A stretch of 64,000 nt of DNA from Geobacillus vulcani PSS1 (GTDB lineage: Bacteria; Bacillota; Bacilli; Bacillales; Anoxybacillaceae): positions 1,589,501 to 1,653,500 of the forward strand of contig NZ_JPOI01000001.1 in assembly GCF_000733845.1 (NCBI RefSeq), in the 5' to 3' direction. Shown here in pieces: positions 1-64,000 of the stretch (position 1 is its first letter; the number at the start of each line of letters is the position of its first letter). Both the position numbers and the translations under genes were made by a program. The notes below the pieces were generated by a model. It was not told the origin of the DNA and did not search any database. It saw nothing but the letters and a program-made list of their open reading frames with translations.

Positions 1-60
1 AAGATCCGAATTTCACAAAACTTCTCAACGTGAGAAAAACCGTTTTTGAGCGGCTTTTTC
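1..60. other. Window start, untranslated tail upstream of ytpB
   Basis: No gene is supported here. There is a short inverted repeat (CTTCTCA ... TGAGAA) and a small CCG/CGG hairpin followed by a T-run, which could be the terminator of a gene left of the window. The CTTCTC...GAGAAA core resembles intergenic repeats near 7.9, 38.5 and 43.4 kb; the match is too short to be certain. Confidence 0.3.
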
Positions 61-192
61 ATTTCATTGCCAACCCCTTTTATGGTTTGCCCCAGCTGCA
101 GGGATGGCAATACTGGAAAACGAGATTGCAGGCTGTTCAGACGCGAAACGATTTTGGTTGCCGATAAGATGGAAATGCTAGGAGACGAGACC

Positions 193-1302
193 ATGGTGTT
201 TGCACCTGAGGTGAGCCGATTGAACATTCCGAAAAACCCCATCGCCTTGATGAAAACGGTGTATCGTGACGTGCTTCCGCTTGTCCACCGTGAGCTTGCC
301 TATTGGCAGCGCCAAGCTGAGCGCATTCCTGACCCGGAATTGCGGCGCCAGGCGCTCGCGAGCATCGCCTCAAAAACGTTCCATTGCGAAGGCGGCTCCA
401 TTTTGGCGCTCTTGGCCGGAGAAAACATGGAGGATTGCATCCGCTTTATCGTTGCTTACCAGACGATCAGCGATTATTTGGATAATTTGTGCGACCGCAG
501 CACCTCGCTTGATCCGCTCGACTTTCGCGCCTTGCACGATTCGATGCCGGACGCTTTGACGATCGGCGCGGAGCCGTCGAACTATTACCGCCATCGCCGA
601 GAACAGGAAGACGGTGGCTATTTGCCGGCGCTTGTGCGCACGTGCCAAGAGGTGCTCGAGACGGTGCGCCATTATGAGACGGTCGCCCCGTTTTTGCATG
701 AATTGGCCGGATATTATTGCGACTTGCAAGTGCATAAACATGTCGAAGCGAGCGAGCGGGTGCCGCGGCTGGAGAAATGGTTCGAGCAATACAAAGCCGC
801 CTTGCCGCCGATGGAATGGTATGAGTTTTCCGCCTGCTCCGGTTCGACGCTCGGCATTTTCTGCCTTGTCGCCTATGCGTTTGGCGAATCGCTGCCGCCG
901 GAGATGGCGAGACAAGTGCGCGACGGCTATTTTCCGTACATTCAAGGGCTGCACATTTTGCTTGACTATTTGATCGATCAAGAGGAAGACCGGGAAGGCG
1001 GCGACCTGAACTTTTGTTTTTACTATCCGAATGAAACGGTGATGCTTGAGCGGCTTTGCCATTTCATCGAAGAGGCCGACCGCCATGTCGGCGCGCTCCC
1101 GCACGGCGAGTTTCATCGCCTCATCCACCGCGGCTTGCTCGGGTTGTATTTGTCGGATGCCAAGGTGAAGAAGCAACGCGGACTGCGCCGGCTGGCGCGC
1201 CGGCTCGTCCGCGCCGGCGGGGCGGCGTCGCAGTTTTTTTACTGGAACGGCAAGGCATACCGCCTCTGGCAAGGAACACAAAAACGGCTGTCCTTTTCAT
1301 AA
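193..1302 (+). CDS. ytpB: Tetraprenyl-beta-curcumene synthase (DUF2600, YtpB)
   Basis: Terpene synthase of the YtpB family. In B. subtilis it cyclises tetraprenyl diphosphate to tetraprenyl-beta-curcumene, the precursor of C35 sesquarterpenes made around sporulation. The protein is 369 aa, close to the B. subtilis length as I recall it. Family-typical stretches are visible, including RIPDPELRRQALASI, TFHCEGG and the Asp-rich YQTISDYLDNLCDRS around residue 95, which probably binds diphosphate/Mg. The frame is open back to position 46, but the ATG at 193 has an AGGAG box 8 nt upstream, and the extra N-terminal residues look like untranslated leader. A long hairpin overlapping the stop separates it from the convergent ytqB. 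Confidence 0.93.
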   Translation: MVFAPEVSRLNIPKNPIALMKTVYRDVLPLVHRELAYWQRQAERIPDPELRRQALASIASKTFHCEGGSILALLAGENMEDCIRFIVAYQTISDYLDNLCDRSTSLDPLDFRALHDSMPDALTIGAEPSNYYRHRREQEDGGYLPALVRTCQEVLETVRHYETVAPFLHELAGYYCDLQVHKHVEASERVPRLEKWFEQYKAALPPMEWYEFSACSGSTLGIFCLVAYAFGESLPPEMARQVRDGYFPYIQGLHILLDYLIDQEEDREGGDLNFCFYYPNETVMLERLCHFIEEADRHVGALPHGEFHRLIHRGLLGLYLSDAKVKKQRGLRRLARRLVRAGGAASQFFYWNGKAYRLWQGTQKRLSFS

Positions 1303-1318
1303 GGGCGGCCGTTTGCTT
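1282..1318 (+). terminator. Terminator overlapping the ytpB stop
   Basis: A stem of about 14 bp (AAACGGCTGTCCTT with AAGGGCGGCCGTTT, two G-T pairs) spans the stop codon. The T-run is poor on the plus strand, but it can insulate the convergent ytpB/ytqB pair. Confidence 0.6.
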
Positions 1319-1359
1319 GTATTGGCGAGGACAGCGGTTTGTTGGTGAACCGGACGGAA

Positions 1360-1947
1360 TCAGGCGCCTCCATCTGCCCGATTCTCAAGCGCAAGCAAAA
1401 ACGGCGGGTCGTTTTGCCGATTGATGAATTCATATTTCAAAGCGTGGACGCGCCGTTGATCAAGAGAGCGGACGTAATCAAGGAGCGCGTCGCGTTCGCG
1501 CTTTCCTTCGGGATGACCATGGTAGACGACAAGGACGATGACGCCGCCCGGCTTCATGACGGAAAGCAGCTGGCGGACCGCTTCGATCGTCGATTCCGGC
1601 TTGGTGACGATCTGTTTGTTGCCGCCTGGCAAATAGCCGAGGTTGAACACGGCGCCGGCGATCCGCCCGTGCACGTCAGCGGGAAGTGCGTCAAGCAGTT
1701 CACTGTGGCTTCGTTCCAACAGCGTCGCCCGCTCGCGCAGTCCGTGTTCGGCGAGGCGGGCGGACGCCGCGGCGATGGCTTCGCGTTGGATGTCAAAACC
1801 GAAAACATGGCCGCTGCCGCCGACGCGTTCCGCGAGATAGACGGTGTCATGACCGTTGCCGACCGTCGCGTCAACGGCGATGTCGCCTTCATGGACCGCT
1901 TGGTCGAGCAAAAAACGAGCAAACGGCAAAATGTTCATCAATGCCAT
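1360..1947 (-). CDS. ytqB: tRNA 5-aminomethyl-2-thiouridine methyltransferase MnmM (YtqB)
   Basis: Class I SAM-dependent methyltransferase of the YtqB family, recently assigned in B. subtilis as MnmM, which methylates the nm5s2U wobble base to mnm5s2U in tRNA. The 195-aa protein shows the SAM motif DATVGNGHDT (about residues 26-35), an acidic ribose-binding strand GFDIQ, and the NLGYLPGG motif that stands in for the catalytic NPPY-like loop. The ATG at 1947 has GGAGG 8 nt upstream; a second ATG three codons later is possible. In B. subtilis it pairs with the radical-SAM gene ytqA, which is not seen next to it here. Confidence 0.9.
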   Translation of the reverse strand: MALMNILPFARFLLDQAVHEGDIAVDATVGNGHDTVYLAERVGGSGHVFGFDIQREAIAAASARLAEHGLRERATLLERSHSELLDALPADVHGRIAGAVFNLGYLPGGNKQIVTKPESTIEAVRQLLSVMKPGGVIVLVVYHGHPEGKRERDALLDYVRSLDQRRVHALKYEFINRQNDPPFLLALENRADGGA

Positions 1948-2337
1948 CGGTTGGTCCTCCTTGCGATCGTTTTATCGTTGGCGCTGGCACGGATGGCAGG
2001 CGGCATCGTTGTTCTTCCGGCTTGGCCATCCGCTGCGCCGGAGCGACGAAAAGCTTTGAGTGGATCGGACGGAACGAAGGCGCCGATGTTGGCATTGTAG
2101 CAAAAACAACAGGGAAAATCGACTGCAGACCGTCGAAATGGCGTTGGCAGTCTCCAACCGTTGCCGCAGAGACAACGGCGAACATCGACGACCGAAGGGC
2201 ATTTCATCGAGACCGGGTCGGCCGATTGCCGTCCATACAACAGCGGCGATCGACCGCCTGCCAATCATTGGCGTGATACGACTGCCGCGGGCGGCGCATA
2301 GTAAACATGAGGGAACATGATGAAAAGGGGTGAACAC
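1948..2337. other. 390-bp intergenic region without a supported gene
   Basis: This is the divergent spacer between ytqB and ytzC. Open frames cross it on both strands, but none has a ribosome-binding site or a recognisable product. In B. subtilis the neighbourhood of ytqB also contains ytqA; I see no remnant of it. No repeat or strong hairpin noted. Confidence 0.5.
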
Positions 2338-2601
2338 ATGGCGACAAGACAATCGGTTGAAGAGTTTTTGCAGCGGTGTGAAGATGTGATCCGCTTTGCG
2401 AAAGAACAATATACCGAAGCGCAAAAGCAGGAGCATTACAACATCACTGAATATACGAACGCCCAGCAAATGCTCGAGCAAACGGTCCTTGATTTAGCGC
2501 ACCTCGCCCGCAGCTGCAACGCCCAGCAGCGCGAACAGCTGCACCGGATGCGGCTCCAGCTTGAGCAGCTGCAAAACGAAATGATCTTGCTTGACCGCTG
2601 A
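2338..2601 (+). CDS. ytzC: YtzC family small protein (DUF2524)
   Basis: An 87-aa, highly charged, almost entirely helical protein of unknown function, conserved in Bacillaceae next to ytqB. Heptad-like Leu/Gln spacing (QRCEDVIRFAKEQY, then RMRLQLEQLQNEM) suggests an antiparallel helical hairpin or coiled coil. The start is the ATG at 2338, preceded by AGGGGTG at the right distance; ATGs at 2317 and 2320 in the same frame lack a Shine-Dalgarno sequence. It reads in the same direction as the small orphan ORF 90 nt downstream and may share a transcript with it. Confidence 0.8.
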   Translation: MATRQSVEEFLQRCEDVIRFAKEQYTEAQKQEHYNITEYTNAQQMLEQTVLDLAHLARSCNAQQREQLHRMRLQLEQLQNEMILLDR

Positions 2602-2690
2602 GACGAGCGGCAATTGAAAGCCCCGCCATTCACACCCGCCAAAGGGAAAGCCAAGAACGACGAGGAAACCGAAGGGAGGAGGGACACGAC

Positions 2691-2855
2691 ATGAAGCGAC
2701 GCCTCAAGCAAACCAACCCGGAACAAAAAACGCGCAACGGCCAAAACAATAACGATCTCGAGCTCGGTCAAGATTTCGACCCGGTCAAGCTGGCGAAAAA
2801 GCAGTACGAACAAACGGGCGGCCAGCCGATCCGCTCCAAGCAGCGCAATGGGTGA
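2691..2855 (+). CDS. Small basic hydrophilic protein, unknown, SASP-like composition
   Basis: A 54-codon frame with a strong GGGAGGAGGG ribosome-binding site about 8 nt before its ATG, followed 17 nt after the stop by a terminator, so it has the anatomy of a real gene. The product is very hydrophilic, rich in Lys, Gln, Asn and Gly (MKRRLKQTNPEQKTRNGQ... QPIRSKQRNG), with no hydrophobic core and no membrane segment. This composition recalls minor small acid-soluble spore proteins, but I cannot match it to SspK-SspP or other named families. Function unknown; a sporulation role is only a guess. Confidence 0.65.
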   Translation: MKRRLKQTNPEQKTRNGQNNNDLELGQDFDPVKLAKKQYEQTGGQPIRSKQRNG

Positions 2856-2872
2856 GTCATGCCGAACGATGG

Positions 2873-2898
2873 GGCGGCCATCAAGCCGCCTCTTTTTT
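2873..2898 (+). terminator. Rho-independent terminator after the 54-codon ORF
   Basis: Perfect GGCGGC/GCCGCC stem with a 6-nt loop, followed by CTTTTTT. Confidence 0.8.
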
Positions 2899-2903
2899 CT
2901 GTA

Positions 2904-3040
2904 AACATCACGCGTGGGTGAGCCGTGATGTTCATGCCAAGGTGGAGAACAAGGCCTGCTCATGAGTGGTTTCCATGAACATCACCCGTTGGTGAGTCGT
3001 GATGTTCATGCCAAGGTGGGCAGTACCGTTTGCTCATGGA
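2904..3040 (+). repeat. Two tandem copies of a hairpin repeat, 74-bp period
   Basis: Two copies of the same module lie head to tail. Copy 1 has stem AACATCAC/GTGATGTT at 2904-2911 and 2925-2932. Copy 2 has the identical stem at 2978-2985 and 2999-3006. Both enclose a 13-nt loop ending GGTGAGCC or GGTGAGTC, and both continue with CATGCCAAGGTGG and, about 20 nt later, TGCTCATG. Copy 2 can form a second hairpin (TGGGCA/TGCTCA). A related element with a different stem lies at 7652-7692. The pair sits between a terminator and yttB and does not encode protein. Confidence 0.8.
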
Positions 3041-3134
3041 TGTTTTTAGGCGCTTTTTTGATTGCTTTTTTTCCTGTTTTCCCCTACAATTATTTCGGGA
3101 ATCAAAAGAAAAGCGATGAAAAGGATGATGACCG

Positions 3135-4334
3135 ATGCCCCGCGCTCTTTGGTGGCTGCTCGTCGGTATGGCGCTCAATGTAACAGGGGCGTCATTTTTA
3201 TGGCCGTTAAATACCATTTATTTGCATGAACAACTCGATCAGCCGCTCGCGGTGGCGGGAGCGGTGCTGATGCTCAACTCCGGCGGCAGCGTCATCGGCA
3301 GTCTGGTTGGCGGTGTTTTGTTTGACCGGATCGGCGGGTTTCGCGTTTTGTTGGCCGGAGCGGTGTTGACGATGGCCGCGCTTGCGGGGTTGAACGTTTG
3401 GCACGGCTGGCCGCATTATGCGGTGTTTTTGGCGCTTGTCGGCATCGGCAGCGGCGTCGTCTTTCCGGCGGCGTCGGCGTACGCCGGGGCGATTTGGCCC
3501 GAAGGGGGGCGGTGGGCGTTCAACGCCTTGTATGTCGCGCAAAATATCGGCGTTGCCGTCGGTTCGGCGCTTGGCGGGTTTGTCGCTTCGTATTCGTTCT
3601 CGTTCGTGTTTTTGGCCAATCTATTGCTTTATGCGGCGTTTTTGGCGATCGTCACGGTCGGATTGCGGCGCATCCCGCTTTTGCCCCCGGCGCGAACGAA
3701 ACGGCCGGCAGAAGCGGAAAAAGTGCCATCCCGTGCCGTGGGCTGGGCGCTCGCCCTCCTTTGCGCCGGCTATGGACTATGTTGGTTAAGCTATGTCCAA
3801 TGGTCGACGACGATCGCCGCCTATACGCGCGAGCTCGAGATACCGGTCGGGCAGTACAGCTTGCTTTGGACGATCAACGGCGCGTTGATCGTCTTGGCCC
3901 AGCCCGTGCTGTCGCGGGTGATCCACCGCTTCATGCCGGGGATGAAACGACAAACGGTGATCGGGTTTGCCATTTTCGTCGTCTCGTTTGCGATGCTGTT
4001 TGGCGCCGATTCCCTTGTTGAGTTTGCCGCCTCCATGGTGGTCCTCACCATCGCCGAAATGATCGTCTGGCCGGCGATTCCGGCAGTGGTGAACGAATTG
4101 GCGCCGCAAGGGAAGGCTGGGTTGTACCAAGGCATCGTCAACGGTACGGCCACGGCCGGACGGATGATTGGACCGGTCATCGGTGGTTGGATTGCTGACG
4201 CCTTCGGAATGAAGCTGCTCATTGGGCTGCTCGTCGCGTTTGCCCTGTTGGCGGTGGCCGCATCACTTTTGTACGACCGCTGGCTGCCGAGGCCGACGGA
4301 AAAGGCGGGAGAAAAAACGGCTGCGACCATATAG
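3135..4334 (+). CDS. yttB: Major facilitator superfamily transporter YttB
   Basis: A 399-aa integral membrane protein with the usual 12-helix MFS pattern. A helix starts almost at the N terminus (LWWLLVGMALNV), and the MFS signature loop between helices 2 and 3 is visible as GGVLFDRIGGFRV around residues 60-72. A long cytoplasmic loop around residues 180-200 separates the two halves. B. subtilis YttB, the neighbour of leuS, is an uncharacterised drug-efflux-like MFS protein; substrate here is unknown. The start has AAAGGATG upstream. Confidence 0.85.
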   Translation: MPRALWWLLVGMALNVTGASFLWPLNTIYLHEQLDQPLAVAGAVLMLNSGGSVIGSLVGGVLFDRIGGFRVLLAGAVLTMAALAGLNVWHGWPHYAVFLALVGIGSGVVFPAASAYAGAIWPEGGRWAFNALYVAQNIGVAVGSALGGFVASYSFSFVFLANLLLYAAFLAIVTVGLRRIPLLPPARTKRPAEAEKVPSRAVGWALALLCAGYGLCWLSYVQWSTTIAAYTRELEIPVGQYSLLWTINGALIVLAQPVLSRVIHRFMPGMKRQTVIGFAIFVVSFAMLFGADSLVEFAASMVVLTIAEMIVWPAIPAVVNELAPQGKAGLYQGIVNGTATAGRMIGPVIGGWIADAFGMKLLIGLLVAFALLAVAASLLYDRWLPRPTEKAGEKTAATI

Positions 4335-4342
4335 GTTTCAAC

Positions 4343-4371
4343 TTGCAATTGATCGACAAATTTTTTAAAAT
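4343..4371 (+). promoter_or_regulatory. Sigma-A promoter for the leuS T-box transcript
   Basis: TTGCAA at 4343-4348 and TAAAAT at 4366-4371 with a 17-nt spacer, immediately upstream of the leader RNA. Confidence 0.65.
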
Positions 4372-4394
4372 AATAATAAGTTTGCCATTCGAAA

Positions 4395-4646
4395 CAACAA
4401 AGCGAACAACGGTGAAGAGGAGCAGTAGCGGGCTTGACGGACGGCAGAGAGTTGACGGATGGTGCGAGTCAACCGAAGTCGGCCCGTGAACTCGCCTCGG
4501 AGTTGCCGGCGTGAACGGTCATCGACAGCGCCGGCCGTCCATCCGCGTTAAGGAAGAAAGCGGGTGCGCCATGTGCGCGCCAAAAAGGGTGGTACCGCGG
4601 GAAGCGCGCCTCTCGTCCCTTTGCGTGGGGATGGGAGGTTTTTTTG
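4395..4646 (+). promoter_or_regulatory. T-box leader, leucine-specific (CTC), upstream of leuS
   Basis: The conserved T-box core AGGGTGGTACCGCGG lies at 4586-4600. It is followed by a terminator stem (4609-4619 with 4627-4638, then seven T) that competes with the antiterminator. The AGTA-like box is near 4425. A specifier-loop context GTGAACTCGCC puts a CTC leucine codon at 4491-4493. Uncharged tRNA-Leu(GAG) is therefore expected to stabilise the antiterminator and switch on leuS. The specifier choice is inferred from position, not from a folded model. Confidence 0.92.
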
Positions 4647-4704
4647 TACATACTTTCGTCCATGATGCAAGTAGAAGTAGAATCTTGATAGGAGGAGTGC
4701 TGCG

Positions 4705-7122
<2,418 letters not shown>

Positions 7123-7206
7123 TGAAAAAGCGGCCGCCCGCCTTGAGACGGCGCACGCGGCGTCAAGGAACGATCATCTTGAACCAGCTTCCGCATAGCC
7201 AGCGCA

Positions 7207-7240
7207 AGCGGGGAGGAATCGACGCCTTCCCCGCTGCCTT
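7207..7240 (+). terminator. Weak terminator between leuS and ytwF
   Basis: AGCGGGGAGG pairs with CCTTCCCCGCT over about 10 bp, followed by only GCCTTTTG. It may attenuate rather than fully end the leuS transcript. Confidence 0.5.
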
Positions 7241-7275
7241 TTGTCGAAAAAGCGAGAGAAAGGGGTCGATCTGCC

Positions 7276-7590
7276 ATGGAAGAGATCAAGGAAATCACGC
7301 CGGCGGAAGTGAAGGAAAAACTCGAACGCGGTGAAAAGCTGAACATTGTCGATGTGCGTGAAGACGAGGAAGTCGCTCTCGGCATGATCCCCGGCGCGAA
7401 GCATATCAAAATGGGCGACATCCCTGCCCGGCTTGCGGAATTCGACCGCAACGAAGAATACATTTTCGTCTGCCGCTCCGGACGGCGGAGCGAAAACGTC
7501 TGCCGCTACTTGCAAGAGCTCGGCTACCGCGTCCGCAACATGACCGGCGGCATGCTGGAATGGGAAGGAGAAACGGTGCCGAAGCGATAA
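7276..7590 (+). CDS. ytwF: Rhodanese-like sulfurtransferase YtwF
   Basis: A 104-aa single-domain rhodanese, the minimal catalytic fold. The substrate loop with the predicted persulfide-carrying cysteine is CRSGRRS starting at residue 66, preceded by the strand YIFV. The CH2A-like N-terminal signature IVDVREDEEVALGMIPGA is intact, and the protein ends in the usual GGMLEWEGE. It would accept or donate sulfane sulfur in the cytoplasm; its physiological partner is unknown. The ATG has GAAAGGGG upstream. Confidence 0.9.
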   Translation: MEEIKEITPAEVKEKLERGEKLNIVDVREDEEVALGMIPGAKHIKMGDIPARLAEFDRNEEYIFVCRSGRRSENVCRYLQELGYRVRNMTGGMLEWEGETVPKR

Positions 7591-7651
7591 GCGTTTCCGG
7601 CTCGAAGGACAGAGCATGGCGGGCCGTCATCTCAGTGATTCTGTTCTGCGA

Positions 7652-7692
7652 AAATCCCACATCGGTGAGTCGGGATTTGGCAAAACGTTGCC
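7652..7692 (+). repeat. Hairpin repeat, compensatory-stem copy
   Basis: AAATCCC (7652-7658) pairs with GGGATTT (7672-7678) around a 13-nt loop ending GGTGAGTC, the loop also found at 2912-2924 and 2986-2998. A second hairpin, GGCAA/TTGCC, follows at once (7679-7692), and then CATGGA as in the 2978 copy. Confidence 0.7.
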
Positions 7693-7987
7693 CATGGACC
7701 TTTTCCGTCAAGACTAAAATGCCGGGAAGCGTCAGCGGATGGGAAACGGATTCATCCGAACAGCCCCGTTCAGTCAAGAGGCAAAGGAATGGTTCGCTGC
7801 CGCCGGCCTTTTCAAGCGTCGGCGGCTTGCGCTTCTCTGGTCCGCCTGCGGGGGAGAAGGCTAGTGATTCAACAAGAAGGCGGCTCCCATGCCGCTTCTC
7901 AAATGGAGAAATCAAATAGGGAAACTTTCTGAATGTTGCTCTTCTCGCCGCTCAAGAAATGGTGGATTGTCGCCGGCCTTGCACGAG

Positions 7988-8022
7988 CGAAAAAGCGTCC
8001 CAGTTTTTTGGGGCGCTTTTTC
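7988..8022 (+). terminator. Terminator-like hairpin upstream of nprA
   Basis: GAAAAAGCGTCCCA pairs with GGGGCGCTTTTTC, with a T-rich tail on either strand. It lies about 100 nt before the nprA start and shields it from upstream reading. Confidence 0.65.
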
Positions 8023-8117
8023 CATTTTGTTTTAGTACCAAAGTGTGATGCAAGAAAAAAAGGAAGGGATATAATTTTCGGTAAAATCAGACAATTGTTC
8101 AAAGGAGGATCTCCCTG

Positions 8118-9392
8118 TTGAAACTCGGCGACCGCTTGAAATTCGCCCGTCTGATGAAAGGCCTGACCCAAGAAGAAACGGCTGAAGGCATTATTTCGGT
8201 TTCTTATTTATCAAAAATTGAGAACAACCAAGTCATCCCGAGCCAAGAGGTGCTCGAATGGCTGTTTCGGCGGCTCGACATCCGCCCCAGCGGAAACGAC
8301 ACAACGCCTTCGTGGTTCGAATGGGTGATGTCGTGGTACAAGGCGATGACAAGCCGTGATAAACCTGCCGCGCAGGAACTGTATGAAGCGGTCAAAGAGC
8401 GATGCGAGCAGTCTAGGGATGCCGAAGCCATGATTTATTTTCAGCTGATGCGGATCCGGTATTTTCTGCTTCTTGGTGACAAAAAGGGGGCGGAAACGGC
8501 GGCGCAAAGCGTGCGGGACTGGTATGGGTCGTTCAGTGATGACATGCGTTATTATTATTGGAAGTTTTTTGGGCTTTTATATTATTGTCAAGAAAAATAT
8601 GACGACGCTTTGCATTGTTATCAAAGGGCAGAACAGTGGTTGAAGGGAGAATGGAAAACGAGCGGAGAAGAGGCCGATTTGGCTTACTTGTTGGCGCTTG
8701 CATGCAGCCGTCTGTGGAAATGGTTCCGATGCCTTCATTACGCCGAGCGAGCGCTGGCGCTCAGCCAGGTGGAATACGACTTGCGGCGGAGCGCCGAATG
8801 CCATGTGTTGTTGGCGATTTGCTACCGGCGCTGCGGGGAGATCGACAAAGCGGTTGACCATTGCCTGTTGGCCCAAAAGGCGGCGAGGATGGTGGACGAT
8901 CGACGGCTTCTCGGGATTGTGGAACACAATCTCGGCCATTTGAAAGGAATGAAACGCCAATATGGCGAGGCGGTGCAACATTACGAGAACAGCTTGATAT
9001 ATAAAGCGGACGCCCCGCTGGATGCACGGCTCATCACGCTGTTGTCGCTCATGCGCGTGCATTGTGAGGCCAAGCATTACCGCAAAGCGTGGATGGCCGT
9101 CGAGGAGGGGTGGAAACAGCTCGAACAAGCCCCTAACGGCGCGTCCGAGCATTATGAGTATTATTTGCATTTTTCCATTTACCGGCTGCTTTTGAGCGGA
9201 GAAGACGAACCGTTGGAGCGGCTGCTCAAACAAGAGGCGATTCCCTATTTCCAAAAAAAGAAGGAGTATGACGACGCATCGTTGTATGCCGAATATTTGG
9301 CGGATTGTTATATGCGGAGGCGCCAATACAAGCAGGCGGCCCAATATTATCAGCTAAGCTGCACCCTCTTGCGAACGCAAGCCGGTGTTTGA
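8118..9392 (+). CDS. nprA: NprA-type transcriptional activator (RRNPP: XRE HTH plus TPR)
   Basis: A 424-aa cytoplasmic regulator. Residues 1-60 are an XRE helix-turn-helix (LKFARLMKGLTQEETAEGI, then SVSYLSKIENN). The rest is a helical array of TPR-like repeats, for example SAECHVLLAICYRRCGEIDKAV, the fold that binds a re-imported oligopeptide in PlcR, NprR and Rap proteins. A regulator called NprA is known upstream of the neutral protease gene in B. stearothermophilus, and this gene sits in that place. The start is TTG with AAAGGAGG 9 nt upstream. Its stop lies 15 nt before a tiny exported-peptide gene, the classic receptor-signal arrangement. Confidence 0.9.
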   Translation: MKLGDRLKFARLMKGLTQEETAEGIISVSYLSKIENNQVIPSQEVLEWLFRRLDIRPSGNDTTPSWFEWVMSWYKAMTSRDKPAAQELYEAVKERCEQSRDAEAMIYFQLMRIRYFLLLGDKKGAETAAQSVRDWYGSFSDDMRYYYWKFFGLLYYCQEKYDDALHCYQRAEQWLKGEWKTSGEEADLAYLLALACSRLWKWFRCLHYAERALALSQVEYDLRRSAECHVLLAICYRRCGEIDKAVDHCLLAQKAARMVDDRRLLGIVEHNLGHLKGMKRQYGEAVQHYENSLIYKADAPLDARLITLLSLMRVHCEAKHYRKAWMAVEEGWKQLEQAPNGASEHYEYYLHFSIYRLLLSGEDEPLERLLKQEAIPYFQKKKEYDDASLYAEYLADCYMRRRQYKQAAQYYQLSCTLLRTQAGV

Positions 9393-9407
9393 AAGGAGGT
9401 GAAGCTT

Positions 9408-9536
9408 GTGAAAAAGCGGGTCATCGTGATCGTCGCTCTCGCCGTCCTTGGCCTCGCTTCGGCTTTTGGTCCGGGCATCGGGGTGAAAGAAGCGGCTAAA
9501 GATGAGCATCCGCCGCCGACGGTGATCGCCCAATAA
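9408..9536 (+). CDS. Exported signalling-peptide precursor (NprX/Phr-like)
   Basis: A 42-codon frame starting with GTG and preceded by an excellent AAAGGAGGTG box, 15 nt after nprA stops. The product begins MKKRV, continues with a hydrophobic stretch (IVIVALAVLGLASAFG, residues 5-20), and ends in a hydrophilic tail whose last residues are HPPPTVIAQ. This is the layout of RRNPP pro-peptides: a Sec signal sequence followed by a short C-terminal pheromone that is trimmed outside and re-imported by Opp. I infer that a peptide from the tail (perhaps PPPTVIAQ or part of it) binds NprA. It shares no obvious sequence with the cereus-group NprX pheromone core SKPDIVG. Confidence 0.75.
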   Translation: MKKRVIVIVALAVLGLASAFGPGIGVKEAAKDEHPPPTVIAQ

Positions 9537-9939
9537 AAAGAACGCCGGATGAACGCTTTGCCTGTCTGCGTCGGATGAGGCGGCCTTATGGCTCTTTTGA
9601 TCTTCTTCGAACCGATCCGTCCCCTGTTTTCGTCATGGTGCGAAAGCGGGGATGAGTCGGTTTTTTTGTTTCAGCCGCTGAAAGACGTCTTTCAGAAATC
9701 CGTTGACTCAAGCGAAAAGGATGAGTCTTTTGGTTTAGCAGCCCCCGCTGCCGGCCGGGTTTCACTCTGGCTGTTTTGTCGCAGGCAGAAAGCCGCAAAG
9801 AGAGAAAAACGGAAAATAGGCTGCCGGATCAGGCCGTATGTCGCCCAATCATTTTCCCAATACCGAATCAACCAATGTTAAGATAAAATTTTGATTGAAA
9901 GGAATAATCAAACTATTAAAAAAGAAAGGGGTGAAGGGA
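9537..9939. other. 403-bp npr regulatory region
   Basis: No gene. After the terminator (9610-9667) come an 18-bp perfect palindrome (CTGAAAGACGTCTTTCAG, 9678-9695) and an inverted pair GACTCA/TGAGTC (9705-9710 and 9722-9727). Three CCAAT-type direct repeats follow (9844, 9856, 9872), then a TAAAAT hexamer near 9886 with no recognisable -35 box. The missing -35 fits activator-dependent transcription; operator identity is inference. Confidence 0.55.
9610..9667 (+). terminator. Strong terminator ending nprA-peptide transcript
   Basis: A long imperfect stem (AACCGAT...TCCCC..TTTTCG with CGAAA..GGGGA...TCGGTT) is followed by seven T. It separates the regulator/peptide pair from npr. Confidence 0.85.
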
Positions 9940-11580
9940 ATGAACAAACGGGCGATGCTTGGCGCGATCGGGTTGGCGTTTGGATTGATGGCTTGGCCGC
10001 TCGGCGCTTTGGCGAAGGAAAAATCCGTGGTATGGGACGAACAGTGGAAGACGCCGTCGTTCGTTTCAGGCCCGCTGTTGAAAGGCCAAGAGGCTCCAGA
10101 AGAATTGGTTTACCGTTATCTCGATCAAGAGAAGAATACATTCCGCCTTGGCGGACAAGCCCGGGAACGGCTGGCGCTGATCGGCAACCAAACGGACGAA
10201 CTCGGCCATACGGTCATGCGGTTTGAACAGCGTCATCACGGCATCCCAGTGTATGGCGCCGTGCTTGTTGCCCACGTCCATGATGGTGAATTGTCCTCTT
10301 TGTCGGGCGCGCTCATTCCGGATTTGGATCAACGAGCATTGAAGACAAAAGCCGCCCTTTCTGTTCAACAAGCGGAAATGATCGCGGAACAAGATGTGGC
10401 CGATACGGTGACGAAAGAACGGCCGGCGGGCGAGAAGGAAAAACCAACGCGGCTTGTCATCTATCCGGATGGGGAAACCCCGCGTCTCGCCTATGAGGTC
10501 AATGTCCGCTTTTTAACCCCTGTCCCAGGCAACTGGATCTACATGATCGATGCCATAGATGGAAAAGTGTTGAACAAATGGAATCAAATGGACGAGGCGA
10601 AGCCGGGCGGCGGGCAACCGGTCGCCGGCACGTCGACGGTCGGCGTGGGCCGCGGTGTGTTGGGAGATCAGAAATATATCAATACGACGTATTCCTCGTA
10701 TTACGGCTACTACTATTTGCAAGACAATACGCGCGGCAGCGGCATTTTTACGTATGACGGACGAAACCGCACCGTGCTGCCCGGCAGCTTGTGGGCCGAT
10801 AGCGACAACCAATTTTTCGCCAGCTATGATGCGGCGGCTGTGGATGCTCATTATTACGCCAGCGTCGTGTACGACTACTACAAAAATGTGCACGGCCGTC
10901 TGAGCTATGACGGCAGCAACGCCGCCATCCGTTCGACCGTCCATTACGGACGCGGCTACAACAACGCGTTTTGGAACGGCTCGCAAATGGTGTACGGCGA
11001 TGGAGACGGACAGACGTTTTTGCCGTTTTCCGGCGGCATTGACGTCGTCGGGCATGAGCTGACCCATGCGGTGACGGATTATACGGCCGGGCTTGTTTAC
11101 CAAAATGAATCCGGCGCCATCAACGAGGCGATGTCTGACATTTTCGGCACGCTCGTGGAGTTTTATTCCAACCGCAGCCCGGACTGGGAGATCGGCGAAG
11201 ACATTTACACGCCTGGGATCACCGGCGATGCACTCCGCTCGATGTCCGATCCGGCGAAATACGGCGATCCGGATCATTATTCCAAGCGGTACACCGGCAC
11301 GCAAGATAACGGCGGCGTCCATACGAACAGCGGCATCATCAATAAGGCGGCGTATTTGCTCAGCCAAGGCGGCACCCACTACGGCGTGAGCGTCACCGGC
11401 ATCGGCCGCGACAAAATGGGGAAAATTTTCTATCGGGCGCTCGTCTACTATTTGACGCCGACGTCAACCTTCAGCCAGCTGCGCGCCGCCTGCACTCAGG
11501 CTGCCGCTGACTTGTACGGCTCGACAAGCCAAGAAGTGAACTCGGTGAAACAGGCGTTCAATGCCGTAGGAGTCTATTAA
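9940..11580 (+). CDS. nprM: Secreted thermolysin-like neutral protease (M4)
   Basis: Extracellular zinc endopeptidase made as a 546-aa prepro-protein: signal peptide (residues 1-25, ending GALA), FTP/PepSY propeptide to about residue 230, then the mature M4 domain starting near [16 protein letters not shown]. Zinc ligands and catalytic residues are present: HELTH at 372-376, the third ligand in GAINEAMSD at E396, and the transition-state His in GGVHTNS near 461. As I recall, the sequence is almost that of B. stearothermophilus NprM/NprS/NprT; the exact symbol depends on strain. The start is the ATG at 9940 with AAAGGGGTGA upstream; the frame is open from 9895 but lacks an RBS there. It is probably switched on by NprA with its peptide. 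Confidence 0.96.
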
Positions 11581-11905
11581 ACTCGCTGCAGCTGGAACAG
11601 GAGATAACGCAGCCTCTATATAGATGCAACGAAGAAGTTTAACATCTCCTTGACGGAAAAGCGGTTTGTCCATTTTCGACTGTCGAAGGCAAGCCTGTGG
11701 CTTGCCTTCGTCACGCCAAGGCGTGACGGAAGACCGAACAACCGCCTGCTTCACAGACCCATATATGGGTCTGGAAGCGGCGTGGTTCGGTCGCCCGACA
11801 GTCGATCCAATCTCGGTAAAAGCGGCAAATGGGACAGCTTCTTCAAATGGCATCTATAGAAAACCTCCCTTCAGTGCGGCAGGAGTCGATTAGACTCGCT
11901 GCAGC
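11557..11905 (+). repeat. Direct repeat of the npr 3' end flanking a structured insert
   Basis: The 36 bp at 11557-11592 (last codons of npr, its stop and the start of the 3' UTR) recur at 11870-11905 with 31 of 36 bases matching. The downstream copy reads FSAAGVD-stop where npr reads FNAVGVY-stop. The copies are 313 bp apart and bracket the cloverleaf-like element. Confidence 0.75.
11676..11805. other. Cloverleaf-like multi-stem palindromic element
   Basis: A perfect 10-bp closing stem, TCGACTGTCG (11676-11685) with CGACAGTCGA (11796-11805), encloses three successive stem-loops. Arm 1 is AAGGCAAGCC/GGCTTGCCTT (11686-11708). Arm 2 is CGTCACGCC/GGCGTGACG (11709-11728). Arm 3 is GACCGAAC/GTTCGGTC (11732-11792) and has a 20-bp perfect palindrome at its tip (11754-11773). 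Arms abut with almost no spacer. It may be a structured RNA or a small palindromic mobile element; identity unknown. Confidence 0.8.
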
Positions 11906-11938
11906 CACCGCCGATGAAAGCTGCCGGCTGCATGGAAT

Positions 11939-11966
11939 GCGCCCTGGCCTTTGGGGCGCGTTTTTT
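11939..11966 (+). terminator. Terminator after the npr region
   Basis: GCGCCCT pairs with GGGGCGC, followed by six T. It is the first convincing terminator downstream of npr, so the npr transcript probably includes the cloverleaf element. Confidence 0.75.
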
Positions 11967-12029
11967 GTTGCGTCGGGCAGGACTTTCCCTCTCCTTGTGG
12001 AAAAGGAAAAAGAAAACGGGGGGAGCGCC

Positions 12030-12209
12030 ATGTACAAAGTCAAAGTGTTTGACAAGGAACATGAAAAAGATTTGGAAGCAGCGGTCAACGACTTTTTAGC
12101 GCGCCTGAAAGACGGGCAATTGATCGATGTCAAATACAGCGTCGCGGCGATGGAATCGGAAGGCGAGCAAATTTACTGTTTCTCTGCCATGGTCATTTAC
12201 CGGGCGTGA
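12030..12209 (+). CDS. cse60: Sporulation protein Cse60
   Basis: A 59-aa acidic cytoplasmic protein of the Cse60 (YteV) family, a small product of the mother-cell sigma-E regulon in B. subtilis with unknown biochemical role. Family features are the opening MYKVKVFDKEHEKDLEAAVN and the closing EQIYCFSAMVIYR. The ATG at 12030 is preceded by GGGGGGAG. It stands alone after the npr terminator; I did not identify a clear sigma-E promoter. Nothing unusual in length. Confidence 0.85.
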   Translation: MYKVKVFDKEHEKDLEAAVNDFLARLKDGQLIDVKYSVAAMESEGEQIYCFSAMVIYRA

Positions 12210-12361
12210 TCGTTTACATGGACTAAGACGCCGGATCGTTGAGGCGTTGGCGCCCACATCCGTTTCACGCGGCAAAATGCGGCCACCGCTTGCCTTGAAG
12301 ACGGGAGCTGCCGAAATGTCGGCGGACGGCCCGGAGCGCCCGAGCGGTATGAGGACAGCAG

Positions 12362-13672
12362 TCAATCCGCTGCGTTCTCCTCCGCAGGGCTGTTGGTCTC
12401 GCTTTTTTCCGCCAATGCATAACGGGCGGCGTTCACGCCGGCGAGCCGCCCGGTGACAAGGGCAGCGGTGATGTTGTAGCCGCCTGTGTAGCCGTGAATG
12501 TCCAAAATTTCGCCGCAAAAGTAAAGGCCGGCCATGCATTTGGAGGCCATCGTTTTCGGTTCAATTTCTTTGACCGACACGCCGCCGCCGGTGACGAATG
12601 CTTTCTCGAGCGGCAGCGTGCCGTGGACGCAAAAGGTAAATTGTTTGCATTGCTGGATAAACGCCCGAAGCGCCTCATGGCCGACCGTTCCGGCAGAGGC
12701 GTGTGGGTCGATGCCGGCCCGCTCGAGCAAAAAGACGGCGTACCGCTCGGGAAGCACCGTTTTGGCGATCGTTTTGACCGCCTTTTTCGGCTCTTCTTTG
12801 CACAGTTTGGCGAGATGTTGAAACAGCTCTTCCTGCGTCATGTCCGGCAGCGCATCGATGCTCATTTTGACCGCGCCGTCGGGGGCTTTTTTCAGCGCTT
12901 TGACGACAAACTGGCTGCAGCGGAGGGCGGCCGGGCCGGAAATACCGAAGTGCGTAAACAGCATGTCCATCCGGTGGGTGATGATCGGCTTGCCGTTCGG
13001 CTTTAAGACGCTTAACGCGACATCGCGCAGCGACAAGCCTTGCAGCGTCCGCTCTTTGATGAACGGCTCATGCGAGACGATCGGCACTTCGGTTGGAAAC
13101 AATTCGGTCACGGTGTGACCCGCTTTTTCCGCCCACGGATAGCCGTCGCCCGTTGAGCCGGTTTGCGGCACCGATTTGCCGCCGACGGCGATGACAACCG
13201 CACGGGCGTGGATCGTCTCTCCGCTTTTCAGCGTGACGCCCACTGTTTTTCCTTGTTCATACAACACGTCCGCCACTGGCGATTCAAGCCGGACGTCGAC
13301 CCCAAGCCGCGATAGTTCGCGAACAAGCGCGTCGACGACCGACTGGGCGCTGTCGCTTTTCGGGAACATGCGGCCGTGGTCTTCCTCTTTGAGCGGCACG
13401 CCGAGCCGCTCAAAAAAGCGGATGATGTCTTCATTGTTGAACACCGAGAAGGCGCTGTACAAAAAGCGACCGTTGCCGGGAATATGGCGGACGATTTCCT
13501 CGACCGGCAGCCGATTTGTCACGTTGCAGCGGCCGCCGCCAGAGATGGCGAGCTTGCGCCCGAGTTTCGTTCCTTTTTCCAACAAGAGCACCTTCGCCCC
13601 TTCTTCGCCGGCGCCGATGGCCGCCATGAGCCCGGACGGGCCGCCGCCGATGATGACGACGTCGTATCCCAT
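12362..13672 (-). CDS. ytfP: Flavoprotein oxidoreductase YtfP (HI0933/BaiN family)
   Basis: A 436-aa NAD(P)/FAD-dependent oxidoreductase of the HI0933-like family. The N terminus carries the FAD dinucleotide fold [17 protein letters not shown] (GGG near residue 9), followed by [24 protein letters not shown], the family hallmark. A second GxG stretch, [21 protein letters not shown], lies mid-protein, and [19 protein letters not shown] near the C terminus closes the FAD site. The natural substrate is not known. The start used is the ATG at 13672, spaced 7 nt from AAGGGTGG; an ATG two codons earlier is too close to that box. It is transcribed divergently from murJ. Confidence 0.9.
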
Positions 13673-13784
13673 ATCCATTCCACCCTTTCTTTTTACGCGT
13701 GGATGAGATTTTTCGTTCCATTGACAACTATGGTAAAATAGATACGTTGTGATTTTCAACGTCCATGGCTAGGGAAGGGGTCGT

Positions 13785-15410
13785 ATGTCAACATCGAAAC
13801 TGTTGCGCGGCACGTTTATTTTAACGGCCGGCGTGATGATTTCTCGCCTCCTTGGTTTGTTTTACGTCATCCCGTTTTACCATCTTGTCGGCGAACGCGG
13901 CGGGGCGCTGTACGGATACGGCTATGTGCCGTACCAAATTTTTTTGAGCTTGGCAACCGGCGGGCTGCCGGTGGCCGTGTCAAAGTTTGTGTCGAAATAC
14001 AACGCGCTTGGAGAATACGGCGTCGGCTATCGGCTCTTTCGCTCCGGCCTCCTCTTGATGGTGGCAAGCGGCATCGCCTCATGGCTCATTTTGTATGCCT
14101 TGGCCCCCGTCTTGGCGCCGCACGTCATCGACGCGAAAACGAACGTCAACTCGGTCGACGACGTCACGGCCGTCATCCGCGCGGTCAGCTTTGCGCTCCT
14201 GATCGTGCCGGTGATGAGTTTGATCCGCGGATTTTTCCAAGGCCATGAGTCGATGGGCCCGACGGCGCTGTCGCAAGTCGTCGAACAAATCGCGCGCATC
14301 GCTTTTTTGCTTGGAGCGTGCTACGTCATTTTGCGCCTGATGGATGGCTCGATCGTCTCCGCCGTGAGCGCGGCGACGTTTGCCGCGTTTGTCGGCGCGG
14401 CGGCCGGGCTTTTGGTGCTCCTTGTCTACTGGTGGAAGCGGCGTCCGTATTTGCAGTCGCTGCTTGCGCGCGACCGCGGCGAAGCGGACGTGCCGCTTTT
14501 GGCGATGTATAAAGAACTGCTTCTTTCTTCAATTCCGTTCGTCTTTGTCGGCTTGTCGATGTCGCTGTACCAGCTTGTCGATCAGTTTACGTTCAATCAC
14601 GCGATGGCGGCGGCGGGCCGCGGGAACATCTCGGAGCACGCGTATTCCGTGTTCAACATGTGGGCGCAAAAGCTCGTCATCATTCCTGTGACGCTCGCGA
14701 CATCGTTCAGCTTGGCGCTCATCCCGACGATTACGAAAGCGTATGTCGCGCAAGACCGGAAAGCGTTGCGGCAATATTTGAACCAGACGTTTCAAGTGCT
14801 CATGTTTTTAACGCTCCCGGCCGTCATCGGCATGGCGGTGCTGGCAGGGCCGGTGTACAGCTCGTTTTACAGCTATGATCCGCTTGGTGAACAGGTGCTG
14901 CGCTGGTATGCGCCGGCGGCGATTTTGTATGCGTTGTTTTCTGTGACGGCGGCGATCATGCAGGGCATCAACGAGCAGCGATTTACGGTCGTCAGTTTGA
15001 CAGCCGGCTTGCTTGTGAAGCTTTTGCTCAACACGCCGCTCATTATGAAAGGGTCGGCCGTCGGGGCCATTGTTGCCACGATGGCGGGCTATTTCGTCTC
15101 CGTGGCGTTCAACTTATGGGTCATTCAGCGCCGGACGCGCTACCGCTATCGGTTTGTCGCCCGTCGAACGGCGTTTATGGCCATCTTGACGGCCGTGATG
15201 TCAGCGGCGGTTATGGGTGTCCAGGCGTTGACGGCCCGATGGATCGATTACCGCGCCGGCACCGTTGAATCGGTGGGTGCTGTTGCCATCGGCGCAACGG
15301 TCGGGGCAGCCGTCTACTTGTTTCTCAGCATCCGCTCCGGGTTGTTTTCCGCGCTGTTTGGCGACCGGTTCACGTTTTGGCGCCGGAAAGAGAAAAAGGC
15401 GGTATCGTAG
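13785..15410 (+). CDS. murJ: Lipid II flippase MurJ (YtgP), MOP superfamily
   Basis: A 541-aa polytopic membrane protein of the MOP/MATE-like flippase superfamily. B. subtilis YtgP is a MurJ that flips lipid II across the membrane for peptidoglycan synthesis; its paralogue SpoVB acts in sporulation. The sequence opens LLRGTFILTAGVMISRLLGLFYVIPF and keeps conserved charged intramembrane residues such as the Arg of the first helix (ISRLLG). About 14 hydrophobic segments are visible. Genomic position between ytfP and ytzG matches ytgP rather than spoVB. Start ATG 13785 has GGGAAGGGG upstream. Confidence 0.92.
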   Translation: MSTSKLLRGTFILTAGVMISRLLGLFYVIPFYHLVGERGGALYGYGYVPYQIFLSLATGGLPVAVSKFVSKYNALGEYGVGYRLFRSGLLLMVASGIASWLILYALAPVLAPHVIDAKTNVNSVDDVTAVIRAVSFALLIVPVMSLIRGFFQGHESMGPTALSQVVEQIARIAFLLGACYVILRLMDGSIVSAVSAATFAAFVGAAAGLLVLLVYWWKRRPYLQSLLARDRGEADVPLLAMYKELLLSSIPFVFVGLSMSLYQLVDQFTFNHAMAAAGRGNISEHAYSVFNMWAQKLVIIPVTLATSFSLALIPTITKAYVAQDRKALRQYLNQTFQVLMFLTLPAVIGMAVLAGPVYSSFYSYDPLGEQVLRWYAPAAILYALFSVTAAIMQGINEQRFTVVSLTAGLLVKLLLNTPLIMKGSAVGAIVATMAGYFVSVAFNLWVIQRRTRYRYRFVARRTAFMAILTAVMSAAVMGVQALTARWIDYRAGTVESVGAVAIGATVGAAVYLFLSIRSGLFSALFGDRFTFWRRKEKKAVS

Positions 15411-15580
15411 ACGGGGATGGCATGGAGGACCAGCCGTTGACCGGACGGTCGTCTCCTAGACGCGGCTCGTTTAGGCGGGGAACCCGGCGGACGGCGCTTC
15501 TCCTGAACGTCGCGGCGCCCGAGCGAAAGGGTTCGACGACGGCTGTTTTTCGCCATCCCCCATGCCGTTCGGTTTGCGGC

Positions 15581-15620
15581 AAAAAAAGAAGAAGGCGGTC
15601 GTCCCACCGCCTTCTTTCTC
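15581..15620 (-). terminator. Terminator of the small coiled-coil gene
   Basis: AAAGAAGGCGGT pairs with ACCGCCTTCTT. On the minus strand the stem is followed by seven T, directly after the stop of the 15629 gene; it could also stop murJ transcripts coming the other way. Confidence 0.8.
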
Positions 15621-15628
15621 CATTTCGC

Positions 15629-15841
15629 TTAGGACAGGCCGAGCCGACGTTCGATCCGGTCGAGACGGCTTTCCACCCGGTCGAGTCGGCGGTCGAGCCG
15701 TTCGACAGCCCGCTCCAGCCGTTCGATGCGCCTCGCCCAGTTGGCGAATTGCCCCCCTGGGTATCCGGGCCAAAACTGGCCGGACGGCGGCTGTTGACGG
15801 TAATCATCCAACGTCGGGACATAATAGTAATATTCGTTCAT
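15629..15841 (-). CDS. Small coiled-coil protein, unknown
   Basis: A 70-aa protein not recognised as a named family. The N-terminal half is Tyr/Pro/Gly-rich (MNEYYYYVPTLDDY, then PPSGQFWPGYPGGQF), of a kind common in spore-coat or surface proteins. The C-terminal half is a clean heptad coiled coil, from RIERLERAVERLDRRL through to the end, with Leu/Val/Ile at a and d positions. Start is the ATG at 15841, with AGGGGG 8 nt upstream; a TTG two codons earlier is also in frame. It lies alone between murJ and ytzG on the opposite strand with its own terminator. A coat-associated role is only a suggestion. Confidence 0.75.
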   Translation of the reverse strand: MNEYYYYVPTLDDYRQQPPSGQFWPGYPGGQFANWARRIERLERAVERLDRRLDRVESRLDRIERRLGLS

Positions 15842-15945
15842 TGGCAAATCCCCCTTCTTGATGTTTCCTTCACATTGTATGGGGGAAAGGCGGAAGCGGA
15901 CTAGATGAACGCCTAATGAAGGCCATATTTTTAGGAGGGAGATTG

Positions 15946-16692
15946 GTGGAGCTGCGCATTGACAAGCTGCTCGCTCATATGGGATATGGGACGAGGAAGG
16001 AAGTGAAAAAGCTGCTCAAGTCCGGGGCGGTGAAAGTGGACGGCGCATCGGTCCGTGATGCGAAAACGAAAGTGCGGCCGGATGAGCAAATCGTGACCGT
16101 TTGGGGAGAAACGGTCGAGTACAAGCCGTTCATTTACTTGATGATGAATAAGCCTTCAGGGGTCATTTCGGCGACGGAAGATGCCGTGGAAGAGACGGTC
16201 GTCGATTTGCTTGAAGAGGAAGACCGGGCATTTTCCCCGTTTCCGGTCGGGCGGCTTGACAAAGATACGGAAGGGCTGTTGCTCTTGACGAATGACGGCC
16301 AGCTTGCCCACCAACTGCTGTCGCCGAAAAAACACGTGCCGAAAACGTATTTTGCCGTCGTGGACGGGGAAGTGACGGAGGCGGATGTGGCGGCGTTCCG
16401 GCGCGGCGTCGTTCTTGATGACGGCTACGAAACGAAGCCGGCCGAGCTCGTGGTGTTAAAATCCGGCCTTCGTTCCGATGTCGAGGTGACGATCACCGAA
16501 GGGAAGTTCCATCAAGTGAAGCGGATGTTTCAAGCGGTCGGCAAGCGGGTCGTTTATTTAAAACGAATTCAAATGGGGCCGCTGCCGCTTGACCCGGATT
16601 TGGCCGTCGGCGAGTATCGGGAGCTGACGGATGAAGAGGTGGAGATGTTGAAGCAATACCGGCCGGAGACGGACGAAAAAAAAGGAACCTGA
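15946..16692 (+). CDS. ytzG: Pseudouridine synthase, RsuA/RluB family (YtzG)
   Basis: Isomerises a specific uridine in ribosomal RNA. An N-terminal S4 RNA-binding domain (ELRIDKLLAHMGYGTRKEVKKLLKSG, residues 2-27 onward) is followed by the synthase fold. The catalytic aspartate is D105 in GRLDKDTEGLLLLTNDG, and KPSGVISA and GKFHQVKRMF are further family motifs. At 248 aa it fits the RsuA subgroup; the B. subtilis orthologue is thought to act on 16S rRNA. The start chosen is the GTG at 15946, 5 nt after AGGAGGGA; the longer frame from 15916 lacks an RBS. A terminator overlaps the stop. Confidence 0.9.
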   Translation: MELRIDKLLAHMGYGTRKEVKKLLKSGAVKVDGASVRDAKTKVRPDEQIVTVWGETVEYKPFIYLMMNKPSGVISATEDAVEETVVDLLEEEDRAFSPFPVGRLDKDTEGLLLLTNDGQLAHQLLSPKKHVPKTYFAVVDGEVTEADVAAFRRGVVLDDGYETKPAELVVLKSGLRSDVEVTITEGKFHQVKRMFQAVGKRVVYLKRIQMGPLPLDPDLAVGEYRELTDEEVEMLKQYRPETDEKKGT

Positions 16693-16707
16693 TCAGGTTC
16701 CTTTTTT
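16682..16707 (+). terminator. Terminator overlapping the ytzG stop
   Basis: Perfect 10-bp self-complementary stem AAGGAACCTGATCAGGTTCC followed by six T. The stop codon lies inside the stem. Confidence 0.85.
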
Positions 16708-16786
16708 ATGGAAAAGGAGAGAATCGTCGATTGGAAAACATCGTGTCGCGTCCATCTCTCATCTTGCTTACCCTATTGGCACCGTG

Positions 16787-17008
16787 TTACGAAGAGATGC
16801 GCACTTTTTTGTTTGTGGTCGTCCATTTACCCTTGCTTGGGCTGCGAACGAGATCGTTGTACATAAGCACGTTCAAGTCGCGCTGGATCGTTCGTGGGGT
16901 GGTGCCGAACTCATCAACAAGTTCTTGGGTCGTAACCGTCCCTTTTTCGCTAATGTACATATACACGGATTTGATGCGGGTCAGCATCCGATGTGTTGAA
17001 GGTTTCAA
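16787..17008 (-). CDS. ytzE: DeoR-type helix-turn-helix regulator YtzE
   Basis: A 73-aa protein consisting only of a DeoR-family winged HTH: THRMLTRIKSVYMYISEKG, then VTTQELVDEFGTTPRTIQRD as the turn and recognition helix, and LVRSPSKGKWTTT as the wing. It lacks the sugar-binding domain of full DeoR proteins, as does B. subtilis YtzE, so how it senses a signal is unknown. The likely start is the TTG at 17008 with GGGAGTGG upstream; the frame is open further upstream to 17092 but those residues are not family-like. It diverges from pepV. Confidence 0.85.
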   Translation of the reverse strand: MKPSTHRMLTRIKSVYMYISEKGTVTTQELVDEFGTTPRTIQRDLNVLMYNDLVRSPSKGKWTTTNKKVRISS

Positions 17009-17264
17009 AAGACCACTCCCTATCTTAGCATCATTCGCATGGCACAACCGACCGCTAGCAGATGAGAGATGTCTTTGTCTGTTTACTACCATTGTACACG
17101 AAATGAGAGGGAAAATGCTACCCGGTTGCCTCTATTCACAAAAAATTTCAACATTTTGTCATGAAACGGAAATCGATTTGCAACGAATGAAACATTTTGA
17201 CTTCCTGTTGTTGATATGATACGTTGGCAACAAAGAGTGTTGAATAGAGAAAGGGAGAATGGCG

Positions 17265-18674
17265 TTGAACATCGACTGGATGAACGAAGCAAAGAAACGG
17301 AAAGACGATCTTGTCCGCGACGTGCAAGCGCTTGTCCGCATTCCGAGCGTCCGCGATGAGGAACGGGCGCAGCCGGGCGCGCCGTTTGGGCCCAAGGTGG
17401 CCGAGGCGCTTGAGCATATGCTTCGCCGCGGCCGGGAGGAAGGCTTTCGCGTCAAAAATGTGGACGGATTTGCCGGGCATGTCGAAATGGGGCAAGGGGA
17501 GAAACTGGTCGGCGTGCTCGGCCATATCGACGTCGTGCCGCCCGGGGACGGCTGGACGATGGATCCGTTTGCCGCTGAGGTGCGCGACGGCCGCCTCTAC
17601 GGGCGCGGCGCGATCGATGACAAAGGACCGACCGTCGCGGCGTTTTACGCGATGAAAATCGTCCGTGATCTCGGGCTGCCGCTCAGCAAGCGGGTGCGGC
17701 TTATCATCGGGGGCGACGAGGAAAGCGACTGGCGGTGTGTCGAGCACTATTTTCGCCATGAGGAAATGCCGGAGGTCGGATTTGCGCCGGACGCCGATTT
17801 CCCAATCATTCATGCCGAAAAAGGAATCATTGACGCCGATTTGGCGTACCGCCCGCCTGAATCGGTGGAGGCGGAAGGGCTGGCGCTTGCCTCATTCCAA
17901 GCCGGGCGCCGCTACAATATGGTGCCCGATGCGGCCGAAGCGGTGGTGGAAGGCGTTCGGGGGGCGGAAGATTGGCAGGAGCGCTACGAGTCGTTTTGCC
18001 GGGAGTGCGGTGTCAAGGGGAGCATCCGGCAAAGCGAAGGGGCCGTCGCCTTTCAATTGGAAGGGGTGTCGGCCCACGGCGCCGAGCCGGAGCGCGGCAA
18101 AAACGCCGGCGTCTATTTGGCGCAGTTTTTGGCGTCGCTTCCGCTCGATGGGCGAAGCCGACCGTTCATTCAGTTTGTTGCCTCCACCTTTTTCGGCGAT
18201 GCTCGAGGCCGGCGGCTCGGTCTTGCGCATCGCGATGAACAAAGCGGCGAATTGACCGTCAACGTCGGGGTGCTGTCGTATGACCGGCGGCATGGCGGCA
18301 CGATTGGATTGAACATCCGCTATCCGGTGACGGCCGACGGCGACGCGATTCGCCGGACGCTCGCTGGCGCCTCGGCTGAACATGGATTCGCGCTCAGCCG
18401 GTTCAACGATACGAAGCCGCATTACATCGACCCCAACCACGAGCTTGTTCGCACGCTTCAGCGCGTCTACGAAGAGCAGACAGGCGAGCCGGCTCGGCTT
18501 TTGGCCATCGGCGGCGGCACATACGCCCGCGCCTTGACGGCCGGAGTGGCGTTTGGCGCGTTGTTTCCGGGCCGCCCGGATGTCGCCCACCAAAAAGATG
18601 AATATATCGAGATCGACGATTTGGTGAAAGCGACCGCCATTTACGCGCAGGCGATCTATGAGCTGGCAAAATAA
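17265..18674 (+). CDS. pepV: Dipeptidase PepV (M20 metallopeptidase, YtjP)
   Basis: Cytoplasmic zinc dipeptidase of family M20A that finishes peptide breakdown. The 469-aa length is normal. Zinc and catalytic residues are visible: H87 in [12 protein letters not shown], the bridging Asp in [10 protein letters not shown], the Glu pair in GGDEESDW, and the downstream Asp in FAPDADFP with GGTYAR near the C terminus. The start chosen is the TTG at 17265, 7 nt after AAAGGGAG; an ATG two codons earlier sits only one base from that box. Confidence 0.9.
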
Positions 18675-18743
18675 ACGGCGGTCCGCCGCCCCGGCGAAAA
18701 AGAGAGGGGGGGCGGGCGTTGTTTTAATGAAAGGGGGGACGGG

Positions 18744-19928
18744 ATGGAAGCGGTGTTCAAACGGGGGGCGGCGGCACGAAAACCGGTGTTTCAGCTCTTT
18801 TATTTTCTCATCTTTTTTGCTTTTGGCGCCTTGTTTCCGCTTTTGTCCGTCTATTTGCAGGAAGAGGCGCGCCTCCCGGGGGCGGCGATCGGCTGGATCA
18901 TGTCGCTTCCCCCGATCGTGACGATGGCAGCCCAGCCGCTTTGGGGGATGGCGACCGATTACACGCGCAAACCGATCGGCCTTTTGATGGGGGCGTTGGT
19001 GTTGGCGGCGCTGTTTGGATTCATGTATTCGCTCGCCGGCAGCTACCGGTTGTTTGCTGCGCTCACTGTGCTGCTGTCGGCGATGCAAAGCGCCATCGTT
19101 CCGCTTTCTGACAGCCTCGCTCTTCGCCATGTGCACGAACAGGGCGGAACCTACGGGGCGATTCGGCTTTGGGGATCGATCGGGTTTGCCGCGGCGGTGC
19201 TGGTTGTCGGATGGCTGTCCGATCATGTCGCGTTTGCGGTCATTTTTTACGCTTTTTCGATGGCGCTGCTGGCCGCGTCGGTTTTGGCCGCCCGCCTGCC
19301 GCGCTATTCGATGGCGGCGTCGGGGGCGTTGACCCGGCGGGATGTGCGCGGGCTGCTGTCCGACCGTCCGTTTCAGCTCCTGCTTGTCGCAACATTTTTG
19401 CTGTTTGGCCCGATTTTGGCCAACAACTCGTATTTCGGACTGCTCATTCATGAGCTGGGCGGGACGCTGACCGGCATCGGCCTCGCCTTTTTGTTTGCCG
19501 CCGGCAGCGAGGCGCCGTTTATGAAAGCGGCGGATTGGCTCATCGGCCGCTTCGGCATGGTGCGGCTTCTTCTATTGGCGGCGCTCATCTCGGCGGTCCG
19601 CTGGTTGTCGTATGCGGTCGACCCGCCGCTTTGGTTTGTGTATGTAACGGCGGTCGTCCAAGGCTGCTCCGTCGGTCTAGCGATTCCGACGGCGCTTCAA
19701 TATGCGCGCCGCTTGGCTCCGGAGCGGGTGCAGGCGACGGCCGTGGCGTTATACTCAGCGGTCGGCAACGGCCTTGGCGCGTGGTTTTGCACGCTGGCGG
19801 GCGGATATTTGCTTGAGCGTTGGCAGATCGGCGCTGTCTACTTGTTTTTTGGCATCTGCACGATCGTGGGTGTGCTCGTGCTCCTTTTGCTCGCAAAACG
19901 AGAACGAACGGCAGGTGAAGAGAAGTGA
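18744..19928 (+). CDS. MFS transporter, HcaT/YwbF-like
   Basis: A 394-aa integral membrane protein with 12 predicted helices of the MFS_1-like (PPP/nucleoside symporter-like) subfamily. Landmarks are FFAFGALFPLLSVYL in helix 1, WGMATDYTRKP between helices 2 and 3, and GAIRLWGSIGFA in helix 5. These carriers typically move small organic acids or nucleoside-type solutes with protons; the substrate here cannot be told. The ATG at 18744 has AAGGGGGG upstream. Its last codons overlap the start of thpR by 4 nt (GTGA), so the two are translationally coupled. Confidence 0.85.
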   Translation: MEAVFKRGAAARKPVFQLFYFLIFFAFGALFPLLSVYLQEEARLPGAAIGWIMSLPPIVTMAAQPLWGMATDYTRKPIGLLMGALVLAALFGFMYSLAGSYRLFAALTVLLSAMQSAIVPLSDSLALRHVHEQGGTYGAIRLWGSIGFAAAVLVVGWLSDHVAFAVIFYAFSMALLAASVLAARLPRYSMAASGALTRRDVRGLLSDRPFQLLLVATFLLFGPILANNSYFGLLIHELGGTLTGIGLAFLFAAGSEAPFMKAADWLIGRFGMVRLLLLAALISAVRWLSYAVDPPLWFVYVTAVVQGCSVGLAIPTALQYARRLAPERVQATAVALYSAVGNGLGAWFCTLAGGYLLERWQIGAVYLFFGICTIVGVLVLLLLAKRERTAGEEK

Positions 19929-20503
19929 AACGAAGCCATTATTTTATCGCTGTTCCGCTGACGTCTGAAGCGAAACAAGCCATTGCCCGATTTTCGGGGG
20001 ATGCGGCGTTGTCGCTGCCGTTTCGCACATGGGTGCATGAAGAGGACTATCATATCACCCTCGCGTTTTTAGGCGATGTGCCGCCGGGGAAAATGGCGCC
20101 GCTGTGCGAAGCGATGGCCGCCGTCGCCGCCAAAAGCGCCCCGTTTTCCCTTGTGCTTGCCGGGCTTGGGACGTTCGGGGAGCGGACGGCGCCTCGCGTT
20201 TTTTGGCAAGGAGTCGAAACGGAAGAAGCGTTGAATGGATTGCGGGGCGACGTGTATGAAGCGTGCACAAAGCTCGGGTTTGCCTTGGACCGTCGTCCGT
20301 TTGCCCCACATATTACGATCGCTCGCAAATGGCAGGGAGCCGAACCGTTTCGCCCGGATATGCTTCGTTCGCTTTCGGCTGCTAGGGCGGTGTTTTCGGT
20401 GCCGGAGATCGTGCTGTATCGGACGAATATGGAACGGACGCCGAAGTACGAAGCGATCGCCGTGTTCCCGTTGCTTGGCGCGCCGATGAATGACCGGAAA
20501 TAG
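19925..20503 (+). CDS. thpR: RNA 2',3'-cyclic phosphodiesterase ThpR (LigT/YtlP)
   Basis: A 192-aa member of the 2H phosphoesterase superfamily. Both HxT catalytic motifs are present: H43-I-T45 in EEDYHITLAFLGD and H129-I-T131 in FAPHITIARKW. Such enzymes open 2',3'-cyclic phosphates on RNA ends, though the cellular substrate in bacilli is unsettled. The GTG start lies inside the stop of the upstream MFS gene (GTGA overlap). The ytlQ homologue follows 11 nt later, so the three probably form one transcript. Confidence 0.9.
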   Translation: MKRSHYFIAVPLTSEAKQAIARFSGDAALSLPFRTWVHEEDYHITLAFLGDVPPGKMAPLCEAMAAVAAKSAPFSLVLAGLGTFGERTAPRVFWQGVETEEALNGLRGDVYEACTKLGFALDRRPFAPHITIARKWQGAEPFRPDMLRSLSAARAVFSVPEIVLYRTNMERTPKYEAIAVFPLLGAPMNDRK

Positions 20504-20514
20504 CAGGTGAAACA

Positions 20515-21453
20515 ATGGGGCAGCTCGTTAAACTCATGGATTGCATTTCTCGCTACGAAACCGATGTGTACTATTATGTGCCGGAGTTCATCCGGCTGAA
20601 GCAACGGCAATGGGAGCAGGCAAAAGCGCGGTGGCAAGCTGAACGGACGGCTGAGGCCAGTGGATGGCTTGAAACGGGCGAGACGTGGGATGTTTGGCTT
20701 GACAAACCGTCATGGTGGGAACGGTTGACGAAACGATGGCGCCGCCGTGTCGCGCTTGCGGAAGAAGAGACGTTTTCTCTTGCGCCGATGGCCCGTCCGG
20801 CGGCTACTCTGGAGGAATTGAAACAGCAGTTTTTGGATGAGTTGTTCGAGTTGCAGCTGAAATGGGCGAGTTCCACGATGATGTACGTTTCCTCCCTCGC
20901 TGAGGCGGTGTATGGCGATGAGACGTTGAAATATTTTTTGCAGCGGTTTCCGGATACGCATTTATGCTTTTACCGGCCGGTGGCGATGGTCGGCAAGGCG
21001 CCAGTGGAGCTGGAGACGATGGTGTTGACGCCATCCGCGCTCTGGTGCATTGCCTTTGTCGAAGGAAGGCCGGACAACATCGTCATGGCGTCAACCGGCC
21101 GGTTTTGGGTGGAACAGGCCGGAACGAACGAAACGAGGCTGGTTAACCCGGTCGTGTCGCTGCGGAGGACGGAGCAGATCGTTTCGGAGATTTTTCGCAA
21201 GCATGGGGTCGATTGGCCGATCCATCTTGTGCTGTTAAATCGCTACGGCTACATTGACAGCGGCGGCCTTTTTCCGTTTGTCCGCTATATTGATAAGCGA
21301 AATTATGACGAATGGTTTTCCCGTCTGCGCCGCTCCGCTCTCCCGCTTCGGCACGGGCAGCTGAAAGCGGCGGAGGCGCTGCTTCGCCATTGCGCCAGTT
21401 TTTACGACCGCCGCCATGACGGGAATATGCATGACGAGGAAGGGCAACAATAG
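20515..21453 (+). CDS. ytlQ: YtlQ-like protein, possible NERD domain
   Basis: A 312-aa cytoplasmic protein matching by position B. subtilis YtlQ, which has no known function. The N-terminal third is charged and helical (KQRQWEQAKARWQAERT). The C-terminal part contains an ELETMVLTPSALWCIAFVEG segment followed by FWVE and a NPVVSLRRTEQIVSEI helix, an order resembling the nuclease-related NERD fold. The usual catalytic D/ExK is not obvious, so nuclease activity is not claimed. Start ATG 20515 has AGGTGA upstream. Confidence 0.65.
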   Translation: MGQLVKLMDCISRYETDVYYYVPEFIRLKQRQWEQAKARWQAERTAEASGWLETGETWDVWLDKPSWWERLTKRWRRRVALAEEETFSLAPMARPAATLEELKQQFLDELFELQLKWASSTMMYVSSLAEAVYGDETLKYFLQRFPDTHLCFYRPVAMVGKAPVELETMVLTPSALWCIAFVEGRPDNIVMASTGRFWVEQAGTNETRLVNPVVSLRRTEQIVSEIFRKHGVDWPIHLVLLNRYGYIDSGGLFPFVRYIDKRNYDEWFSRLRRSALPLRHGQLKAAEALLRHCASFYDRRHDGNMHDEEGQQ

Positions 21454-21471
21454 AAACATCTGTGCATCGAT

Positions 21472-21507
21472 AGGGCGACCGGCCGATGATTTGGCACCGC
21501 CCTTTTT
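21472..21507 (+). terminator. Terminator after ytlQ
   Basis: AGGGCG pairs with CGCCCT, enclosing a CGGCC/TGGC stretch, then five T. It ends the MFS-thpR-ytlQ unit. Confidence 0.65.
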
Positions 21508-21558
21508 CTTTTACGTATGATAGTACTAACGGGAGGCAAAAAAGGGGGGTGAACGAAC

Positions 21559-23745
21559 ATGCTTCACATCAGCCGAGCGTTTGCCGCTTATTTGGATGAA
21601 ATGGATGAAATCGCCGTGCTTGCACCGAAATCCCTTCGCCCCGAGGAGATGTCGCCGTTTACGCTCGTGACGCCGAGCGGGGAGGAGATTCCGCTGTCTG
21701 TGCAGCAAGTCGAGGATTGCGGGGAGACAGTGAAATATGTGTGCCGGTTTGCATCTGCGTTCGAGTTTGGGGCGACATACTGGGTGCGTTCTTGCCGCGG
21801 GGAGGAGACCGATGTGCAAATCGGCGCCGTTGTGCGCACTCCTGCATTTGATGATCGGTTTTTCTATGATGGGCCGTTAGGAGCGGAGTATTTCAAAGAA
21901 CAGACGGTATTTCGCGTCTGGGCGCCGACCGCCACCGCGGTTAACGTCAAGCTTGTTCATCCGCATCTCGACGAGATCCGCTGCGTGCCGCTTGTGCGCG
22001 GCGAACGCGGCGTATGGTCAGCTGCCGTCCCTGGCGATTGGGAGCGAGCGCGTTACACATATATCGCCTGCATCAACCGCGTATGGCGCGAGGCAGTTGA
22101 CCCGTATGCGACCGCGGTTTCGGTCAATGGCGAGTTCGGCGTCGTGATCGACTGGGAGAAAACGAAGCTGGCGCCGCCCTCTTTGCCGCTTCCGCCGCTG
22201 GCGTCGCCGACGGATGCCATCATTTATGAACTGAGCATCCGCGACTTTACAAGCCACCCGGACAGCGGCGCCGTCCATAAAGGGAAGTATCTCGGGTTGG
22301 TCGAAACGAACACAAGCGGGCCGAACGGGACGGTCACCGGGCTTTCGTATGTCAAAGAGCTGGGCATCACCCATGTGCAGCTCATGCCGTTTACCGATTT
22401 TGCTGGAGTGGATGAGCGCGATCCGATGGCAGCGTACAATTGGGGATACAATCCCCTTCATCTATATGCGCCGGAAGGGAGTTATGCGACCGATCCAGCG
22501 GATCCATACGCACGCATTGTGGAATTGAAGCAGGCGATCCGCACGCTGCATGAAAGCGGATTGCGCGTCGTGATGGATGCGGTCTACAACCATGTCTATG
22601 ACCGGGAGCAATCGCCGCTTGAGAAGCTCGTTCCCGGCTATTACTTCCGCTACGATGCCTATGGTCAACCGGCCAACGGCACCGGCGTCGGCAACGACAT
22701 CGCTTCGGAGCGGCGGATGGCGCGCCGCTGGATCGTCGATTCGGTGGTGTTTTGGGCGAAAGAATATGGCATTGACGGGTTCCGCTTTGATTTGATGGGC
22801 GTGCACGATATCGAGACGATGAAGGTGGTGCGCGACGCCCTCGACGCCATCGATCCGTCGATCCTTGTGTATGGGGAAGGCTGGGATTTGCCGACGCCGC
22901 TTCCACCGGAACAAAAAGCGACGATGGCCAACGCCAAGCAGCTGCCGCGCTTCGCTTATTTCAATGACCGGTTTCGCGATGCAGTGAAAGGAAGCACCTT
23001 TCATTTGCCGGATCGGGGGTTCGCCCTCGGCAACCCAGGCGGTCGAGAACAGGTGAAGCTCGCCATTGCCGGGAGCTTGCGAGCGCTTGGCGGGCTGTTT
23101 TGCCACCCGCGTCAGTCGATCAATTATGTCGAATGCCATGACAACCATACGTTTTGGGATAAAATGGAGGCCGCCAATGGCTGCGAGCCGGAATGGCTCC
23201 GGCGGAAGCGGCAAAAACTGGCGACGGCGATCGTTCTGTTGGCGCAAGGCATTCCATTTTTGCACAGCGGCCAAGAGTTTTATCGAACGAAAGGCGGAGA
23301 TGGGAACAGCTACCGATCGCCGGATGCGGTCAACTGGCTGGATTGGGAGCGGAAAAGCCGCTATGAAGACGATGTCCGCTACGTTCAAGGATTGATCGCC
23401 CTTCGCCGTGCGCATGGCGCATTTCGCCTCGCGACGGAGGCGGAAGTGCTGCGTCATTTAACGTTTCTTGAGCCGCTGCCGCCGTCGGTCATCGCCTACC
23501 GATTGCATGATGTCGCCGTCTATGGGCCTTGGGAGGACATCATCGTCGTGCATCATAACGAGGAGAAAGAGAAGGCTATCGCTCTTCCGGACGAGCGTGA
23601 GTGGACGGTTGTATGCCACGGGCAGCAGTGCGGAACGACGCCGCTTTGCCAAGTGCGCGGCACACTTCGGCTTGACGGCATCGGCACATGGGTGCTCGTC
23701 CATCCTGCAGAGGAATCGCTCGGACAGCGTCTTTGGCAGTTTTAA
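21559..23745 (+). CDS. amyX: Type I pullulanase AmyX
   Basis: Alpha-1,6-glucosidase of GH13 that debranches pullulan and branched maltodextrins. The 728-aa protein lacks a signal peptide, so it is intracellular like B. subtilis AmyX. It has an N-terminal accessory region, a CBM48 domain (about residues 105-200, FRVWAPTATAVNVKL), the (beta/alpha)8 barrel and a C-terminal sheet domain. The type I pullulanase signature is YNWGYNP at 293, one residue off the usual YNWGYDP. Catalytic residues are D411 (GFRFDLMGV), E440 (VYGEGWDLP) and D528 (VECHDNHTFWD). Start ATG 21559 has GGGGGGTGA upstream. Confidence 0.96.
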   Translation: MLHISRAFAAYLDEMDEIAVLAPKSLRPEEMSPFTLVTPSGEEIPLSVQQVEDCGETVKYVCRFASAFEFGATYWVRSCRGEETDVQIGAVVRTPAFDDRFFYDGPLGAEYFKEQTVFRVWAPTATAVNVKLVHPHLDEIRCVPLVRGERGVWSAAVPGDWERARYTYIACINRVWREAVDPYATAVSVNGEFGVVIDWEKTKLAPPSLPLPPLASPTDAIIYELSIRDFTSHPDSGAVHKGKYLGLVETNTSGPNGTVTGLSYVKELGITHVQLMPFTDFAGVDERDPMAAYNWGYNPLHLYAPEGSYATDPADPYARIVELKQAIRTLHESGLRVVMDAVYNHVYDREQSPLEKLVPGYYFRYDAYGQPANGTGVGNDIASERRMARRWIVDSVVFWAKEYGIDGFRFDLMGVHDIETMKVVRDALDAIDPSILVYGEGWDLPTPLPPEQKATMANAKQLPRFAYFNDRFRDAVKGSTFHLPDRGFALGNPGGREQVKLAIAGSLRALGGLFCHPRQSINYVECHDNHTFWDKMEAANGCEPEWLRRKRQKLATAIVLLAQGIPFLHSGQEFYRTKGGDGNSYRSPDAVNWLDWERKSRYEDDVRYVQGLIALRRAHGAFRLATEAEVLRHLTFLEPLPPSVIAYRLHDVAVYGPWEDIIVVHHNEEKEKAIALPDEREWTVVCHGQQCGTTPLCQVRGTLRLDGIGTWVLVHPAEESLGQRLWQF

Positions 23746-23770
23746 GCAGGGCGTTTGCCGAGAAAAATGT

Positions 23771-23800
23771 TTGCATGCCGGAGCGGTATTTCAGTATAAT
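23771..23800 (+). promoter_or_regulatory. Sigma-A promoter upstream of ytmP
   Basis: TTGCAT at 23771-23776 and a perfect TATAAT at 23795-23800 with an 18-nt spacer. The transcript would run straight into the hairpin at 23821-23850 before reaching ytmP. Confidence 0.7.
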
Positions 23801-23820
23801 ACAAGTAAAACGGACGGAGG

Positions 23821-23850
23821 AAGGACGCGGCATGGCCGTCCTTTTTATTT
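23821..23850 (+). terminator. Leader hairpin with T-run ahead of ytmP (possible attenuator)
   Basis: GGACG...CGTCC stem with an internal GGC/GGCC stretch, followed by CTTTTTATTT. It lies between a strong promoter and ytmP, so it may be an attenuator rather than the end of amyX. Confidence 0.5.
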
Positions 23851-23905
23851 GGGCGCGAGAAGCAAACGGAGACGTTTCTATTTTTAAGTCGCAGGTGAAC
23901 ACGCT

Positions 23906-24688
23906 TTGGAACAGTTACTAGGTAAGGAGTGGGAGATCACTCCCGCTGGCGGCGCTACAGGGGATGCGTATTTTGCGGAATATGAAGGGAAGAAATTGTT
24001 TTTAAAGCGGAATTCTTCTCCCTTTCTTGCGGTATTGTCGGCCGAGGGCATCGTCCCGAAGCTTGTATGGACGAAACGGCTCGAAAACGGCGATGTATTT
24101 ACGGCCCAGCAATGGCTGAACGGCCGGGAGCTGAAGCCATGGGAGATGGGAAGCGAGCAAGTTGCGGCGCTTTTGCGGAAAATCCATCGTTCCAAGGAGC
24201 TTGTGACGATGCTGAAGCGCCTTGGCAAATCTCCGCTGCGCGCGAAGAAGATGCTCGCCGCGCTCGCTGAGCAACAGCGGCGCCATCCGGTCGGCGTTTC
24301 TGTCGTCTGTCAGGCGCTTGACTGGCTGGAACAGCATGTTTCGTCGTTGCCGGATCACGAATATGTGGTCTGCCACTGTGACATCAATCATAACAATTGG
24401 CTGCTTGCCGACGATGGCACGCTGTACTTGATCGATTGGGACGGGGCGGTGATCGCCGATCCGGCGATCGATATCGGCATGCTCCTTCATCTGTACATTC
24501 CGCGCGCCGAATGGAAGACGTGGCTCGACCAGTACGGATGGGCATGGAGCGAAGAGCTTGGTCTCCGCCTGAAGTGGTATACGATCGCCCATACGCTGCA
24601 CTCACTGTTTTGGCCGAAAGGGAAGGACGGCGAAAAAGAAAAGAAGCAGTCGCTTCGGTTATTGGAACGGGTCATCACGGAGCACTGA
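23906..24688 (+). CDS. ytmP: Aminoglycoside/choline-kinase-like phosphotransferase YtmP
   Basis: A 260-aa cytoplasmic protein with the protein-kinase-like fold of the APH/choline kinase family. The catalytic Brenner-type loop is VVCHCDINHNNWLL with D159. The metal-binding Asp is D177 in LIDWDGAVIADPAIDIG. The N-terminal nucleotide-binding lobe includes GGATGDAYFAEYEGKKLFLKR in two parts. The substrate is unknown. The start is TTG at 23906, with AGGTGA upstream; the next methionines would delete the first strand. It lies convergent with ytzH. Confidence 0.88.
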   Translation: MEQLLGKEWEITPAGGATGDAYFAEYEGKKLFLKRNSSPFLAVLSAEGIVPKLVWTKRLENGDVFTAQQWLNGRELKPWEMGSEQVAALLRKIHRSKELVTMLKRLGKSPLRAKKMLAALAEQQRRHPVGVSVVCQALDWLEQHVSSLPDHEYVVCHCDINHNNWLLADDGTLYLIDWDGAVIADPAIDIGMLLHLYIPRAEWKTWLDQYGWAWSEELGLRLKWYTIAHTLHSLFWPKGKDGEKEKKQSLRLLERVITEH

Positions 24689-24830
24689 TAACGCCCTGTG
24701 CACCGCTTCTGTCGAAATGGGTGAAACACAGGCGGCACTTTCCGGCGCTCGACCGGCGGCCGCCGTTGTCCTTGATCATGTCAGTCTTTGGCCGAGGAAG
24801 ACGTTGTGGCAGCGTGAAAGCAGGGGAAGA

Positions 24831-25100
24831 TCAAGACAGCTCGTTTAACCAATCAGCCAGCTGGCCTTGGTGGGCGGAAATGTGGGCGCTTAAATCAGCG
24901 CTGTATTTCCCTCCTTGGCCATAAGCGTAAATATGGGGGAGAACTTGCTTGACTTGGCCGTCCACCTCATCGTTGGCGAGCAGCGATTTGGCGAGCCGTT
25001 CAATTTGTTCGCATTCAGAAACCGTTCCGCAGCAATCGAGCTGATGTTCGGATAAAATGTCGCGGAGCACGGTCAATTGATGGTTATAGTCGAGCGGCAT
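24831..25100 (-). CDS. ytzH: YtzH-like family protein
   Basis: An 89-aa acidic helical protein conserved between ytmP and trmB in Bacillaceae, with no known function. Two Cys residues sit together in LDCCGTVSECEQIERLAKSL, followed by a conserved HIYAYGQGGKYSADL segment. I take the ATG at 25100 as start because GGTGA lies 5 nt before it; a GTG four codons upstream, within the same stretch, is possible. It is transcribed away from trmB and towards ytmP. Confidence 0.8.
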   Translation of the reverse strand: MPLDYNHQLTVLRDILSEHQLDCCGTVSECEQIERLAKSLLANDEVDGQVKQVLPHIYAYGQGGKYSADLSAHISAHQGQLADWLNELS

Positions 25101-25248
25101 GCTGGTCACCATCCTTTCGCCAGGCTGTACGGTTTTATGATGCCCGGATCGAGCCGAGTGTATGCCCGGGCGTTTTTTCGCGTTTGCGTCTTTGGCGCAA
25201 GTATGGTATCGTCAAACCAACAAACGGAAACAAGGCTGAGGTGTCAAT

Positions 25249-25902
25249 ATGCGTTTGCGCAACAAACCGTGGGCGAAAGACAAAATCGCCGCGTATCCCC
25301 AATACGTCATTCCCGATCCTGAAACAAAGCGCGGGCGATGGCGCGAGCTGTTCGGCCACGACCGGCCGCTTCATGTCGAGATCGGGACGGGGAAAGGCAA
25401 ATTTATCACGGAAATGGCCAAACTTCATCCGGATGTCAATTTCATCGGCATCGAGCTGTACCCGAGCGTGCTCGTGTCCGCGCTTGACAAACTGATCGAA
25501 AGCGGGCTCTCGAACGTCAAGCTGCTGAACGCCAATGCGAAAGATCTGACCGCGTTTTTTGCCGACGGGGAAGTGTCGCGCATTTATTTGAACTTTTCCG
25601 ACCCATGGCCGAAAAAGAGGCACGAAAAGCGGCGGCTGACGTATCGGGACTTTTTGGCGCTCTATGACCGCATTTTGGCGGAAGACGGAGACATCCATTT
25701 GAAAACGGACAATCAATCTTTTTTCGAATACTCGCTTGTCAGTTTGTCGCAATATGGGTTTGTGCTCGCATCGGTCCAGCTCGACTTGCATCAAAGCGGC
25801 ATTACGGACAATGTCATGACGGAGTATGAAGAAAAATTTTCCGCCAAAGGAAACCGCATTTACCGCTGCGAGGCGGTGCGCCCGCCGCGGCGTTCGTCAT
25901 AG
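25249..25902 (+). CDS. trmB: tRNA (guanine-N7-)-methyltransferase TrmB
   Basis: Forms m7G46 in the variable loop of tRNAs using SAM. The 217-aa protein starts MRLRNKPWAKDKIAAYP, typical of Bacillus TrmB. It has the SAM motif HVEIGTGKGKFITEMA (residues 38-53), the acidic strand NFIGIELY, and the catalytic signature YLNFSDPWPKKRHEKRR around residue 110. The start ATG has GAGGTG upstream. A terminator follows directly. Confidence 0.96.
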   Translation: MRLRNKPWAKDKIAAYPQYVIPDPETKRGRWRELFGHDRPLHVEIGTGKGKFITEMAKLHPDVNFIGIELYPSVLVSALDKLIESGLSNVKLLNANAKDLTAFFADGEVSRIYLNFSDPWPKKRHEKRRLTYRDFLALYDRILAEDGDIHLKTDNQSFFEYSLVSLSQYGFVLASVQLDLHQSGITDNVMTEYEEKFSAKGNRIYRCEAVRPPRRSS

Positions 25903-25929
25903 GCCCGAACCGATTGGTCGGGTCTTTTT
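25902..25929 (+). terminator. Terminator after trmB
   Basis: CCCGAACC pairs with GGTCGGG around a short loop, followed by CTTTTT. Confidence 0.75.
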
Positions 25930-25982
25930 CTATTTCCGGTTGATGGAGAAAATGGTACACTAGTGGAGGGGGGAGAGAGGAA

Positions 25983-26831
25983 ATGGAACAGTTGCGAATT
26001 GGACAAGTCACATTGACATGGCTGCAAGGCGGCGTCACCCATCTTGACGGCGGAGCGATGTTCGGCGTTGTGCCGAAGCCGCTTTGGTCCAAAAAATATC
26101 CGCCGAACGACAACAATCAAATCGAGCTGCGCACCGATCCAATTTTGGTGGAAGCCTATGGAAAACGGCTGCTCATTGAATCCGGCATCGGCAACGGCAA
26201 GCTGACCGACAAGCAAAAGCGCAACTTCGGCGTCACGGAAGAATCGGCGCTCGATGAATCGCTCGCCAAGCTCGGGCTGACGCGGCGCGACATCGACATC
26301 GTCATCATGACCCATTTGCATTTTGACCATGCGTGCGGATTGACGGTTTGGGAAGACGGACGGCTCGTGCCGGCGTTTCCGCGCGCGGCGATCATCACCT
26401 CGGATGTCGAGTGGGAGGAAATGCGAAACCCGAACATTCGATCCCGAAATACGTATTGGAAAGAAAATTGGGAGCCGATCGCGGATCAAGTCGTTCCATT
26501 TACAAAGGAAACCGAAGTCGTTCCTGGCATCCGCCTCATCCATACCGGCGGGCATAGCGCCGGGCATGCGATCGTGCTCATCGAATCAGACGGGGAGATG
26601 GCCATTCACCTTGGCGATTTGCTTGGCACGCACGCCCATCAAAACGTCCTTTGGGTGATGGCGTACGACGATTACCCGATGGATTCGATTTTTGCCAAAC
26701 AGCGATGGCTCCCGTACGGCGTAAAACAAAATGCGTGGTTTACCTTCTACCATGATGCCTACTATCGGGCTGTGAAATGGCAGGAAGACGGGACGATGGC
26801 CGCCGCCGTGAAGCGGGAGCGTCCGCTATGA
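25983..26831 (+). CDS. ytnP: Metallo-beta-lactamase-fold hydrolase YtnP
   Basis: A 282-aa zinc hydrolase. The metal-binding HxHxDH is at residues 111-116 ([12 protein letters not shown]), with further ligands in HTGGHSAGH and the Asp of [12 protein letters not shown]. YtnP of B. subtilis and related species has lactonase activity and has been linked to quorum quenching; whether this copy uses acyl-homoserine lactones is not visible in sequence. The start ATG has GGGGGGAGAG upstream. Its last 6 nt overlap the convergent end of ytzB. Confidence 0.88.
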
Positions 26832-27125
26832 CAGCGGCTTGGCGTCCACGATGGCTCCCGTGTAGGCGTTGATGAAAAACTCGTCATCCCCGTCGTCGCG
26901 GCAGACGCCGCCGCGGTATACGGTGTACGCCAGGCCGTCTTTCTCATACCGCTCCGGCGCCGATTGAATCCAGGAACCGCGGATGGCCCGCCGGCCGCCA
27001 AGGGCGCGTTTGGCCATGGCCAGCGCTTGTTCCGGGGGAAGAAGCGCCGGTTTGGAAACGGAGCGGACTGCATAGATGGCGACCGCGCCGACAGCGGCGC
27101 TAACGAGCCATTTTTTCCAAGCCAT
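26826..27125 (-). CDS. ytzB: YtzB, membrane-anchored PepSY domain protein
   Basis: A 99-aa protein with an N-terminal signal anchor ([20 protein letters not shown], residues 3-22) and a single extracytoplasmic PepSY domain ending [17 protein letters not shown]. PepSY domains often act as protease inhibitors; the target here is unknown. It has a mid-domain Cys in [20 protein letters not shown] precedes the ATG by 9 nt; a GTG one codon earlier is an alternative. It is convergent with ytnP and overlaps it by 6 nt. Confidence 0.82.
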
Positions 27126-27239
27126 CACGTATTCCCTCCTTGCTTCTGTCGCTATCGTTTAGTATAGCCGATTTTGGCGGAACATGTAAGGAAAACAAAG
27201 CGAATCCGAATCGAGTCGAGAACAGAAAGGAAGACCCCG

Positions 27240-28319
27240 ATGATGAAGGAAGAAACGCTGCGATTGTTCCAAACGTTGACCGAGCTTCCGGGAGCGCCGG
27301 GCTATGAGCACCCAGTGCGGCAGTTCATGCGCCAAGAGCTCGCAAAATACGCCGATGACATTGTACAAGACCGCCTCGGCAGCCTTTTCGGCGTCAAGCG
27401 CGGCGATGAGGCGGGCCCGACGGTGATGGTCGCCGGCCATATGGATGAAGTCGGGTTTATGGTGACGGCGATCACCGACAATGGCATGATTCGGTTTCAG
27501 CCGCTCGGCGGCTGGTGGGATCAAGTGCTCCTCGCCCAGCGCGTGCAAATTATCACGAACGAAGGACCGATCATCGGCGTCGTTGGATCGATCCCGCCGC
27601 ATTTGCTCGATGAGGAGCAGCGCAAAAAACCGATGGAGATCAAAAACATGTTGATCGACATCGGGGCCCAAAGCCGTGAAGAGGCAGAACAGGTCGGCGT
27701 CCGCCCCGGCCAACCGATCGTGCCGGTCAGCCCGTTCACGTTGTTGGCCAACGGAAAAACGGTCATGGCAAAAGCGTGGGACAACCGGTTTGGCTGCGGG
27801 CTGGTGATCGAGCTGTTAAAAGAGCTGAACGGTGAAACGGTGCCGAACGTCCTGTACGCCGGAGCGACCGTGCAGGAAGAGGTCGGGCTGCGCGGGGCGC
27901 AGACGGCGGCAGCGATGATCAACCCGGATATCTTTTTCGCCTTGGAAGCCAGCCCGGCCAACGACATGTCCGGCGACAAGCAGGCGTTCGGCCATATCGG
28001 CCAAGGGGCGCTCATCCGCTTGTACGATCGGACGATGGTTACGCACCGCGGCATGCGCGAGTTTGTGCTCGACACGGCGGAAACGATTGGCGTTCCGTAT
28101 CAGTTTTTCATTTCCCCAGGCGGCGGAACCGACGCCGGGCGGGTGCATATCGCCAACCGCGGCGTGCCGTCGGCCGTGATCGGCGTTTGCGCCCGCTATA
28201 TTCATACGCATGCGTCGATCATTCATGTCGATGATTACGCGGCGGCCAAACAGCTCATCGTTGAGCTCGTCAAACGGTGCGACCGGACGACGGTCGAGAC
28301 GATTCGCCAAAACAGCTGA
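27240..28319 (+). CDS. ytoP: M42 family metallopeptidase YtoP
   Basis: A 359-aa cytoplasmic aminopeptidase of the glutamyl aminopeptidase/PepA-like M42 family, which assembles into large TET-type cages with two metals per subunit. Ligands seen: H and D of [12 protein letters not shown] and [11 protein letters not shown], catalytic Glu pair in [12 protein letters not shown], Asp in [11 protein letters not shown], and H of [10 protein letters not shown]. The start is ATG 27240 with AAAGGAAG upstream (ATG 27243 is equally possible); the frame open from 27174 lacks support. A GGAGAAGC hairpin follows the stop. Confidence 0.92.
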
Positions 28320-28345
28320 GGAGAAGCGAACGCTTCTCCTTTTCC
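28317..28345 (+). terminator. Hairpin between ytoP and the DUF84 gene
   Basis: GGAGAAGC/GCTTCTCC stem with a 4-nt GAAC loop and a short TTTTCC tail; likely a partial terminator. Confidence 0.55.
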
Positions 28346-28364
28346 ATGACAAGGAGGGCACTGG

Positions 28365-28895
28365 ATGAAAACGGTTGCGGTCGGAACGAACAACGAAGCG
28401 AAAATCGCCGCTGTTCGGGCGGTGTTGGGGGAAAAGGAATACCGCATTGTATCGTTTGAGGTGCCGTCGGGCGTTTCCGCGCAGCCGCTGTCCGATGAGG
28501 AGACGCGGCTTGGCGCCATCGGGCGCGCTAAACGGGTGCTCGAAGCGGCCGAGGCGGACATTGGCATCGGATTGGAAGGCGGCGTGATGAAAATCGATGG
28601 GCAATGGTGGCTGTGCAACTGGGGAGCGCTCGCCGACCGAAACGGAGTGGTGGTGGCTGCCGCCGGCGCCCGCCTCGCCCTCCCGCCGGACGTCGGGGCC
28701 GGCATCGAGGCGGGGCGCGAGCTCGGCGATGTGATGGAAGCGTACACCGGGCGAAGGAACGTTCGTCGGAAAGAAGGCGCGGTCGGCGTACTAACGAACG
28801 GGCGCGTTGACCGATCGGCGATGTTTTCCCACATCGTCGAGCTTTTGGTCGGTCAATATGAATGGCTTTGTCAAAACGGGCCGTTCCATGTATGA
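28365..28895 (+). CDS. DUF84 inosine/xanthosine triphosphatase (YjjX-like)
   Basis: A 176-aa house-cleaning NTPase. The family opening AVGTNNEAKIAAVRAVL, the SAQPLSDEETRLGAIGRA stretch and GIGLEGGVM mark it as DUF84/YjjX, which hydrolyses ITP and XTP to keep deaminated purines out of nucleic acids. The usual acidic metal ligands are in SDEET and GLEGG. The ATG has AAGGAGGG upstream. B. subtilis has the thioredoxin-like ytpP between ytoP and ytpQ; here this gene takes that position. Confidence 0.88.
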   Translation: MKTVAVGTNNEAKIAAVRAVLGEKEYRIVSFEVPSGVSAQPLSDEETRLGAIGRAKRVLEAAEADIGIGLEGGVMKIDGQWWLCNWGALADRNGVVVAAAGARLALPPDVGAGIEAGRELGDVMEAYTGRRNVRRKEGAVGVLTNGRVDRSAMFSHIVELLVGQYEWLCQNGPFHV

Positions 28896-29129
28896 TAAAT
28901 AACGAATGGTCATGCCGATGAGGGCGACCGGCTGAATGAGCGGGCCGCGTTCCACCAACGCTCCTAGATCGAGCGGCCGACAAAGCGAGGGGCGGCGTCA
29001 AACGGTGAAAACGCCGCGCGGTCATGGCCCGGCATTGTCAACGCCGGATGCGCCCTTGGCCAAGCCCCGGCCAAAAGAAGGAAAAGGAAACGGAAGGCAC
29101 GGGCGCCGGCAAAACAAGGAGGAACACGA

Positions 29130-29927
29130 ATGAACAGCCGGCAAATGTATGAGAAGATTAAAGAGCGTCTCGTCGCTCACCCGCACTGGACGTTTCGCTT
29201 TGACCCCAAGCAAGATGCGATGCGCGTGGAAGACCGCCGCACGAAAAAAGGCGTGACGATCTCGCTTCCTGGTGTCATCGCCAAATGGCACGAACAAAAA
29301 GATGAGGCGGTGCACGAAGTCGTTTATTATGTGGAGCAAACGTTGAAAACGATGGAGGAAGACGCGGCGCTTTCCGGCAATGAGCGAAACATTTATCCCG
29401 TCATTCGCTCGGCGTCGTTTCCGGCGGAGACGAAAGAAGGCGTTCCGCTCCTGTTCGATGATCATACAGCCGAAACGCGCATTTACTATGCGCTCGACCT
29501 AGGCAAAACGTATCGCTTGATTGATGAGCGCATGCTTGAAAAAGACAAATGGAGCCGCGAGCGGGTGAAGGAAATCGCCCGCTTCAACGTCCGGTCGCTG
29601 CCGACGCCGGTGAAAGAGGACCGGGTGGCGGACAACGTGTTTTATTTTGTCAACACCAATGACGGCTATGATGCGAGCCGCGTCTTAAACGAATCGTTTT
29701 TGGCCGACATGCGGGCGCGCGTGGAAGGAACGATGGCCGTTGCCGTTCCGCATCAAGATGTGCTCATCATCGCTGATGTGCGCAACGACATCGGCTATGA
29801 CGTGCTCGCGCAAATGACGATGAGCTTTTTTGCCGGCGGCCGCGTGCCGATCACGGCGCTGTCGTTTTTATACGAAAACGGGAAACTTGAACCGATTTTC
29901 ATTCTGGGAAAAAAACGGAGAACGTAG
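29130..29927 (+). CDS. ytpQ: YtpQ (DUF1444)
   Basis: A 265-aa cytoplasmic protein of the DUF1444 family, function unknown. Conserved stretches include [18 protein letters not shown] near the N terminus, [12 protein letters not shown], and [19 protein letters not shown] in the C-terminal third. The start ATG has AAGGAGGA upstream. It is followed after 20 nt by ytpR in the same direction, as in B. subtilis, so the two are likely co-transcribed. No catalytic motif can be assigned. Confidence 0.88.
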
Positions 29928-29947
29928 CGGCAAGGAGGAATGAAGCG

Positions 29948-30553
29948 ATGAACGTGTTTTACAACCGAGAAGGGGTTGGCGACGTGCTGCTTGTGTCGCT
30001 GAAACCGGTGGCGGATGAGGAACGGACGTTTGTCAAACAAGGCGATGTCGTCCGCATCATGTCCGAACGGACGGGCGAGACGGTTGGCTATAACATTTTT
30101 TCCGCGTCTTCGTACTATCCATTTTGTGGAAATGGTCCGCTGGAAGTAAATGAGGAGCTCGTCGGCATCATCAACGACATCTTGGCGAAAAACGGTTTTG
30201 ACGAGCCGATCGAAGCTGACTTGTCTCCCAAGTTTGTCGTCGGATATGTGAAAGAGAAAACGAAGCATCCGAACGCCGACAAGTTGAGCGTCTGCCAAGT
30301 CGATGTCGGCGATGAGGTGCTGCAAATCGTCTGCGGAGCACCGAACGTCGCCGAAGGGCAAAAAGTCGTCGTCGCCAAAATCGGCGCGGTCATGCCAAAT
30401 GGCCTCGTCATTCAAGAAAGTGAGCTGCGCGGCGTCCGGTCATCCGGCATGATTTGTTCGGCCCGCGAGCTTGGGCTGCCCAATGCTCCGCAGGAGAAAG
30501 GCATTTTGGTGCTGTCTGATGAATATGAGGTCGGCCAACCATTCGTTTTTTGA
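29948..30553 (+). CDS. ytpR: YtpR, tRNA-binding (EMAP/PheT-type) domain protein
   Basis: A 201-aa protein with a short N-terminal DUF4479-type region and a C-terminal OB-fold tRNA-binding domain like that of the PheRS beta subunit (VVGYVKEKTKHPNADKLSVC, then CGAPNVAEGQKVVVAKIGA and ELRGVRSSGMICSARELGL). It has no synthetase catalytic domain and probably binds tRNA in trans; the actual role is unknown. The ATG has AAGGAGGAA upstream. Two tandem terminators follow. Confidence 0.9.
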   Translation: MNVFYNREGVGDVLLVSLKPVADEERTFVKQGDVVRIMSERTGETVGYNIFSASSYYPFCGNGPLEVNEELVGIINDILAKNGFDEPIEADLSPKFVVGYVKEKTKHPNADKLSVCQVDVGDEVLQIVCGAPNVAEGQKVVVAKIGAVMPNGLVIQESELRGVRSSGMICSARELGLPNAPQEKGILVLSDEYEVGQPFVF

Positions 30554-30561
30554 CGTTCCAA

Positions 30562-30624
30562 CGGGCGGTGCAGACGGATTCCGCCTGTTTTTTCGCCACT
30601 GGAACGACGCCAGTGGCGTTTTTT
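30562..30624 (+). terminator. Two tandem terminators after ytpR
   Basis: First, GGCGG/CCGCC followed by TGTTTTTT. Immediately after, a stronger CGCCACTGG/CCAGTGGCG stem with six T. Together they isolate sftA from the ytpQR transcript. Confidence 0.85.
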
Positions 30625-30659
30625 CCAACAATGAAGGCAGAGAAAGAGTGATGTGATGG

Positions 30660-33008
30660 ATGAAATTTTTGAAACGATGGCTTCGTTTTCTTGCGAGCGA
30701 CGAGGAAGAGGAAGGGAACGAGCAGCGAGCGAATTCCCCGCTGTCGGCCGGCATGCCCGGACGCGGCGAGATGGACGTCATCTACCGATATCCGCAAGGC
30801 CGCTTTCGCTTTCCACTCATTCCCGATGACGAGCTGGCGGAAGAGGGGGAGAGGCCGGGGCGGGCGAAAAGCGAGGCATCCCGGCCGCTGCTGAATCGGC
30901 GCCCGTCGGCCGGCGCGGCAAAGGCGGTGGAAAAACGGCCGTTCCGCCCGTCTGATGTGCCATCCCCGGTTTTTGGATACGATCGGAATCGGGGAAAACA
31001 GCGGCAACGACCGGATGAAATCGAGCTGGCCGGTGCAGTGGATGCAGAGAGCCGGAGCGGCGGGGCGGTTCGGGAAGGGGCCATCCATGGCGAAGCGACA
31101 CGGCAAGACGAGTGGGAGGGCACGGAAAGCCGGGCGGCTGAATCGCCAAAAGAAGAGGCGTCTTTGGCCAAGCGCGCAGAGGCATGGAGCGAAGACGCGA
31201 GAGGAGCGATGCCTGCGGCTGTTATGGAAACGGAAGGAAAAGATGGGCTTGCGCCGGCGGCACAGGAAGAACAGGATGCCGAGGCGGATAAAAAGAAAAG
31301 GCATGAGCTGGACGGACGAGGCAAAGAACGCGCGCCGCACGAGACAGCCTGCGGCTTGGAGAGCGAAGGACAAGAGGCGCCATCACAGATGGGGAATGGA
31401 GACGGAGAAAACACTGCTTCGACAGAATTGCGAGAGAAGACGTCAGATCGCGAAATCCGCCACTCGGCGGCGCCCGTGGGCCGGGAGGAGGCTTCCCGAT
31501 CTGGGCGAACGCGCATTCCGTATAATGTGATCATGTTAAAGCAAGATTGGCGCAAGTTGAAAGAAAAGGCAGCGAATCGATCGAACGGCTGCGTGCTGCC
31601 GCCATTGGCGCTTCTTGAGCCGCCGGAGAAAGCAGCCGAGCGCGACGAGCAGTGGCTTCATGAGCAATGCCGGCGGTTGGACGAGACGTTTGCGAGCTTT
31701 CAAATCGGCGCGCACGTCGTTGGTGTGACGCAAGGGCCGACGGTGACGCGGTTTGAAGTGCAGCCGGATTTAGGAGTGAAAGTGAGCAAGATTACGAGTT
31801 TAATCGATGATATCAAGCTCAGTCTGGCGGCGAAGGACATTCGCATTGAAGCGCCCATCCCGGGAAAACGGACGATCGGCATTGAGGTGCCAAACCGGAC
31901 GAGCCGTCCGGTGCGCCTGCGGGAAATTTTGGAAAGCGAAGCGTTCCGCAAAAGTCCATCGCCACTTACCGTGGCGCTTGGGCTTGACATCAGCGGAGCG
32001 CCGGTCGTGACCGACATTCGAAAAATGCCGCACGGGCTCATCGCTGGAGCGACCGGGTCGGGAAAAAGCGTCTGCATGAACGCTATGCTCATCAGCATGT
32101 TGTATAAAGCAGCGCCGCACGAAGTGAAATGGCTGCTCATTGACCCGAAAATGGTCGAACTGGCGCCGTACAACGGATTGCCGCATTTGCTCAGCCCGGT
32201 GATCACCGAGGCGAAGGCGGCTGCGGGGGCGCTCAAGTGGGCGGTCGGCGAAATGGAACGGCGGTATGAACAGTTTGTCCACGCCGGCGTGCGCGATATC
32301 GAAAAATATAACGATCATCTTCGCGAACGCGGCAGCAGTGAGCCACCGCTGCCGTACATCGTCATCGTCATTGATGAGCTAGCGGACCTCATGATGGCCG
32401 CTCCAGCCGATGTCGAAGAATCGATTTGCCGGCTGGCGCAAAAGGCGCGGGCGTGCGGCATCCATCTGCTGATCGCGACGCAGCGGCCGTCGGTCGACGT
32501 CCTCACGGGATTGATCAAGGCGAACATTCCGACGCGCATTGCCTTTTCTGTCTCATCCCAAGTCGATTCGCGCACCATTTTGGATGTCAACGGCGCTGAA
32601 CGACTGCTTGGGCGCGGCGATATGCTGTTTTTGGAAAATGGTTCGGCCAAGCCGGTGCGGCTGCAAGGGTGCTTCATTTCCGATGAAGAAATCGAACGGG
32701 TGACGGCGCATGGGAAAGCAGAGCAAAGTCCATCCTATCTGTTTGACCCGGACGATTTCCGACAAACGGGGGCGTTTGGCGGTGAGGATGACGAATTGTT
32801 CGAGGAAGCATGCCGGTTTGTCATCGCCCAAGGGGGGGCGTCCACCTCGAGCCTGCAGCGCCATTTCCGCATCGGCTACAACCGCGCCGCCCGGCTGATC
32901 GAGATGATGGAGCAGCAGGGGCTGATTTCGGAAGCGCGCGGCAGCAAACCGCGCGATGTGTTGATGAGCGAAGACGAGTGGGAGCGCTGGCGCGAGCAGA
33001 ACAACTGA
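30660..33008 (+). CDS. sftA: DNA translocase SftA (FtsK/SpoIIIE family)
   Basis: Soluble septum-associated DNA pump that clears chromosome arms from the division site in vegetative cells. The 782-aa protein has a short N-terminal septum-targeting segment and a very polar linker (about residues 30-290, rich in Glu, Arg, Ala). The motor follows: the alpha domain, then Walker A GATGSGKSV at 463-471 and Walker B VIVIDELADLMM. The C-terminal gamma winged helix (CRFVIAQGGASTSSLQRHF...) reads KOPS-like sites. There are no transmembrane helices, unlike SpoIIIE. As I recall, B. subtilis SftA is about 170 residues longer, the difference lying in the linker. Confidence 0.95.
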   Translation: MKFLKRWLRFLASDEEEEGNEQRANSPLSAGMPGRGEMDVIYRYPQGRFRFPLIPDDELAEEGERPGRAKSEASRPLLNRRPSAGAAKAVEKRPFRPSDVPSPVFGYDRNRGKQRQRPDEIELAGAVDAESRSGGAVREGAIHGEATRQDEWEGTESRAAESPKEEASLAKRAEAWSEDARGAMPAAVMETEGKDGLAPAAQEEQDAEADKKKRHELDGRGKERAPHETACGLESEGQEAPSQMGNGDGENTASTELREKTSDREIRHSAAPVGREEASRSGRTRIPYNVIMLKQDWRKLKEKAANRSNGCVLPPLALLEPPEKAAERDEQWLHEQCRRLDETFASFQIGAHVVGVTQGPTVTRFEVQPDLGVKVSKITSLIDDIKLSLAAKDIRIEAPIPGKRTIGIEVPNRTSRPVRLREILESEAFRKSPSPLTVALGLDISGAPVVTDIRKMPHGLIAGATGSGKSVCMNAMLISMLYKAAPHEVKWLLIDPKMVELAPYNGLPHLLSPVITEAKAAAGALKWAVGEMERRYEQFVHAGVRDIEKYNDHLRERGSSEPPLPYIVIVIDELADLMMAAPADVEESICRLAQKARACGIHLLIATQRPSVDVLTGLIKANIPTRIAFSVSSQVDSRTILDVNGAERLLGRGDMLFLENGSAKPVRLQGCFISDEEIERVTAHGKAEQSPSYLFDPDDFRQTGAFGGEDDELFEEACRFVIAQGGASTSSLQRHFRIGYNRAARLIEMMEQQGLISEARGSKPRDVLMSEDEWERWREQNN

Positions 33009-33161
33009 GAGCAGTCGGCCTTCTTTTGGCGGGCGGTAGTGTTTTGACTCCTCGCGTGCTATAATGGGGAAATGAATGGTGCACTGCAATGAGAGAAATG
33101 GCAAAACGAGATGGATATCATATACTGTCTTACAGAGAGACGATGGTTGGAGGGCTTAGCG

Positions 33162-34466
33162 ATGACAGCTTACCATTTTGTAGGCATTAAAGGCACGGGG
33201 ATGAGCGCGCTCGCGCAAGTGCTTCATGACCTTGGCTATACGGTGCAAGGGTCGGATGTAGAGAAATGGTTTTTCACGCAAAAGGCGCTTGAAGAGCGGG
33301 GAATCCCGGTGCTGCCTTTTTCGAAAGACAATATTCGCCCTGGTTATACGGTCATTGCCGGCAACGCGTTTCCGGATACGCATGAGGAAATCGAGGCGGC
33401 CCGTCAACTCGGCGTTCCCGTCATTCGTTACCATCGCTTTTTAGGAGAGTTGGCTGGCCGATTTACGAGCATCGCGGTGACCGGTTCGCATGGAAAGACG
33501 ACGACGACGGGGTTGCTTGCCCATGTGATGCAAGGAGCCCATCCAACGTCCTATTTGATCGGAGACGGCACAGGAAAAGGGGAGCCGGGAAGCAAATATT
33601 TCGTGTTTGAAGCGTGCGAATACCGTCGGCACTTCCTTTCCTATTTTCCAGACTATGCGATTATGACAAATATTGACTTTGATCACCCAGATTATTTTGC
33701 CAATATCGATGATGTGTTTTCCGCCTTCCAGCAAATGGCGCATCAAGTGAAGCAGGCGATCGTCGCCTGTGGGGATGATCCGTATTTGCCGAACATTCAG
33801 GCGAAAGTGCCGATTTTGTTTTACGGATTTGGCGAAGAAAACGATTTTCAGGCGCGCAATATCGTCAAGACGACGGAAGGGATGGCGTTTGATGTGTTCG
33901 TGCGCAACACATTTTTCGCCTCGTTTGCCATCCCGCGCTTTGGCACCCATAACGTATTGAATGCTCTCGCTGTGATCGCCCTCTGCCACTACGAAGGGGT
34001 GGATGCCGGCACGATCGCCAAACGGCTGCAAACGTTCCAAGGAGTGAAGCGCCGCTTCAGTGAAAAAACGGTCGGGCGCCAAGTGCTGATCGATGATTAT
34101 GCGCATCATCCACGTGAAATTACGGCGACGTTGGAGGCGGCAAGGCAAAAATATCCGGGCCGTGAAGTGGTGGCGATTTTTCAGCCGCATACGTATACAC
34201 GGACGCAGACATTTTTGCGCGAGTTTGCCGAAAGTTTGCAGCAGGCGGACCACGTGTATTTGTGCGACATTTTCGGTTCGGCGCGCGAGCATGAAGGAAA
34301 ATTGTCGATCCGTGACTTGCAGGCGCAAATTCCGCGTTCCCAGCTGCTTGAGGAACAAAACGTATCCGTGTTGAAGCGGCATCAAGATGCGGTGTTGGTG
34401 TTTATGGGCGCCGGCGACATTCAAAAGTTTCAGCACGCGTACGAACGGGCCGTTCTTTCCGCCTGA
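33162..34466 (+). CDS. murC: UDP-N-acetylmuramate--L-alanine ligase
   Basis: Adds the first L-Ala to UDP-MurNAc in peptidoglycan precursor synthesis. The 434-aa protein has the Rossmann-like [18 protein letters not shown], the Mur-ligase ATP loop [14 protein letters not shown] near residue 105, and [13 protein letters not shown] in the C-terminal domain. The start is the ATG at 33162 with GGAGGGC upstream; the longer frame from 33111 is not supported. It is separated from ytxGHJ by a terminator. Confidence 0.97.
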
Positions 34467-34480
34467 CGGCCGGCAGGAAG

Positions 34481-34508
34481 CGGGCCGCGGTGAAGGCGGC
34501 CCGTTTTT
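34481..34508 (+). terminator. Terminator after murC
   Basis: Perfect CGGGCCGC/GCGGCCCG stem, 7-nt loop, five T. Confidence 0.85.
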
Positions 34509-34524
34509 CCTGTTTTCCAACCAA

Positions 34525-34554
34525 GCAGGAAAGAGTGCGTGTCATGTCGAAGTT
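34525..34554 (+). promoter_or_regulatory. Candidate sigma-H promoter of ytxGHJ
   Basis: GCAGGAAAG, 12 nt, then GTCGAAGTT, close to the B. subtilis sigma-H pattern (RnAGGAwWW, about 12, RnnGAATwW). B. subtilis ytxGHJ is known to depend on sigma-H as well as sigma-B, which supports the call. Confidence 0.5.
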
Positions 34555-34613
34555 TGAATAAAGAAAAAGATGGGTACAAAGGAAATGAAACGTGTGGGCA
34601 AGGAGGAACTCTC

Positions 34614-35063
34614 GTGGAATGGCTGTTGTATGGCAGCGCCGCTCTTATCGCGCTCGCTTTTTTGCTGCTTGTCGTTTACATAGCGAAAACGCTGGTTGTT
34701 TTGCAGGAAACGCTGCGCCGTCTGGCGACGGCGGTCAGCCATGCCGATCAACAAGTCGAAGCGGTGGCGAAAGAAATTCAGACGCTTCTTCAAACAGCCA
34801 ACGCCATTGCCGGTGATGTGCAAAAAAAAGCAGAAAAGCTAAACGGCGCCATCGAGGCGGTCGGGGAAATCGGCGGCGCGGTTCGCACGCTCAACCGCGC
34901 GCTTCGGCAGGCAGCGGCCGCCTTGTCGGCGAAAGCGGATCCGGGGCGTGAAAAGTGGGTAAAGGCGCTGCGTTGGGCAAATGTTTTGCTCGATGTATGG
35001 GAAAAATGGAGAAAAAGAAAACCACTGCATCCAAAGGAGGGAATCGAACATGGCGAAAAATAA
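34614..35063 (+). CDS. ytxG: YtxG, DUF948 membrane-anchored protein
   Basis: A 149-aa general-stress protein with one N-terminal transmembrane helix (LLYGSAALIALAFLLLVVYI, residues 4-23) and a helical, coiled-coil-like tail, ending in a basic KWRKRKP stretch. In B. subtilis it is the first gene of the ytxGHJ stress operon; its biochemical role is unknown. The start is the GTG at 34614, preceded by AAGGAGGA; the frame runs back to 34539 without an RBS. Its end overlaps ytxH by 14 nt. Confidence 0.85.
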   Translation: MEWLLYGSAALIALAFLLLVVYIAKTLVVLQETLRRLATAVSHADQQVEAVAKEIQTLLQTANAIAGDVQKKAEKLNGAIEAVGEIGGAVRTLNRALRQAAAALSAKADPGREKWVKALRWANVLLDVWEKWRKRKPLHPKEGIEHGEK

Positions 35064-35445
35064 CGGCGGATTTTTGCTTGGAGCGCTTGTCGGCGGCATC
35101 GCCGGCGCGGCTGCTGCGTTGTTTTTGACGAGCGAAAAAGGGCGGAAATGGCTGGCCGAATGGAGCAACGATGAGACATGGGAGCCGATGAAAACAACAG
35201 CTGTCGAATGGTTGGAAACAGCGAAAGAGAAAACGAAGGAAATCGCCAACTTCATTCCGTTGAAATCCACGACGGTGCCGGTTGGCGGGGAAAACGGCGG
35301 AGAGGAAGCCAGGGAGGCAACGATTCCGATTCCGCCATCCGCCGGGCCAGCCGACCGGGAAACGCTGCAAAAACTGCTTGAGGAAGCGGAGGCAGCGCTT
35401 GATGACGCCGAGCAAAACATCACATCACGAAAAGAAACGGAGTGA
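35050..35445 (+). CDS. ytxH: YtxH domain-containing protein
   Basis: A 131-aa protein of the YtxH family: a Gly/Ala-rich membrane segment near the N terminus (FLLGALVGGIAGAAAALFL, residues 8-26) followed at once by TSEKGRKW, the family hallmark, and a hydrophilic tail. It is a general-stress protein of unknown activity. The start ATG at 35050 lies inside ytxG with AAAGGAGGG upstream, so translation is coupled. Confidence 0.85.
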   Translation: MAKNNGGFLLGALVGGIAGAAAALFLTSEKGRKWLAEWSNDETWEPMKTTAVEWLETAKEKTKEIANFIPLKSTTVPVGGENGGEEAREATIPIPPSAGPADRETLQKLLEEAEAALDDAEQNITSRKETE

Positions 35446-35456
35446 AGGAGATGGGA

Positions 35457-35780
35457 ATGGAGAAGCTGGAGACGATCGAACAATTTGATCGTGCCATGAA
35501 GGAAACGGAACGTTTTTTGTTCGTCAAGCATAGCCTCACCTGCCCGATCAGCCAAGCGGCGTTCCGCGAATGCGAGAAGTTTGCCGCTGATCATCCAGAG
35601 CTCGCGGTGTATTGCCTGTACGTTCAAGAGGCGCGGCCGCTCTCAACCTATATTGCCGAGACGACCGGAGTGAAACACGAGTCGCCGCAAGTGCTGCTGT
35701 TTGAAAACGGCCGAGTCGTCTGGCACGCGTCCCACTGGGCCATTACGTACGACGCGCTTTCGGAGCATATCGGCGCCTGA
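35457..35780 (+). CDS. ytxJ: Bacillithiol-system thioredoxin-like protein YtxJ
   Basis: A 107-aa thioredoxin-fold protein (DUF2847) that co-occurs with bacillithiol biosynthesis. Its redox loop is TCPISQAAF, a single-Cys monothiol variant, preceded by FLFVKHSL; QVLLFENGRVVWHASH forms the second half of the fold. It probably reduces mixed disulfides with bacillithiol. The start is taken as the ATG at 35457, 6 nt after AAGGAG; the earlier GTG at 35442 overlaps the ytxH stop and lacks a box. It is the last gene of ytxGHJ. Confidence 0.87.
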   Translation: MEKLETIEQFDRAMKETERFLFVKHSLTCPISQAAFRECEKFAADHPELAVYCLYVQEARPLSTYIAETTGVKHESPQVLLFENGRVVWHASHWAITYDALSEHIGA

Positions 35781-35785
35781 TCCAT

Positions 35786-35811
35786 CCGCTCGCAGCCGCG
35801 GGCGGTTTTTT
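35786..35811 (+). terminator. Terminator after ytxJ
   Basis: CCGCTCGC/GCGGGCGG stem of 8 bp with a 4-nt loop, followed by six T. Confidence 0.8.
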
Positions 35812-35865
35812 GTGCGCTTTTTGCTTTAGTGCTTAAAAGCGTTTAATCAAAAAAGCATTTTTTTC

Positions 35866-35894
35866 GTGACAACGATAGCTCCATCGATTATAAT
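35866..35894 (+). promoter_or_regulatory. Sigma-A promoter of aroA
   Basis: GTGACA at 35866-35871, 17-nt spacer, perfect TATAAT at 35889-35894. It lies about 105 nt upstream of the start codon, leaving a leader in which I see no obvious riboswitch. Confidence 0.75.
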
Positions 35895-36000
35895 AAACAC
35901 TAATTAAATGACTTCGCTCTCCAAGACGGGGGCGCAGCTTGCCGGCGGCCGGCAAGAGGCGAAAACAATGCACTACACTTGGCGAAAGGATGAGAAAAGC

Positions 36001-37083
36001 ATGAGCAATGAGAGATTAGACGAACTGCGGGCGCGAGTCGATGAGATCAACTTGCAGCTATTGAAACTGATCAATGAGCGGGGACGGCTCGTTCAGGAGA
36101 TCGGAAAAATTAAAGAAGCGCAAGGGACGCACCGCTACGACCCGGTGCGCGAACGGAAAATGTTGGATCTCATTTCCGAGCATAACGACGGGCCGTTCGA
36201 AACATCGACGCTGCAGCACATTTTCAAAGAAATTTTTAAAGCAGCGCTCGAGCTGCAGGAAGATGACCACCGGAAGGCGCTTCTCGTCTCGCGGAAAAAG
36301 CATCCGGAAAACACGATCGTCGAAGTGAAAGGCGAGCGAATTGGCGACGGCAACCAATATTTCGTCATGGGCCCGTGCGCGGTCGAAAGCTATGAACAAG
36401 TCGCGGCGGTGGCGGAGGCGGTGAAAAAACAAGGGATCAAGCTGCTGCGCGGCGGCGCCTACAAACCACGCACGTCGCCATACGATTTCCAAGGGCTCGG
36501 CGTGGAAGGGCTGAAAATTTTAAAACGGATCGCCGATGAGTTTGATTTGGCGGTCATCAGCGAAATCGTCACCCCGGCCGATATCGAAATCGCCTTGGAC
36601 TACATTGATGTCATCCAGATCGGCGCGCGCAACATGCAAAACTTTGAGCTGCTCAAGGCAGCAGGCCAGGTGAACAAGCCGATTTTGTTAAAGCGCGGCT
36701 TGGCGGCGACGATTGAAGAATTCATCAACGCCGCTGAGTACATCATGTCGCAAGGAAACGGGCAGATCATTTTGTGCGAGCGCGGCATCCGCACGTATGA
36801 GCGAGCGACGCGCAACACGCTCGACATCTCGGCCGTGCCGATCTTGAAGAAAGAAACGCACTTGCCGGTGTTCGTCGATGTCACCCACTCCACGGGGCGG
36901 CGCGATCTGCTCATCCCGTGCGCCAAAGCGGCCTTGGCGATTGGCGCCGACGGCGTCATGGCCGAAGTGCATCCGGACCCGGCCGTCGCCTTGTCCGATT
37001 CCGCCCAGCAAATGGACATCGCCCAATTCAATGAGTTTATGGAAGAAGTGCGCGCCTTCCAACGGCAGTTTGTCCAGGCGTAA
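36001..37083 (+). CDS. aroA: Bifunctional chorismate mutase / DAHP synthase AroA(G)
   Basis: Catalyses the first step of the shikimate pathway (phosphoenolpyruvate plus erythrose-4-phosphate to DAHP). An N-terminal AroQ-type chorismate mutase domain (residues 5-85, [20 protein letters not shown]) senses chorismate/prephenate for feedback. The type I-beta DAHP synthase barrel follows, with [29 protein letters not shown] and [12 protein letters not shown] as signature segments. The 360-aa length matches B. subtilis AroA. The start is the ATG at 36001 with AAAGGATGA upstream; the frame extends back to 35908 without support. Confidence 0.96.
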
Positions 37084-37087
37084 GAGG

Positions 37088-37119
37088 ATCCCCTCGGTTG
37101 TTGCCCGAGGGGATTTTTT
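37088..37119 (+). terminator. Terminator after aroA
   Basis: ATCCCCTCGG pairs with CCGAGGGGAT, followed by a run of six T. Confidence 0.9.
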
Positions 37120-37194
37120 GATGAGATGGCGAGTTTTGGGGCAAACTACTCGTGAACGGTTTGTGAACAAACAGGCAAAATGGTTGCGATTTCG

Positions 37195-37224
37195 TTGCGA
37201 GTTGGCGATAATGTATCGTATGAT
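37195..37224 (+). promoter_or_regulatory. Sigma-A promoter of ccpA
   Basis: TTGCGA at 37195-37200, 18-nt spacer, TATGAT at 37219-37224; about 60 nt upstream of the start codon. Confidence 0.6.
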
Positions 37225-37285
37225 AGTTGTACATACATTCGGAATTTGACCGGTTATTGGATCGAGCGAAAAGGAGTGAAACGGA

Positions 37286-38278
37286 ATGACGGTAACGATT
37301 TATGATGTGGCGCGGGAGGCGAACGTCTCGATGGCGACCGTCTCGCGCGTCGTGAACGGCAACCCGAACGTCAAGCCGTCGACGAGAAAAAAAGTGCTGG
37401 AGGCCATCGAGCGGCTCGGATACCGCCCGAACGCCGTGGCGCGGGGGCTCGCCAGCAAAAAAACGACGACGGTCGGGGTGATCATCCCCGATATTTCGAG
37501 CATTTTCTTCGCCGAACTGGCGCGCGGCATTGAGGACATTGCCACGATGTACAAGTATAACATCATTTTGAGCAACTCCGACCAAAACAAAGAAAAAGAG
37601 CTGCATTTGCTCAATACGATGCTCGCTAAGCAAGTGGACGGCCTTTTGTTTATGGGCGGAACGATCACCGAGGAGCACGTCGCCGAATTTCAAAAGTCGT
37701 CGGTGCCGATCGTGCTGGCAGCGACGATGGGGCCGGAGGAGATTCCGTCGGTCAACATCGACTATGAGCAGGCGGCGTTTGAAGCTGTGACGTATTTGCT
37801 GGAAAAAGGAAACCGCCGTGTGGCGTATGTGACCGGTCCGACCGACGACCCGATCAACCAGCGGAAGTTGGCGGGGTATCGTCGCGCGCTTGAGGAACAC
37901 GGCGCGCCGTATGAGGAAGAGCTCGTCATTGAGGGTGACAACTCGTACGACTCGGGCTTGGAAGCGTATGAGAAAATCACGGAGCTTACGGAACGGCCGA
38001 CGGCTGTGTTTGCCGGCACGGACGAAATGGCGCTCGGCATCATTCACAGCGCCCAAGACCACGGCGTGCGCGTGCCGGATGACTTGGAAGTCGTCGGCTT
38101 TGATAACACGCGATTGGCGACGATGGTGCGGCCGCGGCTGACGACTGTTGTGCAGCCGATGTATGACATCGGGGCGGTGGCGATGCGGCTCTTGACCAAG
38201 TATATGAACAAAGAACCAGTGGACCACCATATCGTCGTCTTGCCGCATCGGCTTGAGGTGCGCGAGTCGACGAAATGA
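37286..38278 (+). CDS. ccpA: Catabolite control protein A
   Basis: Global LacI/GalR-family regulator of carbon catabolite control. With HPr-Ser46-P as co-repressor it binds cre sites. The 330-aa protein has the N-terminal [23 protein letters not shown] (residues 4-23), the minor-groove hinge helix [12 protein letters not shown], and the periplasmic-binding-protein-like core. It keeps CcpA-specific stretches such as [19 protein letters not shown]. The ATG has AAAGGAGTGA upstream. Next to it lie acuCBA and acsA, classic CcpA targets. Confidence 0.98.
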
Positions 38279-38371
38279 ACAGCAGGGGCCGACCCAAAAG
38301 GTCGTCTGTTTTCCAGATCGATGAAAGATCTAGCATAACGTACACATTCGGTACGTATATATAGTGATGAA

Positions 38372-38411
38372 AGAGGGTGTCCCGATCCTTTTTGGAACAC
38401 CCTCTTTTTTT
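38372..38411 (+). terminator. Terminator after ccpA
   Basis: GAGGGTGT/ACACCCTC stem, extended by a CC/GG pair inside, followed by seven T. It faces the convergent acuC end as well. Confidence 0.85.
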
Positions 38412-38559
38412 GTCTGCTGCTTTATGCAGGCAAAAAACGGTTGAACGCTCTGCCACCTACGAAAATGCTTAGGAGGCCGGGGATTTAAGGGGAAATACTG
38501 CTCTCCAACAGTGTTTCTCAAACTGAAAAACCTTGCAACGTCATCATTTGATTCCTTTT

Positions 38560-38583
38560 GATTTCTCACCAATCGAGCGAATC
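38560..38583 (-). repeat. Degenerate copy of the GGTGAG-loop hairpin
   Basis: On the minus strand, GATT/AATC close a loop containing TTGGTGAGA. The stem is short and the match to the 2904/2978/7652 copies rests mainly on the loop, so membership is tentative. Confidence 0.35.
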
Positions 38584-38740
38584 CGTTGTTTTTCACCAGC
38601 CTTTTCGAGGTGGGAGTGCTTGGGACCCCCCGCTCCATGGCAGGTAATGAACCAAGCCATCCCCGTGCATCCCACGGTTCAGCTGCCTTACAACGACAGC
38701 AAACGAATCTCTTCATTCAAAATAATTCGGAACGACATCG

Positions 38741-39910
38741 TTATGATCGTGTCGACCGCTGGCTGCGGATGAAATACAGCGCCTTTTCCACCGTCTGGGC
38801 GTTTTTTTCGCTGATCTCCGCCTTGCGTGGAATCGGGGGATACAAGTCGTCCGGATCGTCCCACTCAAGCGGGAGCGTGACGGATGAAAGCGGTTGCCAT
38901 CGTTCGCGCCACTCATCCGGCAGCGGACCGGACACATCGGCTCGGTCGGTCATCTCCAGCCAAAGGAGCGCCCACGCCCGCGGCACGACGCGCCAAATGT
39001 CATATCCGCCGCCTCCGACGGCGATCCAGCGTCCGCCGCAATATTCATGAGCGATTTGATGCGCAAGTCTTGGAATCACCCGATACGTTTTCATCGTCAC
39101 CGACAAATGGGTGAGCGGGTCGTAATAGTGGGCGTCGACGCCGTTTTGCGTCACGATGACGTCCGGGCGGAAAAAGTCGGCGATCTCCCGAAGCGCGGTC
39201 GTATAGGCAGCAATCCATGATTCGTCTTCCGTGAATGCATCAAGCGGAATGTTGAACGAATAGCCGTAGCCTGCCCCGAGGCCGCGCTCGTTGACATTTC
39301 CCGTCCCGGGAAACAAATAGCGCCCCGTTTCATGAATCGAAAACGTGCAGACGTTCGGGTCGTCGTAAAACGCCCATTGCACCCCGTCGCCGTGGTGGGC
39401 GTCCGTGTCGACGTACAACACGCGCAGCCCGTATTTTTCCCGGATATATTGGATGGCGACGGCGCTGTCGTTGTAGACGCAAAAGCCGGACGCTTTGCCG
39501 CGGAAGCCGTGATGCAGACCGCCGCCCAAGTTGAGCGCATGCTCAGCCGCCCCGGAAAGAACAGCGTCGACGGCGGTGAGGGTGCTGCCGACAAGCAGGG
39601 CGCTCGCTTCATGCATATTCGGAAACACCGGCGTGTCTTCCGTGCCGAGGCCGTAGTTCAGCGCCGCCGCTTCAGACAGTTCGCCGCGCCCGGCTGCTTT
39701 CACCGCCTCGATGTACGAGCGGTCGTGAATGAGCGCCAGCTCGTCATCCGTCGCCATGCGTGGGGCGACGATATGGCGGTCTTCCAGCGCGCCGAGCGTG
39801 CGCAACAAGTCGTACGTCAGTTTGACCCGCAGCTGGTTGAACGGATGGTCGTCATGAAATTTGTATTGAAGAAATTGCTCGCTGTAAACGAATGCACAGT
39901 TTCGGCTCAT
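38741..39910 (-). CDS. acuC: Acetoin utilization protein AcuC (class I HDAC-like deacetylase)
   Basis: Zinc-dependent lysine deacetylase that in B. subtilis removes the inactivating acetyl group from acetyl-CoA synthetase. The 389-aa protein shows the HDAC active site: the GGGLHHG tandem histidines, [14 protein letters not shown] with Asp/His zinc ligands, and a GGGGYD loop near the C terminus. The ATG at 39910 overlaps the acuB stop in an ATGA, so acuB-acuC translation is coupled; the frame is open 9 codons further but the overlap decides the start. It is the last gene of the acuABC unit, running convergent to ccpA. Confidence 0.94.
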
Positions 39911-40551
39911 GACGTAACCCCCGGCAAGTTCGGCCATAGCACGTGATAGCCGGCGTTTTGCAAATCGCGGATCAAGGGAAGCGGGTTCATCGTCTGCACG
40001 CGGAAGACTAAAATTTTGTAGTTCGGGTCTGGGTCCGGATACAACAGGACGCTGGCGATGTTCACATGGCGCTCGCTGATGATGGCCGCCGCTTTGCTGA
40101 GCATGCCGGCCTCGTTCGGCACTTTGATCTCGATTTGCGACCCTGGCTGGTGAACGCCGGTCAGCTCAATGAAGGTGCGGAGCAAATCCGTTTGCGTGAT
40201 GATGCCGACGAGCTTCCCATGGTTGACGATCGGCAGGCAGCCGATCCGGTGTTCGTAAAAGAGCGCCGCCACCTCCTCGACAAAATCGAGCGGATGGCCG
40301 ACGATAACGTCGGTTTTCATCACGTCCCCGACCGGTTTTTTCAATTCTTCCCACTGTTCGGAAAGGTGAAAAATGGATGGGCTCGCTTCGCGCAAATCTT
40401 GGCTTGTCACAAGCCCTACTAGACGTCCTTCCTCATCGACGACCGGCAGATGGCGGATGCGGTGATGGCGAAGCAACTGCAGCGCTTCAGCGATCGTATT
40501 CGCCGCGCGGACCGTCACGACCGGCGCTTTCATCACTTGTTCGACAAGCAT
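39907..40551 (-). CDS. acuB: Acetoin utilization protein AcuB (CBS pair plus ACT)
   Basis: A 214-aa cytoplasmic protein with two tandem CBS domains (residues 1-60 and 75-130; [20 protein letters not shown] and [20 protein letters not shown]) and a C-terminal ACT domain ([20 protein letters not shown]). CBS pairs bind adenine nucleotides, so AcuB probably senses energy state and tunes the AcuA/AcuC couple, but its molecular role is not established. Start ATG at 40551 has AGGGGAGAGG upstream. It overlaps acuC by 4 nt and is separated from acuA by a 229-bp gap with a strong hairpin. Confidence 0.92.
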
Positions 40552-40647
40552 CGTTCTCCTCTCCCCTTTGTGCGTGGCATTTTATGCGCGCCCTCGAAGC
40601 GGACGGCAGGCGCAAACATTCGGACAGCCAAGAATTTCATCCCTATA

Positions 40648-40679
40648 AGGTGGGTGAAAAACAAGTTTTGCACCCACCT
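40648..40679. terminator. Strong hairpin between acuA and acuB
   Basis: A perfect 9-bp stem AGGTGGGTG/CACCCACCT whose loop carries a further AAAAC/GTTTT pairing. There is no good T-run on the minus strand (the acuAB direction), so it is more likely an mRNA-stability or processing hairpin within the operon than a terminator. Confidence 0.5.
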
Positions 40680-40731
40680 CAGCGACATTGGGTGGGCAAG
40701 GATACCGGCATGGCAAGATTTCCCCTATAGA

Positions 40732-40756
40732 GAAACAGTTGGGTGAGCCGATTTTC
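40732..40756 (+). repeat. Degenerate copy of the GGTGAG-loop hairpin
   Basis: GAAA/TTTC closes a loop with TTGGGTGAGCC, matching the loop of the copy at 2912-2924. The stem is short; membership of the family is tentative. Confidence 0.35.
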
Positions 40757-40780
40757 CCTTTCCTGACCGGCCTTCAATAG

Positions 40781-41413
40781 CTAGTACATATAGCGGTTCA
40801 TAAACCGAAGCCGGTCGAATCGTTGGATCGATTCGGCGTCGACCCGTTTGCCGATGCGGACCATCAAGCAGTTCGCTGGATGCGAACAAATTTCTGGGTC
40901 ATCGGTCGCATACCAGACGAGTCCACCGGCGTTCATCATTTTCTCCATCACTTTTCGGTACTCCCATACGTTCAGCCCAGTGCCTTTTAGATCCCAATGC
41001 CAATAATACTCCGTTGTAATGATGATGTAGTCTTCCATGGCATCGTCCATCATCGAGACGATCAACAAATTTTTTCCGACGCCAAACCCGCGAAACTCGG
41101 GGATGACTTCAATGGCGCCAAGCTCGAGCAAATTTTCCATGTTCCCTTCTGACCAGCGCTCGAGCGGGTCGGGATACAAAAACGTCACATAACCGACGAT
41201 CGTCTCGCCGCGGCGGGCGATGATGATCCGCCCTTCCGGCAGCTTGGCGATTTCGATCAACGCTTTGTGCTGTTTGGCAGGCGGTCGGAAGGAAGTGAGG
41301 TCATGGTGGAATTCATAGCTGGCCAATGCTTCCGGCGTCACCGGCCCTTCGATGAGCAGCGTTCCTTTCGGGGTTTTCAGCTCTTTGGCGTTATACGTTT
41401 TTTTATGTTCCAT
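40781..41413 (-). CDS. acuA: Protein acetyltransferase AcuA
   Basis: GNAT-fold lysine acetyltransferase that acetylates and inactivates acetyl-CoA synthetase AcsA, encoded divergently next door. The 210-aa protein has the acetyl-CoA loop IEVIPEFRGFGVGKNLL (Q/RxxGxG/A type) near residue 115, the strand ETIVGYVTFLYPD, and the AcuA-typical YWHWDLKGTGLNVWEYRKVMEKMM. Start is the ATG at 41413 with AGGTGG upstream; the frame runs back to 41455. It is first gene of the acuABC unit and probably under CcpA control, although I did not find a clear cre upstream. Confidence 0.94.
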   Translation of the reverse strand: MEHKKTYNAKELKTPKGTLLIEGPVTPEALASYEFHHDLTSFRPPAKQHKALIEIAKLPEGRIIIARRGETIVGYVTFLYPDPLERWSEGNMENLLELGAIEVIPEFRGFGVGKNLLIVSMMDDAMEDYIIITTEYYWHWDLKGTGLNVWEYRKVMEKMMNAGGLVWYATDDPEICSHPANCLMVRIGKRVDAESIQRFDRLRFMNRYMY

Positions 41414-41523
41414 TCGGCCACCACCTGAATTGGTCGTTCTTTTATCATTATACATGAAACCATCGTCGGCTGGCGCGGTTCAAAAAAATTTCCAAAAGCG
41501 GGGGACAAGAAATATTTTAAAAA

Positions 41524-41552
41524 TTGAGAAATGGGTTTTGATAGACTATAAT
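41524..41552 (+). promoter_or_regulatory. Sigma-A promoter of acsA
   Basis: TTGAGA at 41524-41529, 17-nt spacer, perfect TATAAT at 41547-41552; 36 nt upstream of the start codon. Confidence 0.75.
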
Positions 41553-41587
41553 AGAAATGTAATCACTTACATAAGGGGGATCGGAGA

Positions 41588-43303
41588 ATGAAAACAGAAC
41601 GGCTGCCCGTCATACAAGGGGACTACAACTTGAAAGACTACGAGGAAACATACAAACGGTTTCAATGGTCGGAAGTGGAAAAAGAGTTTTCTTGGCACGA
41701 AACGGGACGAGTCAACATGGCGTATGAGGCGATCGACCGCCATGCTGAGTCGTTCCGTAAAAATAAAGTGGCGCTCTACTACCGCGACGCGGTGCGGAAT
41801 GAAAAATATACGTTCAAAGAAATGAAAGAGATGTCCAATAAGGTGGCGAACGTCTTAAAACAGGCGGCGGACATTCAGAAAGGCGACCGCGTGTTTGTGT
41901 TTATGCCGCGCTCTCCGGAACTGTACTTTGCGGTTTTGGGCATCATCAAAACCGGCGCCATCGTCGGACCGTTGTTTGAGGCGTTCATGGAAGGCGCGGT
42001 GCGCGACCGTCTCGAAGACAGCGGGGCGAAAGCGATCGTGACGACGCCGGAGCTTCTGCCGCGCGTGCCGGTCGGCGATTTGCCGGAGTTGAAATACGTC
42101 TTTTTGGTTGGCGACGGCATTGTCGAGGAAGGGCCGTACATCGATTTGAAAAAGCGGATGAATGAGGCGAGCAAGCACTTTGACATCGAATGGGTCGACC
42201 GCCAAGACGGCTTGATTTTGCATTACACCTCCGGTTCAACCGGCAAGCCGAAAGGCGTCCTGCACGTCCATAACGCGATGATTCAGCACTATCAAACCGC
42301 GAAATGGGTGCTCGACTTAAAAGAAGACGACATTTACTGGTGCACGGCTGACCCAGGGTGGGTGACCGGGACGTCGTACGGCATTTTCGGCCCATGGCTG
42401 TGCGGGGCGTCCAGCGTCGTCGTCGGCGGCCGCTTCAGCCCGGACGCTTGGTATCAAACGATTCAAGATTTCGGCGTCACCGTCTGGTACAGCGCGCCGA
42501 CGGCGTTTCGCATGCTGATGGGCGCCGGCGATGAGATCGTGAAAAAATACGATTTAAGCTCGCTCCGCCACATTTTGAGCGTCGGCGAGCCGCTCAACCC
42601 AGAAGTCATCCGCTGGGGAATGAAAGTGTTCGGCCGCCGCATCCATGATACGTGGTGGATGACGGAAACGGGCGGTCATCTCATCTGCAACTACCCATGC
42701 ATGGAAATCAAGCCGGGATCGATGGGGAAACCGATTCCGGGCGTCGAGGCGGCGATCATCGACGACCAAGGAAACGTCCTGCCGCCGTACCGGATGGGCA
42801 ACTTGGCCATCAAAAAAGGCTGGCCGTCGATGATGAAAACGATTTGGAACAACCCGCAAAAATATGAATCGTACTTTATCGGCGACTGGTACGTCTCGGG
42901 CGACTCGGCCTACATGGACGAAGACGGCTACTTCTGGTTCCAAGGGCGCGTGGACGATGTCATCAACACATCCGGCGAGCGCGTTGGGCCGTTTGAAGTC
43001 GAAAGCAAGCTCGTCGAGCATCCGGCCGTTGCGGAAGCTGGCGTCATCGGCAAGCCGGATCCGGTGCGCGGGGAAATCATCAAAGCGTTCATCGCGCTCC
43101 GCGAAGGGTACGAGCCGTCTGAGGAACTGAAAGAAGACATCCGCCAGTTCGTCAAAAAAGGGCTCGCTGCCCATGCGGCGCCGCGCGAGATCGAGTTCCG
43201 CGACAAACTGCCGAAAACGCGGAGCGGGAAAATCATGCGCCGCGTCTTAAAAGCGTGGGAGCTCAACTTGCCGACCGGCGATTTGTCAACGATGGAAGAC
43301 TGA
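41588..43303 (+). CDS. acsA: Acetyl-CoA synthetase AcsA
   Basis: Activates acetate to acetyl-CoA through acetyl-AMP in the cytoplasm. The 571-aa ANL-family protein has the P-loop-like LHYTSGSTGKPKGVLH (around residue 214), the adenylate motif DTWWMTETGGH, the YVSGDSAYMDEDGYFWFQGR hinge region in two parts, and the C-terminal PKTRSGKIMRRVLK containing the lysine that AcuA acetylates and AcuC deacetylates. Start ATG 41588 has AAGGGGGA upstream. Divergent from acuA. Confidence 0.97.
   Translation: MKTERLPVIQGDYNLKDYEETYKRFQWSEVEKEFSWHETGRVNMAYEAIDRHAESFRKNKVALYYRDAVRNEKYTFKEMKEMSNKVANVLKQAADIQKGDRVFVFMPRSPELYFAVLGIIKTGAIVGPLFEAFMEGAVRDRLEDSGAKAIVTTPELLPRVPVGDLPELKYVFLVGDGIVEEGPYIDLKKRMNEASKHFDIEWVDRQDGLILHYTSGSTGKPKGVLHVHNAMIQHYQTAKWVLDLKEDDIYWCTADPGWVTGTSYGIFGPWLCGASSVVVGGRFSPDAWYQTIQDFGVTVWYSAPTAFRMLMGAGDEIVKKYDLSSLRHILSVGEPLNPEVIRWGMKVFGRRIHDTWWMTETGGHLICNYPCMEIKPGSMGKPIPGVEAAIIDDQGNVLPPYRMGNLAIKKGWPSMMKTIWNNPQKYESYFIGDWYVSGDSAYMDEDGYFWFQGRVDDVINTSGERVGPFEVESKLVEHPAVAEAGVIGKPDPVRGEIIKAFIALREGYEPSEELKEDIRQFVKKGLAAHAAPREIEFRDKLPKTRSGKIMRRVLKAWELNLPTGDLSTMED
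41651..41664 (+). promoter_or_regulatory. Candidate cre (CcpA site) inside acsA
   Basis: TACAAACGGTTTCA matches the cre consensus TGNAARCGNWWWCA at every specified position except one (A for G at position 2). It lies about 90 nt downstream of the likely transcription start, a position typical of CcpA roadblock repression, as known for B. subtilis acsA. Confidence 0.6.
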
Positions 43304-43312
43304 TGAGCGAAA

Positions 43313-43350
43313 AGCGTCTGGAACACCCGCTGTTCCAGACGCTATTGTTC
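43313..43350 (+). terminator. Terminator after acsA
   Basis: Perfect 13-bp stem AGCGTCTGGAACA/TGTTCCAGACGCT with a 5-nt loop, followed by ATTGTTCTTTT. Confidence 0.8.
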
Positions 43351-43523
43351 TTTTCCGGCGAAAGCCGAAGCTGGGGCGGCTGCAAAGACGGTGATGGAAC
43401 GGAAAACGCGGCCAACAGCCTGATTTCTCCATTTGAAAAACCTCATAAATGCTTGTTTCTCCTTCGCTTAAGAACCATCCATTTGCCGAAAATCGTTATG
43501 CTTTCCCCATTTTCACCAAACAA

Positions 43524-43559
43524 GAAAGGGTGTCCCAACAAGAATCGCGACACCCTTTC
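43524..43559 (-). terminator. Terminator of the PBP gene
   Basis: Perfect 11-bp stem GAAAGGGTGTC/GACACCCTTTC; on the minus strand it is followed by TTGTTTGG, on the plus strand by C-rich sequence. Confidence 0.65.
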
Positions 43560-43632
43560 CCATCCCCATATGCACGCGCCAACGCCTTGTGCAAAGCGAA
43601 CGGCATCTTCTGAAGAAAGACCATCGTTTCGG

Positions 43633-46395
43633 TCAGCCCCTTGTTGCTTCGCCATCGCCCGACGGCGAAGGAGAAGACGGCTTCCCGCTCTTTTGATGAC
43701 CGGAATCCGGCGATGAGGCGGACGGCAGCGAAACGGGGTTCGACGGCGCCGATTCCTGTCCGGCGATGTCCACAGCGGTGACGCAGTATGAAACGCCCGG
43801 CCACAACGGCGAAAACGAGGCTGCCTCGTCCACTTTAACAACGGCAACGATGCGCCGCGCCCCCGTTTCGTTCACTTGATAGACGCGGTAGCCGATGACA
43901 TCCGGCTCGTTATGGCGATTCCAGACGAGCTTGCCGCCTGCCAGCCGAGCGGCGGGTCGAGTCGGAGGACGGCCGTTTTCCTTTAATGTGGAGACTAGCA
44001 GTGCATCGCCCGCCTGCCCCTCGCCGTTGATCCCCCAATCGGCGAGAAGCTTCGGATTCACGATCATTTCACGAGCGACAAACTCTTCCGGCGTCGTCTC
44101 GAGCGCGGCATAGCGGCGTCCGCCGATGACGACGACCCGGCTTTCCATCACTTCCTCGCCGCTTCCTTCCCGCGGCGCAAATTTCGCATTGTATAGATCG
44201 TAGCGGACAAGCCCGGCTTTTTCACACGTGGCCGACGGGCTGAAGCCGCTCGCGGCGCAGTAAGCGCGGCGGACGATGCCGCCCGGCATGAGAAACCGGT
44301 CGGACGGCGCGATGAGCTTCGGGTTTTCTTGATAGGCAGCATTGATCAGCCGCGCCCATAACAGCTGGGTGCGCTGGCTGTAGGAAAGCCCTTTGTAGCG
44401 GGACTCAAGCGGCGCCGGCCGGTCATAGCCGATCCAAACGCCGAACGTGACGTTCGGATTGACGGCGATAAACCACGAATCGCGCTTGTCTTGCGATGTT
44501 CCGGTTTTTCCCGCCCAATCAGCGGAAAAGGTCAAGTAGCGCGGCACTGACGAGGCCGTTCCGCCGTGAAGCACGTCGCGCATCATATCGATCATCAAGT
44601 ACGACGTTTGCGGTGAAAACACCGGAACGGGTTTGCTTTGATGTTTGTAAACGATCTTTCCGTTCTTGTCGACAATCTTCTCAATCATGTAGGCGTCAAC
44701 GAACGATCCGTAATTGGCGAACGTCGCATAGGCGTTGACGTTTTCCTCGACCGTGACGCCAATGTGCGTCCCGCCGATCGCCAAAGCCGGATTGGCTTCT
44801 TCTTGATTCGAAACGCTTGTGATCCCCATTTTATGCAAATAATGGATCGGATGCCGGGGTTGAATTTTTCGATACGTCCGGACGGCCGGAATGTTGAACG
44901 ATTGCTGCAAGGCATAGCGCGCCGTGACGAGCCCGTGCGTTTTTCCGTCCGCGTTTTTCGGCGTATACGAACCGATCGACAACGGGAGATCGGGAATGAT
45001 CGTCGCCGGCTGGACAACGCCCATCTCCATCGCCGGTGCGTACACCAAGAGCGGCTTCATCGTTGACCCGTTGGATCGGTGCGCCTGGGTGGCGTGGTTC
45101 AGCTGTTCGCGCTTGTAGTCGCGGCCGCCGACGAAGCTGATGATTTTTCCTGTTTTGTTTTCGATCAGCATCGCCCCGACTTCGACTGGTTGGCGATGGG
45201 AGATCATTTTTCCTGTTTTCTTGTCTTTGCTGTAATACACATTGTCGCTTCCGTAATACGGGTAGCGGGTGGCGATGCGTTGCATTTGTTCATAAATCTT
45301 TTTATTGATCGTCGTATAAATCCGATATCCACCTTGGCGCAACGCTTTTTCTGCCTCGCCGAGGTAGCGGCGGGAACGAGCGGGATCGCGCTTCCATTCT
45401 TCCGGCTTATAGCCGTCGCGCTTGGCGAATGTTTCCGCCAACACGTCTTTTGCCCGTTTCTCGATTTCCATCGTCAAAAATGGATACCGTTCAAACGGCG
45501 ACGGCTTCGGGGCGGCGAAATGCTTCGCCACATCATAGGCAAGCGCTTCCTTATACTGCTTTTCGGAAATATAGCCGGCCCGCTTCATCCGGTACAGCAC
45601 CGTTTTCATCCGTTTCAAGCCCGCGGAAATGTCCGGCTTGACGCTGCCGTCAGCGGCAAACGGGGTGTAGACGAACGGATTTTGCGGCAGGCCGGCCAAA
45701 AACGCTGCCTGAGGGAGGTTCAACTGTTTGGCGTTGACGCCAAAGACGCCCTGGGCCGCGGCTTGGATGCCGGCGACGTTGCGCCCGGACGAGCTGCGGC
45801 CGAACGGAACGACGTTTAAATAGGCCTGTAAAATGTCTGTTTTGGAAAAAAATTTTTCCAGACGAAGCGAGAGCAGCATTTCTTTCGCCTTCCGTTCAAA
45901 CGACACCTCGTTCGTCAGCATCTGGTTTTTGACGAGCTGCTGCGTGAGCGTGCTCCCGCCGCTTTTGACCGGTGAGTTGGTCAGCTCTTGAAACACAGCG
46001 CGGATGACGGCCTTCGGAACGACGCCGTGATGTTCATAAAAATGTTCGTCTTCTGTCGCGATGATGGCTTGCACGACGTACGGAGACACGTCGGACAGGC
46101 GCACTGCCTCGCGGTCAAGGTCGGACCGGAACCGCCCTAAATACACGCCGCCGTCAAAGTACATATGGCTCGTTTCGCCGTAACTGTAAATCTCCTTTTT
46201 CATCTCGTCGGGCGAGGGAATGGGCATATCCTTGACCAAAAAGGCAAAATAGCCGGCGCCCGCGCCGATGGCAAAGCAGACAAAGCAGAGTGCGGCGACG
46301 AGCAAAATCAAGATGACGTTCCAAACGACATCGTATGTAAGTGAAAAATAATGCCACGCTTTTTCAAGAGAAGCGGAAAATTGGTTTCGCTTCAT
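43633..46395 (-). CDS. Class A penicillin-binding protein with FN3 tail
   Basis: Bifunctional peptidoglycan polymerase of 920 aa. One N-terminal transmembrane helix (residues 20-45) is followed by the GT51 transglycosylase (catalytic Glu in ATEDEHFYEHHG near 112; GGSTLTQQLVKNQ). The transpeptidase has S444 in NGSTMKP, SxN in QQSFNIP and KTG in WAGKTGTS near 630. A C-terminal fibronectin-III-like domain (about 810-900, KLVWNRHNEPDVIGYRVYQV) and a Ser/Pro/Gly tail complete it. It is not part of the B. subtilis acsA-tyrS interval, so the gene is a lineage addition here. Start ATG 46395 has GGGGGG upstream; the longer frame to 46518 lacks an RBS. Exact PBP subclass not assigned. Confidence 0.94.
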   Translation of the reverse strand: MKRNQFSASLEKAWHYFSLTYDVVWNVILILLVAALCFVCFAIGAGAGYFAFLVKDMPIPSPDEMKKEIYSYGETSHMYFDGGVYLGRFRSDLDREAVRLSDVSPYVVQAIIATEDEHFYEHHGVVPKAVIRAVFQELTNSPVKSGGSTLTQQLVKNQMLTNEVSFERKAKEMLLSLRLEKFFSKTDILQAYLNVVPFGRSSSGRNVAGIQAAAQGVFGVNAKQLNLPQAAFLAGLPQNPFVYTPFAADGSVKPDISAGLKRMKTVLYRMKRAGYISEKQYKEALAYDVAKHFAAPKPSPFERYPFLTMEIEKRAKDVLAETFAKRDGYKPEEWKRDPARSRRYLGEAEKALRQGGYRIYTTINKKIYEQMQRIATRYPYYGSDNVYYSKDKKTGKMISHRQPVEVGAMLIENKTGKIISFVGGRDYKREQLNHATQAHRSNGSTMKPLLVYAPAMEMGVVQPATIIPDLPLSIGSYTPKNADGKTHGLVTARYALQQSFNIPAVRTYRKIQPRHPIHYLHKMGITSVSNQEEANPALAIGGTHIGVTVEENVNAYATFANYGSFVDAYMIEKIVDKNGKIVYKHQSKPVPVFSPQTSYLMIDMMRDVLHGGTASSVPRYLTFSADWAGKTGTSQDKRDSWFIAVNPNVTFGVWIGYDRPAPLESRYKGLSYSQRTQLLWARLINAAYQENPKLIAPSDRFLMPGGIVRRAYCAASGFSPSATCEKAGLVRYDLYNAKFAPREGSGEEVMESRVVVIGGRRYAALETTPEEFVAREMIVNPKLLADWGINGEGQAGDALLVSTLKENGRPPTRPAARLAGGKLVWNRHNEPDVIGYRVYQVNETGARRIVAVVKVDEAASFSPLWPGVSYCVTAVDIAGQESAPSNPVSLPSASSPDSGHQKSGKPSSPSPSGDGEATRG

Positions 46396-46502
46396 GCCAG
46401 CCCCCCTATGCGGCACGTCATTATATATTAAGTATACCATAGGAAGGGGAGACATTGTGGAATTTTGCCGATTTTTCGCCGTTTGCGCGAAAAGGGTTAG
46501 GG

Positions 46503-46532
46503 TTGACAGCGAGTGCATCGCTATGGTAATAA
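46503..46532 (+). promoter_or_regulatory. Sigma-A promoter of the tyrS T-box transcript
   Basis: Perfect TTGACA at 46503-46508 and TAATAA at 46527-46532 with an 18-nt spacer. Confidence 0.7.
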
Positions 46533-46549
46533 GTTATATATATTTCATA

Positions 46550-46800
46550 TGAGAAAGCGATGATGGGAACAAGTAGCGGCTGTCTCCCTGGTGCAGAGAG
46601 CTGGCGGACGGTGCGAGCCAGTCCACAGGCAGGCGTGAATTACCTCCCTGAGCAGCGATGGCGAACAGCGTTGTTTTGCCTAGTAGCCATTTGCCGGCAT
46701 GCGCCGTTACCGAAATGAGCGGGAAAGCAGGACGCTTTCCAAGTAGGGTGGTACCGCGGTTTGACACTCGCCCCTTCATCACGGGCGGGTGTTTTCTTTA
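46550..46800 (+). promoter_or_regulatory. T-box leader, tyrosine-specific (TAC), upstream of tyrS
   Basis: The T-box core GGGTGGTACCGCGG lies at 46746-46759. It is followed by the terminator ACACTCGCCC/GGGCGGGTGT (46764-46773, 46783-46792) and a T-rich tail. The specifier loop context GTGAATTACCTCC puts a TAC tyrosine codon at 46641-46643. Uncharged tRNA-Tyr should release termination and raise tyrS expression. Confidence 0.93.
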
Positions 46801-46805
46801 TTTAG

Positions 46806-48089
<1,284 letters not shown>

Positions 48090-48091
48090 AC

Positions 48092-48130
48092 AAAAAGATC
48101 CGAAATGCATGGGCATTTCGGATCTTTTTT
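48092..48130. terminator. Bidirectional terminator between tyrS and rpsD
   Basis: AAGATCCGAAATG/CATTTCGGATCTT stem of 13 bp with A-run upstream and T-run downstream, so it serves both convergent genes. Confidence 0.92.
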
Positions 48131-48135
48131 GCGCC

Positions 48136-48738
48136 TTAACGCGAGTAGAACTCGACGATGAGCGCTTCGTTGATTTCCGCCGGCAGTTCGGAACGCTCCG
48201 GCAAGCGGGTGTACGTTCCTTCCATTTTTTCTGGATTGAACGTCAAGTAATCCGGAATGTAATTGTTCGCTTCGAGCGCTTCTTTAATCACTTGCAAGTT
48301 GCGCGATTTTTCGCGGACGGCGATCGTTTGCCCCGGTTTGACGCGGTACGACGGGATGTTGACGCGGTTGCCGTCAACCAAAATGTGACCGTGCGTCACG
48401 AGCTGGCGGGCTTGGCGGCGCGTGCGGGCCAACCCTAAGCGGTAGACAAGGTTGTCCAAGCGCGACTCCAACAAAATCATGAAGTTTTCGCCGTGTTTGC
48501 CCGGCATTTTGCCCGCTTCTTCAAATGTTTTGCGGAATTGGCGCTCGTTCACGCCGTACATATGGCGCAGCTTTTGTTTTTCTTGCAGCTGCAAGCCATA
48601 TTCGGACAATTTCCGCCGTTGCCCTGGGCCGTGTTGGCCAGGCGGATACGGACGTTTTTGCAATTCTTTGCCCGTGCCGCTCAACGAGATGCCGAGGCGG
48701 CGGGAAATTTTCCACATGGGTCCAGTATAGCGAGCCAT
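48136..48738 (-). CDS. rpsD: Ribosomal protein S4
   Basis: Primary 16S rRNA-binding protein of the 30S body and 5' domain assembly. The 200-aa sequence starts [21 protein letters not shown] and contains the S4 domain [32 protein letters not shown]. Cys residues of a zinc-binding type are absent, as expected for this class. The start has AAGGAGGAGC upstream. In B. subtilis S4 represses its own mRNA through the leader, and a long structured leader is also present here. Confidence 0.98.
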
Positions 48739-48919
48739 TCGTTGCTCCTCCTTACGCTTTTATTCCCGTAAAATAAAAGCAGATGTGCGCCAACAATTAT
48801 GGCCATTTTGTTTTCATGCATCCTCGCTCTCGCAGCTAAGAGTTACACGATGCACCTCGGCGGGCCGAGGAACAAAATGAACCATAAAGGTGGGCACAAA
48901 GGCTGCTATATTTTACACA
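48739..48919 (-). promoter_or_regulatory. rpsD leader RNA, probable S4 autoregulatory site
   Basis: A leader of about 180 nt between promoter and rpsD holds hairpins such as CCTCGGCCCGCCGAGG and a GC-rich stem around GCTGCGAGAGCGAGGATGC. B. subtilis rpsD is autoregulated through a leader of this kind, so the same is inferred; the exact S4-binding pseudoknot was not modelled. Confidence 0.6.
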
Positions 48920-48925
48920 AGGGCT

Positions 48926-48954
48926 ATTATATGATTTTTAAAGGATAAAGTCAA
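48926..48954 (-). promoter_or_regulatory. Sigma-A promoter of rpsD
   Basis: On the minus strand, TTGACT (48954-48949), 17-nt spacer, TATAAT (48931-48926). Confidence 0.8.
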
Positions 48955-49073
48955 CATTTTGTTTCCCTTCTTCTCTATTCTTATGATATAATAAAAGATG
49001 CAATTTTTAGAAAAAATTTGTCATCCCATTCTCTCGTTATGGAATGATGATGCCGGTTTGGGTGGAAAAGGCG
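48955..49073. other. Spacer upstream of ytrP
   Basis: Together with the rpsD leader and promoter this completes a 335-bp gene-free stretch. An AT-rich TATGATATAATAAAAG near 48982 may be the ytrP -10 region, but no matching -35 box is evident. Confidence 0.4.
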
Positions 49074-50909
49074 ATGAACAAGGATGAAATGAAGCGGTAT
49101 GAATCGTTTAAACAAAAATTTTTCCACTGGTTTTTGGCGTTTCAGGACGACGGGCCGTTTTCGGCGGCGGCGGGCGAGTTGCTCGCGCTGCTAAAAGAAG
49201 AGCTGGCGCTCGAGCAAGCCGTTTTTTATTCGTACGACCCGACGCGGGCCGCTTTTTATCCGGAAGCGGCCGCGGTTGGAACGCCGGACGCTGGGTTGAT
49301 CGCGGCTGAAGGAGAGCGTGAAGTTGTGGTTGTCGATGCCGGTGGGCCGCATATGGCGGCCCGGCTCTTTTTCCTGCTTTCCGATGAAGCGCCGGCGATG
49401 GTCGAGCTGATGTATCGAAAAGAAAGTGGTTTTGACGAGCGGTTGTTGAGGGAGATCCGGACGGATTTGGCGCGATTGTTTGGGAAACTTAGCGCGGTGC
49501 TGCAAGGAACAGGCGAAGAGAAACGGTATGGACAGCTGCATCGCTTCGCCGCAAAAATTCATTCCTCGATGCATATCGATGATGTACTTGAAGAAATTAT
49601 CCGCACGCTGCAAAACGTCTATCCATCGTTCACCTACCACCTTCTGTTGTCACATGACAACCATCTGCGGGGAAATTTGCCGATTAAAACGCTTGTATTG
49701 GATGAAAGGGAAAGACAGACGGCGGCGTTGCGGGCGTTTTTGACTGGGCAAGTGCAATGCGAGGAGATGGAGGCGCCGCCGCGCTCAGTGCTGTACGCCC
49801 CGATTAAAGGGGTGCAGGCGGTGTATGGGGTGATTGAAATTATCGCTCCATACGCGGCACCATTTCCGAAGCGGGAGATTCATTTTATTTCGTTGCTGGC
49901 GAGCACGGCTGGAAGCGCGCTTGAGAACGCCAAGTTGTATGAACAGTCGCGCCGGCTTGTCGCCGATTTGCAGCTGATCAACGATACGATGCGCCAATTG
50001 AACGCCCGGCTGCGGCTTCATGAAGCCATTGAGTACATGGTATCGCAAATCCAACAATCGTTTGGTGCGGATGAAGTCGGTTTTTTCTTGTTTGCCGACG
50101 GCAAGAGGGAGCTTTTGCCAGGCAGCACGCCGTTTTTTTTCGACCATCGGTCCGGGCCCTATATCGAATGGGTGGAAAAGCGGCGCCAAAGCGGCAATGA
50201 CATTTTATTTGCCGGTGATGTATGCATGTCTGCATTCGGCCCGTTTCGCTCCATTATGGCGGCGCCGATGCAACAAAATAAGGAAACGAAGGGGCTGTGC
50301 ATTGCGCTCGCCAGCGAGCCATATCAATTTACGTTTGAGATGTTTAAGCTGTTGGAATCGCTCGTTCAACATTCAACGCTGGCGTTTATGAACGCGATGC
50401 TGCGCGAAGAGCTTGAGAAGCTGGTGGTCACCGATTATTTGACAAAACTGCATACGCGCCGCTACTTGGACGAGGTGATCCAAACATCCATGGGATCCGA
50501 TGCATCCGGGGCGCTCATTTTGTTTGACATCGACAACTTTAAGCAAATCAACGATGTGTACGGTCATCAAACGGGCGATGGGGTGCTTGTCCAAGTGGCT
50601 GAGACGGTGCGCGCCAACATTCGCGATGGCGATGTAGCGGCGCGTTGGGGCGGGGAAGAGCTGGCGGTGTATTTGCCGAAAGTGCTGCTGTCTGACGCCA
50701 TTTCGATTGCCCGCCGCATCACAGAAAAAGTCAGGGAACAAACGGTTCCAACGGTGACCGTTTCGTGCGGCGTGTCATGGTGGGAGCGCCATGGCTGCGA
50801 GGATGCCAAACAGCTGTTCAAACGAGCCGACGCCGCGCTTTATATGGCAAAAGAGACGGGAAAAAACTGCATTTTTGTGCACGATGACTGTCATTTGTAT
50901 AAGGTGTAA
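49074..50909 (+). CDS. ytrP: GAF-GGDEF protein YtrP (putative diguanylate cyclase)
   Basis: A 611-aa cytoplasmic signalling protein. Residues 1-330 contain two GAF-like sensory regions with long helices between them (for example LASTAGSALENAKLYEQSRRL). The C-terminal GGDEF domain (about 455-610) has FDIDNFKQINDVYGHQTGDGVL and a GGEEL active site at 526-530, a functional variant of GGDEF. It would make cyclic di-GMP; the GAF ligand is unknown. The start is uncertain: the ATG at 49074 has GGTGGAAAAGG upstream, while the frame begins at 49044. Confidence 0.9.
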   Translation: MNKDEMKRYESFKQKFFHWFLAFQDDGPFSAAAGELLALLKEELALEQAVFYSYDPTRAAFYPEAAAVGTPDAGLIAAEGEREVVVVDAGGPHMAARLFFLLSDEAPAMVELMYRKESGFDERLLREIRTDLARLFGKLSAVLQGTGEEKRYGQLHRFAAKIHSSMHIDDVLEEIIRTLQNVYPSFTYHLLLSHDNHLRGNLPIKTLVLDERERQTAALRAFLTGQVQCEEMEAPPRSVLYAPIKGVQAVYGVIEIIAPYAAPFPKREIHFISLLASTAGSALENAKLYEQSRRLVADLQLINDTMRQLNARLRLHEAIEYMVSQIQQSFGADEVGFFLFADGKRELLPGSTPFFFDHRSGPYIEWVEKRRQSGNDILFAGDVCMSAFGPFRSIMAAPMQQNKETKGLCIALASEPYQFTFEMFKLLESLVQHSTLAFMNAMLREELEKLVVTDYLTKLHTRRYLDEVIQTSMGSDASGALILFDIDNFKQINDVYGHQTGDGVLVQVAETVRANIRDGDVAARWGGEELAVYLPKVLLSDAISIARRITEKVREQTVPTVTVSCGVSWWERHGCEDAKQLFKRADAALYMAKETGKNCIFVHDDCHLYKV

Positions 50910-50910
50910 A

Positions 50911-50942
50911 AAGAGGAATCCGGACAAGCGGATTCCTTCTTC
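50911..50942. terminator. Bidirectional terminator between ytrP and ytsP
   Basis: GGAATCCG/CGGATTCC stem of 8 bp with a 6-nt loop, AAAAAGA on one side and TTCTTC on the other. Confidence 0.75.
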
Positions 50943-50963
50943 GCACTTGGTGCGCATTTTTCG

Positions 50964-51440
50964 TCAGGCGGAAATGAGCACGCTGGCAAATTGTTCCAAG
51001 TAGCGGCGATCGATGTCATCGAAGCGGTTTTTCACCGGGCTGTCGATGTCAAGAACGCCAATGATGCAGCCGTCTTTGATGAGCGGCACGACGATTTCCG
51101 ATTGAGACGCCGCATCGCAGGCGATATGGCCTGGGAATTGGTGAACGTCAGGAACGACCAACGTCCGCCGTTCAGCGGCCGCCGTGCCGCACACCCCCTT
51201 GCCGAACGGGATGCGCACGCATGCCGGCAAGCCTTGGAACGGACCAAGCACAAGCTCATCGCCGTCTGCGAGATAAAAACCGACCCAGTTGATGTCGGAT
51301 AAAAATTGATTGAGCAAGGCAGCTGCGTTCGCCAAGTTGGCGATGAAGTTGGGTTCCCCGGAAATGAGCGATTTCAGCTGTTCGATGACGAGCGCGTAAT
51401 TTTCTTCGCGTGTTCCATTGTAAGCCATGGGACGAAACAT
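50964..51440 (-). CDS. ytsP: Free methionine-(R)-sulfoxide reductase YtsP (GAF)
   Basis: A 158-aa single GAF-domain enzyme of the fRMsr family that reduces free Met-R-sulfoxide. The three conserved cysteines are present in PACVRIPFGKGVCGTAA and GHIACDAASQSEIVVP; the substrate pocket WVGFYLADGDELVLGPFQG precedes them. Start is the ATG at 51440 with AAGGAGG 8 nt upstream; the open frame to 51506 is leader. The gene lies behind hisJ on the same strand, 94 nt downstream. Confidence 0.9.
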   Translation of the reverse strand: MFRPMAYNGTREENYALVIEQLKSLISGEPNFIANLANAAALLNQFLSDINWVGFYLADGDELVLGPFQGLPACVRIPFGKGVCGTAAAERRTLVVPDVHQFPGHIACDAASQSEIVVPLIKDGCIIGVLDIDSPVKNRFDDIDRRYLEQFASVLISA

Positions 51441-51534
51441 AGAACGGGCCTCCTTTTCATCATGATTGAAAGCACGATCCCTCACCTCAGCATCCAGCGG
51501 ATGCAAGCGGGGATAAGACTGATTCGCCTATTTT

Positions 51535-52359
51535 TTATGATGGCTGCGGGCGATTGTCAATCGAAAGCGCCTCACGGTCCATCCTCTCCCGTCCTTGGTG
51601 CAAGTCGGCGGCGCGGTGGGCGTCGGATCCGTAGACGATCGGGATGCCCCGCCGTCGCGCCTCGGCGATCACGCCGCTCGGTGGATACGGCTCCAAGCAG
51701 AGCGGTTTGGCGGCGCCGGCGCCGTTGTAGTCCAATTCATAGCCGAACTGCTTGATGTCATCGAGAATGGCAACCATCCACTCATCCATTGATTCCAAGC
51801 ATGGGAAACGGCGTTGGAACTTGCGCACAAGGGTCATATGGCCGATGCGTTTCGGTTTGTAACGGCCGAGATCCGCGCGGATCGATTGCCGCACCGTTTC
51901 GTAGTAGGCGCGGTGGACGCGTTCGACCGATCCGAACAGGCGGACGATCTCGGCAAACATATCTTCGCTGTAATCAAGGCATACATATTGCCCTTCGTGG
52001 GCCAAAAAGTGAACCGATAAAATGCTGTCGTCAAGCAGCGGGCCGACCTCGTCGAGCAGGCGGGACGTCTCCTCTTCAAAACCAGGAATGAAATCGACCT
52101 CGAGCCCGATGCGGATGGCGATGTCGGTTCGATAACGGGCTTTCACCTCAGCCACCGCGTGCAAATAGCGTTCAAGATCGCTCGGGCTCATTGCGCAGTC
52201 TTGGTTTGGCGTCGGATCGACAAACCGCTCTGGAAGCGGCGCGTGTTCCGTGAATGAAATATCGGTATAGCCGAGGGCGATGGCGCGTTCTACATACGCT
52301 TCAAGCGGATCGCGGCTTCCGTGCGGGCAAAACGGCGTATGAATATGGCCGTCGCGCAT
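51535..52359 (-). CDS. hisJ: Histidinol-phosphatase HisJ (PHP family)
   Basis: Dephosphorylates L-histidinol phosphate in histidine synthesis. The 274-aa PHP-domain protein shows the metal-binding DGHIHTPFCPHG at residues 3-14, FTEHAPLP, GLEVDFIPG, SVHFLAH and the C-terminal GSDAHRAADL. It is isolated from a his operon, as in B. subtilis. It diverges from ezrA; the start ATG has AAAGGGGGA upstream. Confidence 0.93.
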   Translation of the reverse strand: MRDGHIHTPFCPHGSRDPLEAYVERAIALGYTDISFTEHAPLPERFVDPTPNQDCAMSPSDLERYLHAVAEVKARYRTDIAIRIGLEVDFIPGFEEETSRLLDEVGPLLDDSILSVHFLAHEGQYVCLDYSEDMFAEIVRLFGSVERVHRAYYETVRQSIRADLGRYKPKRIGHMTLVRKFQRRFPCLESMDEWMVAILDDIKQFGYELDYNGAGAAKPLCLEPYPPSGVIAEARRRGIPIVYGSDAHRAADLHQGRERMDREALSIDNRPQPS

Positions 52360-52539
52360 GATGGATTTTCCCCCTTTCTCCCTAATGTATCATAGCAAAA
52401 ATCCTGTAAAAAAAATAAAAATTTTGGTCAAAAAATGTCGTTAACATGGTATCATAAAAACATTGAAAAACATATATTTCTGCCTTCTCCGCTATTTTCA
52501 TTTATTCGATAGAAGTAGCTTGAGTGCAAGGAGGGCATC

Positions 52540-54249
52540 ATGCGGATGGGAATGGCATGGATCGTTCTGCTCCTCGGCGCGGGGGCAATCATATATAATC
52601 ATGTGTACCGGAAGCGGATGTACCGGGAAATCGATCGGCTCGAGGAATGGAAAATCAATGTGATGAACCGGCCGGTCCCAGATGAGCTGGCGAAAGTGAA
52701 ACAGCTGAATATGACAGGGGAGACGGAGCAGCTGTTTGAACGATGGCGCCAGCAATGGGACGACATTGTGGCAGTGAAGCTGCCGAATGTGGAAGAACAG
52801 CTGTTTGACGCGGAGCGGCTGCTCGACAAATACCGCTACCGGCAGGCGCGCCGGTTGCTTGGGCAGATCGCCGACGGATTGCGTTGTCTTGAGGAAGAAG
52901 TGCATGAAATCATTCATGAAGTGAATGAGTTGATCGGCAGCGAGGAACAAAGCCGGGCGGAGATCGAAGAGCTGCGTGCGGCTCACCGGGAAGCGAAAAA
53001 GGTGCTGATTGCTTACCGTTATACGTTCGGTTCGGCTGCCGACTTGCTTGACGTCCGTTTAACGGAAGCGGAAAAGCAGTTTCAGCGGTTTGCCGAATTG
53101 ACGGAAGCCGGCAACTATTTGGCGGCGCGCGATGTGGTTCTGACACTGAAGGAAGAGCTCGGCCGGCTCACAGCCATGATGGAAGAAATTCCTAAACTGC
53201 TTGGCGAATGCCAAACGTCATTGCCCGCTCAGCTCGCTGAGTTGGCGGATGGCTATCGAGAGATGGAAGAGCGCGGATACATCCTTGACCACTTGCACAT
53301 GGAGCGCACGCTTCAGGAAAAGCGGGAAAAAATGGAGCGATGTCTGGCCATGATCCATGAGCTACGCATCGAAGAAGCGAAGCAGATTGCCGCTGAGCTG
53401 AAAGAAGAGATCGACGCGCTCTACGATTTGCTCGAAAACGAAGTGCTCGCGCATCAATATGTGCAAACGGAAATGCCGCGCATTGGCAGCATGCTTCAGG
53501 AGCTCGCCACCGAGGCGAAGGAAACCGAGGCCGAGGCGCTGTTCGTCCAGCAAAGCTACCATTTGGCGCCAAGCGACCTCGAAAAATACCGGAGCATCGA
53601 AAAGCAGCTGCACCAGTTGCAAAAGCGGTTTTTTCTCATTCAAGACCGCGTTGCCGAGGCGAAAACAGCGTATTCGCTCCTGAAAGAGGAGCTTGAGCAG
53701 CTTGTGTCCCAAATCGAGCTCATGAAGGAAGAGCATGAACAGTTTCGAACGATGCTGCAGACGCTGCGCAAAGACGAATTGATCGCCCGCGAAAAGCTTG
53801 AGGCTATGCGAAAAACATTGGCCGAGGCGCTCCGCCTTGTGCAAAAAAGCCGGCTGCCGGGACTGCCTGAGCCGTATTCGCTCGAACTGGCGGAAGCGAG
53901 ACGCAGCTTGCAGGCCGTCGCCGCGCGCCTGGAGGAAAAGCCGCTTGACATGCCGGCAGTCGATCAGGCGCTGGAGGAAGCGAAAGCGGCTGTGGAACGG
54001 CTGTATGAGCGGACGGTGGAAATGATTGAACAGGCGACGCTGGCGGAGCGGACGATTCAATACGGCAACCGCTACCGCCGCCGCTATCCAGCGGTCCGCC
54101 AAAGGCTGGAAGAAGCCGAATGTTTATTTCGCCATTATGATTATGAGGAGGCGCTCCGGCAGGCGGTGGCGGCCGTTGAAGAAGTCGAGCCGGGCGCGTT
54201 TGACCGTGTGCAGAAACTATGGCAGGAGGATCACAGCCGGGAGCAGTGA
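52540..54249 (+). CDS. ezrA: Septation ring formation regulator EzrA
   Basis: Membrane-anchored negative regulator of FtsZ ring assembly that also couples PBP1 to the division site. The 569-aa protein has one N-terminal transmembrane helix ([19 protein letters not shown], residues 5-23) and then spectrin-like coiled-coil bundles facing the cytoplasm, with [14 protein letters not shown] and [18 protein letters not shown] as recognisable family segments. The latter contains the C-terminal EzrA patch ([11 protein letters not shown]) needed for midcell localisation. Start ATG 52540 follows AAGGAGGG by 5 nt. Confidence 0.95.
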
Positions 54250-54256
54250 TCAACCA

Positions 54257-54297
54257 CCCGATAAATGTCGGCTTTCAGCGATATTTATCGGGTTTTT
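54257..54297 (+). terminator. Terminator after ezrA
   Basis: CCCGATAAAT/ATTTATCGGG perfect 10-bp stem, 16-nt loop, five T. Confidence 0.85.
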
Positions 54298-54435
54298 GGT
54301 GAATAATGTAAATGATTGTATGTTTTCGTTGCCGATTGGCGCTCATTTTGTTTATCATCTCCAATGGAGAAGCCCCCCTTCCTAGCGTGAGCGTAAGTGG
54401 GACTGAAACGGTTTCTCCCATCACGGATGTTCCTC

Positions 54436-54464
54436 TTGCACGAAAAGAACAGATGGTATAGAAT
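54436..54464 (+). promoter_or_regulatory. Sigma-A promoter of nifZ-thiI
   Basis: TTGCAC at 54436-54441, 17-nt spacer, TAGAAT at 54459-54464. A short hairpin with a T-run follows 10 nt later. Confidence 0.55.
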
Positions 54465-54585
54465 AACGCGATAGGAACGTGTGTTCCTTTTTTGCTGGAG
54501 GGAAGGTCATGCATAAAGCCGATCGACTTCGGTTTGGGAGAGCGTTCAAGTATATTCTGCTAAGGACAAGCGGAGGATGGAAGCG

Positions 54586-55731
54586 ATGATTTATCTTGAC
54601 AACAGCGCGACGACCAAACCATTTCCGGAAGTGGTCGATTCGTTCGTCGCCGTCGCCACGAACTATTTTGCCAATCCGTCGTCGCTCCATGGGTTGGGCA
54701 TGAAAGCGGAGCGGCTCTTGGCGCAGGCGCGCGAACAAATCGCCGCCATGCTGCGCGTCAAGCCGAACGAAATCGTTTTTACCTCCGGCGGAACGGAGGC
54801 GAACAATTTCGCCATCAAAGGAGTCGCCTGGCAATATCAGCGGCGCGGCCGCCATATCATTACGACGAAAATCGAGCATCCGTCTGTCGCTGAACCGTGC
54901 CGCCAGCTCGAGGAGCTTGGTTTTGAGGTGACGTACTTGCCGGTCGACCGCGAAGGAAGGGTGTCGGTTGAGCAAGTGGAACGCGCGCTGCGCGACGATA
55001 CGATTCTCGTGTCAGTGATGCACGTCAATAACGAAGTTGGCACGGTGCAGCCGATCGAAGAAATCGGAGCGCTTTTAGCCCACTATCCGAAAACGTTGTT
55101 TCACGTCGATCGGGTGCAAGGCATCAGCAAAGTGCCGCTCGACTTGAAGCAAGCCGGCGTTGATTTATGCACGATATCAGCGCATAAATTTCACGGATTG
55201 CGCGGCGCCGGCTTGCTTTACGTCCGCGAAGGCGTCCGCCTGGCGCCGTTGATTGCCGGCGGCGGGCAGGAGCGGCAGCTTCGGTCCGGAACGGAAAATG
55301 TCGCCGCCATCGTCGCGATGGCGAAGGCGCTTCGCTTGGCGCTCGAGCGCTACGAGCGGGACATCGGCCGGCTTCAAGCATTGAAAGACGAGTGGCTTGA
55401 AGCGCTTGCGGCGATTCCAGACATCGAGATCAACACGCCGCGTGATGGCGCCGCCCCCCACATCATCAATTTTTCGCTAAAAAGCGGCATCAAGCCGGAA
55501 GTGTTTGTTCACGAGCTGGAGAAAAGCGGAATCTATGTCTCCACGACGTCGGCCTGTTCGTCGAAAAAGAAGGCGCCGAGCAAGACGCTTTTGGCCATGG
55601 GGCTCGGCGAGGGCCGCGCCGAGCGCGGCATTCGCATCAGCTTGTCGTTTGACAACAGCCGGGAAGAAATCGCGCCCGCAGTGGCAGCGATCAAACAGGC
55701 GATCAAAACGTTAAGCGAGGTAACGGAATAA
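54586..55731 (+). CDS. nifZ: Cysteine desulfurase NifZ (IscS-like)
   Basis: PLP-dependent desulfurase that passes sulfur from cysteine to the ThiI encoded next. The 381-aa protein has the PLP lysine K201 in CTISAHKFHGLRG, conserved PLP pocket segments FTSGGTEANNFAIKG and SVMHVNNEVGTVQPI, and the catalytic Cys C324 in STTSACSSKK on the mobile loop. The start used is the ATG at 54586, 9 nt after GGAGG; one at 54577 overlaps the box. Its stop is 1 nt from the thiI start, so the two are coupled. Confidence 0.94.
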   Translation: MIYLDNSATTKPFPEVVDSFVAVATNYFANPSSLHGLGMKAERLLAQAREQIAAMLRVKPNEIVFTSGGTEANNFAIKGVAWQYQRRGRHIITTKIEHPSVAEPCRQLEELGFEVTYLPVDREGRVSVEQVERALRDDTILVSVMHVNNEVGTVQPIEEIGALLAHYPKTLFHVDRVQGISKVPLDLKQAGVDLCTISAHKFHGLRGAGLLYVREGVRLAPLIAGGGQERQLRSGTENVAAIVAMAKALRLALERYERDIGRLQALKDEWLEALAAIPDIEINTPRDGAAPHIINFSLKSGIKPEVFVHELEKSGIYVSTTSACSSKKKAPSKTLLAMGLGEGRAERGIRISLSFDNSREEIAPAVAAIKQAIKTLSEVTE

Positions 55732-55732
55732 G

Positions 55733-56941
55733 ATGATGAACTATGACCGCATTTTGATCCGCTACGGGGAAATGACGACGAAAGGAAAAAACCGGAACAT
55801 CTTCGTCCGGCGTCTTAAAAACAACATTGCCCGCAAACTGCAGGCGTTCGAGCGGATTCAGATTGAATATATGCGCGACCGAATGTACATTTTATTAAAC
55901 GGCGAGCCGCATGAACCGATCATCGAAAAGCTGAAAACCGTTTTTGGCATTCATTCGTTCAGCCTGGCGATGAAGTGTGAAAACGATCTTGACGCCATTA
56001 AGAAAACAGCGCTCGCCGCCGTCCGCCAGCTTCCATACCAAGGAAAAACGTTTAAAGTGAGCGCCCGCCGCGTCGACAAGCAGTTTCCGTATCGAAGCGA
56101 CGAACTGAACTACGAGGTGGGGGCGCACATTTTGCGGCATACGGACGGACTGACGGTCAACGTGCGCGAGCCGGATCTTGATGTGCGCATTGAAGTGCGC
56201 CAAGACGGGACGTATATCACGTGCCGCGACATTTTCGGCGCCGGCGGCCTGCCGGTCGGGACGAGCGGCAAGGCGATGCTCATGCTCTCCGGCGGCATCG
56301 ACAGCCCGGTTGCGGGTTATTTGGCGATGAAGCGCGGTTTGGAAATTGAAGCCGTTCACTTTTTCAGCCCCCCGTTTACAAGCGAACGGGCGAAGCAAAA
56401 AGTGATTGACCTTGTGCGCAAACTGACGACATACGGCGGGAGAATCAAGCTTCACATCGTGCCGTTTACGGAAGTGCAACAAGCCATTTATCAAGGCGTT
56501 CCAAACGAGTACTCGTTGATTTCGACTCGGCGGGCGATGCTGAAGATCACCGACGAGCTGCGCCGCCGCCAGCGGGCGTTGGCGATTGTTACGGGCGAAA
56601 GCCTCGGCCAAGTCGCAAGCCAGACGCTAGAAAGCATGTACGTGATCAATGAGGTGACCAACACCCCAATTTTGCGCCCGCTTGTTTCCATGGATAAGAT
56701 GGAAATTATCGAGATTGCTAAACGAATCGATACTCACGATATTTCCATTCTTCCTTATGAAGACTGTTGCACCATTTTTACGCCAAGAGCGCCGAAAACG
56801 AAGCCGAAAAAAGAAAAAGTGCTCCATTATGAGAGCCAGCTCGATCTCGCTCCGCTTCTCGAGAAGGCGGTCAATGACACGGAGACGCTGGTCATTGACG
56901 AAGAAAACGGACGGGCGGACGAGTTTGCCGAGTTGTTTTGA
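55733..56941 (+). CDS. thiI: tRNA 4-thiouridine synthase ThiI
   Basis: Makes s4U8 in tRNA, a near-UV sensor, using sulfur delivered by NifZ. The 402-aa protein comprises an N-terminal ferredoxin-like domain, THUMP (about 60-165) and the PP-loop ATPase with SGGIDSPVAGYLAMKRG near residue 186. As in other Bacillus ThiI proteins, the C-terminal rhodanese domain of E. coli ThiI is missing, so it depends on NifZ for persulfide. The second codon is also ATG and could be the true start. Confidence 0.96.
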   Translation: MMNYDRILIRYGEMTTKGKNRNIFVRRLKNNIARKLQAFERIQIEYMRDRMYILLNGEPHEPIIEKLKTVFGIHSFSLAMKCENDLDAIKKTALAAVRQLPYQGKTFKVSARRVDKQFPYRSDELNYEVGAHILRHTDGLTVNVREPDLDVRIEVRQDGTYITCRDIFGAGGLPVGTSGKAMLMLSGGIDSPVAGYLAMKRGLEIEAVHFFSPPFTSERAKQKVIDLVRKLTTYGGRIKLHIVPFTEVQQAIYQGVPNEYSLISTRRAMLKITDELRRRQRALAIVTGESLGQVASQTLESMYVINEVTNTPILRPLVSMDKMEIIEIAKRIDTHDISILPYEDCCTIFTPRAPKTKPKKEKVLHYESQLDLAPLLEKAVNDTETLVIDEENGRADEFAELF

Positions 56942-56968
56942 ATCTCAAAATTTACCAAAAAGCATCTC

Positions 56969-56999
56969 TGCATATCGCCATCTGTTTTCACACATTCTA
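56969..56999 (+). promoter_or_regulatory. Sigma-G (forespore) promoter of sspA
   Basis: TGCATA at 56969-56974, 18-nt spacer, CATTCTA at 56993-56999, matching the sigma-G pattern TGnATA / CATnnTA; 23 nt before the start codon. Confidence 0.7.
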
Positions 57000-57022
57000 T
57001 AGGTACAAGGAGGTGAAAACAG

Positions 57023-57226
57023 ATGGCACGCAACAACAGCAATCAACTGCTCGTTCCAGGTGCGCAACAAGCGCTGGAGCAAATGAAATATGAGATCGCT
57101 CAAGAATTTGGCGTGAACTTAGGCGCTGACACGACTTCGCGCGCCAACGGTTCGGTTGGCGGCGAGATCACGAAACGTCTTGTCTCCATGGCGCAGCAAC
57201 AATTGGGCGGCGCACGCCAATTCTAA
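57023..57226 (+). CDS. sspA: Alpha/beta-type small acid-soluble spore protein
   Basis: A 67-aa major SASP that coats spore DNA in the forespore and protects it from UV and heat; later it is an amino acid store. It has the germination protease cleavage region [12 protein letters not shown] (residues 24-35) and the second DNA-binding segment [25 protein letters not shown] gives a very strong RBS. Flanked by a sigma-G promoter and a GC-rich hairpin. Confidence 0.96.
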
Positions 57227-57245
57227 TTTCATACCGATGGCTTGC

Positions 57246-57271
57246 GCGGCGGGGGCATCCCCCGCCGCTTT
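57246..57271 (+). terminator. Terminator after sspA
   Basis: Perfect GCGGCGGGGG/CCCCCGCCGC stem with a 3-nt loop, followed by a short TTTC; very stable hairpin typical of SASP mRNAs. Confidence 0.75.
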
Positions 57272-57289
57272 CGTATGGGAAAAATGGTA

Positions 57290-57318
57290 TTCAAAATAGA
57301 ACGACTATTTTGTATAAT
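57290..57318 (+). promoter_or_regulatory. Sigma-A promoter of mbcS
   Basis: TTCAAA at 57290-57295, 17-nt spacer, perfect TATAAT at 57313-57318. Confidence 0.65.
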
Positions 57319-57363
57319 AGAGATGCCGACCGCGGCGAAACAAGATAGAGGGGGAGAGGAAAG

Positions 57364-58956
57364 ATGAGGCGGGAAGATTTGATTGCTCCCGAGCGCTACA
57401 ATTTGACATCGGAAATGGAACGGCATGCGACGGCTCACCCGGATCGGATCGCATTGAAATGGGAGAGCGAGCAAGGAGAAACGAAAGAGATTACATACGG
57501 CCGTCTGATGGCGCGCGCCAACCAAATTGGAAACGCTTTCTTATCGCACGGTCTCGAAAAAGGCGATAAAGTGCTCGTCATGATGCCGCGCCTCATTGAA
57601 ACATACGAAGTATATATAGGGGCGCTCAAAGCCGGGCTTGTCGTCATCCCAAGCTCGGAGATGCTGCGGACGAAAGACTTGCAATATCGGCTCGTCCATA
57701 GCGAAGCGAAAGCGGTCGTCGCGTATGCGCCGTATACGGACGAATTTGCGCCGATTGACGGCATCGACCGTTTGACGAAGTTCGTCATCGGAGAACCCCG
57801 GGACGGATGGATTCCGCTTGAAGACGCCATGGCGGGCGAGAGCGCAACGCTTGAGGCGGCGGACACCTCGCGCGACGATATGGCGTTTTTGTCGTACACG
57901 TCCGGCACAACCGGCAATCCGAAAGGAGTCGTCCATTGCCATGGCTGGGCATACGCCCATTTGCGCACCGCCGCGAAAAACTGGCTGTGCATTGAAGAGG
58001 GCGACCTTGTGTGGGCGACAGCCGGACCGGGATGGCAAAAATGGATTTGGAGTCCGTTTTTATCGGTGCTCGGCTCGGGGGCGACCGGTTTCGTCTACTA
58101 CGGCCGCTTTGAGCCGGAAAAATATTTACAGCTATTAGAAAAATACAACATCAATGTGCTGTGCTGCACGCCGACGGAGTATCGTTTGATGGCGAAAGTG
58201 CCGGACATCGGCCGTTATAACCTATCCCATTTGCACAGCGCCGTGTCCGCCGGTGAGCCGCTCAACCGCGAAGTGATCGACACGTTCGCCAAGCATTTCG
58301 GCGTCGAAGTGCGCGACGGCTACGGGCAGACGGAGAACACGCTGCTTGTCGGCGTCATGAAAGGAATGCCCATCAAGCCGGGTTCGATGGGAAAACCGAC
58401 GCCGGGCAACCGCGTCGAAATTATCGATGAAAACGGCGAGCCGTGCCCGCCCGGACAAGTCGGCGACATCGCCGTTCATATCGAAACGCCGGCGCTGTTT
58501 AAGTATTATTACAAAGATCCAGAGCGGACGGCGATGCAGTTCCGCGGCGACTACTACATCACGGGGGACAAAGCGCGCAAAGACGAGGACGGCTATTTCT
58601 GGTTTGAAGGCCGCGGGGATGACATCATCATCAGCGCCGGCTATACGATCGGCCCGTTTGAAGTGGAAGACGCGCTTGTCAAGCATCCAGCCGTCAAAGA
58701 GTGCGCCGTCGTCGCCAGTCCGGATGAAGTGCGCGGCCATGTGGTGAAAGCGTTCGTCGTGCTGCGCGACGGGATCGACAAAGACGATCCATCTTTGATT
58801 CCAGCCCTGCAAGAACATGTGAAACAGTTGACGGCGCCGTATAAATACCCGCGCAAAATCGAGTTTGTCGATGATTTGCCGAAAACGGCGTCTGGAAAAA
58901 TTCGCCGCGTCGAGCTGCGCGAGCGGGAAGCCCGCTTTGCCGGCCGGTCGTCGTAA
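57364..58956 (+). CDS. mbcS: Medium/branched-chain acyl-CoA synthetase MbcS (YtcI)
   Basis: AMP-forming acyl-CoA synthetase, 530 aa, related to AcsA but of the YtcI/MbcS branch, which in B. subtilis activates methylbutyrate and isobutyrate to feed branched-chain fatty acid synthesis. Motifs: AFLSYTSGTTGNPKGVVH around residue 175, RDGYGQTENTLL, DYYITGDKARKDEDGYFWF and the C-terminal LPKTASGKIRRVELR. Start ATG 57364 has GGGGGAGAGG upstream. Position beside sspA and thiI matches ytcI. Confidence 0.9.
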   Translation: MRREDLIAPERYNLTSEMERHATAHPDRIALKWESEQGETKEITYGRLMARANQIGNAFLSHGLEKGDKVLVMMPRLIETYEVYIGALKAGLVVIPSSEMLRTKDLQYRLVHSEAKAVVAYAPYTDEFAPIDGIDRLTKFVIGEPRDGWIPLEDAMAGESATLEAADTSRDDMAFLSYTSGTTGNPKGVVHCHGWAYAHLRTAAKNWLCIEEGDLVWATAGPGWQKWIWSPFLSVLGSGATGFVYYGRFEPEKYLQLLEKYNINVLCCTPTEYRLMAKVPDIGRYNLSHLHSAVSAGEPLNREVIDTFAKHFGVEVRDGYGQTENTLLVGVMKGMPIKPGSMGKPTPGNRVEIIDENGEPCPPGQVGDIAVHIETPALFKYYYKDPERTAMQFRGDYYITGDKARKDEDGYFWFEGRGDDIIISAGYTIGPFEVEDALVKHPAVKECAVVASPDEVRGHVVKAFVVLRDGIDKDDPSLIPALQEHVKQLTAPYKYPRKIEFVDDLPKTASGKIRRVELREREARFAGRSS

Positions 58957-59045
58957 GCGGAAAGAGCCGGTTGAGCTGGCCGCTGCCGGAAGCAGAGCGA
59001 TGTCCGCGCAGCGAAAAATGCCGCTCTGTGAGTCGTTTGGCAATC

Positions 59046-59082
59046 AAAAAGGGTGTTCTGCCTCAGCAGAGCACCCTTTTTT
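59046..59082. terminator. Bidirectional terminator between mbcS and nadK
   Basis: AAAAAGGGTGTTCTG pairs with CAGAGCACCCTTTTTT with one mismatch; T-runs on both strands. Confidence 0.88.
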
Positions 59083-59090
59083 CAAGCGTC

Positions 59091-59894
59091 TTACAAAAAG
59101 ACGCGTTTTACTTTATCCCAGAACGAATTGTCTTTTAGGCGCACCGTTTTGACCACCCGGTCGCTCAAGCGGATGTCAATCCGTTCAATATGCTGGATGC
59201 TGAGCGCTTCATTGTCGAGGCCGATGATCGGGAAATGGCTGGTTTCCTCTGACATTTTCAGCGTCAACGTCCGCGAGCCGCTCAAAATGAACGGCGAACC
59301 GAGCGTCCGATAGCGGTTGCTGTTGAGCGAGGCGAGCTCGCTCACTTGAAAGCACGGCAGGAGCGGATCGACGACCGCCCCGTGCACCGATTTATTGTAG
59401 CCGGTGCTGCCGGTTGGCGTCGACACGATGATGCCGTCGCCGCGGAACGTCTCGAAATGCAAGTCATCGATGAAGACGTCGATCGCCATCGTTTTAATGA
59501 TTTGCGAACGGATCGAACATTCGTTTAAGCAGAAAAACGAAGCCGCACCGTCGATTGTCACTTCGATGATCGGGTAGCGCCGCACCTCGAGCTTCCAATT
59601 TTTCGCCGCTTCCACCATATGATCGATGTCGTCAATATGGAAATCGCAGTAAAATCCACGCGCCGGCAAGACGGACACGCCGACGTACAAACGGTCGGGA
59701 AGAAATCCCGTCTGCCGCACCGCCTGCAAAAACGCGCCGTCATCCCCGATGCTGACGATGATGTTCGCTTCCCGATAGTCGTCGACGACCACAAACGGCC
59801 CGCGCTCCGCCAGTTTCACAAGCGGCTTGACCCGCTCGACAAGCTCGTCGTCGCGCTTATAAAAAAAATAAAGACGGTTGCGTTCCATATCCAT
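59091..59894 (-). CDS. nadK: NAD kinase (NadK2-type, YtdI)
   Basis: Phosphorylates NAD to NADP. The 267-aa length equals B. subtilis NadK2 (YtdI) as I recall it. The glycine-rich loop is IIVSIGDDGAFLQA, where the usual GGDGT is replaced by GDDGA as in the paralogue group. The NE motif appears as CLNECSIRS, and DGIIVSTPTGSTGYNKS is the second signature. Start is the ATG at 59894 with AGGAGGG upstream; the frame open to 59954 is leader. Divergent from sppA. Confidence 0.92.
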   Translation of the reverse strand: MDMERNRLYFFYKRDDELVERVKPLVKLAERGPFVVVDDYREANIIVSIGDDGAFLQAVRQTGFLPDRLYVGVSVLPARGFYCDFHIDDIDHMVEAAKNWKLEVRRYPIIEVTIDGAASFFCLNECSIRSQIIKTMAIDVFIDDLHFETFRGDGIIVSTPTGSTGYNKSVHGAVVDPLLPCFQVSELASLNSNRYRTLGSPFILSGSRTLTLKMSEETSHFPIIGLDNEALSIQHIERIDIRLSDRVVKTVRLKDNSFWDKVKRVFL

Positions 59895-60000
59895 GTTTTG
59901 CCCTCCTGCTGGCATGATTCCGTGTTTCCGTGTACAATAAATATTGTACCACATTTTCCATCCATTCTAAAAATATGGGAACTGATTCAGGGGGAGAACG

Positions 60001-61008
60001 ATGAATCGAAAACGATGGACGGCGTTGGCCATCGCCGCGGCCTTGTTTGTGATCTCGGTGCTCGTTCAAGCGGTCGGCGCTCTCTTGTCTGACAAGGCCG
60101 GCGGCTGGTCGGAAAGCTGGCTGGCGCTCATTGAGGCGCCGTTTACGGAAGAAGTGGTGGAAGACGGCGATCCACTGAAAAAAATCGCCGTGCTGGAAGT
60201 GAACGGCGTCATTCAAGAGGCGGGGGAAGCCGAGTCGCTTCTTTCCTCATCGACGTACAACCACCAGACGTTTTTGCAAATGATCCAACAGGCGAAAGAA
60301 GATTCAGACGTCAAAGCGATCATCTTGCGCATCAATTCGCCGGGCGGCGGGGTCGCGGAAAGCGCGGAAATTTACGATCAGCTGATGAAACTGAAAAAGA
60401 AAACCCATAAGCCGGTGTACGTATCGATGGGAGCGATGGCGGCTTCCGGCGGCTACTACATCGCGACAGCCGGCGATAAAATTTTCGCCAGCCCGGAGAC
60501 GATCACCGGCTCCATCGGCGTCATCATGCAAAGCGTCAACTATGAAGGGCTGGCAAAGAAGTACGGCGTGGAGCTTGTCACGATCAAAAGCGGGCCGTAC
60601 AAAGACATCATGAATCCGGCGCGCAAAATGACCGAGGCGGAGCGCGATCTTTTGCAGCGCCTGATCAACCAGTCGTATGAAGCGTTTGTTGATGTGGTAG
60701 CCAAAGGGAGAAAGCTGCCGGAAGACACGGTGCGCAAGCTGGCGGACGGCCGCATTTATGATGGCCGCCAGGCGAAGGCGCTCCGCCTTGTCGACGAGTT
60801 CGGCTACTTGGATGACGCCATCGCTGCGCTCAAAAAAGAGCATCATTTAACCGGCGCCCAAGTCGTAAAATACGTAAACGATGCGCCGTGGAGTTCGCTG
60901 TTGGAAATGGCGTCGAACCGGATGAAGCCGGACAGCGAGGCGGCGGGGCTGATCCGCCTGCTGTCGCGTCCCTCCTCGCCGCGGCTCATGTATTTATACG
61001 CTGAGTAA
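60001..61008 (+). CDS. sppA: Signal peptide peptidase SppA
   Basis: Membrane-anchored serine protease (S49) that degrades cleaved signal peptides at the membrane. The 335-aa protein has an N-terminal transmembrane helix (residues 6-28), the Ser nucleophile S149 in MAASGGYYIATAGD and the general-base Lys K201 in GPYKDIMNPAR, the Ser/Lys dyad of the half-length SppA type that forms an octameric dome. The start ATG follows AGGGGGAG. yteJ follows 13 nt downstream as in B. subtilis. Confidence 0.95.
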   Translation: MNRKRWTALAIAAALFVISVLVQAVGALLSDKAGGWSESWLALIEAPFTEEVVEDGDPLKKIAVLEVNGVIQEAGEAESLLSSSTYNHQTFLQMIQQAKEDSDVKAIILRINSPGGGVAESAEIYDQLMKLKKKTHKPVYVSMGAMAASGGYYIATAGDKIFASPETITGSIGVIMQSVNYEGLAKKYGVELVTIKSGPYKDIMNPARKMTEAERDLLQRLINQSYEAFVDVVAKGRKLPEDTVRKLADGRIYDGRQAKALRLVDEFGYLDDAIAALKKEHHLTGAQVVKYVNDAPWSSLLEMASNRMKPDSEAAGLIRLLSRPSSPRLMYLYAE

Positions 61009-61021
61009 AGGAAGTGGGAAC

Positions 61022-61492
61022 ATGACAGACATGCAAGCGACGGCGCCGCCGATGGACCCTCTTCCGCCGGCGGAACGCCCCCTCTGCTACGGCGGCTTTT
61101 GGCTCCGCTTTTGGGCGTATTGGCTCGATGTCATCGTCGTCTCGAGCCTCAACCGGCTTGTCGTCTGGCCGCTTTTCCGCCTGTTCGATTGGCCGCTTAC
61201 GCGGGACGGTTTGTTCGCGCCGGCGGCGGTTGCGGCAGCGGTCGTCTTTTACGCCTATTTCGTGTTGATGACAAAATGGTTCGGACAGACGCTTGGCAAA
61301 ATGGTGTTCGGCCTGAAAGTGGCCGATGAACGCGGCGAGCCTTTGACATGGCTTACTGTGCTGTTCCGCGAAGTCATCGGCAAGTTCATTTCCAAGACGT
61401 TGTTTTTTATCGGCTTTTTGTTCGTAGCTTTTTCCGAAAAGAAAAAAGGAATGCACGATCAGTTTGCCGATACGATCGTCATCCGCGAGTGA
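61022..61492 (+). CDS. yteJ: RDD family membrane protein YteJ
   Basis: A 156-aa integral membrane protein of the RDD family with three or four hydrophobic segments. The family's Arg and Asp residues lie in FWLRFWAYWLDVIVVS (RDD-type first helix) and GQTLGKMVFGLKVADERGEP. In B. subtilis SppA and YteJ act together in resistance to antibacterial peptides. It starts 13 nt after sppA with AAGGAAGTGGGA upstream, so it is in the same operon. Confidence 0.9.
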   Translation: MTDMQATAPPMDPLPPAERPLCYGGFWLRFWAYWLDVIVVSSLNRLVVWPLFRLFDWPLTRDGLFAPAAVAAAVVFYAYFVLMTKWFGQTLGKMVFGLKVADERGEPLTWLTVLFREVIGKFISKTLFFIGFLFVAFSEKKKGMHDQFADTIVIRE

Positions 61493-61600
61493 TCCGCCCG
61501 CCTCGACGGGAAGAAGTTGTATAAGATGGCCACCTGCCGAAACGGCAGGTTTATTTTTTTTTCAGATGGCGACAATGGATGATGAAAGGGAGGACGGACA

Positions 61601-62290
61601 TTGAAAGCAGTCATCGCGGTCATCGCAACGGTTGTTCTTTTGCTTCTTCTCGTCGCTTGGATGAAAGTATCGGTGACGATTGTGTTTCGGCATAGGCAAG
61701 ATGATGACGAAGCCAAAATTGTCGTGCGCACGCTCTTTGGCCTCCTCCGCTACACGGTTCGCATCCCGTTGATCAAGGTGGATATGGACCCGGATGCGCC
61801 GGGGGTGGCGTTTCTCCATAAAAAAGGAATGGGGGGGACGCGCGGAAAAGAGGAAAAGAGAGGAACAGTGACGCCGCAAAAAATCGCCGACCTGTTTCGG
61901 CAGCTGAAACGGTTTCTCGAGCAAGTCGTCGACTTGCATGAAATTATGAAACAATTTTATCGCCACGTGACGATTACGAAATGGGAATGGAAAACGAGAA
62001 TCGGCACCGGCGACGCCGCGTCAACCGGCTTGCTTGTGGGGCTTGGCTGGTCATTGAAATACATGATCATCGGCGCCGCCAGCCGCTGCATGAACATGAA
62101 AACGACCCCCGCTGTCGCCGTCATGCCGGCATATGACCGGACTGCCTCGGAAACAATGTTTTTATGTATGATTCACTTTCGAATCGGGCATGCTATGGTA
62201 GCAGGATGGCGAGTGATCAAACATTGGCGCGGACGGCAGCCGCCAAAGCGGAATCCATTGGCGGCCAAGCAGGCAAATGAAGGCTACTAG
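61601..62290 (+). CDS. ytfI: YtfI, DUF2953 protein
   Basis: A 229-aa protein with an N-terminal membrane helix (AVIAVIATVVLLLLLVAW, residues 3-20) and a DUF2953 domain characterised by TKWEWKTRIGTGDAASTGLLVG. B. subtilis YtfI is produced during sporulation next to YtfJ; function unknown. Its start is TTG at 61601 with GAAAGGGAGG upstream. ytfJ follows 11 nt after the stop, so the pair is co-transcribed. Confidence 0.85.
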   Translation: MKAVIAVIATVVLLLLLVAWMKVSVTIVFRHRQDDDEAKIVVRTLFGLLRYTVRIPLIKVDMDPDAPGVAFLHKKGMGGTRGKEEKRGTVTPQKIADLFRQLKRFLEQVVDLHEIMKQFYRHVTITKWEWKTRIGTGDAASTGLLVGLGWSLKYMIIGAASRCMNMKTTPAVAVMPAYDRTASETMFLCMIHFRIGHAMVAGWRVIKHWRGRQPPKRNPLAAKQANEGY

Positions 62291-62301
62291 GAGGAATGAG
62301 C

Positions 62302-62766
62302 ATGACGAACCATCCGATTCAAGGGCTGATGACAACAGCGATGGAAAACTTAAAACAAATGATTGACGTCAATACGATTATCGGTGACCCGGTCGAGACG
62401 CCGGATGGCAGCGTCATTTTAACCGTCTCGAAAGTCGGGTTTGGCTTTGCCGCCGGCGGCAGCGAGTTTATGCTTGACGGCCAACAAAATGGCCATCAAG
62501 GAACACAAGCCGGCGGAAACGGGCAGGCTCAAGGGAACGGACATCCGTTTGGCGGCGGCAGCGGCGGCGGCGTGTCGATTACGCCGATTGCGTTTCTCGT
62601 CGTCAACTCGTCTGGGGTGAAGCTGCTCCATCTGGACGAAAGCACGCACTTATACGAAAAAATTCTCGATGTCGCTCCGCAGGCGTTCGAGAAGATTCAG
62701 GCGATGCTGAAGAAAAACAAGAAAGACGGTGTCGCACACGAAAGAGCGAACGACTTTGACATTTAG
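62302..62766 (+). CDS. ytfJ: GerW-family sporulation protein YtfJ
   Basis: A 154-aa protein of the GerW/YtfJ family made in the forespore and needed for normal germination responses in B. subtilis. The N-terminal half (HPIQGLMTTAMENLKQMIDVNTIIG, with TVSKVGFGFAAGGSEF) is the conserved domain. The middle is a Gln/Gly/Asn-rich linker (GQQNGHQGTQAGGNGQAQGN), and ITPIAFLVVNSSGVKLLH closes it. Start is ATG 62302, 7 nt from AGGAGG; ATG 62296 is too close. Confidence 0.9.
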   Translation: MTNHPIQGLMTTAMENLKQMIDVNTIIGDPVETPDGSVILTVSKVGFGFAAGGSEFMLDGQQNGHQGTQAGGNGQAQGNGHPFGGGSGGGVSITPIAFLVVNSSGVKLLHLDESTHLYEKILDVAPQAFEKIQAMLKKNKKDGVAHERANDFDI

Positions 62767-62792
62767 CCGGACCGCTGGCGTCCGGCGTTTTT
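62766..62792 (+). terminator. Terminator after ytfJ
   Basis: GCCGGAC/GTCCGGC stem, 7-nt loop, followed by GTTTTT. Confidence 0.8.
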
Positions 62793-62888
62793 CCGTTTGG
62801 CGGCGCAACCGGACAAAATCGTTGAAAAATTCCGTTCCACGTTTTAGTATGGAAGTAGTACATATTTTTCTAAAGGGGGAGAGAGCCC

Positions 62889-63389
62889 ATGGCCCATGTG
62901 ACGTTTAAAGGGCAGCCGGTGACGCTTGTCGGCAACGAAGTGAAAGTCGGCGACAAAGCGCCGGATTTCACCGTGCTTGATCAAAACTTGCAGGAAGTGA
63001 CGCTCGCGGATACGAAAGGGCACGTCCGTCTGATCAGCGTCGTTCCGTCGCTCGATACCGGGGTTTGCGATGCGCAGACGCGCCGATTCAATGAAGAAGC
63101 GGCGAAGCTGGACAACGTGAAAGTGTTGACGATCAGCGTCGATTTGCCGTTTGCGCAAAAGCGGTGGTGCGGCGCCGCCGGCATTGAGAACGTGCAAGTG
63201 TTGTCCGACCATCGCGATGTCTCGTTCGGACAGGCATACGGCGTCTTGATCAAGGAGCTGCGCCTGCTTGCCCGCGCCGTGTTTGTCATCGACAGCAATG
63301 ACACGGTGACGTATGTTGAATACGTGCCGGAAGTGACGAACCACCCGAACTACGAAGCGGCGATTGAAGCGGCGAAAGCGGCGAAATAA
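62889..63389 (+). CDS. tpx: Thiol peroxidase Tpx
   Basis: Atypical 2-Cys peroxiredoxin that reduces hydroperoxides with thioredoxin. The 166-aa protein has the peroxidatic Cys C60 in [16 protein letters not shown] and the resolving Cys C94 in [19 protein letters not shown] near the N terminus and [17 protein letters not shown] at the C terminus are family typical. Start ATG 62889 has AGGGGGAGAG upstream. A weak promoter (TTGAAA, 17 nt, TAGTAT) lies just upstream, and a good terminator follows. Confidence 0.97.
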
Positions 63390-63440
63390 CGATGAGCGGC
63401 GGACATCCGCCTGCATAGGTTGCTCGCTTTGATCACAGCG

Positions 63441-63467
63441 GCCCCGACTCGTTCGGGGCCTTTTCTC
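63441..63467 (+). terminator. Terminator after tpx
   Basis: Perfect GGCCCCGA/TCGGGGCC stem, 5-nt loop, followed by TTTTCT. Confidence 0.85.
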
Positions 63468-63554
63468 GTTTCTATCGGCGCCTTTCTTGCGGCGTGAGAC
63501 GGACGGTCGTACAATATACAGAAGGGACGTTGGCAGAAAGGTGGGGACGTATAG

Positions 63555-64000
63555 ATGATGACGCCAGTCGAACGGTTGTTCACCGTATTCGACGAGACGG
63601 CCCAGATTTTGCAAGAAGAATTGCAATGCACGTATTTGGAAGCCGTTGCGGAGACGGGGGAAAATTTGTTTCACGGCGACGTGTTGCAAGACGAAGTGAG
63701 TGAGCTGAACGCGAAACGGTTGAAAAAGCAGTATCGCGAACTGATGCTGGAACGGTTTCAAAACGAAGACATCCGCAAAGCGTTCCAGTTGGCGGTGCTA
63801 AAAGGGATGCGAAAGCATGTCCAGCCGCATCATCAAATGACCCCGGATGCGGTCAGCTTGTTTTTGGCCCATTTAGTCCGCGAGTTTACGCGATCGCATT
63901 TGGCGGTGACGGTCCTCGACCCGGCCGTCGGCACGGCGAATTTATTGACGGCGGTGTTAAACGGCCTTCGGGGCAAACAGGCGGCCAGCTACGGCAGCGA
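63555..64000 (+). CDS. ytxK: YtxK, DNA methyltransferase-like protein (truncated by window end)
   Basis: The N-terminal 148 codons of a longer protein run off the window. The start MMTPVERLFTVFDETAQIL, the segment QPHHQMTPDAVSLFLAHLV and the SAM-binding motif VLDPAVGTANLL identify it as YtxK, a class I N6-adenine methyltransferase-like protein found downstream of tpx and upstream of ackA in B. subtilis. Whether it methylates DNA is unknown; the NPPY motif lies beyond the window. The ATG at 63555 has AAAGGTGGGG upstream (63558 is also an ATG). Confidence 0.88.
   Translation, partial: MMTPVERLFTVFDETAQILQEELQCTYLEAVAETGENLFHGDVLQDEVSELNAKRLKKQYRELMLERFQNEDIRKAFQLAVLKGMRKHVQPHHQMTPDAVSLFLAHLVREFTRSHLAVTVLDPAVGTANLLTAVLNGLRGKQAASYGS

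What the first reader, a model, noticed from the sequence alone, without database searches (positions are those of the whole stretch)
11676..11805. Cloverleaf-like 130-bp element downstream of the neutral protease gene
A perfect 10-bp closing stem encloses three back-to-back stem-loops: 10 bp, 9 bp, and an imperfect long arm tipped by a 20-bp perfect palindrome (11754-11773). Nearly every base is paired, far beyond what a terminator needs, and the segment encodes no plausible protein. The real terminator comes later, at 11939, so the element is probably transcribed as the npr 3' UTR. It could be a structured regulatory RNA, an mRNA stabiliser for a highly expressed exoenzyme, or a palindromic miniature mobile element with cruciform potential. 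I know of no named family it fits.
Basis: seen in the sequence. Interest (0 to 1): 0.8.

Follow-up and report, generated by a model that had tools for sequence, protein, structure and literature searches.

The report
Cloverleaf-cored miniature transposon of Bacillales
The 130-base cloverleaf behind the protease gene is the core of a short jumping DNA element found in many copies in Geobacillus and related bacteria; the same folded core also sits inside a second kind of short jumping element with different ends, which suggests the fold itself matters to these elements.

Summary
The fold is real (RNA MFE -92.2, z -11.4) but is no npr-specific RNA. It is the centre of a 240-bp miniature transposon (11619-11858): TATAGATGC ends, TA target duplication at CTAG (4 of 7 sites clean), matches in 14 of 14 genus genomes. 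Of 12 genomes with an npr-end match only the window's own has it there. Its left end resembles IS630-family ends. The core reaches further: a covariance model finds it in 36 of 41 family genomes and, among 299 drawn from the order, in 4 outside the family. In three of those four it sits in elements with other ends and 8-bp duplications. Helices are replaced with pairing kept (25 of 37 pairs changed on both sides). Strand signature is absent or weak, loops occur in both orientations, and same-site copies drift as fast in the core as in the spacer. So the structure is kept in lineages that jump, probably as DNA, not in single copies. A role in mobility is inferred, untested. New variant of a known kind (MITE).

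The parts
9895..11580 (+). neutral protease (npr, thermolysin-like) reading frame upstream of the insertion; the listed start is mechanical
11617..11618 (.). TA of the target (left copy of the 2-bp target duplication); preceded by C at 11616, as in CTAG targets
   Evidence: sequence and sites without the element for other copies
11619..11643 (+). left terminal inverted repeat TATAGATGCAACGAAGAAGTTTAAC
   Evidence: shared, with variation, by the 72 copies that reach both ends; similar to IS630-type ends
11644..11675 (+). left spacer (contains CCTTGACGGAAAAG)
   Evidence: copy alignment
11676..11805 (.). cloverleaf core: closing stem, hairpin 1, hairpin 2, long arm with palindromic tip 11754-11773
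11806..11833 (+). right spacer
   Evidence: copy alignment
11834..11858 (-). right terminal inverted repeat (ends ...GGCATCTATA)
   Evidence: in this copy the right-hand TA of the duplication is missing before G at 11859, read as contraction of TATA to TA (inference)

Best explanation
[quoted passage not shown] SHOWN: dispersed copies, matched ends, TA target duplication at CTAG, absence at npr in the 11 other genomes compared, and a core whose four-helix cloverleaf is kept by compensatory change while its sequence turns over. SHOWN: a homologous core is carried by a second MITE type with different ends and an 8-bp target duplication. INFERRED: it is moved in trans by an IS630-family transposase that recognises the TATAxATGCA... 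ends. INFERRED: the core is kept because elements with an intact fold are the ones that keep jumping, and it acts as DNA: as a cruciform in supercoiled DNA or a folded single strand it would draw the two terminal repeats to one four-way junction and so help a very short element form the transposase complex, whatever transposase is used. I put about 0.97 on the MITE reading, 0.7 on a structure kept at the DNA or lineage level rather than for a host RNA, and 0.3 on the end-synapsis mechanism.
For: Copies: 23 own-genome loci aligned, 13 of them reaching both ends; matches in 14 of 14 genus genomes and 7 of 11 other genomes of the family; four loci of G048 have identical cores with different flanks. 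Ends and target: 7 insertion sites were compared with sites lacking the element (12 comparisons); 4 show C-TA-G going to C-TA-[TATAGATGC...GCATCTATA]-TA-G, the other 3 have CA where TA is expected. Mobiliser: IS630-type elements of 1187-1198 bp with ends such as TATACATGCAACATGAAGAGTTAAC; the right end of the Anoxybacillus-type element matches an IS630 end at 23 of 25 bases, and the window's left end at 17 of 25 with a gapped score of 14 against a shuffled maximum of 9. Structure: 93.5% of cells paired against 80.3% shuffled and 33-42% slid; covariation score 0.376 against 0.148 (40 cores chosen by me to span subfamilies). Second MITE type: 15 elements delimited, mean 1.0 mismatch between 8-bp flanks against 4.5 for non-self flanks; its core L245 is 62-71% identical to three IS630-type cores, local score 66 (L203) against a shuffled maximum of 27. 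DNA or lineage level: fold energies even between strands (+ lower 75, - lower 88 of 163); both loop orientations (TGT 51 / ACA 45); decay of pairs outnumbers their renewal (434 events leave a Watson-Crick pair for GU, AC or another mismatch, against 21 double changes and 43 returns from GU or AC); core 0.036, spacer and ends 0.040, upstream flank 0.032 differences per site, pooled over 13 same-site pairs chosen by me.
Against: A second IS630-like repeat of about 116 bp in the same genus has no such fold (z -0.9) yet gave 33 rows in a capped list, so short elements with related ends can spread without a cloverleaf. Six loci share the same loss of hairpin 2 (five listed, plus L393), which may mean such elements can still move, unless the loss recurs. 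The window's right end does not match the IS630 ends above chance (score 7, shuffled maximum 9). No transposase was found for the second type: ISL3 was tested and its loci lack those ends. The own genome gave only two IS630 matches: a fragment with the right kind of end (L180) and another without such ends (L158). The lack of strand bias would also fit an RNA effect read from both strands. Changes to GU exceed changes to AC (164 to 124), a weak hint of a + strand RNA. The same-site pairs overlap in members, and some may include exchange between copies.
Confidence: 0.6

Rival explanations
1. Both-strand RNA insulator: the element is read through in either direction and the fold makes a stable or RNase III-cut hairpin domain that softens its effect on host transcripts, so hosts tolerate intact copies.
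For: Fold about equally stable on both strands; inserted just behind npr. Passages of PMC10969869 and PMC3049150 report RNase III cutting of Correia transcripts and suggest effects of folded repeats on co-transcribed genes.
Against: Same-site copies show no extra constraint on the core. No excess between convergent genes: 16 convergent, 14 divergent, 78 tandem of 108, from a crude reading-frame guess. No promoter or terminator pattern found in 11540-12050.
Confidence: 0.2
2. Mutational self-keeping: hairpins repair themselves by template switching during replication, so pairing is kept with no function and covariation is a by-product.
For: Loops are found in both orientations and differ between copies at the same site (L188/L135, L058/L328), as hairpin template switching would give. 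L397 has a perfect 42-base palindrome and L396 nearly one. Renewal of pairs does occur: 21 double changes and 43 returns from GU or AC.
Against: Events that leave a Watson-Crick pair are 434 (270 if GU is not counted) against 64 that renew one. The number and order of the four helices is the same in cores from four bacterial families, which repair of single hairpins does not explain. Some same-site differences could be exchange between copies.
Confidence: 0.22
3. Single-strand structured RNA gene or npr 3' UTR element.
For: Very strong fold and covariation; slight excess of GU over AC.
Against: Absent at npr in the 11 other genomes compared; no Rfam match; no strand bias of energy, near-even orientation; loops in both orientations.
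Confidence: 0.07
4. The cloverleaf is itself a separate mobile or exchangeable module that enters different MITEs.
For: Shared by two MITE types with different ends, both apparently in one genome, G170 (L245, and L217 by its left end). L028 and L050 lack the core and keep one copy of the TCGACnGTCGA repeat.
Against: The empty forms are also explained by slippage between the 11-base TCGACnGTCGA repeats. Ends of L216 and L224 were not found, so whether the core ever stands alone is open.
Confidence: 0.15

Closest known systems
RUP of Streptococcus pneumoniae (IS630-type MITE)
   Same: Short, dispersed, terminal repeats similar to an IS630 member (IS630-Spn1), target duplication, tightly folded with the terminal repeats paired (passages of PMC3049150); ends also pair here in the whole-element fold
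   Different: RUP is 107 bp and AT-rich. Here a separate GC-rich four-helix core lies between the repeats and recurs in another MITE type
Correia / NEMIS elements of Neisseria
   Same: MITE with a stable fold and insertion near genes (passages of PMC10969869)
   Different: I know of no cloverleaf core shared between MITE types (recalled); promoters reported there, none found here by a consensus scan
bcr1 of the Bacillus cereus group
   Same: Folded mobile-like repeat of Bacillales; listed as 147-167 bp in PMC2267715 (passages)
   Different: Not compared by sequence here; whether the B. cereus group carries the cloverleaf core was not tested by name, as G handles bear none
IS630-family insertion sequences of Geobacillus (such as L171, L174)
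   Same: Terminal repeats and, by inference, TA duplication
   Different: Carry the transposase; no core match lies between the ends of the nine delimited (the one in L173 lies outside its IS)

Membership tests
MITE (general) | short, too small for a transposase gene | tested here: met
   240 bp here; from 193 bp (L398) to 249 bp among copies reaching both ends; small conserved frames were not tested
MITE (general) | dispersed copies with sharp, inverted-repeat ends | tested here: met
MITE (general) | target-site duplication and empty sites | tested here: met
   4 of 7 insertion sites clean, 3 of 7 with CA for TA
IS630 / Tc1-mariner-type MITE | TA duplication, CTAG target (target preference recalled) | tested here: met
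   the 4 clean sites
IS630 / Tc1-mariner-type MITE | ends similar to an IS630-family element in the same or a related genome | tested here: met
   met for the window's left end and both ends of the Anoxybacillus-type element; not met for the window's right end
IS630 / Tc1-mariner-type MITE | moved in trans by that transposase | not testable with these tools
   needs a transposition assay
Structured ncRNA family (Rfam) | match above a curated gathering score | tested here: not met
ISL3-type MITE (for the second element type, GGCTCTTTTC ends) | ends match those of an ISL3 element in the same genomes | tested here: not met
   PF01610 matches in 5 of 6 genomes searched; the fetched loci lack the ends; G170's match is at a contig end, G231's are broken. 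An 8-bp duplication alone is met
REP / PATE (IS200/IS605-related) | no terminal inverted repeat, no target duplication (recalled) | tested here: not met
   inverted repeats and TA duplication present

The most novel reading that the evidence does not exclude
The cloverleaf is a transposase-independent DNA-architecture module: a four-way folding core selected for its shape, not its sequence, that has been exchanged between MITEs of unrelated transposon superfamilies across Bacillales and helps miniature elements bring their ends together or otherwise survive.
Probability: 0.3. Interest if true: 0.82.

Novelty: new variant of a known kind. Interest (0 to 1): 0.62.

Why it matters
MITE interiors are usually taken as leftovers of a parent element. 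Here the interior is the most durable part: its shape outlives its sequence and even the element's ends. If the shape is needed for mobility, it would be a function inside a non-autonomous transposon that does not depend on the transposase, open to a simple swap test. It also warns that strong covariation in a bacterial intergenic repeat need not mean an RNA gene: strand symmetry, loop orientation and same-site drift have to be checked.

Tried and rejected
npr 3' UTR RNA: rejected, element absent at npr in the 11 other genomes compared. Rfam: nothing near gathering score (best E 0.69; none of six loci at E 0.1). ISL3 as mobiliser of the second type: recalled from the 8-bp duplication and GG ends, tested, not supported. 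Phages collection: no match. Plasmids: matches in three records only; two searches with cores of the second type gave none and one with its end gave weak matches; the two Priestia hits opened show no annotated transposase in 5 kb and no element by eye. Promoter or terminator in the element: none by consensus scan. Replichore bias: counted by hand positions assuming the origin at base 1, no clear bias; not a tested claim.

Papers: PMC2267715, PMC3049150 and PMC10969869 were read as passages only. Seven searches of the open library (listings and abstract openings seen) showed me no description of this element; subscription papers are not covered, so 'not described' is limited to that. Target preference of IS630 and the features of bcr1, REP/PATE and ISL3 beyond those passages are recalled.

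Rows left out: A2 used 48 of the 49 cores selected (L029 dropped as decayed). A3's 40 cores were chosen by me to span subfamilies. In one search, 23 loci were given and 15 elements delimited; two had no left end by the pattern, the others no right-end pattern or were repeats, and at least two of the 15 (L218, L220) look wrongly delimited. In one search, 103 stretches matched and 80 were listed; 90 of the 103 hold a core match, the rest are taken as chance or decayed. In one search, 2 of 3 contigs hold the element; L384 is chance. The 172 cores include 9 from G170 and 2 from plasmids, and copies are not independent. Covariance-model E-values are rough (short calibration), and runs over more than 40 genomes used stricter filters. 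On re-checking, the count of pair-keeping events was mended to include returns from GU and AC, for which I raised the self-keeping rival from 0.20 to 0.22.

Full report
Observation. The palindrome CAGACCCATATATGGGTCTG is at 11754-11773. No Rfam family reaches its gathering score in 11300-12200.

It is a dispersed repeat. A search of the window's own genome (3,389,115 bases, one contig) with 11640-11830 gave 39 matches, including reverse self-matches and fragments. I aligned 23 loci; 13 own-genome copies reach both ends. The extent is wider than the finding: 11619-11858, from TATAGATGCAACG to ...GGCATCTATA.

Distribution. With the element as query, 21 of 41 genomes matched: 14 of 14 of the genus, 7 of 11 others of the family, 0 of 16 from other families. 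Seven copies in G011 match the window's at 336-348 bits, and four loci in G048 have identical cores with different flanks, which speaks for recent movement. A pattern scan matched 103 stretches, 90 of them with a core; named holders include Geobacillus zalihae, G. thermocatenulatus, G. jurassicus, G. proteiniphilus, G. icigianus, Anoxybacillus tepidamans, A. voinovskiensis and A. pushchinoensis. Plasmid pHTA426 of G. kaustophilus HTA426 and two plasmids of A. amylolyticus also carry it, as do two contigs of the viral collection.

Insertion. Sites without the element were found for 7 insertion sites, in 12 comparisons. Four sites read C-TA-G, and the occupied site reads C-TA-TATAGATGC...GCATCTATA-TA-G: a TA duplication at CTAG. 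At the other three the site without the element has CA instead of TA. At npr, 12 of 14 genus genomes matched the end of the gene; none of the 11 besides the window's genome has the element in the 330 bases read behind npr, nor a core match in the fetched stretch.

Mobiliser. All 14 genus genomes hold IS630-type (PF13358) matches. Elements of 1187-1198 bp have ends TATACATGCTCATTGAAAAGTTAAC and TATACATGCAACATGAAGAGTTAAC or close variants; no core lies inside the nine delimited. The A. amylolyticus-type element is little more than such ends around the core (193 bp, L398), with 23 of 25 bases of its right end equal to one IS630 end. The window's left end scores 14 (shuffled maximum 9), its right end 7 (shuffled maximum 9), so the right end alone would not make the case. 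In the window's own genome two IS630 matches were found: a fragment with the right kind of end (L180) and another without such ends (L158).

The core has a wider history. A covariance model R1 from 48 cores matched 36 of 41 family genomes, 9 of 9 genera, and 14 of 299 genomes drawn from the order, 4 of them outside the family: G150, G170, G206, G231, in three families. G170 gave 95 matches, G231 43, G016 48 (such counts include reverse-strand matches to the same place, as one search shows). By eye, the ends in G016 are again TATA-type, and in G170, G231 and G206 they are GGCTCTTTTC...GAAAACAGCC; those of G150 and of L216 (G055) were not found. For the GGCT type 15 elements could be delimited: the 8 bases on the two sides differ by 1.0 on average against 4.5 for flanks of different elements, 9 of 15 being exact. 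G170 seems to carry both types (L245, and L217 by its left end). The core of L245 is 62-71% identical to three cores of the first type, and its local score with L203 is far above shuffles (66 against at most 27). ISL3, my first guess for the second type, was tested and not supported.

Structure is kept, sequence is not. On 40 cores (39 distinct) from four families, 93.5% of cells form pairs, against 80.3% in shuffles and 33-42% with slid partners; 25 of 37 pairs change on both sides with pairing kept (1 of 500 shuffles as high); covariation score 0.376 against 0.148. The structure tested came from the same alignment, which favours it over slid versions. Helices are largely replaced in L212, L216, L218 and L224, while order and number of arms stay. 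The long-arm tip, GACAAATnnATTTGTC or GACCCATnnATGGGTC in most, is the most constant part by eye.

DNA or RNA? Over 163 distinct cores (9 of the 172 copies from G170) the + strand folds better in 75 and the - strand in 88. Changes from a Watson-Crick pair, by parsimony averaged over 20 resolutions, give GU 163.9, AC 123.8, other mismatches 146.1, both sides changed 21.0; 42.7 further events return GU or AC to a Watson-Crick pair. The GU excess is weak, and substitutions in unpaired columns are also uneven between strands (not normalised for base content). Of 112 copies, 108 had guessed neighbours on both sides: same direction 42, opposite 36, convergent 16, divergent 14; 4 lay at an edge. Loops occur in both orientations (TGT 51, ACA 45; CCAAGG 38, CCTTGG 24; 37 of 172 unread for each arm), also between copies at one site. 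This speaks against a dedicated one-strand RNA as the main reason for the fold; it does not exclude an effect of both strands' RNA.

Where does selection act? In 13 same-site pairs of copies, chosen by me and overlapping in members, the core differs at 0.036 per site, spacer plus ends at 0.040 and the upstream flank at 0.032, pooled: once inserted, a copy drifts. Yet lineages across families stay paired. So the fold is kept in the lineage that jumps. That is why I favour a role in mobility or survival of the element. The specific idea, that the cloverleaf brings the ends to one junction, explains independence from sequence and from transposase, but it is inference. Against it: an unstructured IS630-like repeat of about 116 bp also spreads in the genus (33 rows of a capped list), and a form without hairpin 2 is found at six loci.

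Verdict. An IS630-type MITE, ordinary in kind, with an interior that is not ordinary: a cloverleaf module shared by two MITE types.

Noticed in passing
L104-L110 (own genome, G000:C1:1056457, 1258648, 3336242, 446915, 1718497, 2659427, 1206512): A second small element of about 120 bp (CCTGAAAATACCCG...GTGACGAAA...TTTCGTCATGGnAGTCTAT) sits after CTAT or a remnant of it; 5 of 7 copies in the own genome abut an end of the cloverleaf element. One site is seen with and without it (L059 and L058). Placement after a fixed tetramer recalls IS200/IS605-type derivatives (recalled).
   Followed up: partly
L044, L086, L101, L158, L293, L387: Another IS630-like repeat of 105-117 bp (TATAAGTTGCAATAAAG...CAACTTATA) recurs in the genus; one example folded has no notable structure (z -0.9).
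   Followed up: partly
11557-11592 and 11870-11905: A 36-bp imperfect direct repeat (86%) brackets the element: the end of npr and a stretch behind the insertion. Far too long for a TA duplication; origin unexplained.
   Followed up: partly
G005:C1:2809100-2809564, G011:C3:362744-363197, G008:C1:1274616-1275063 (L080, L079, L092): Pairs of elements stand in tandem and share about 5 bases at the joint, as if one inserted at the end of the other.
   Followed up: no
L399 (G048:C1:1190000-1190500): In one copy the tip of the long arm is replaced by an unrelated hairpin (GGCTGACCAAAACGC...GCGTTTTGGGTCAGCC) with the cloverleaf otherwise kept; a similar hairpin stands in L025 of the own genome.
   Followed up: no
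L386 (contig of the viral collection) and L068: The same insertion, in a sequence that recurs without the element at several places in G011, is carried on a contig of the viral collection, a possible route between genomes.
   Followed up: no
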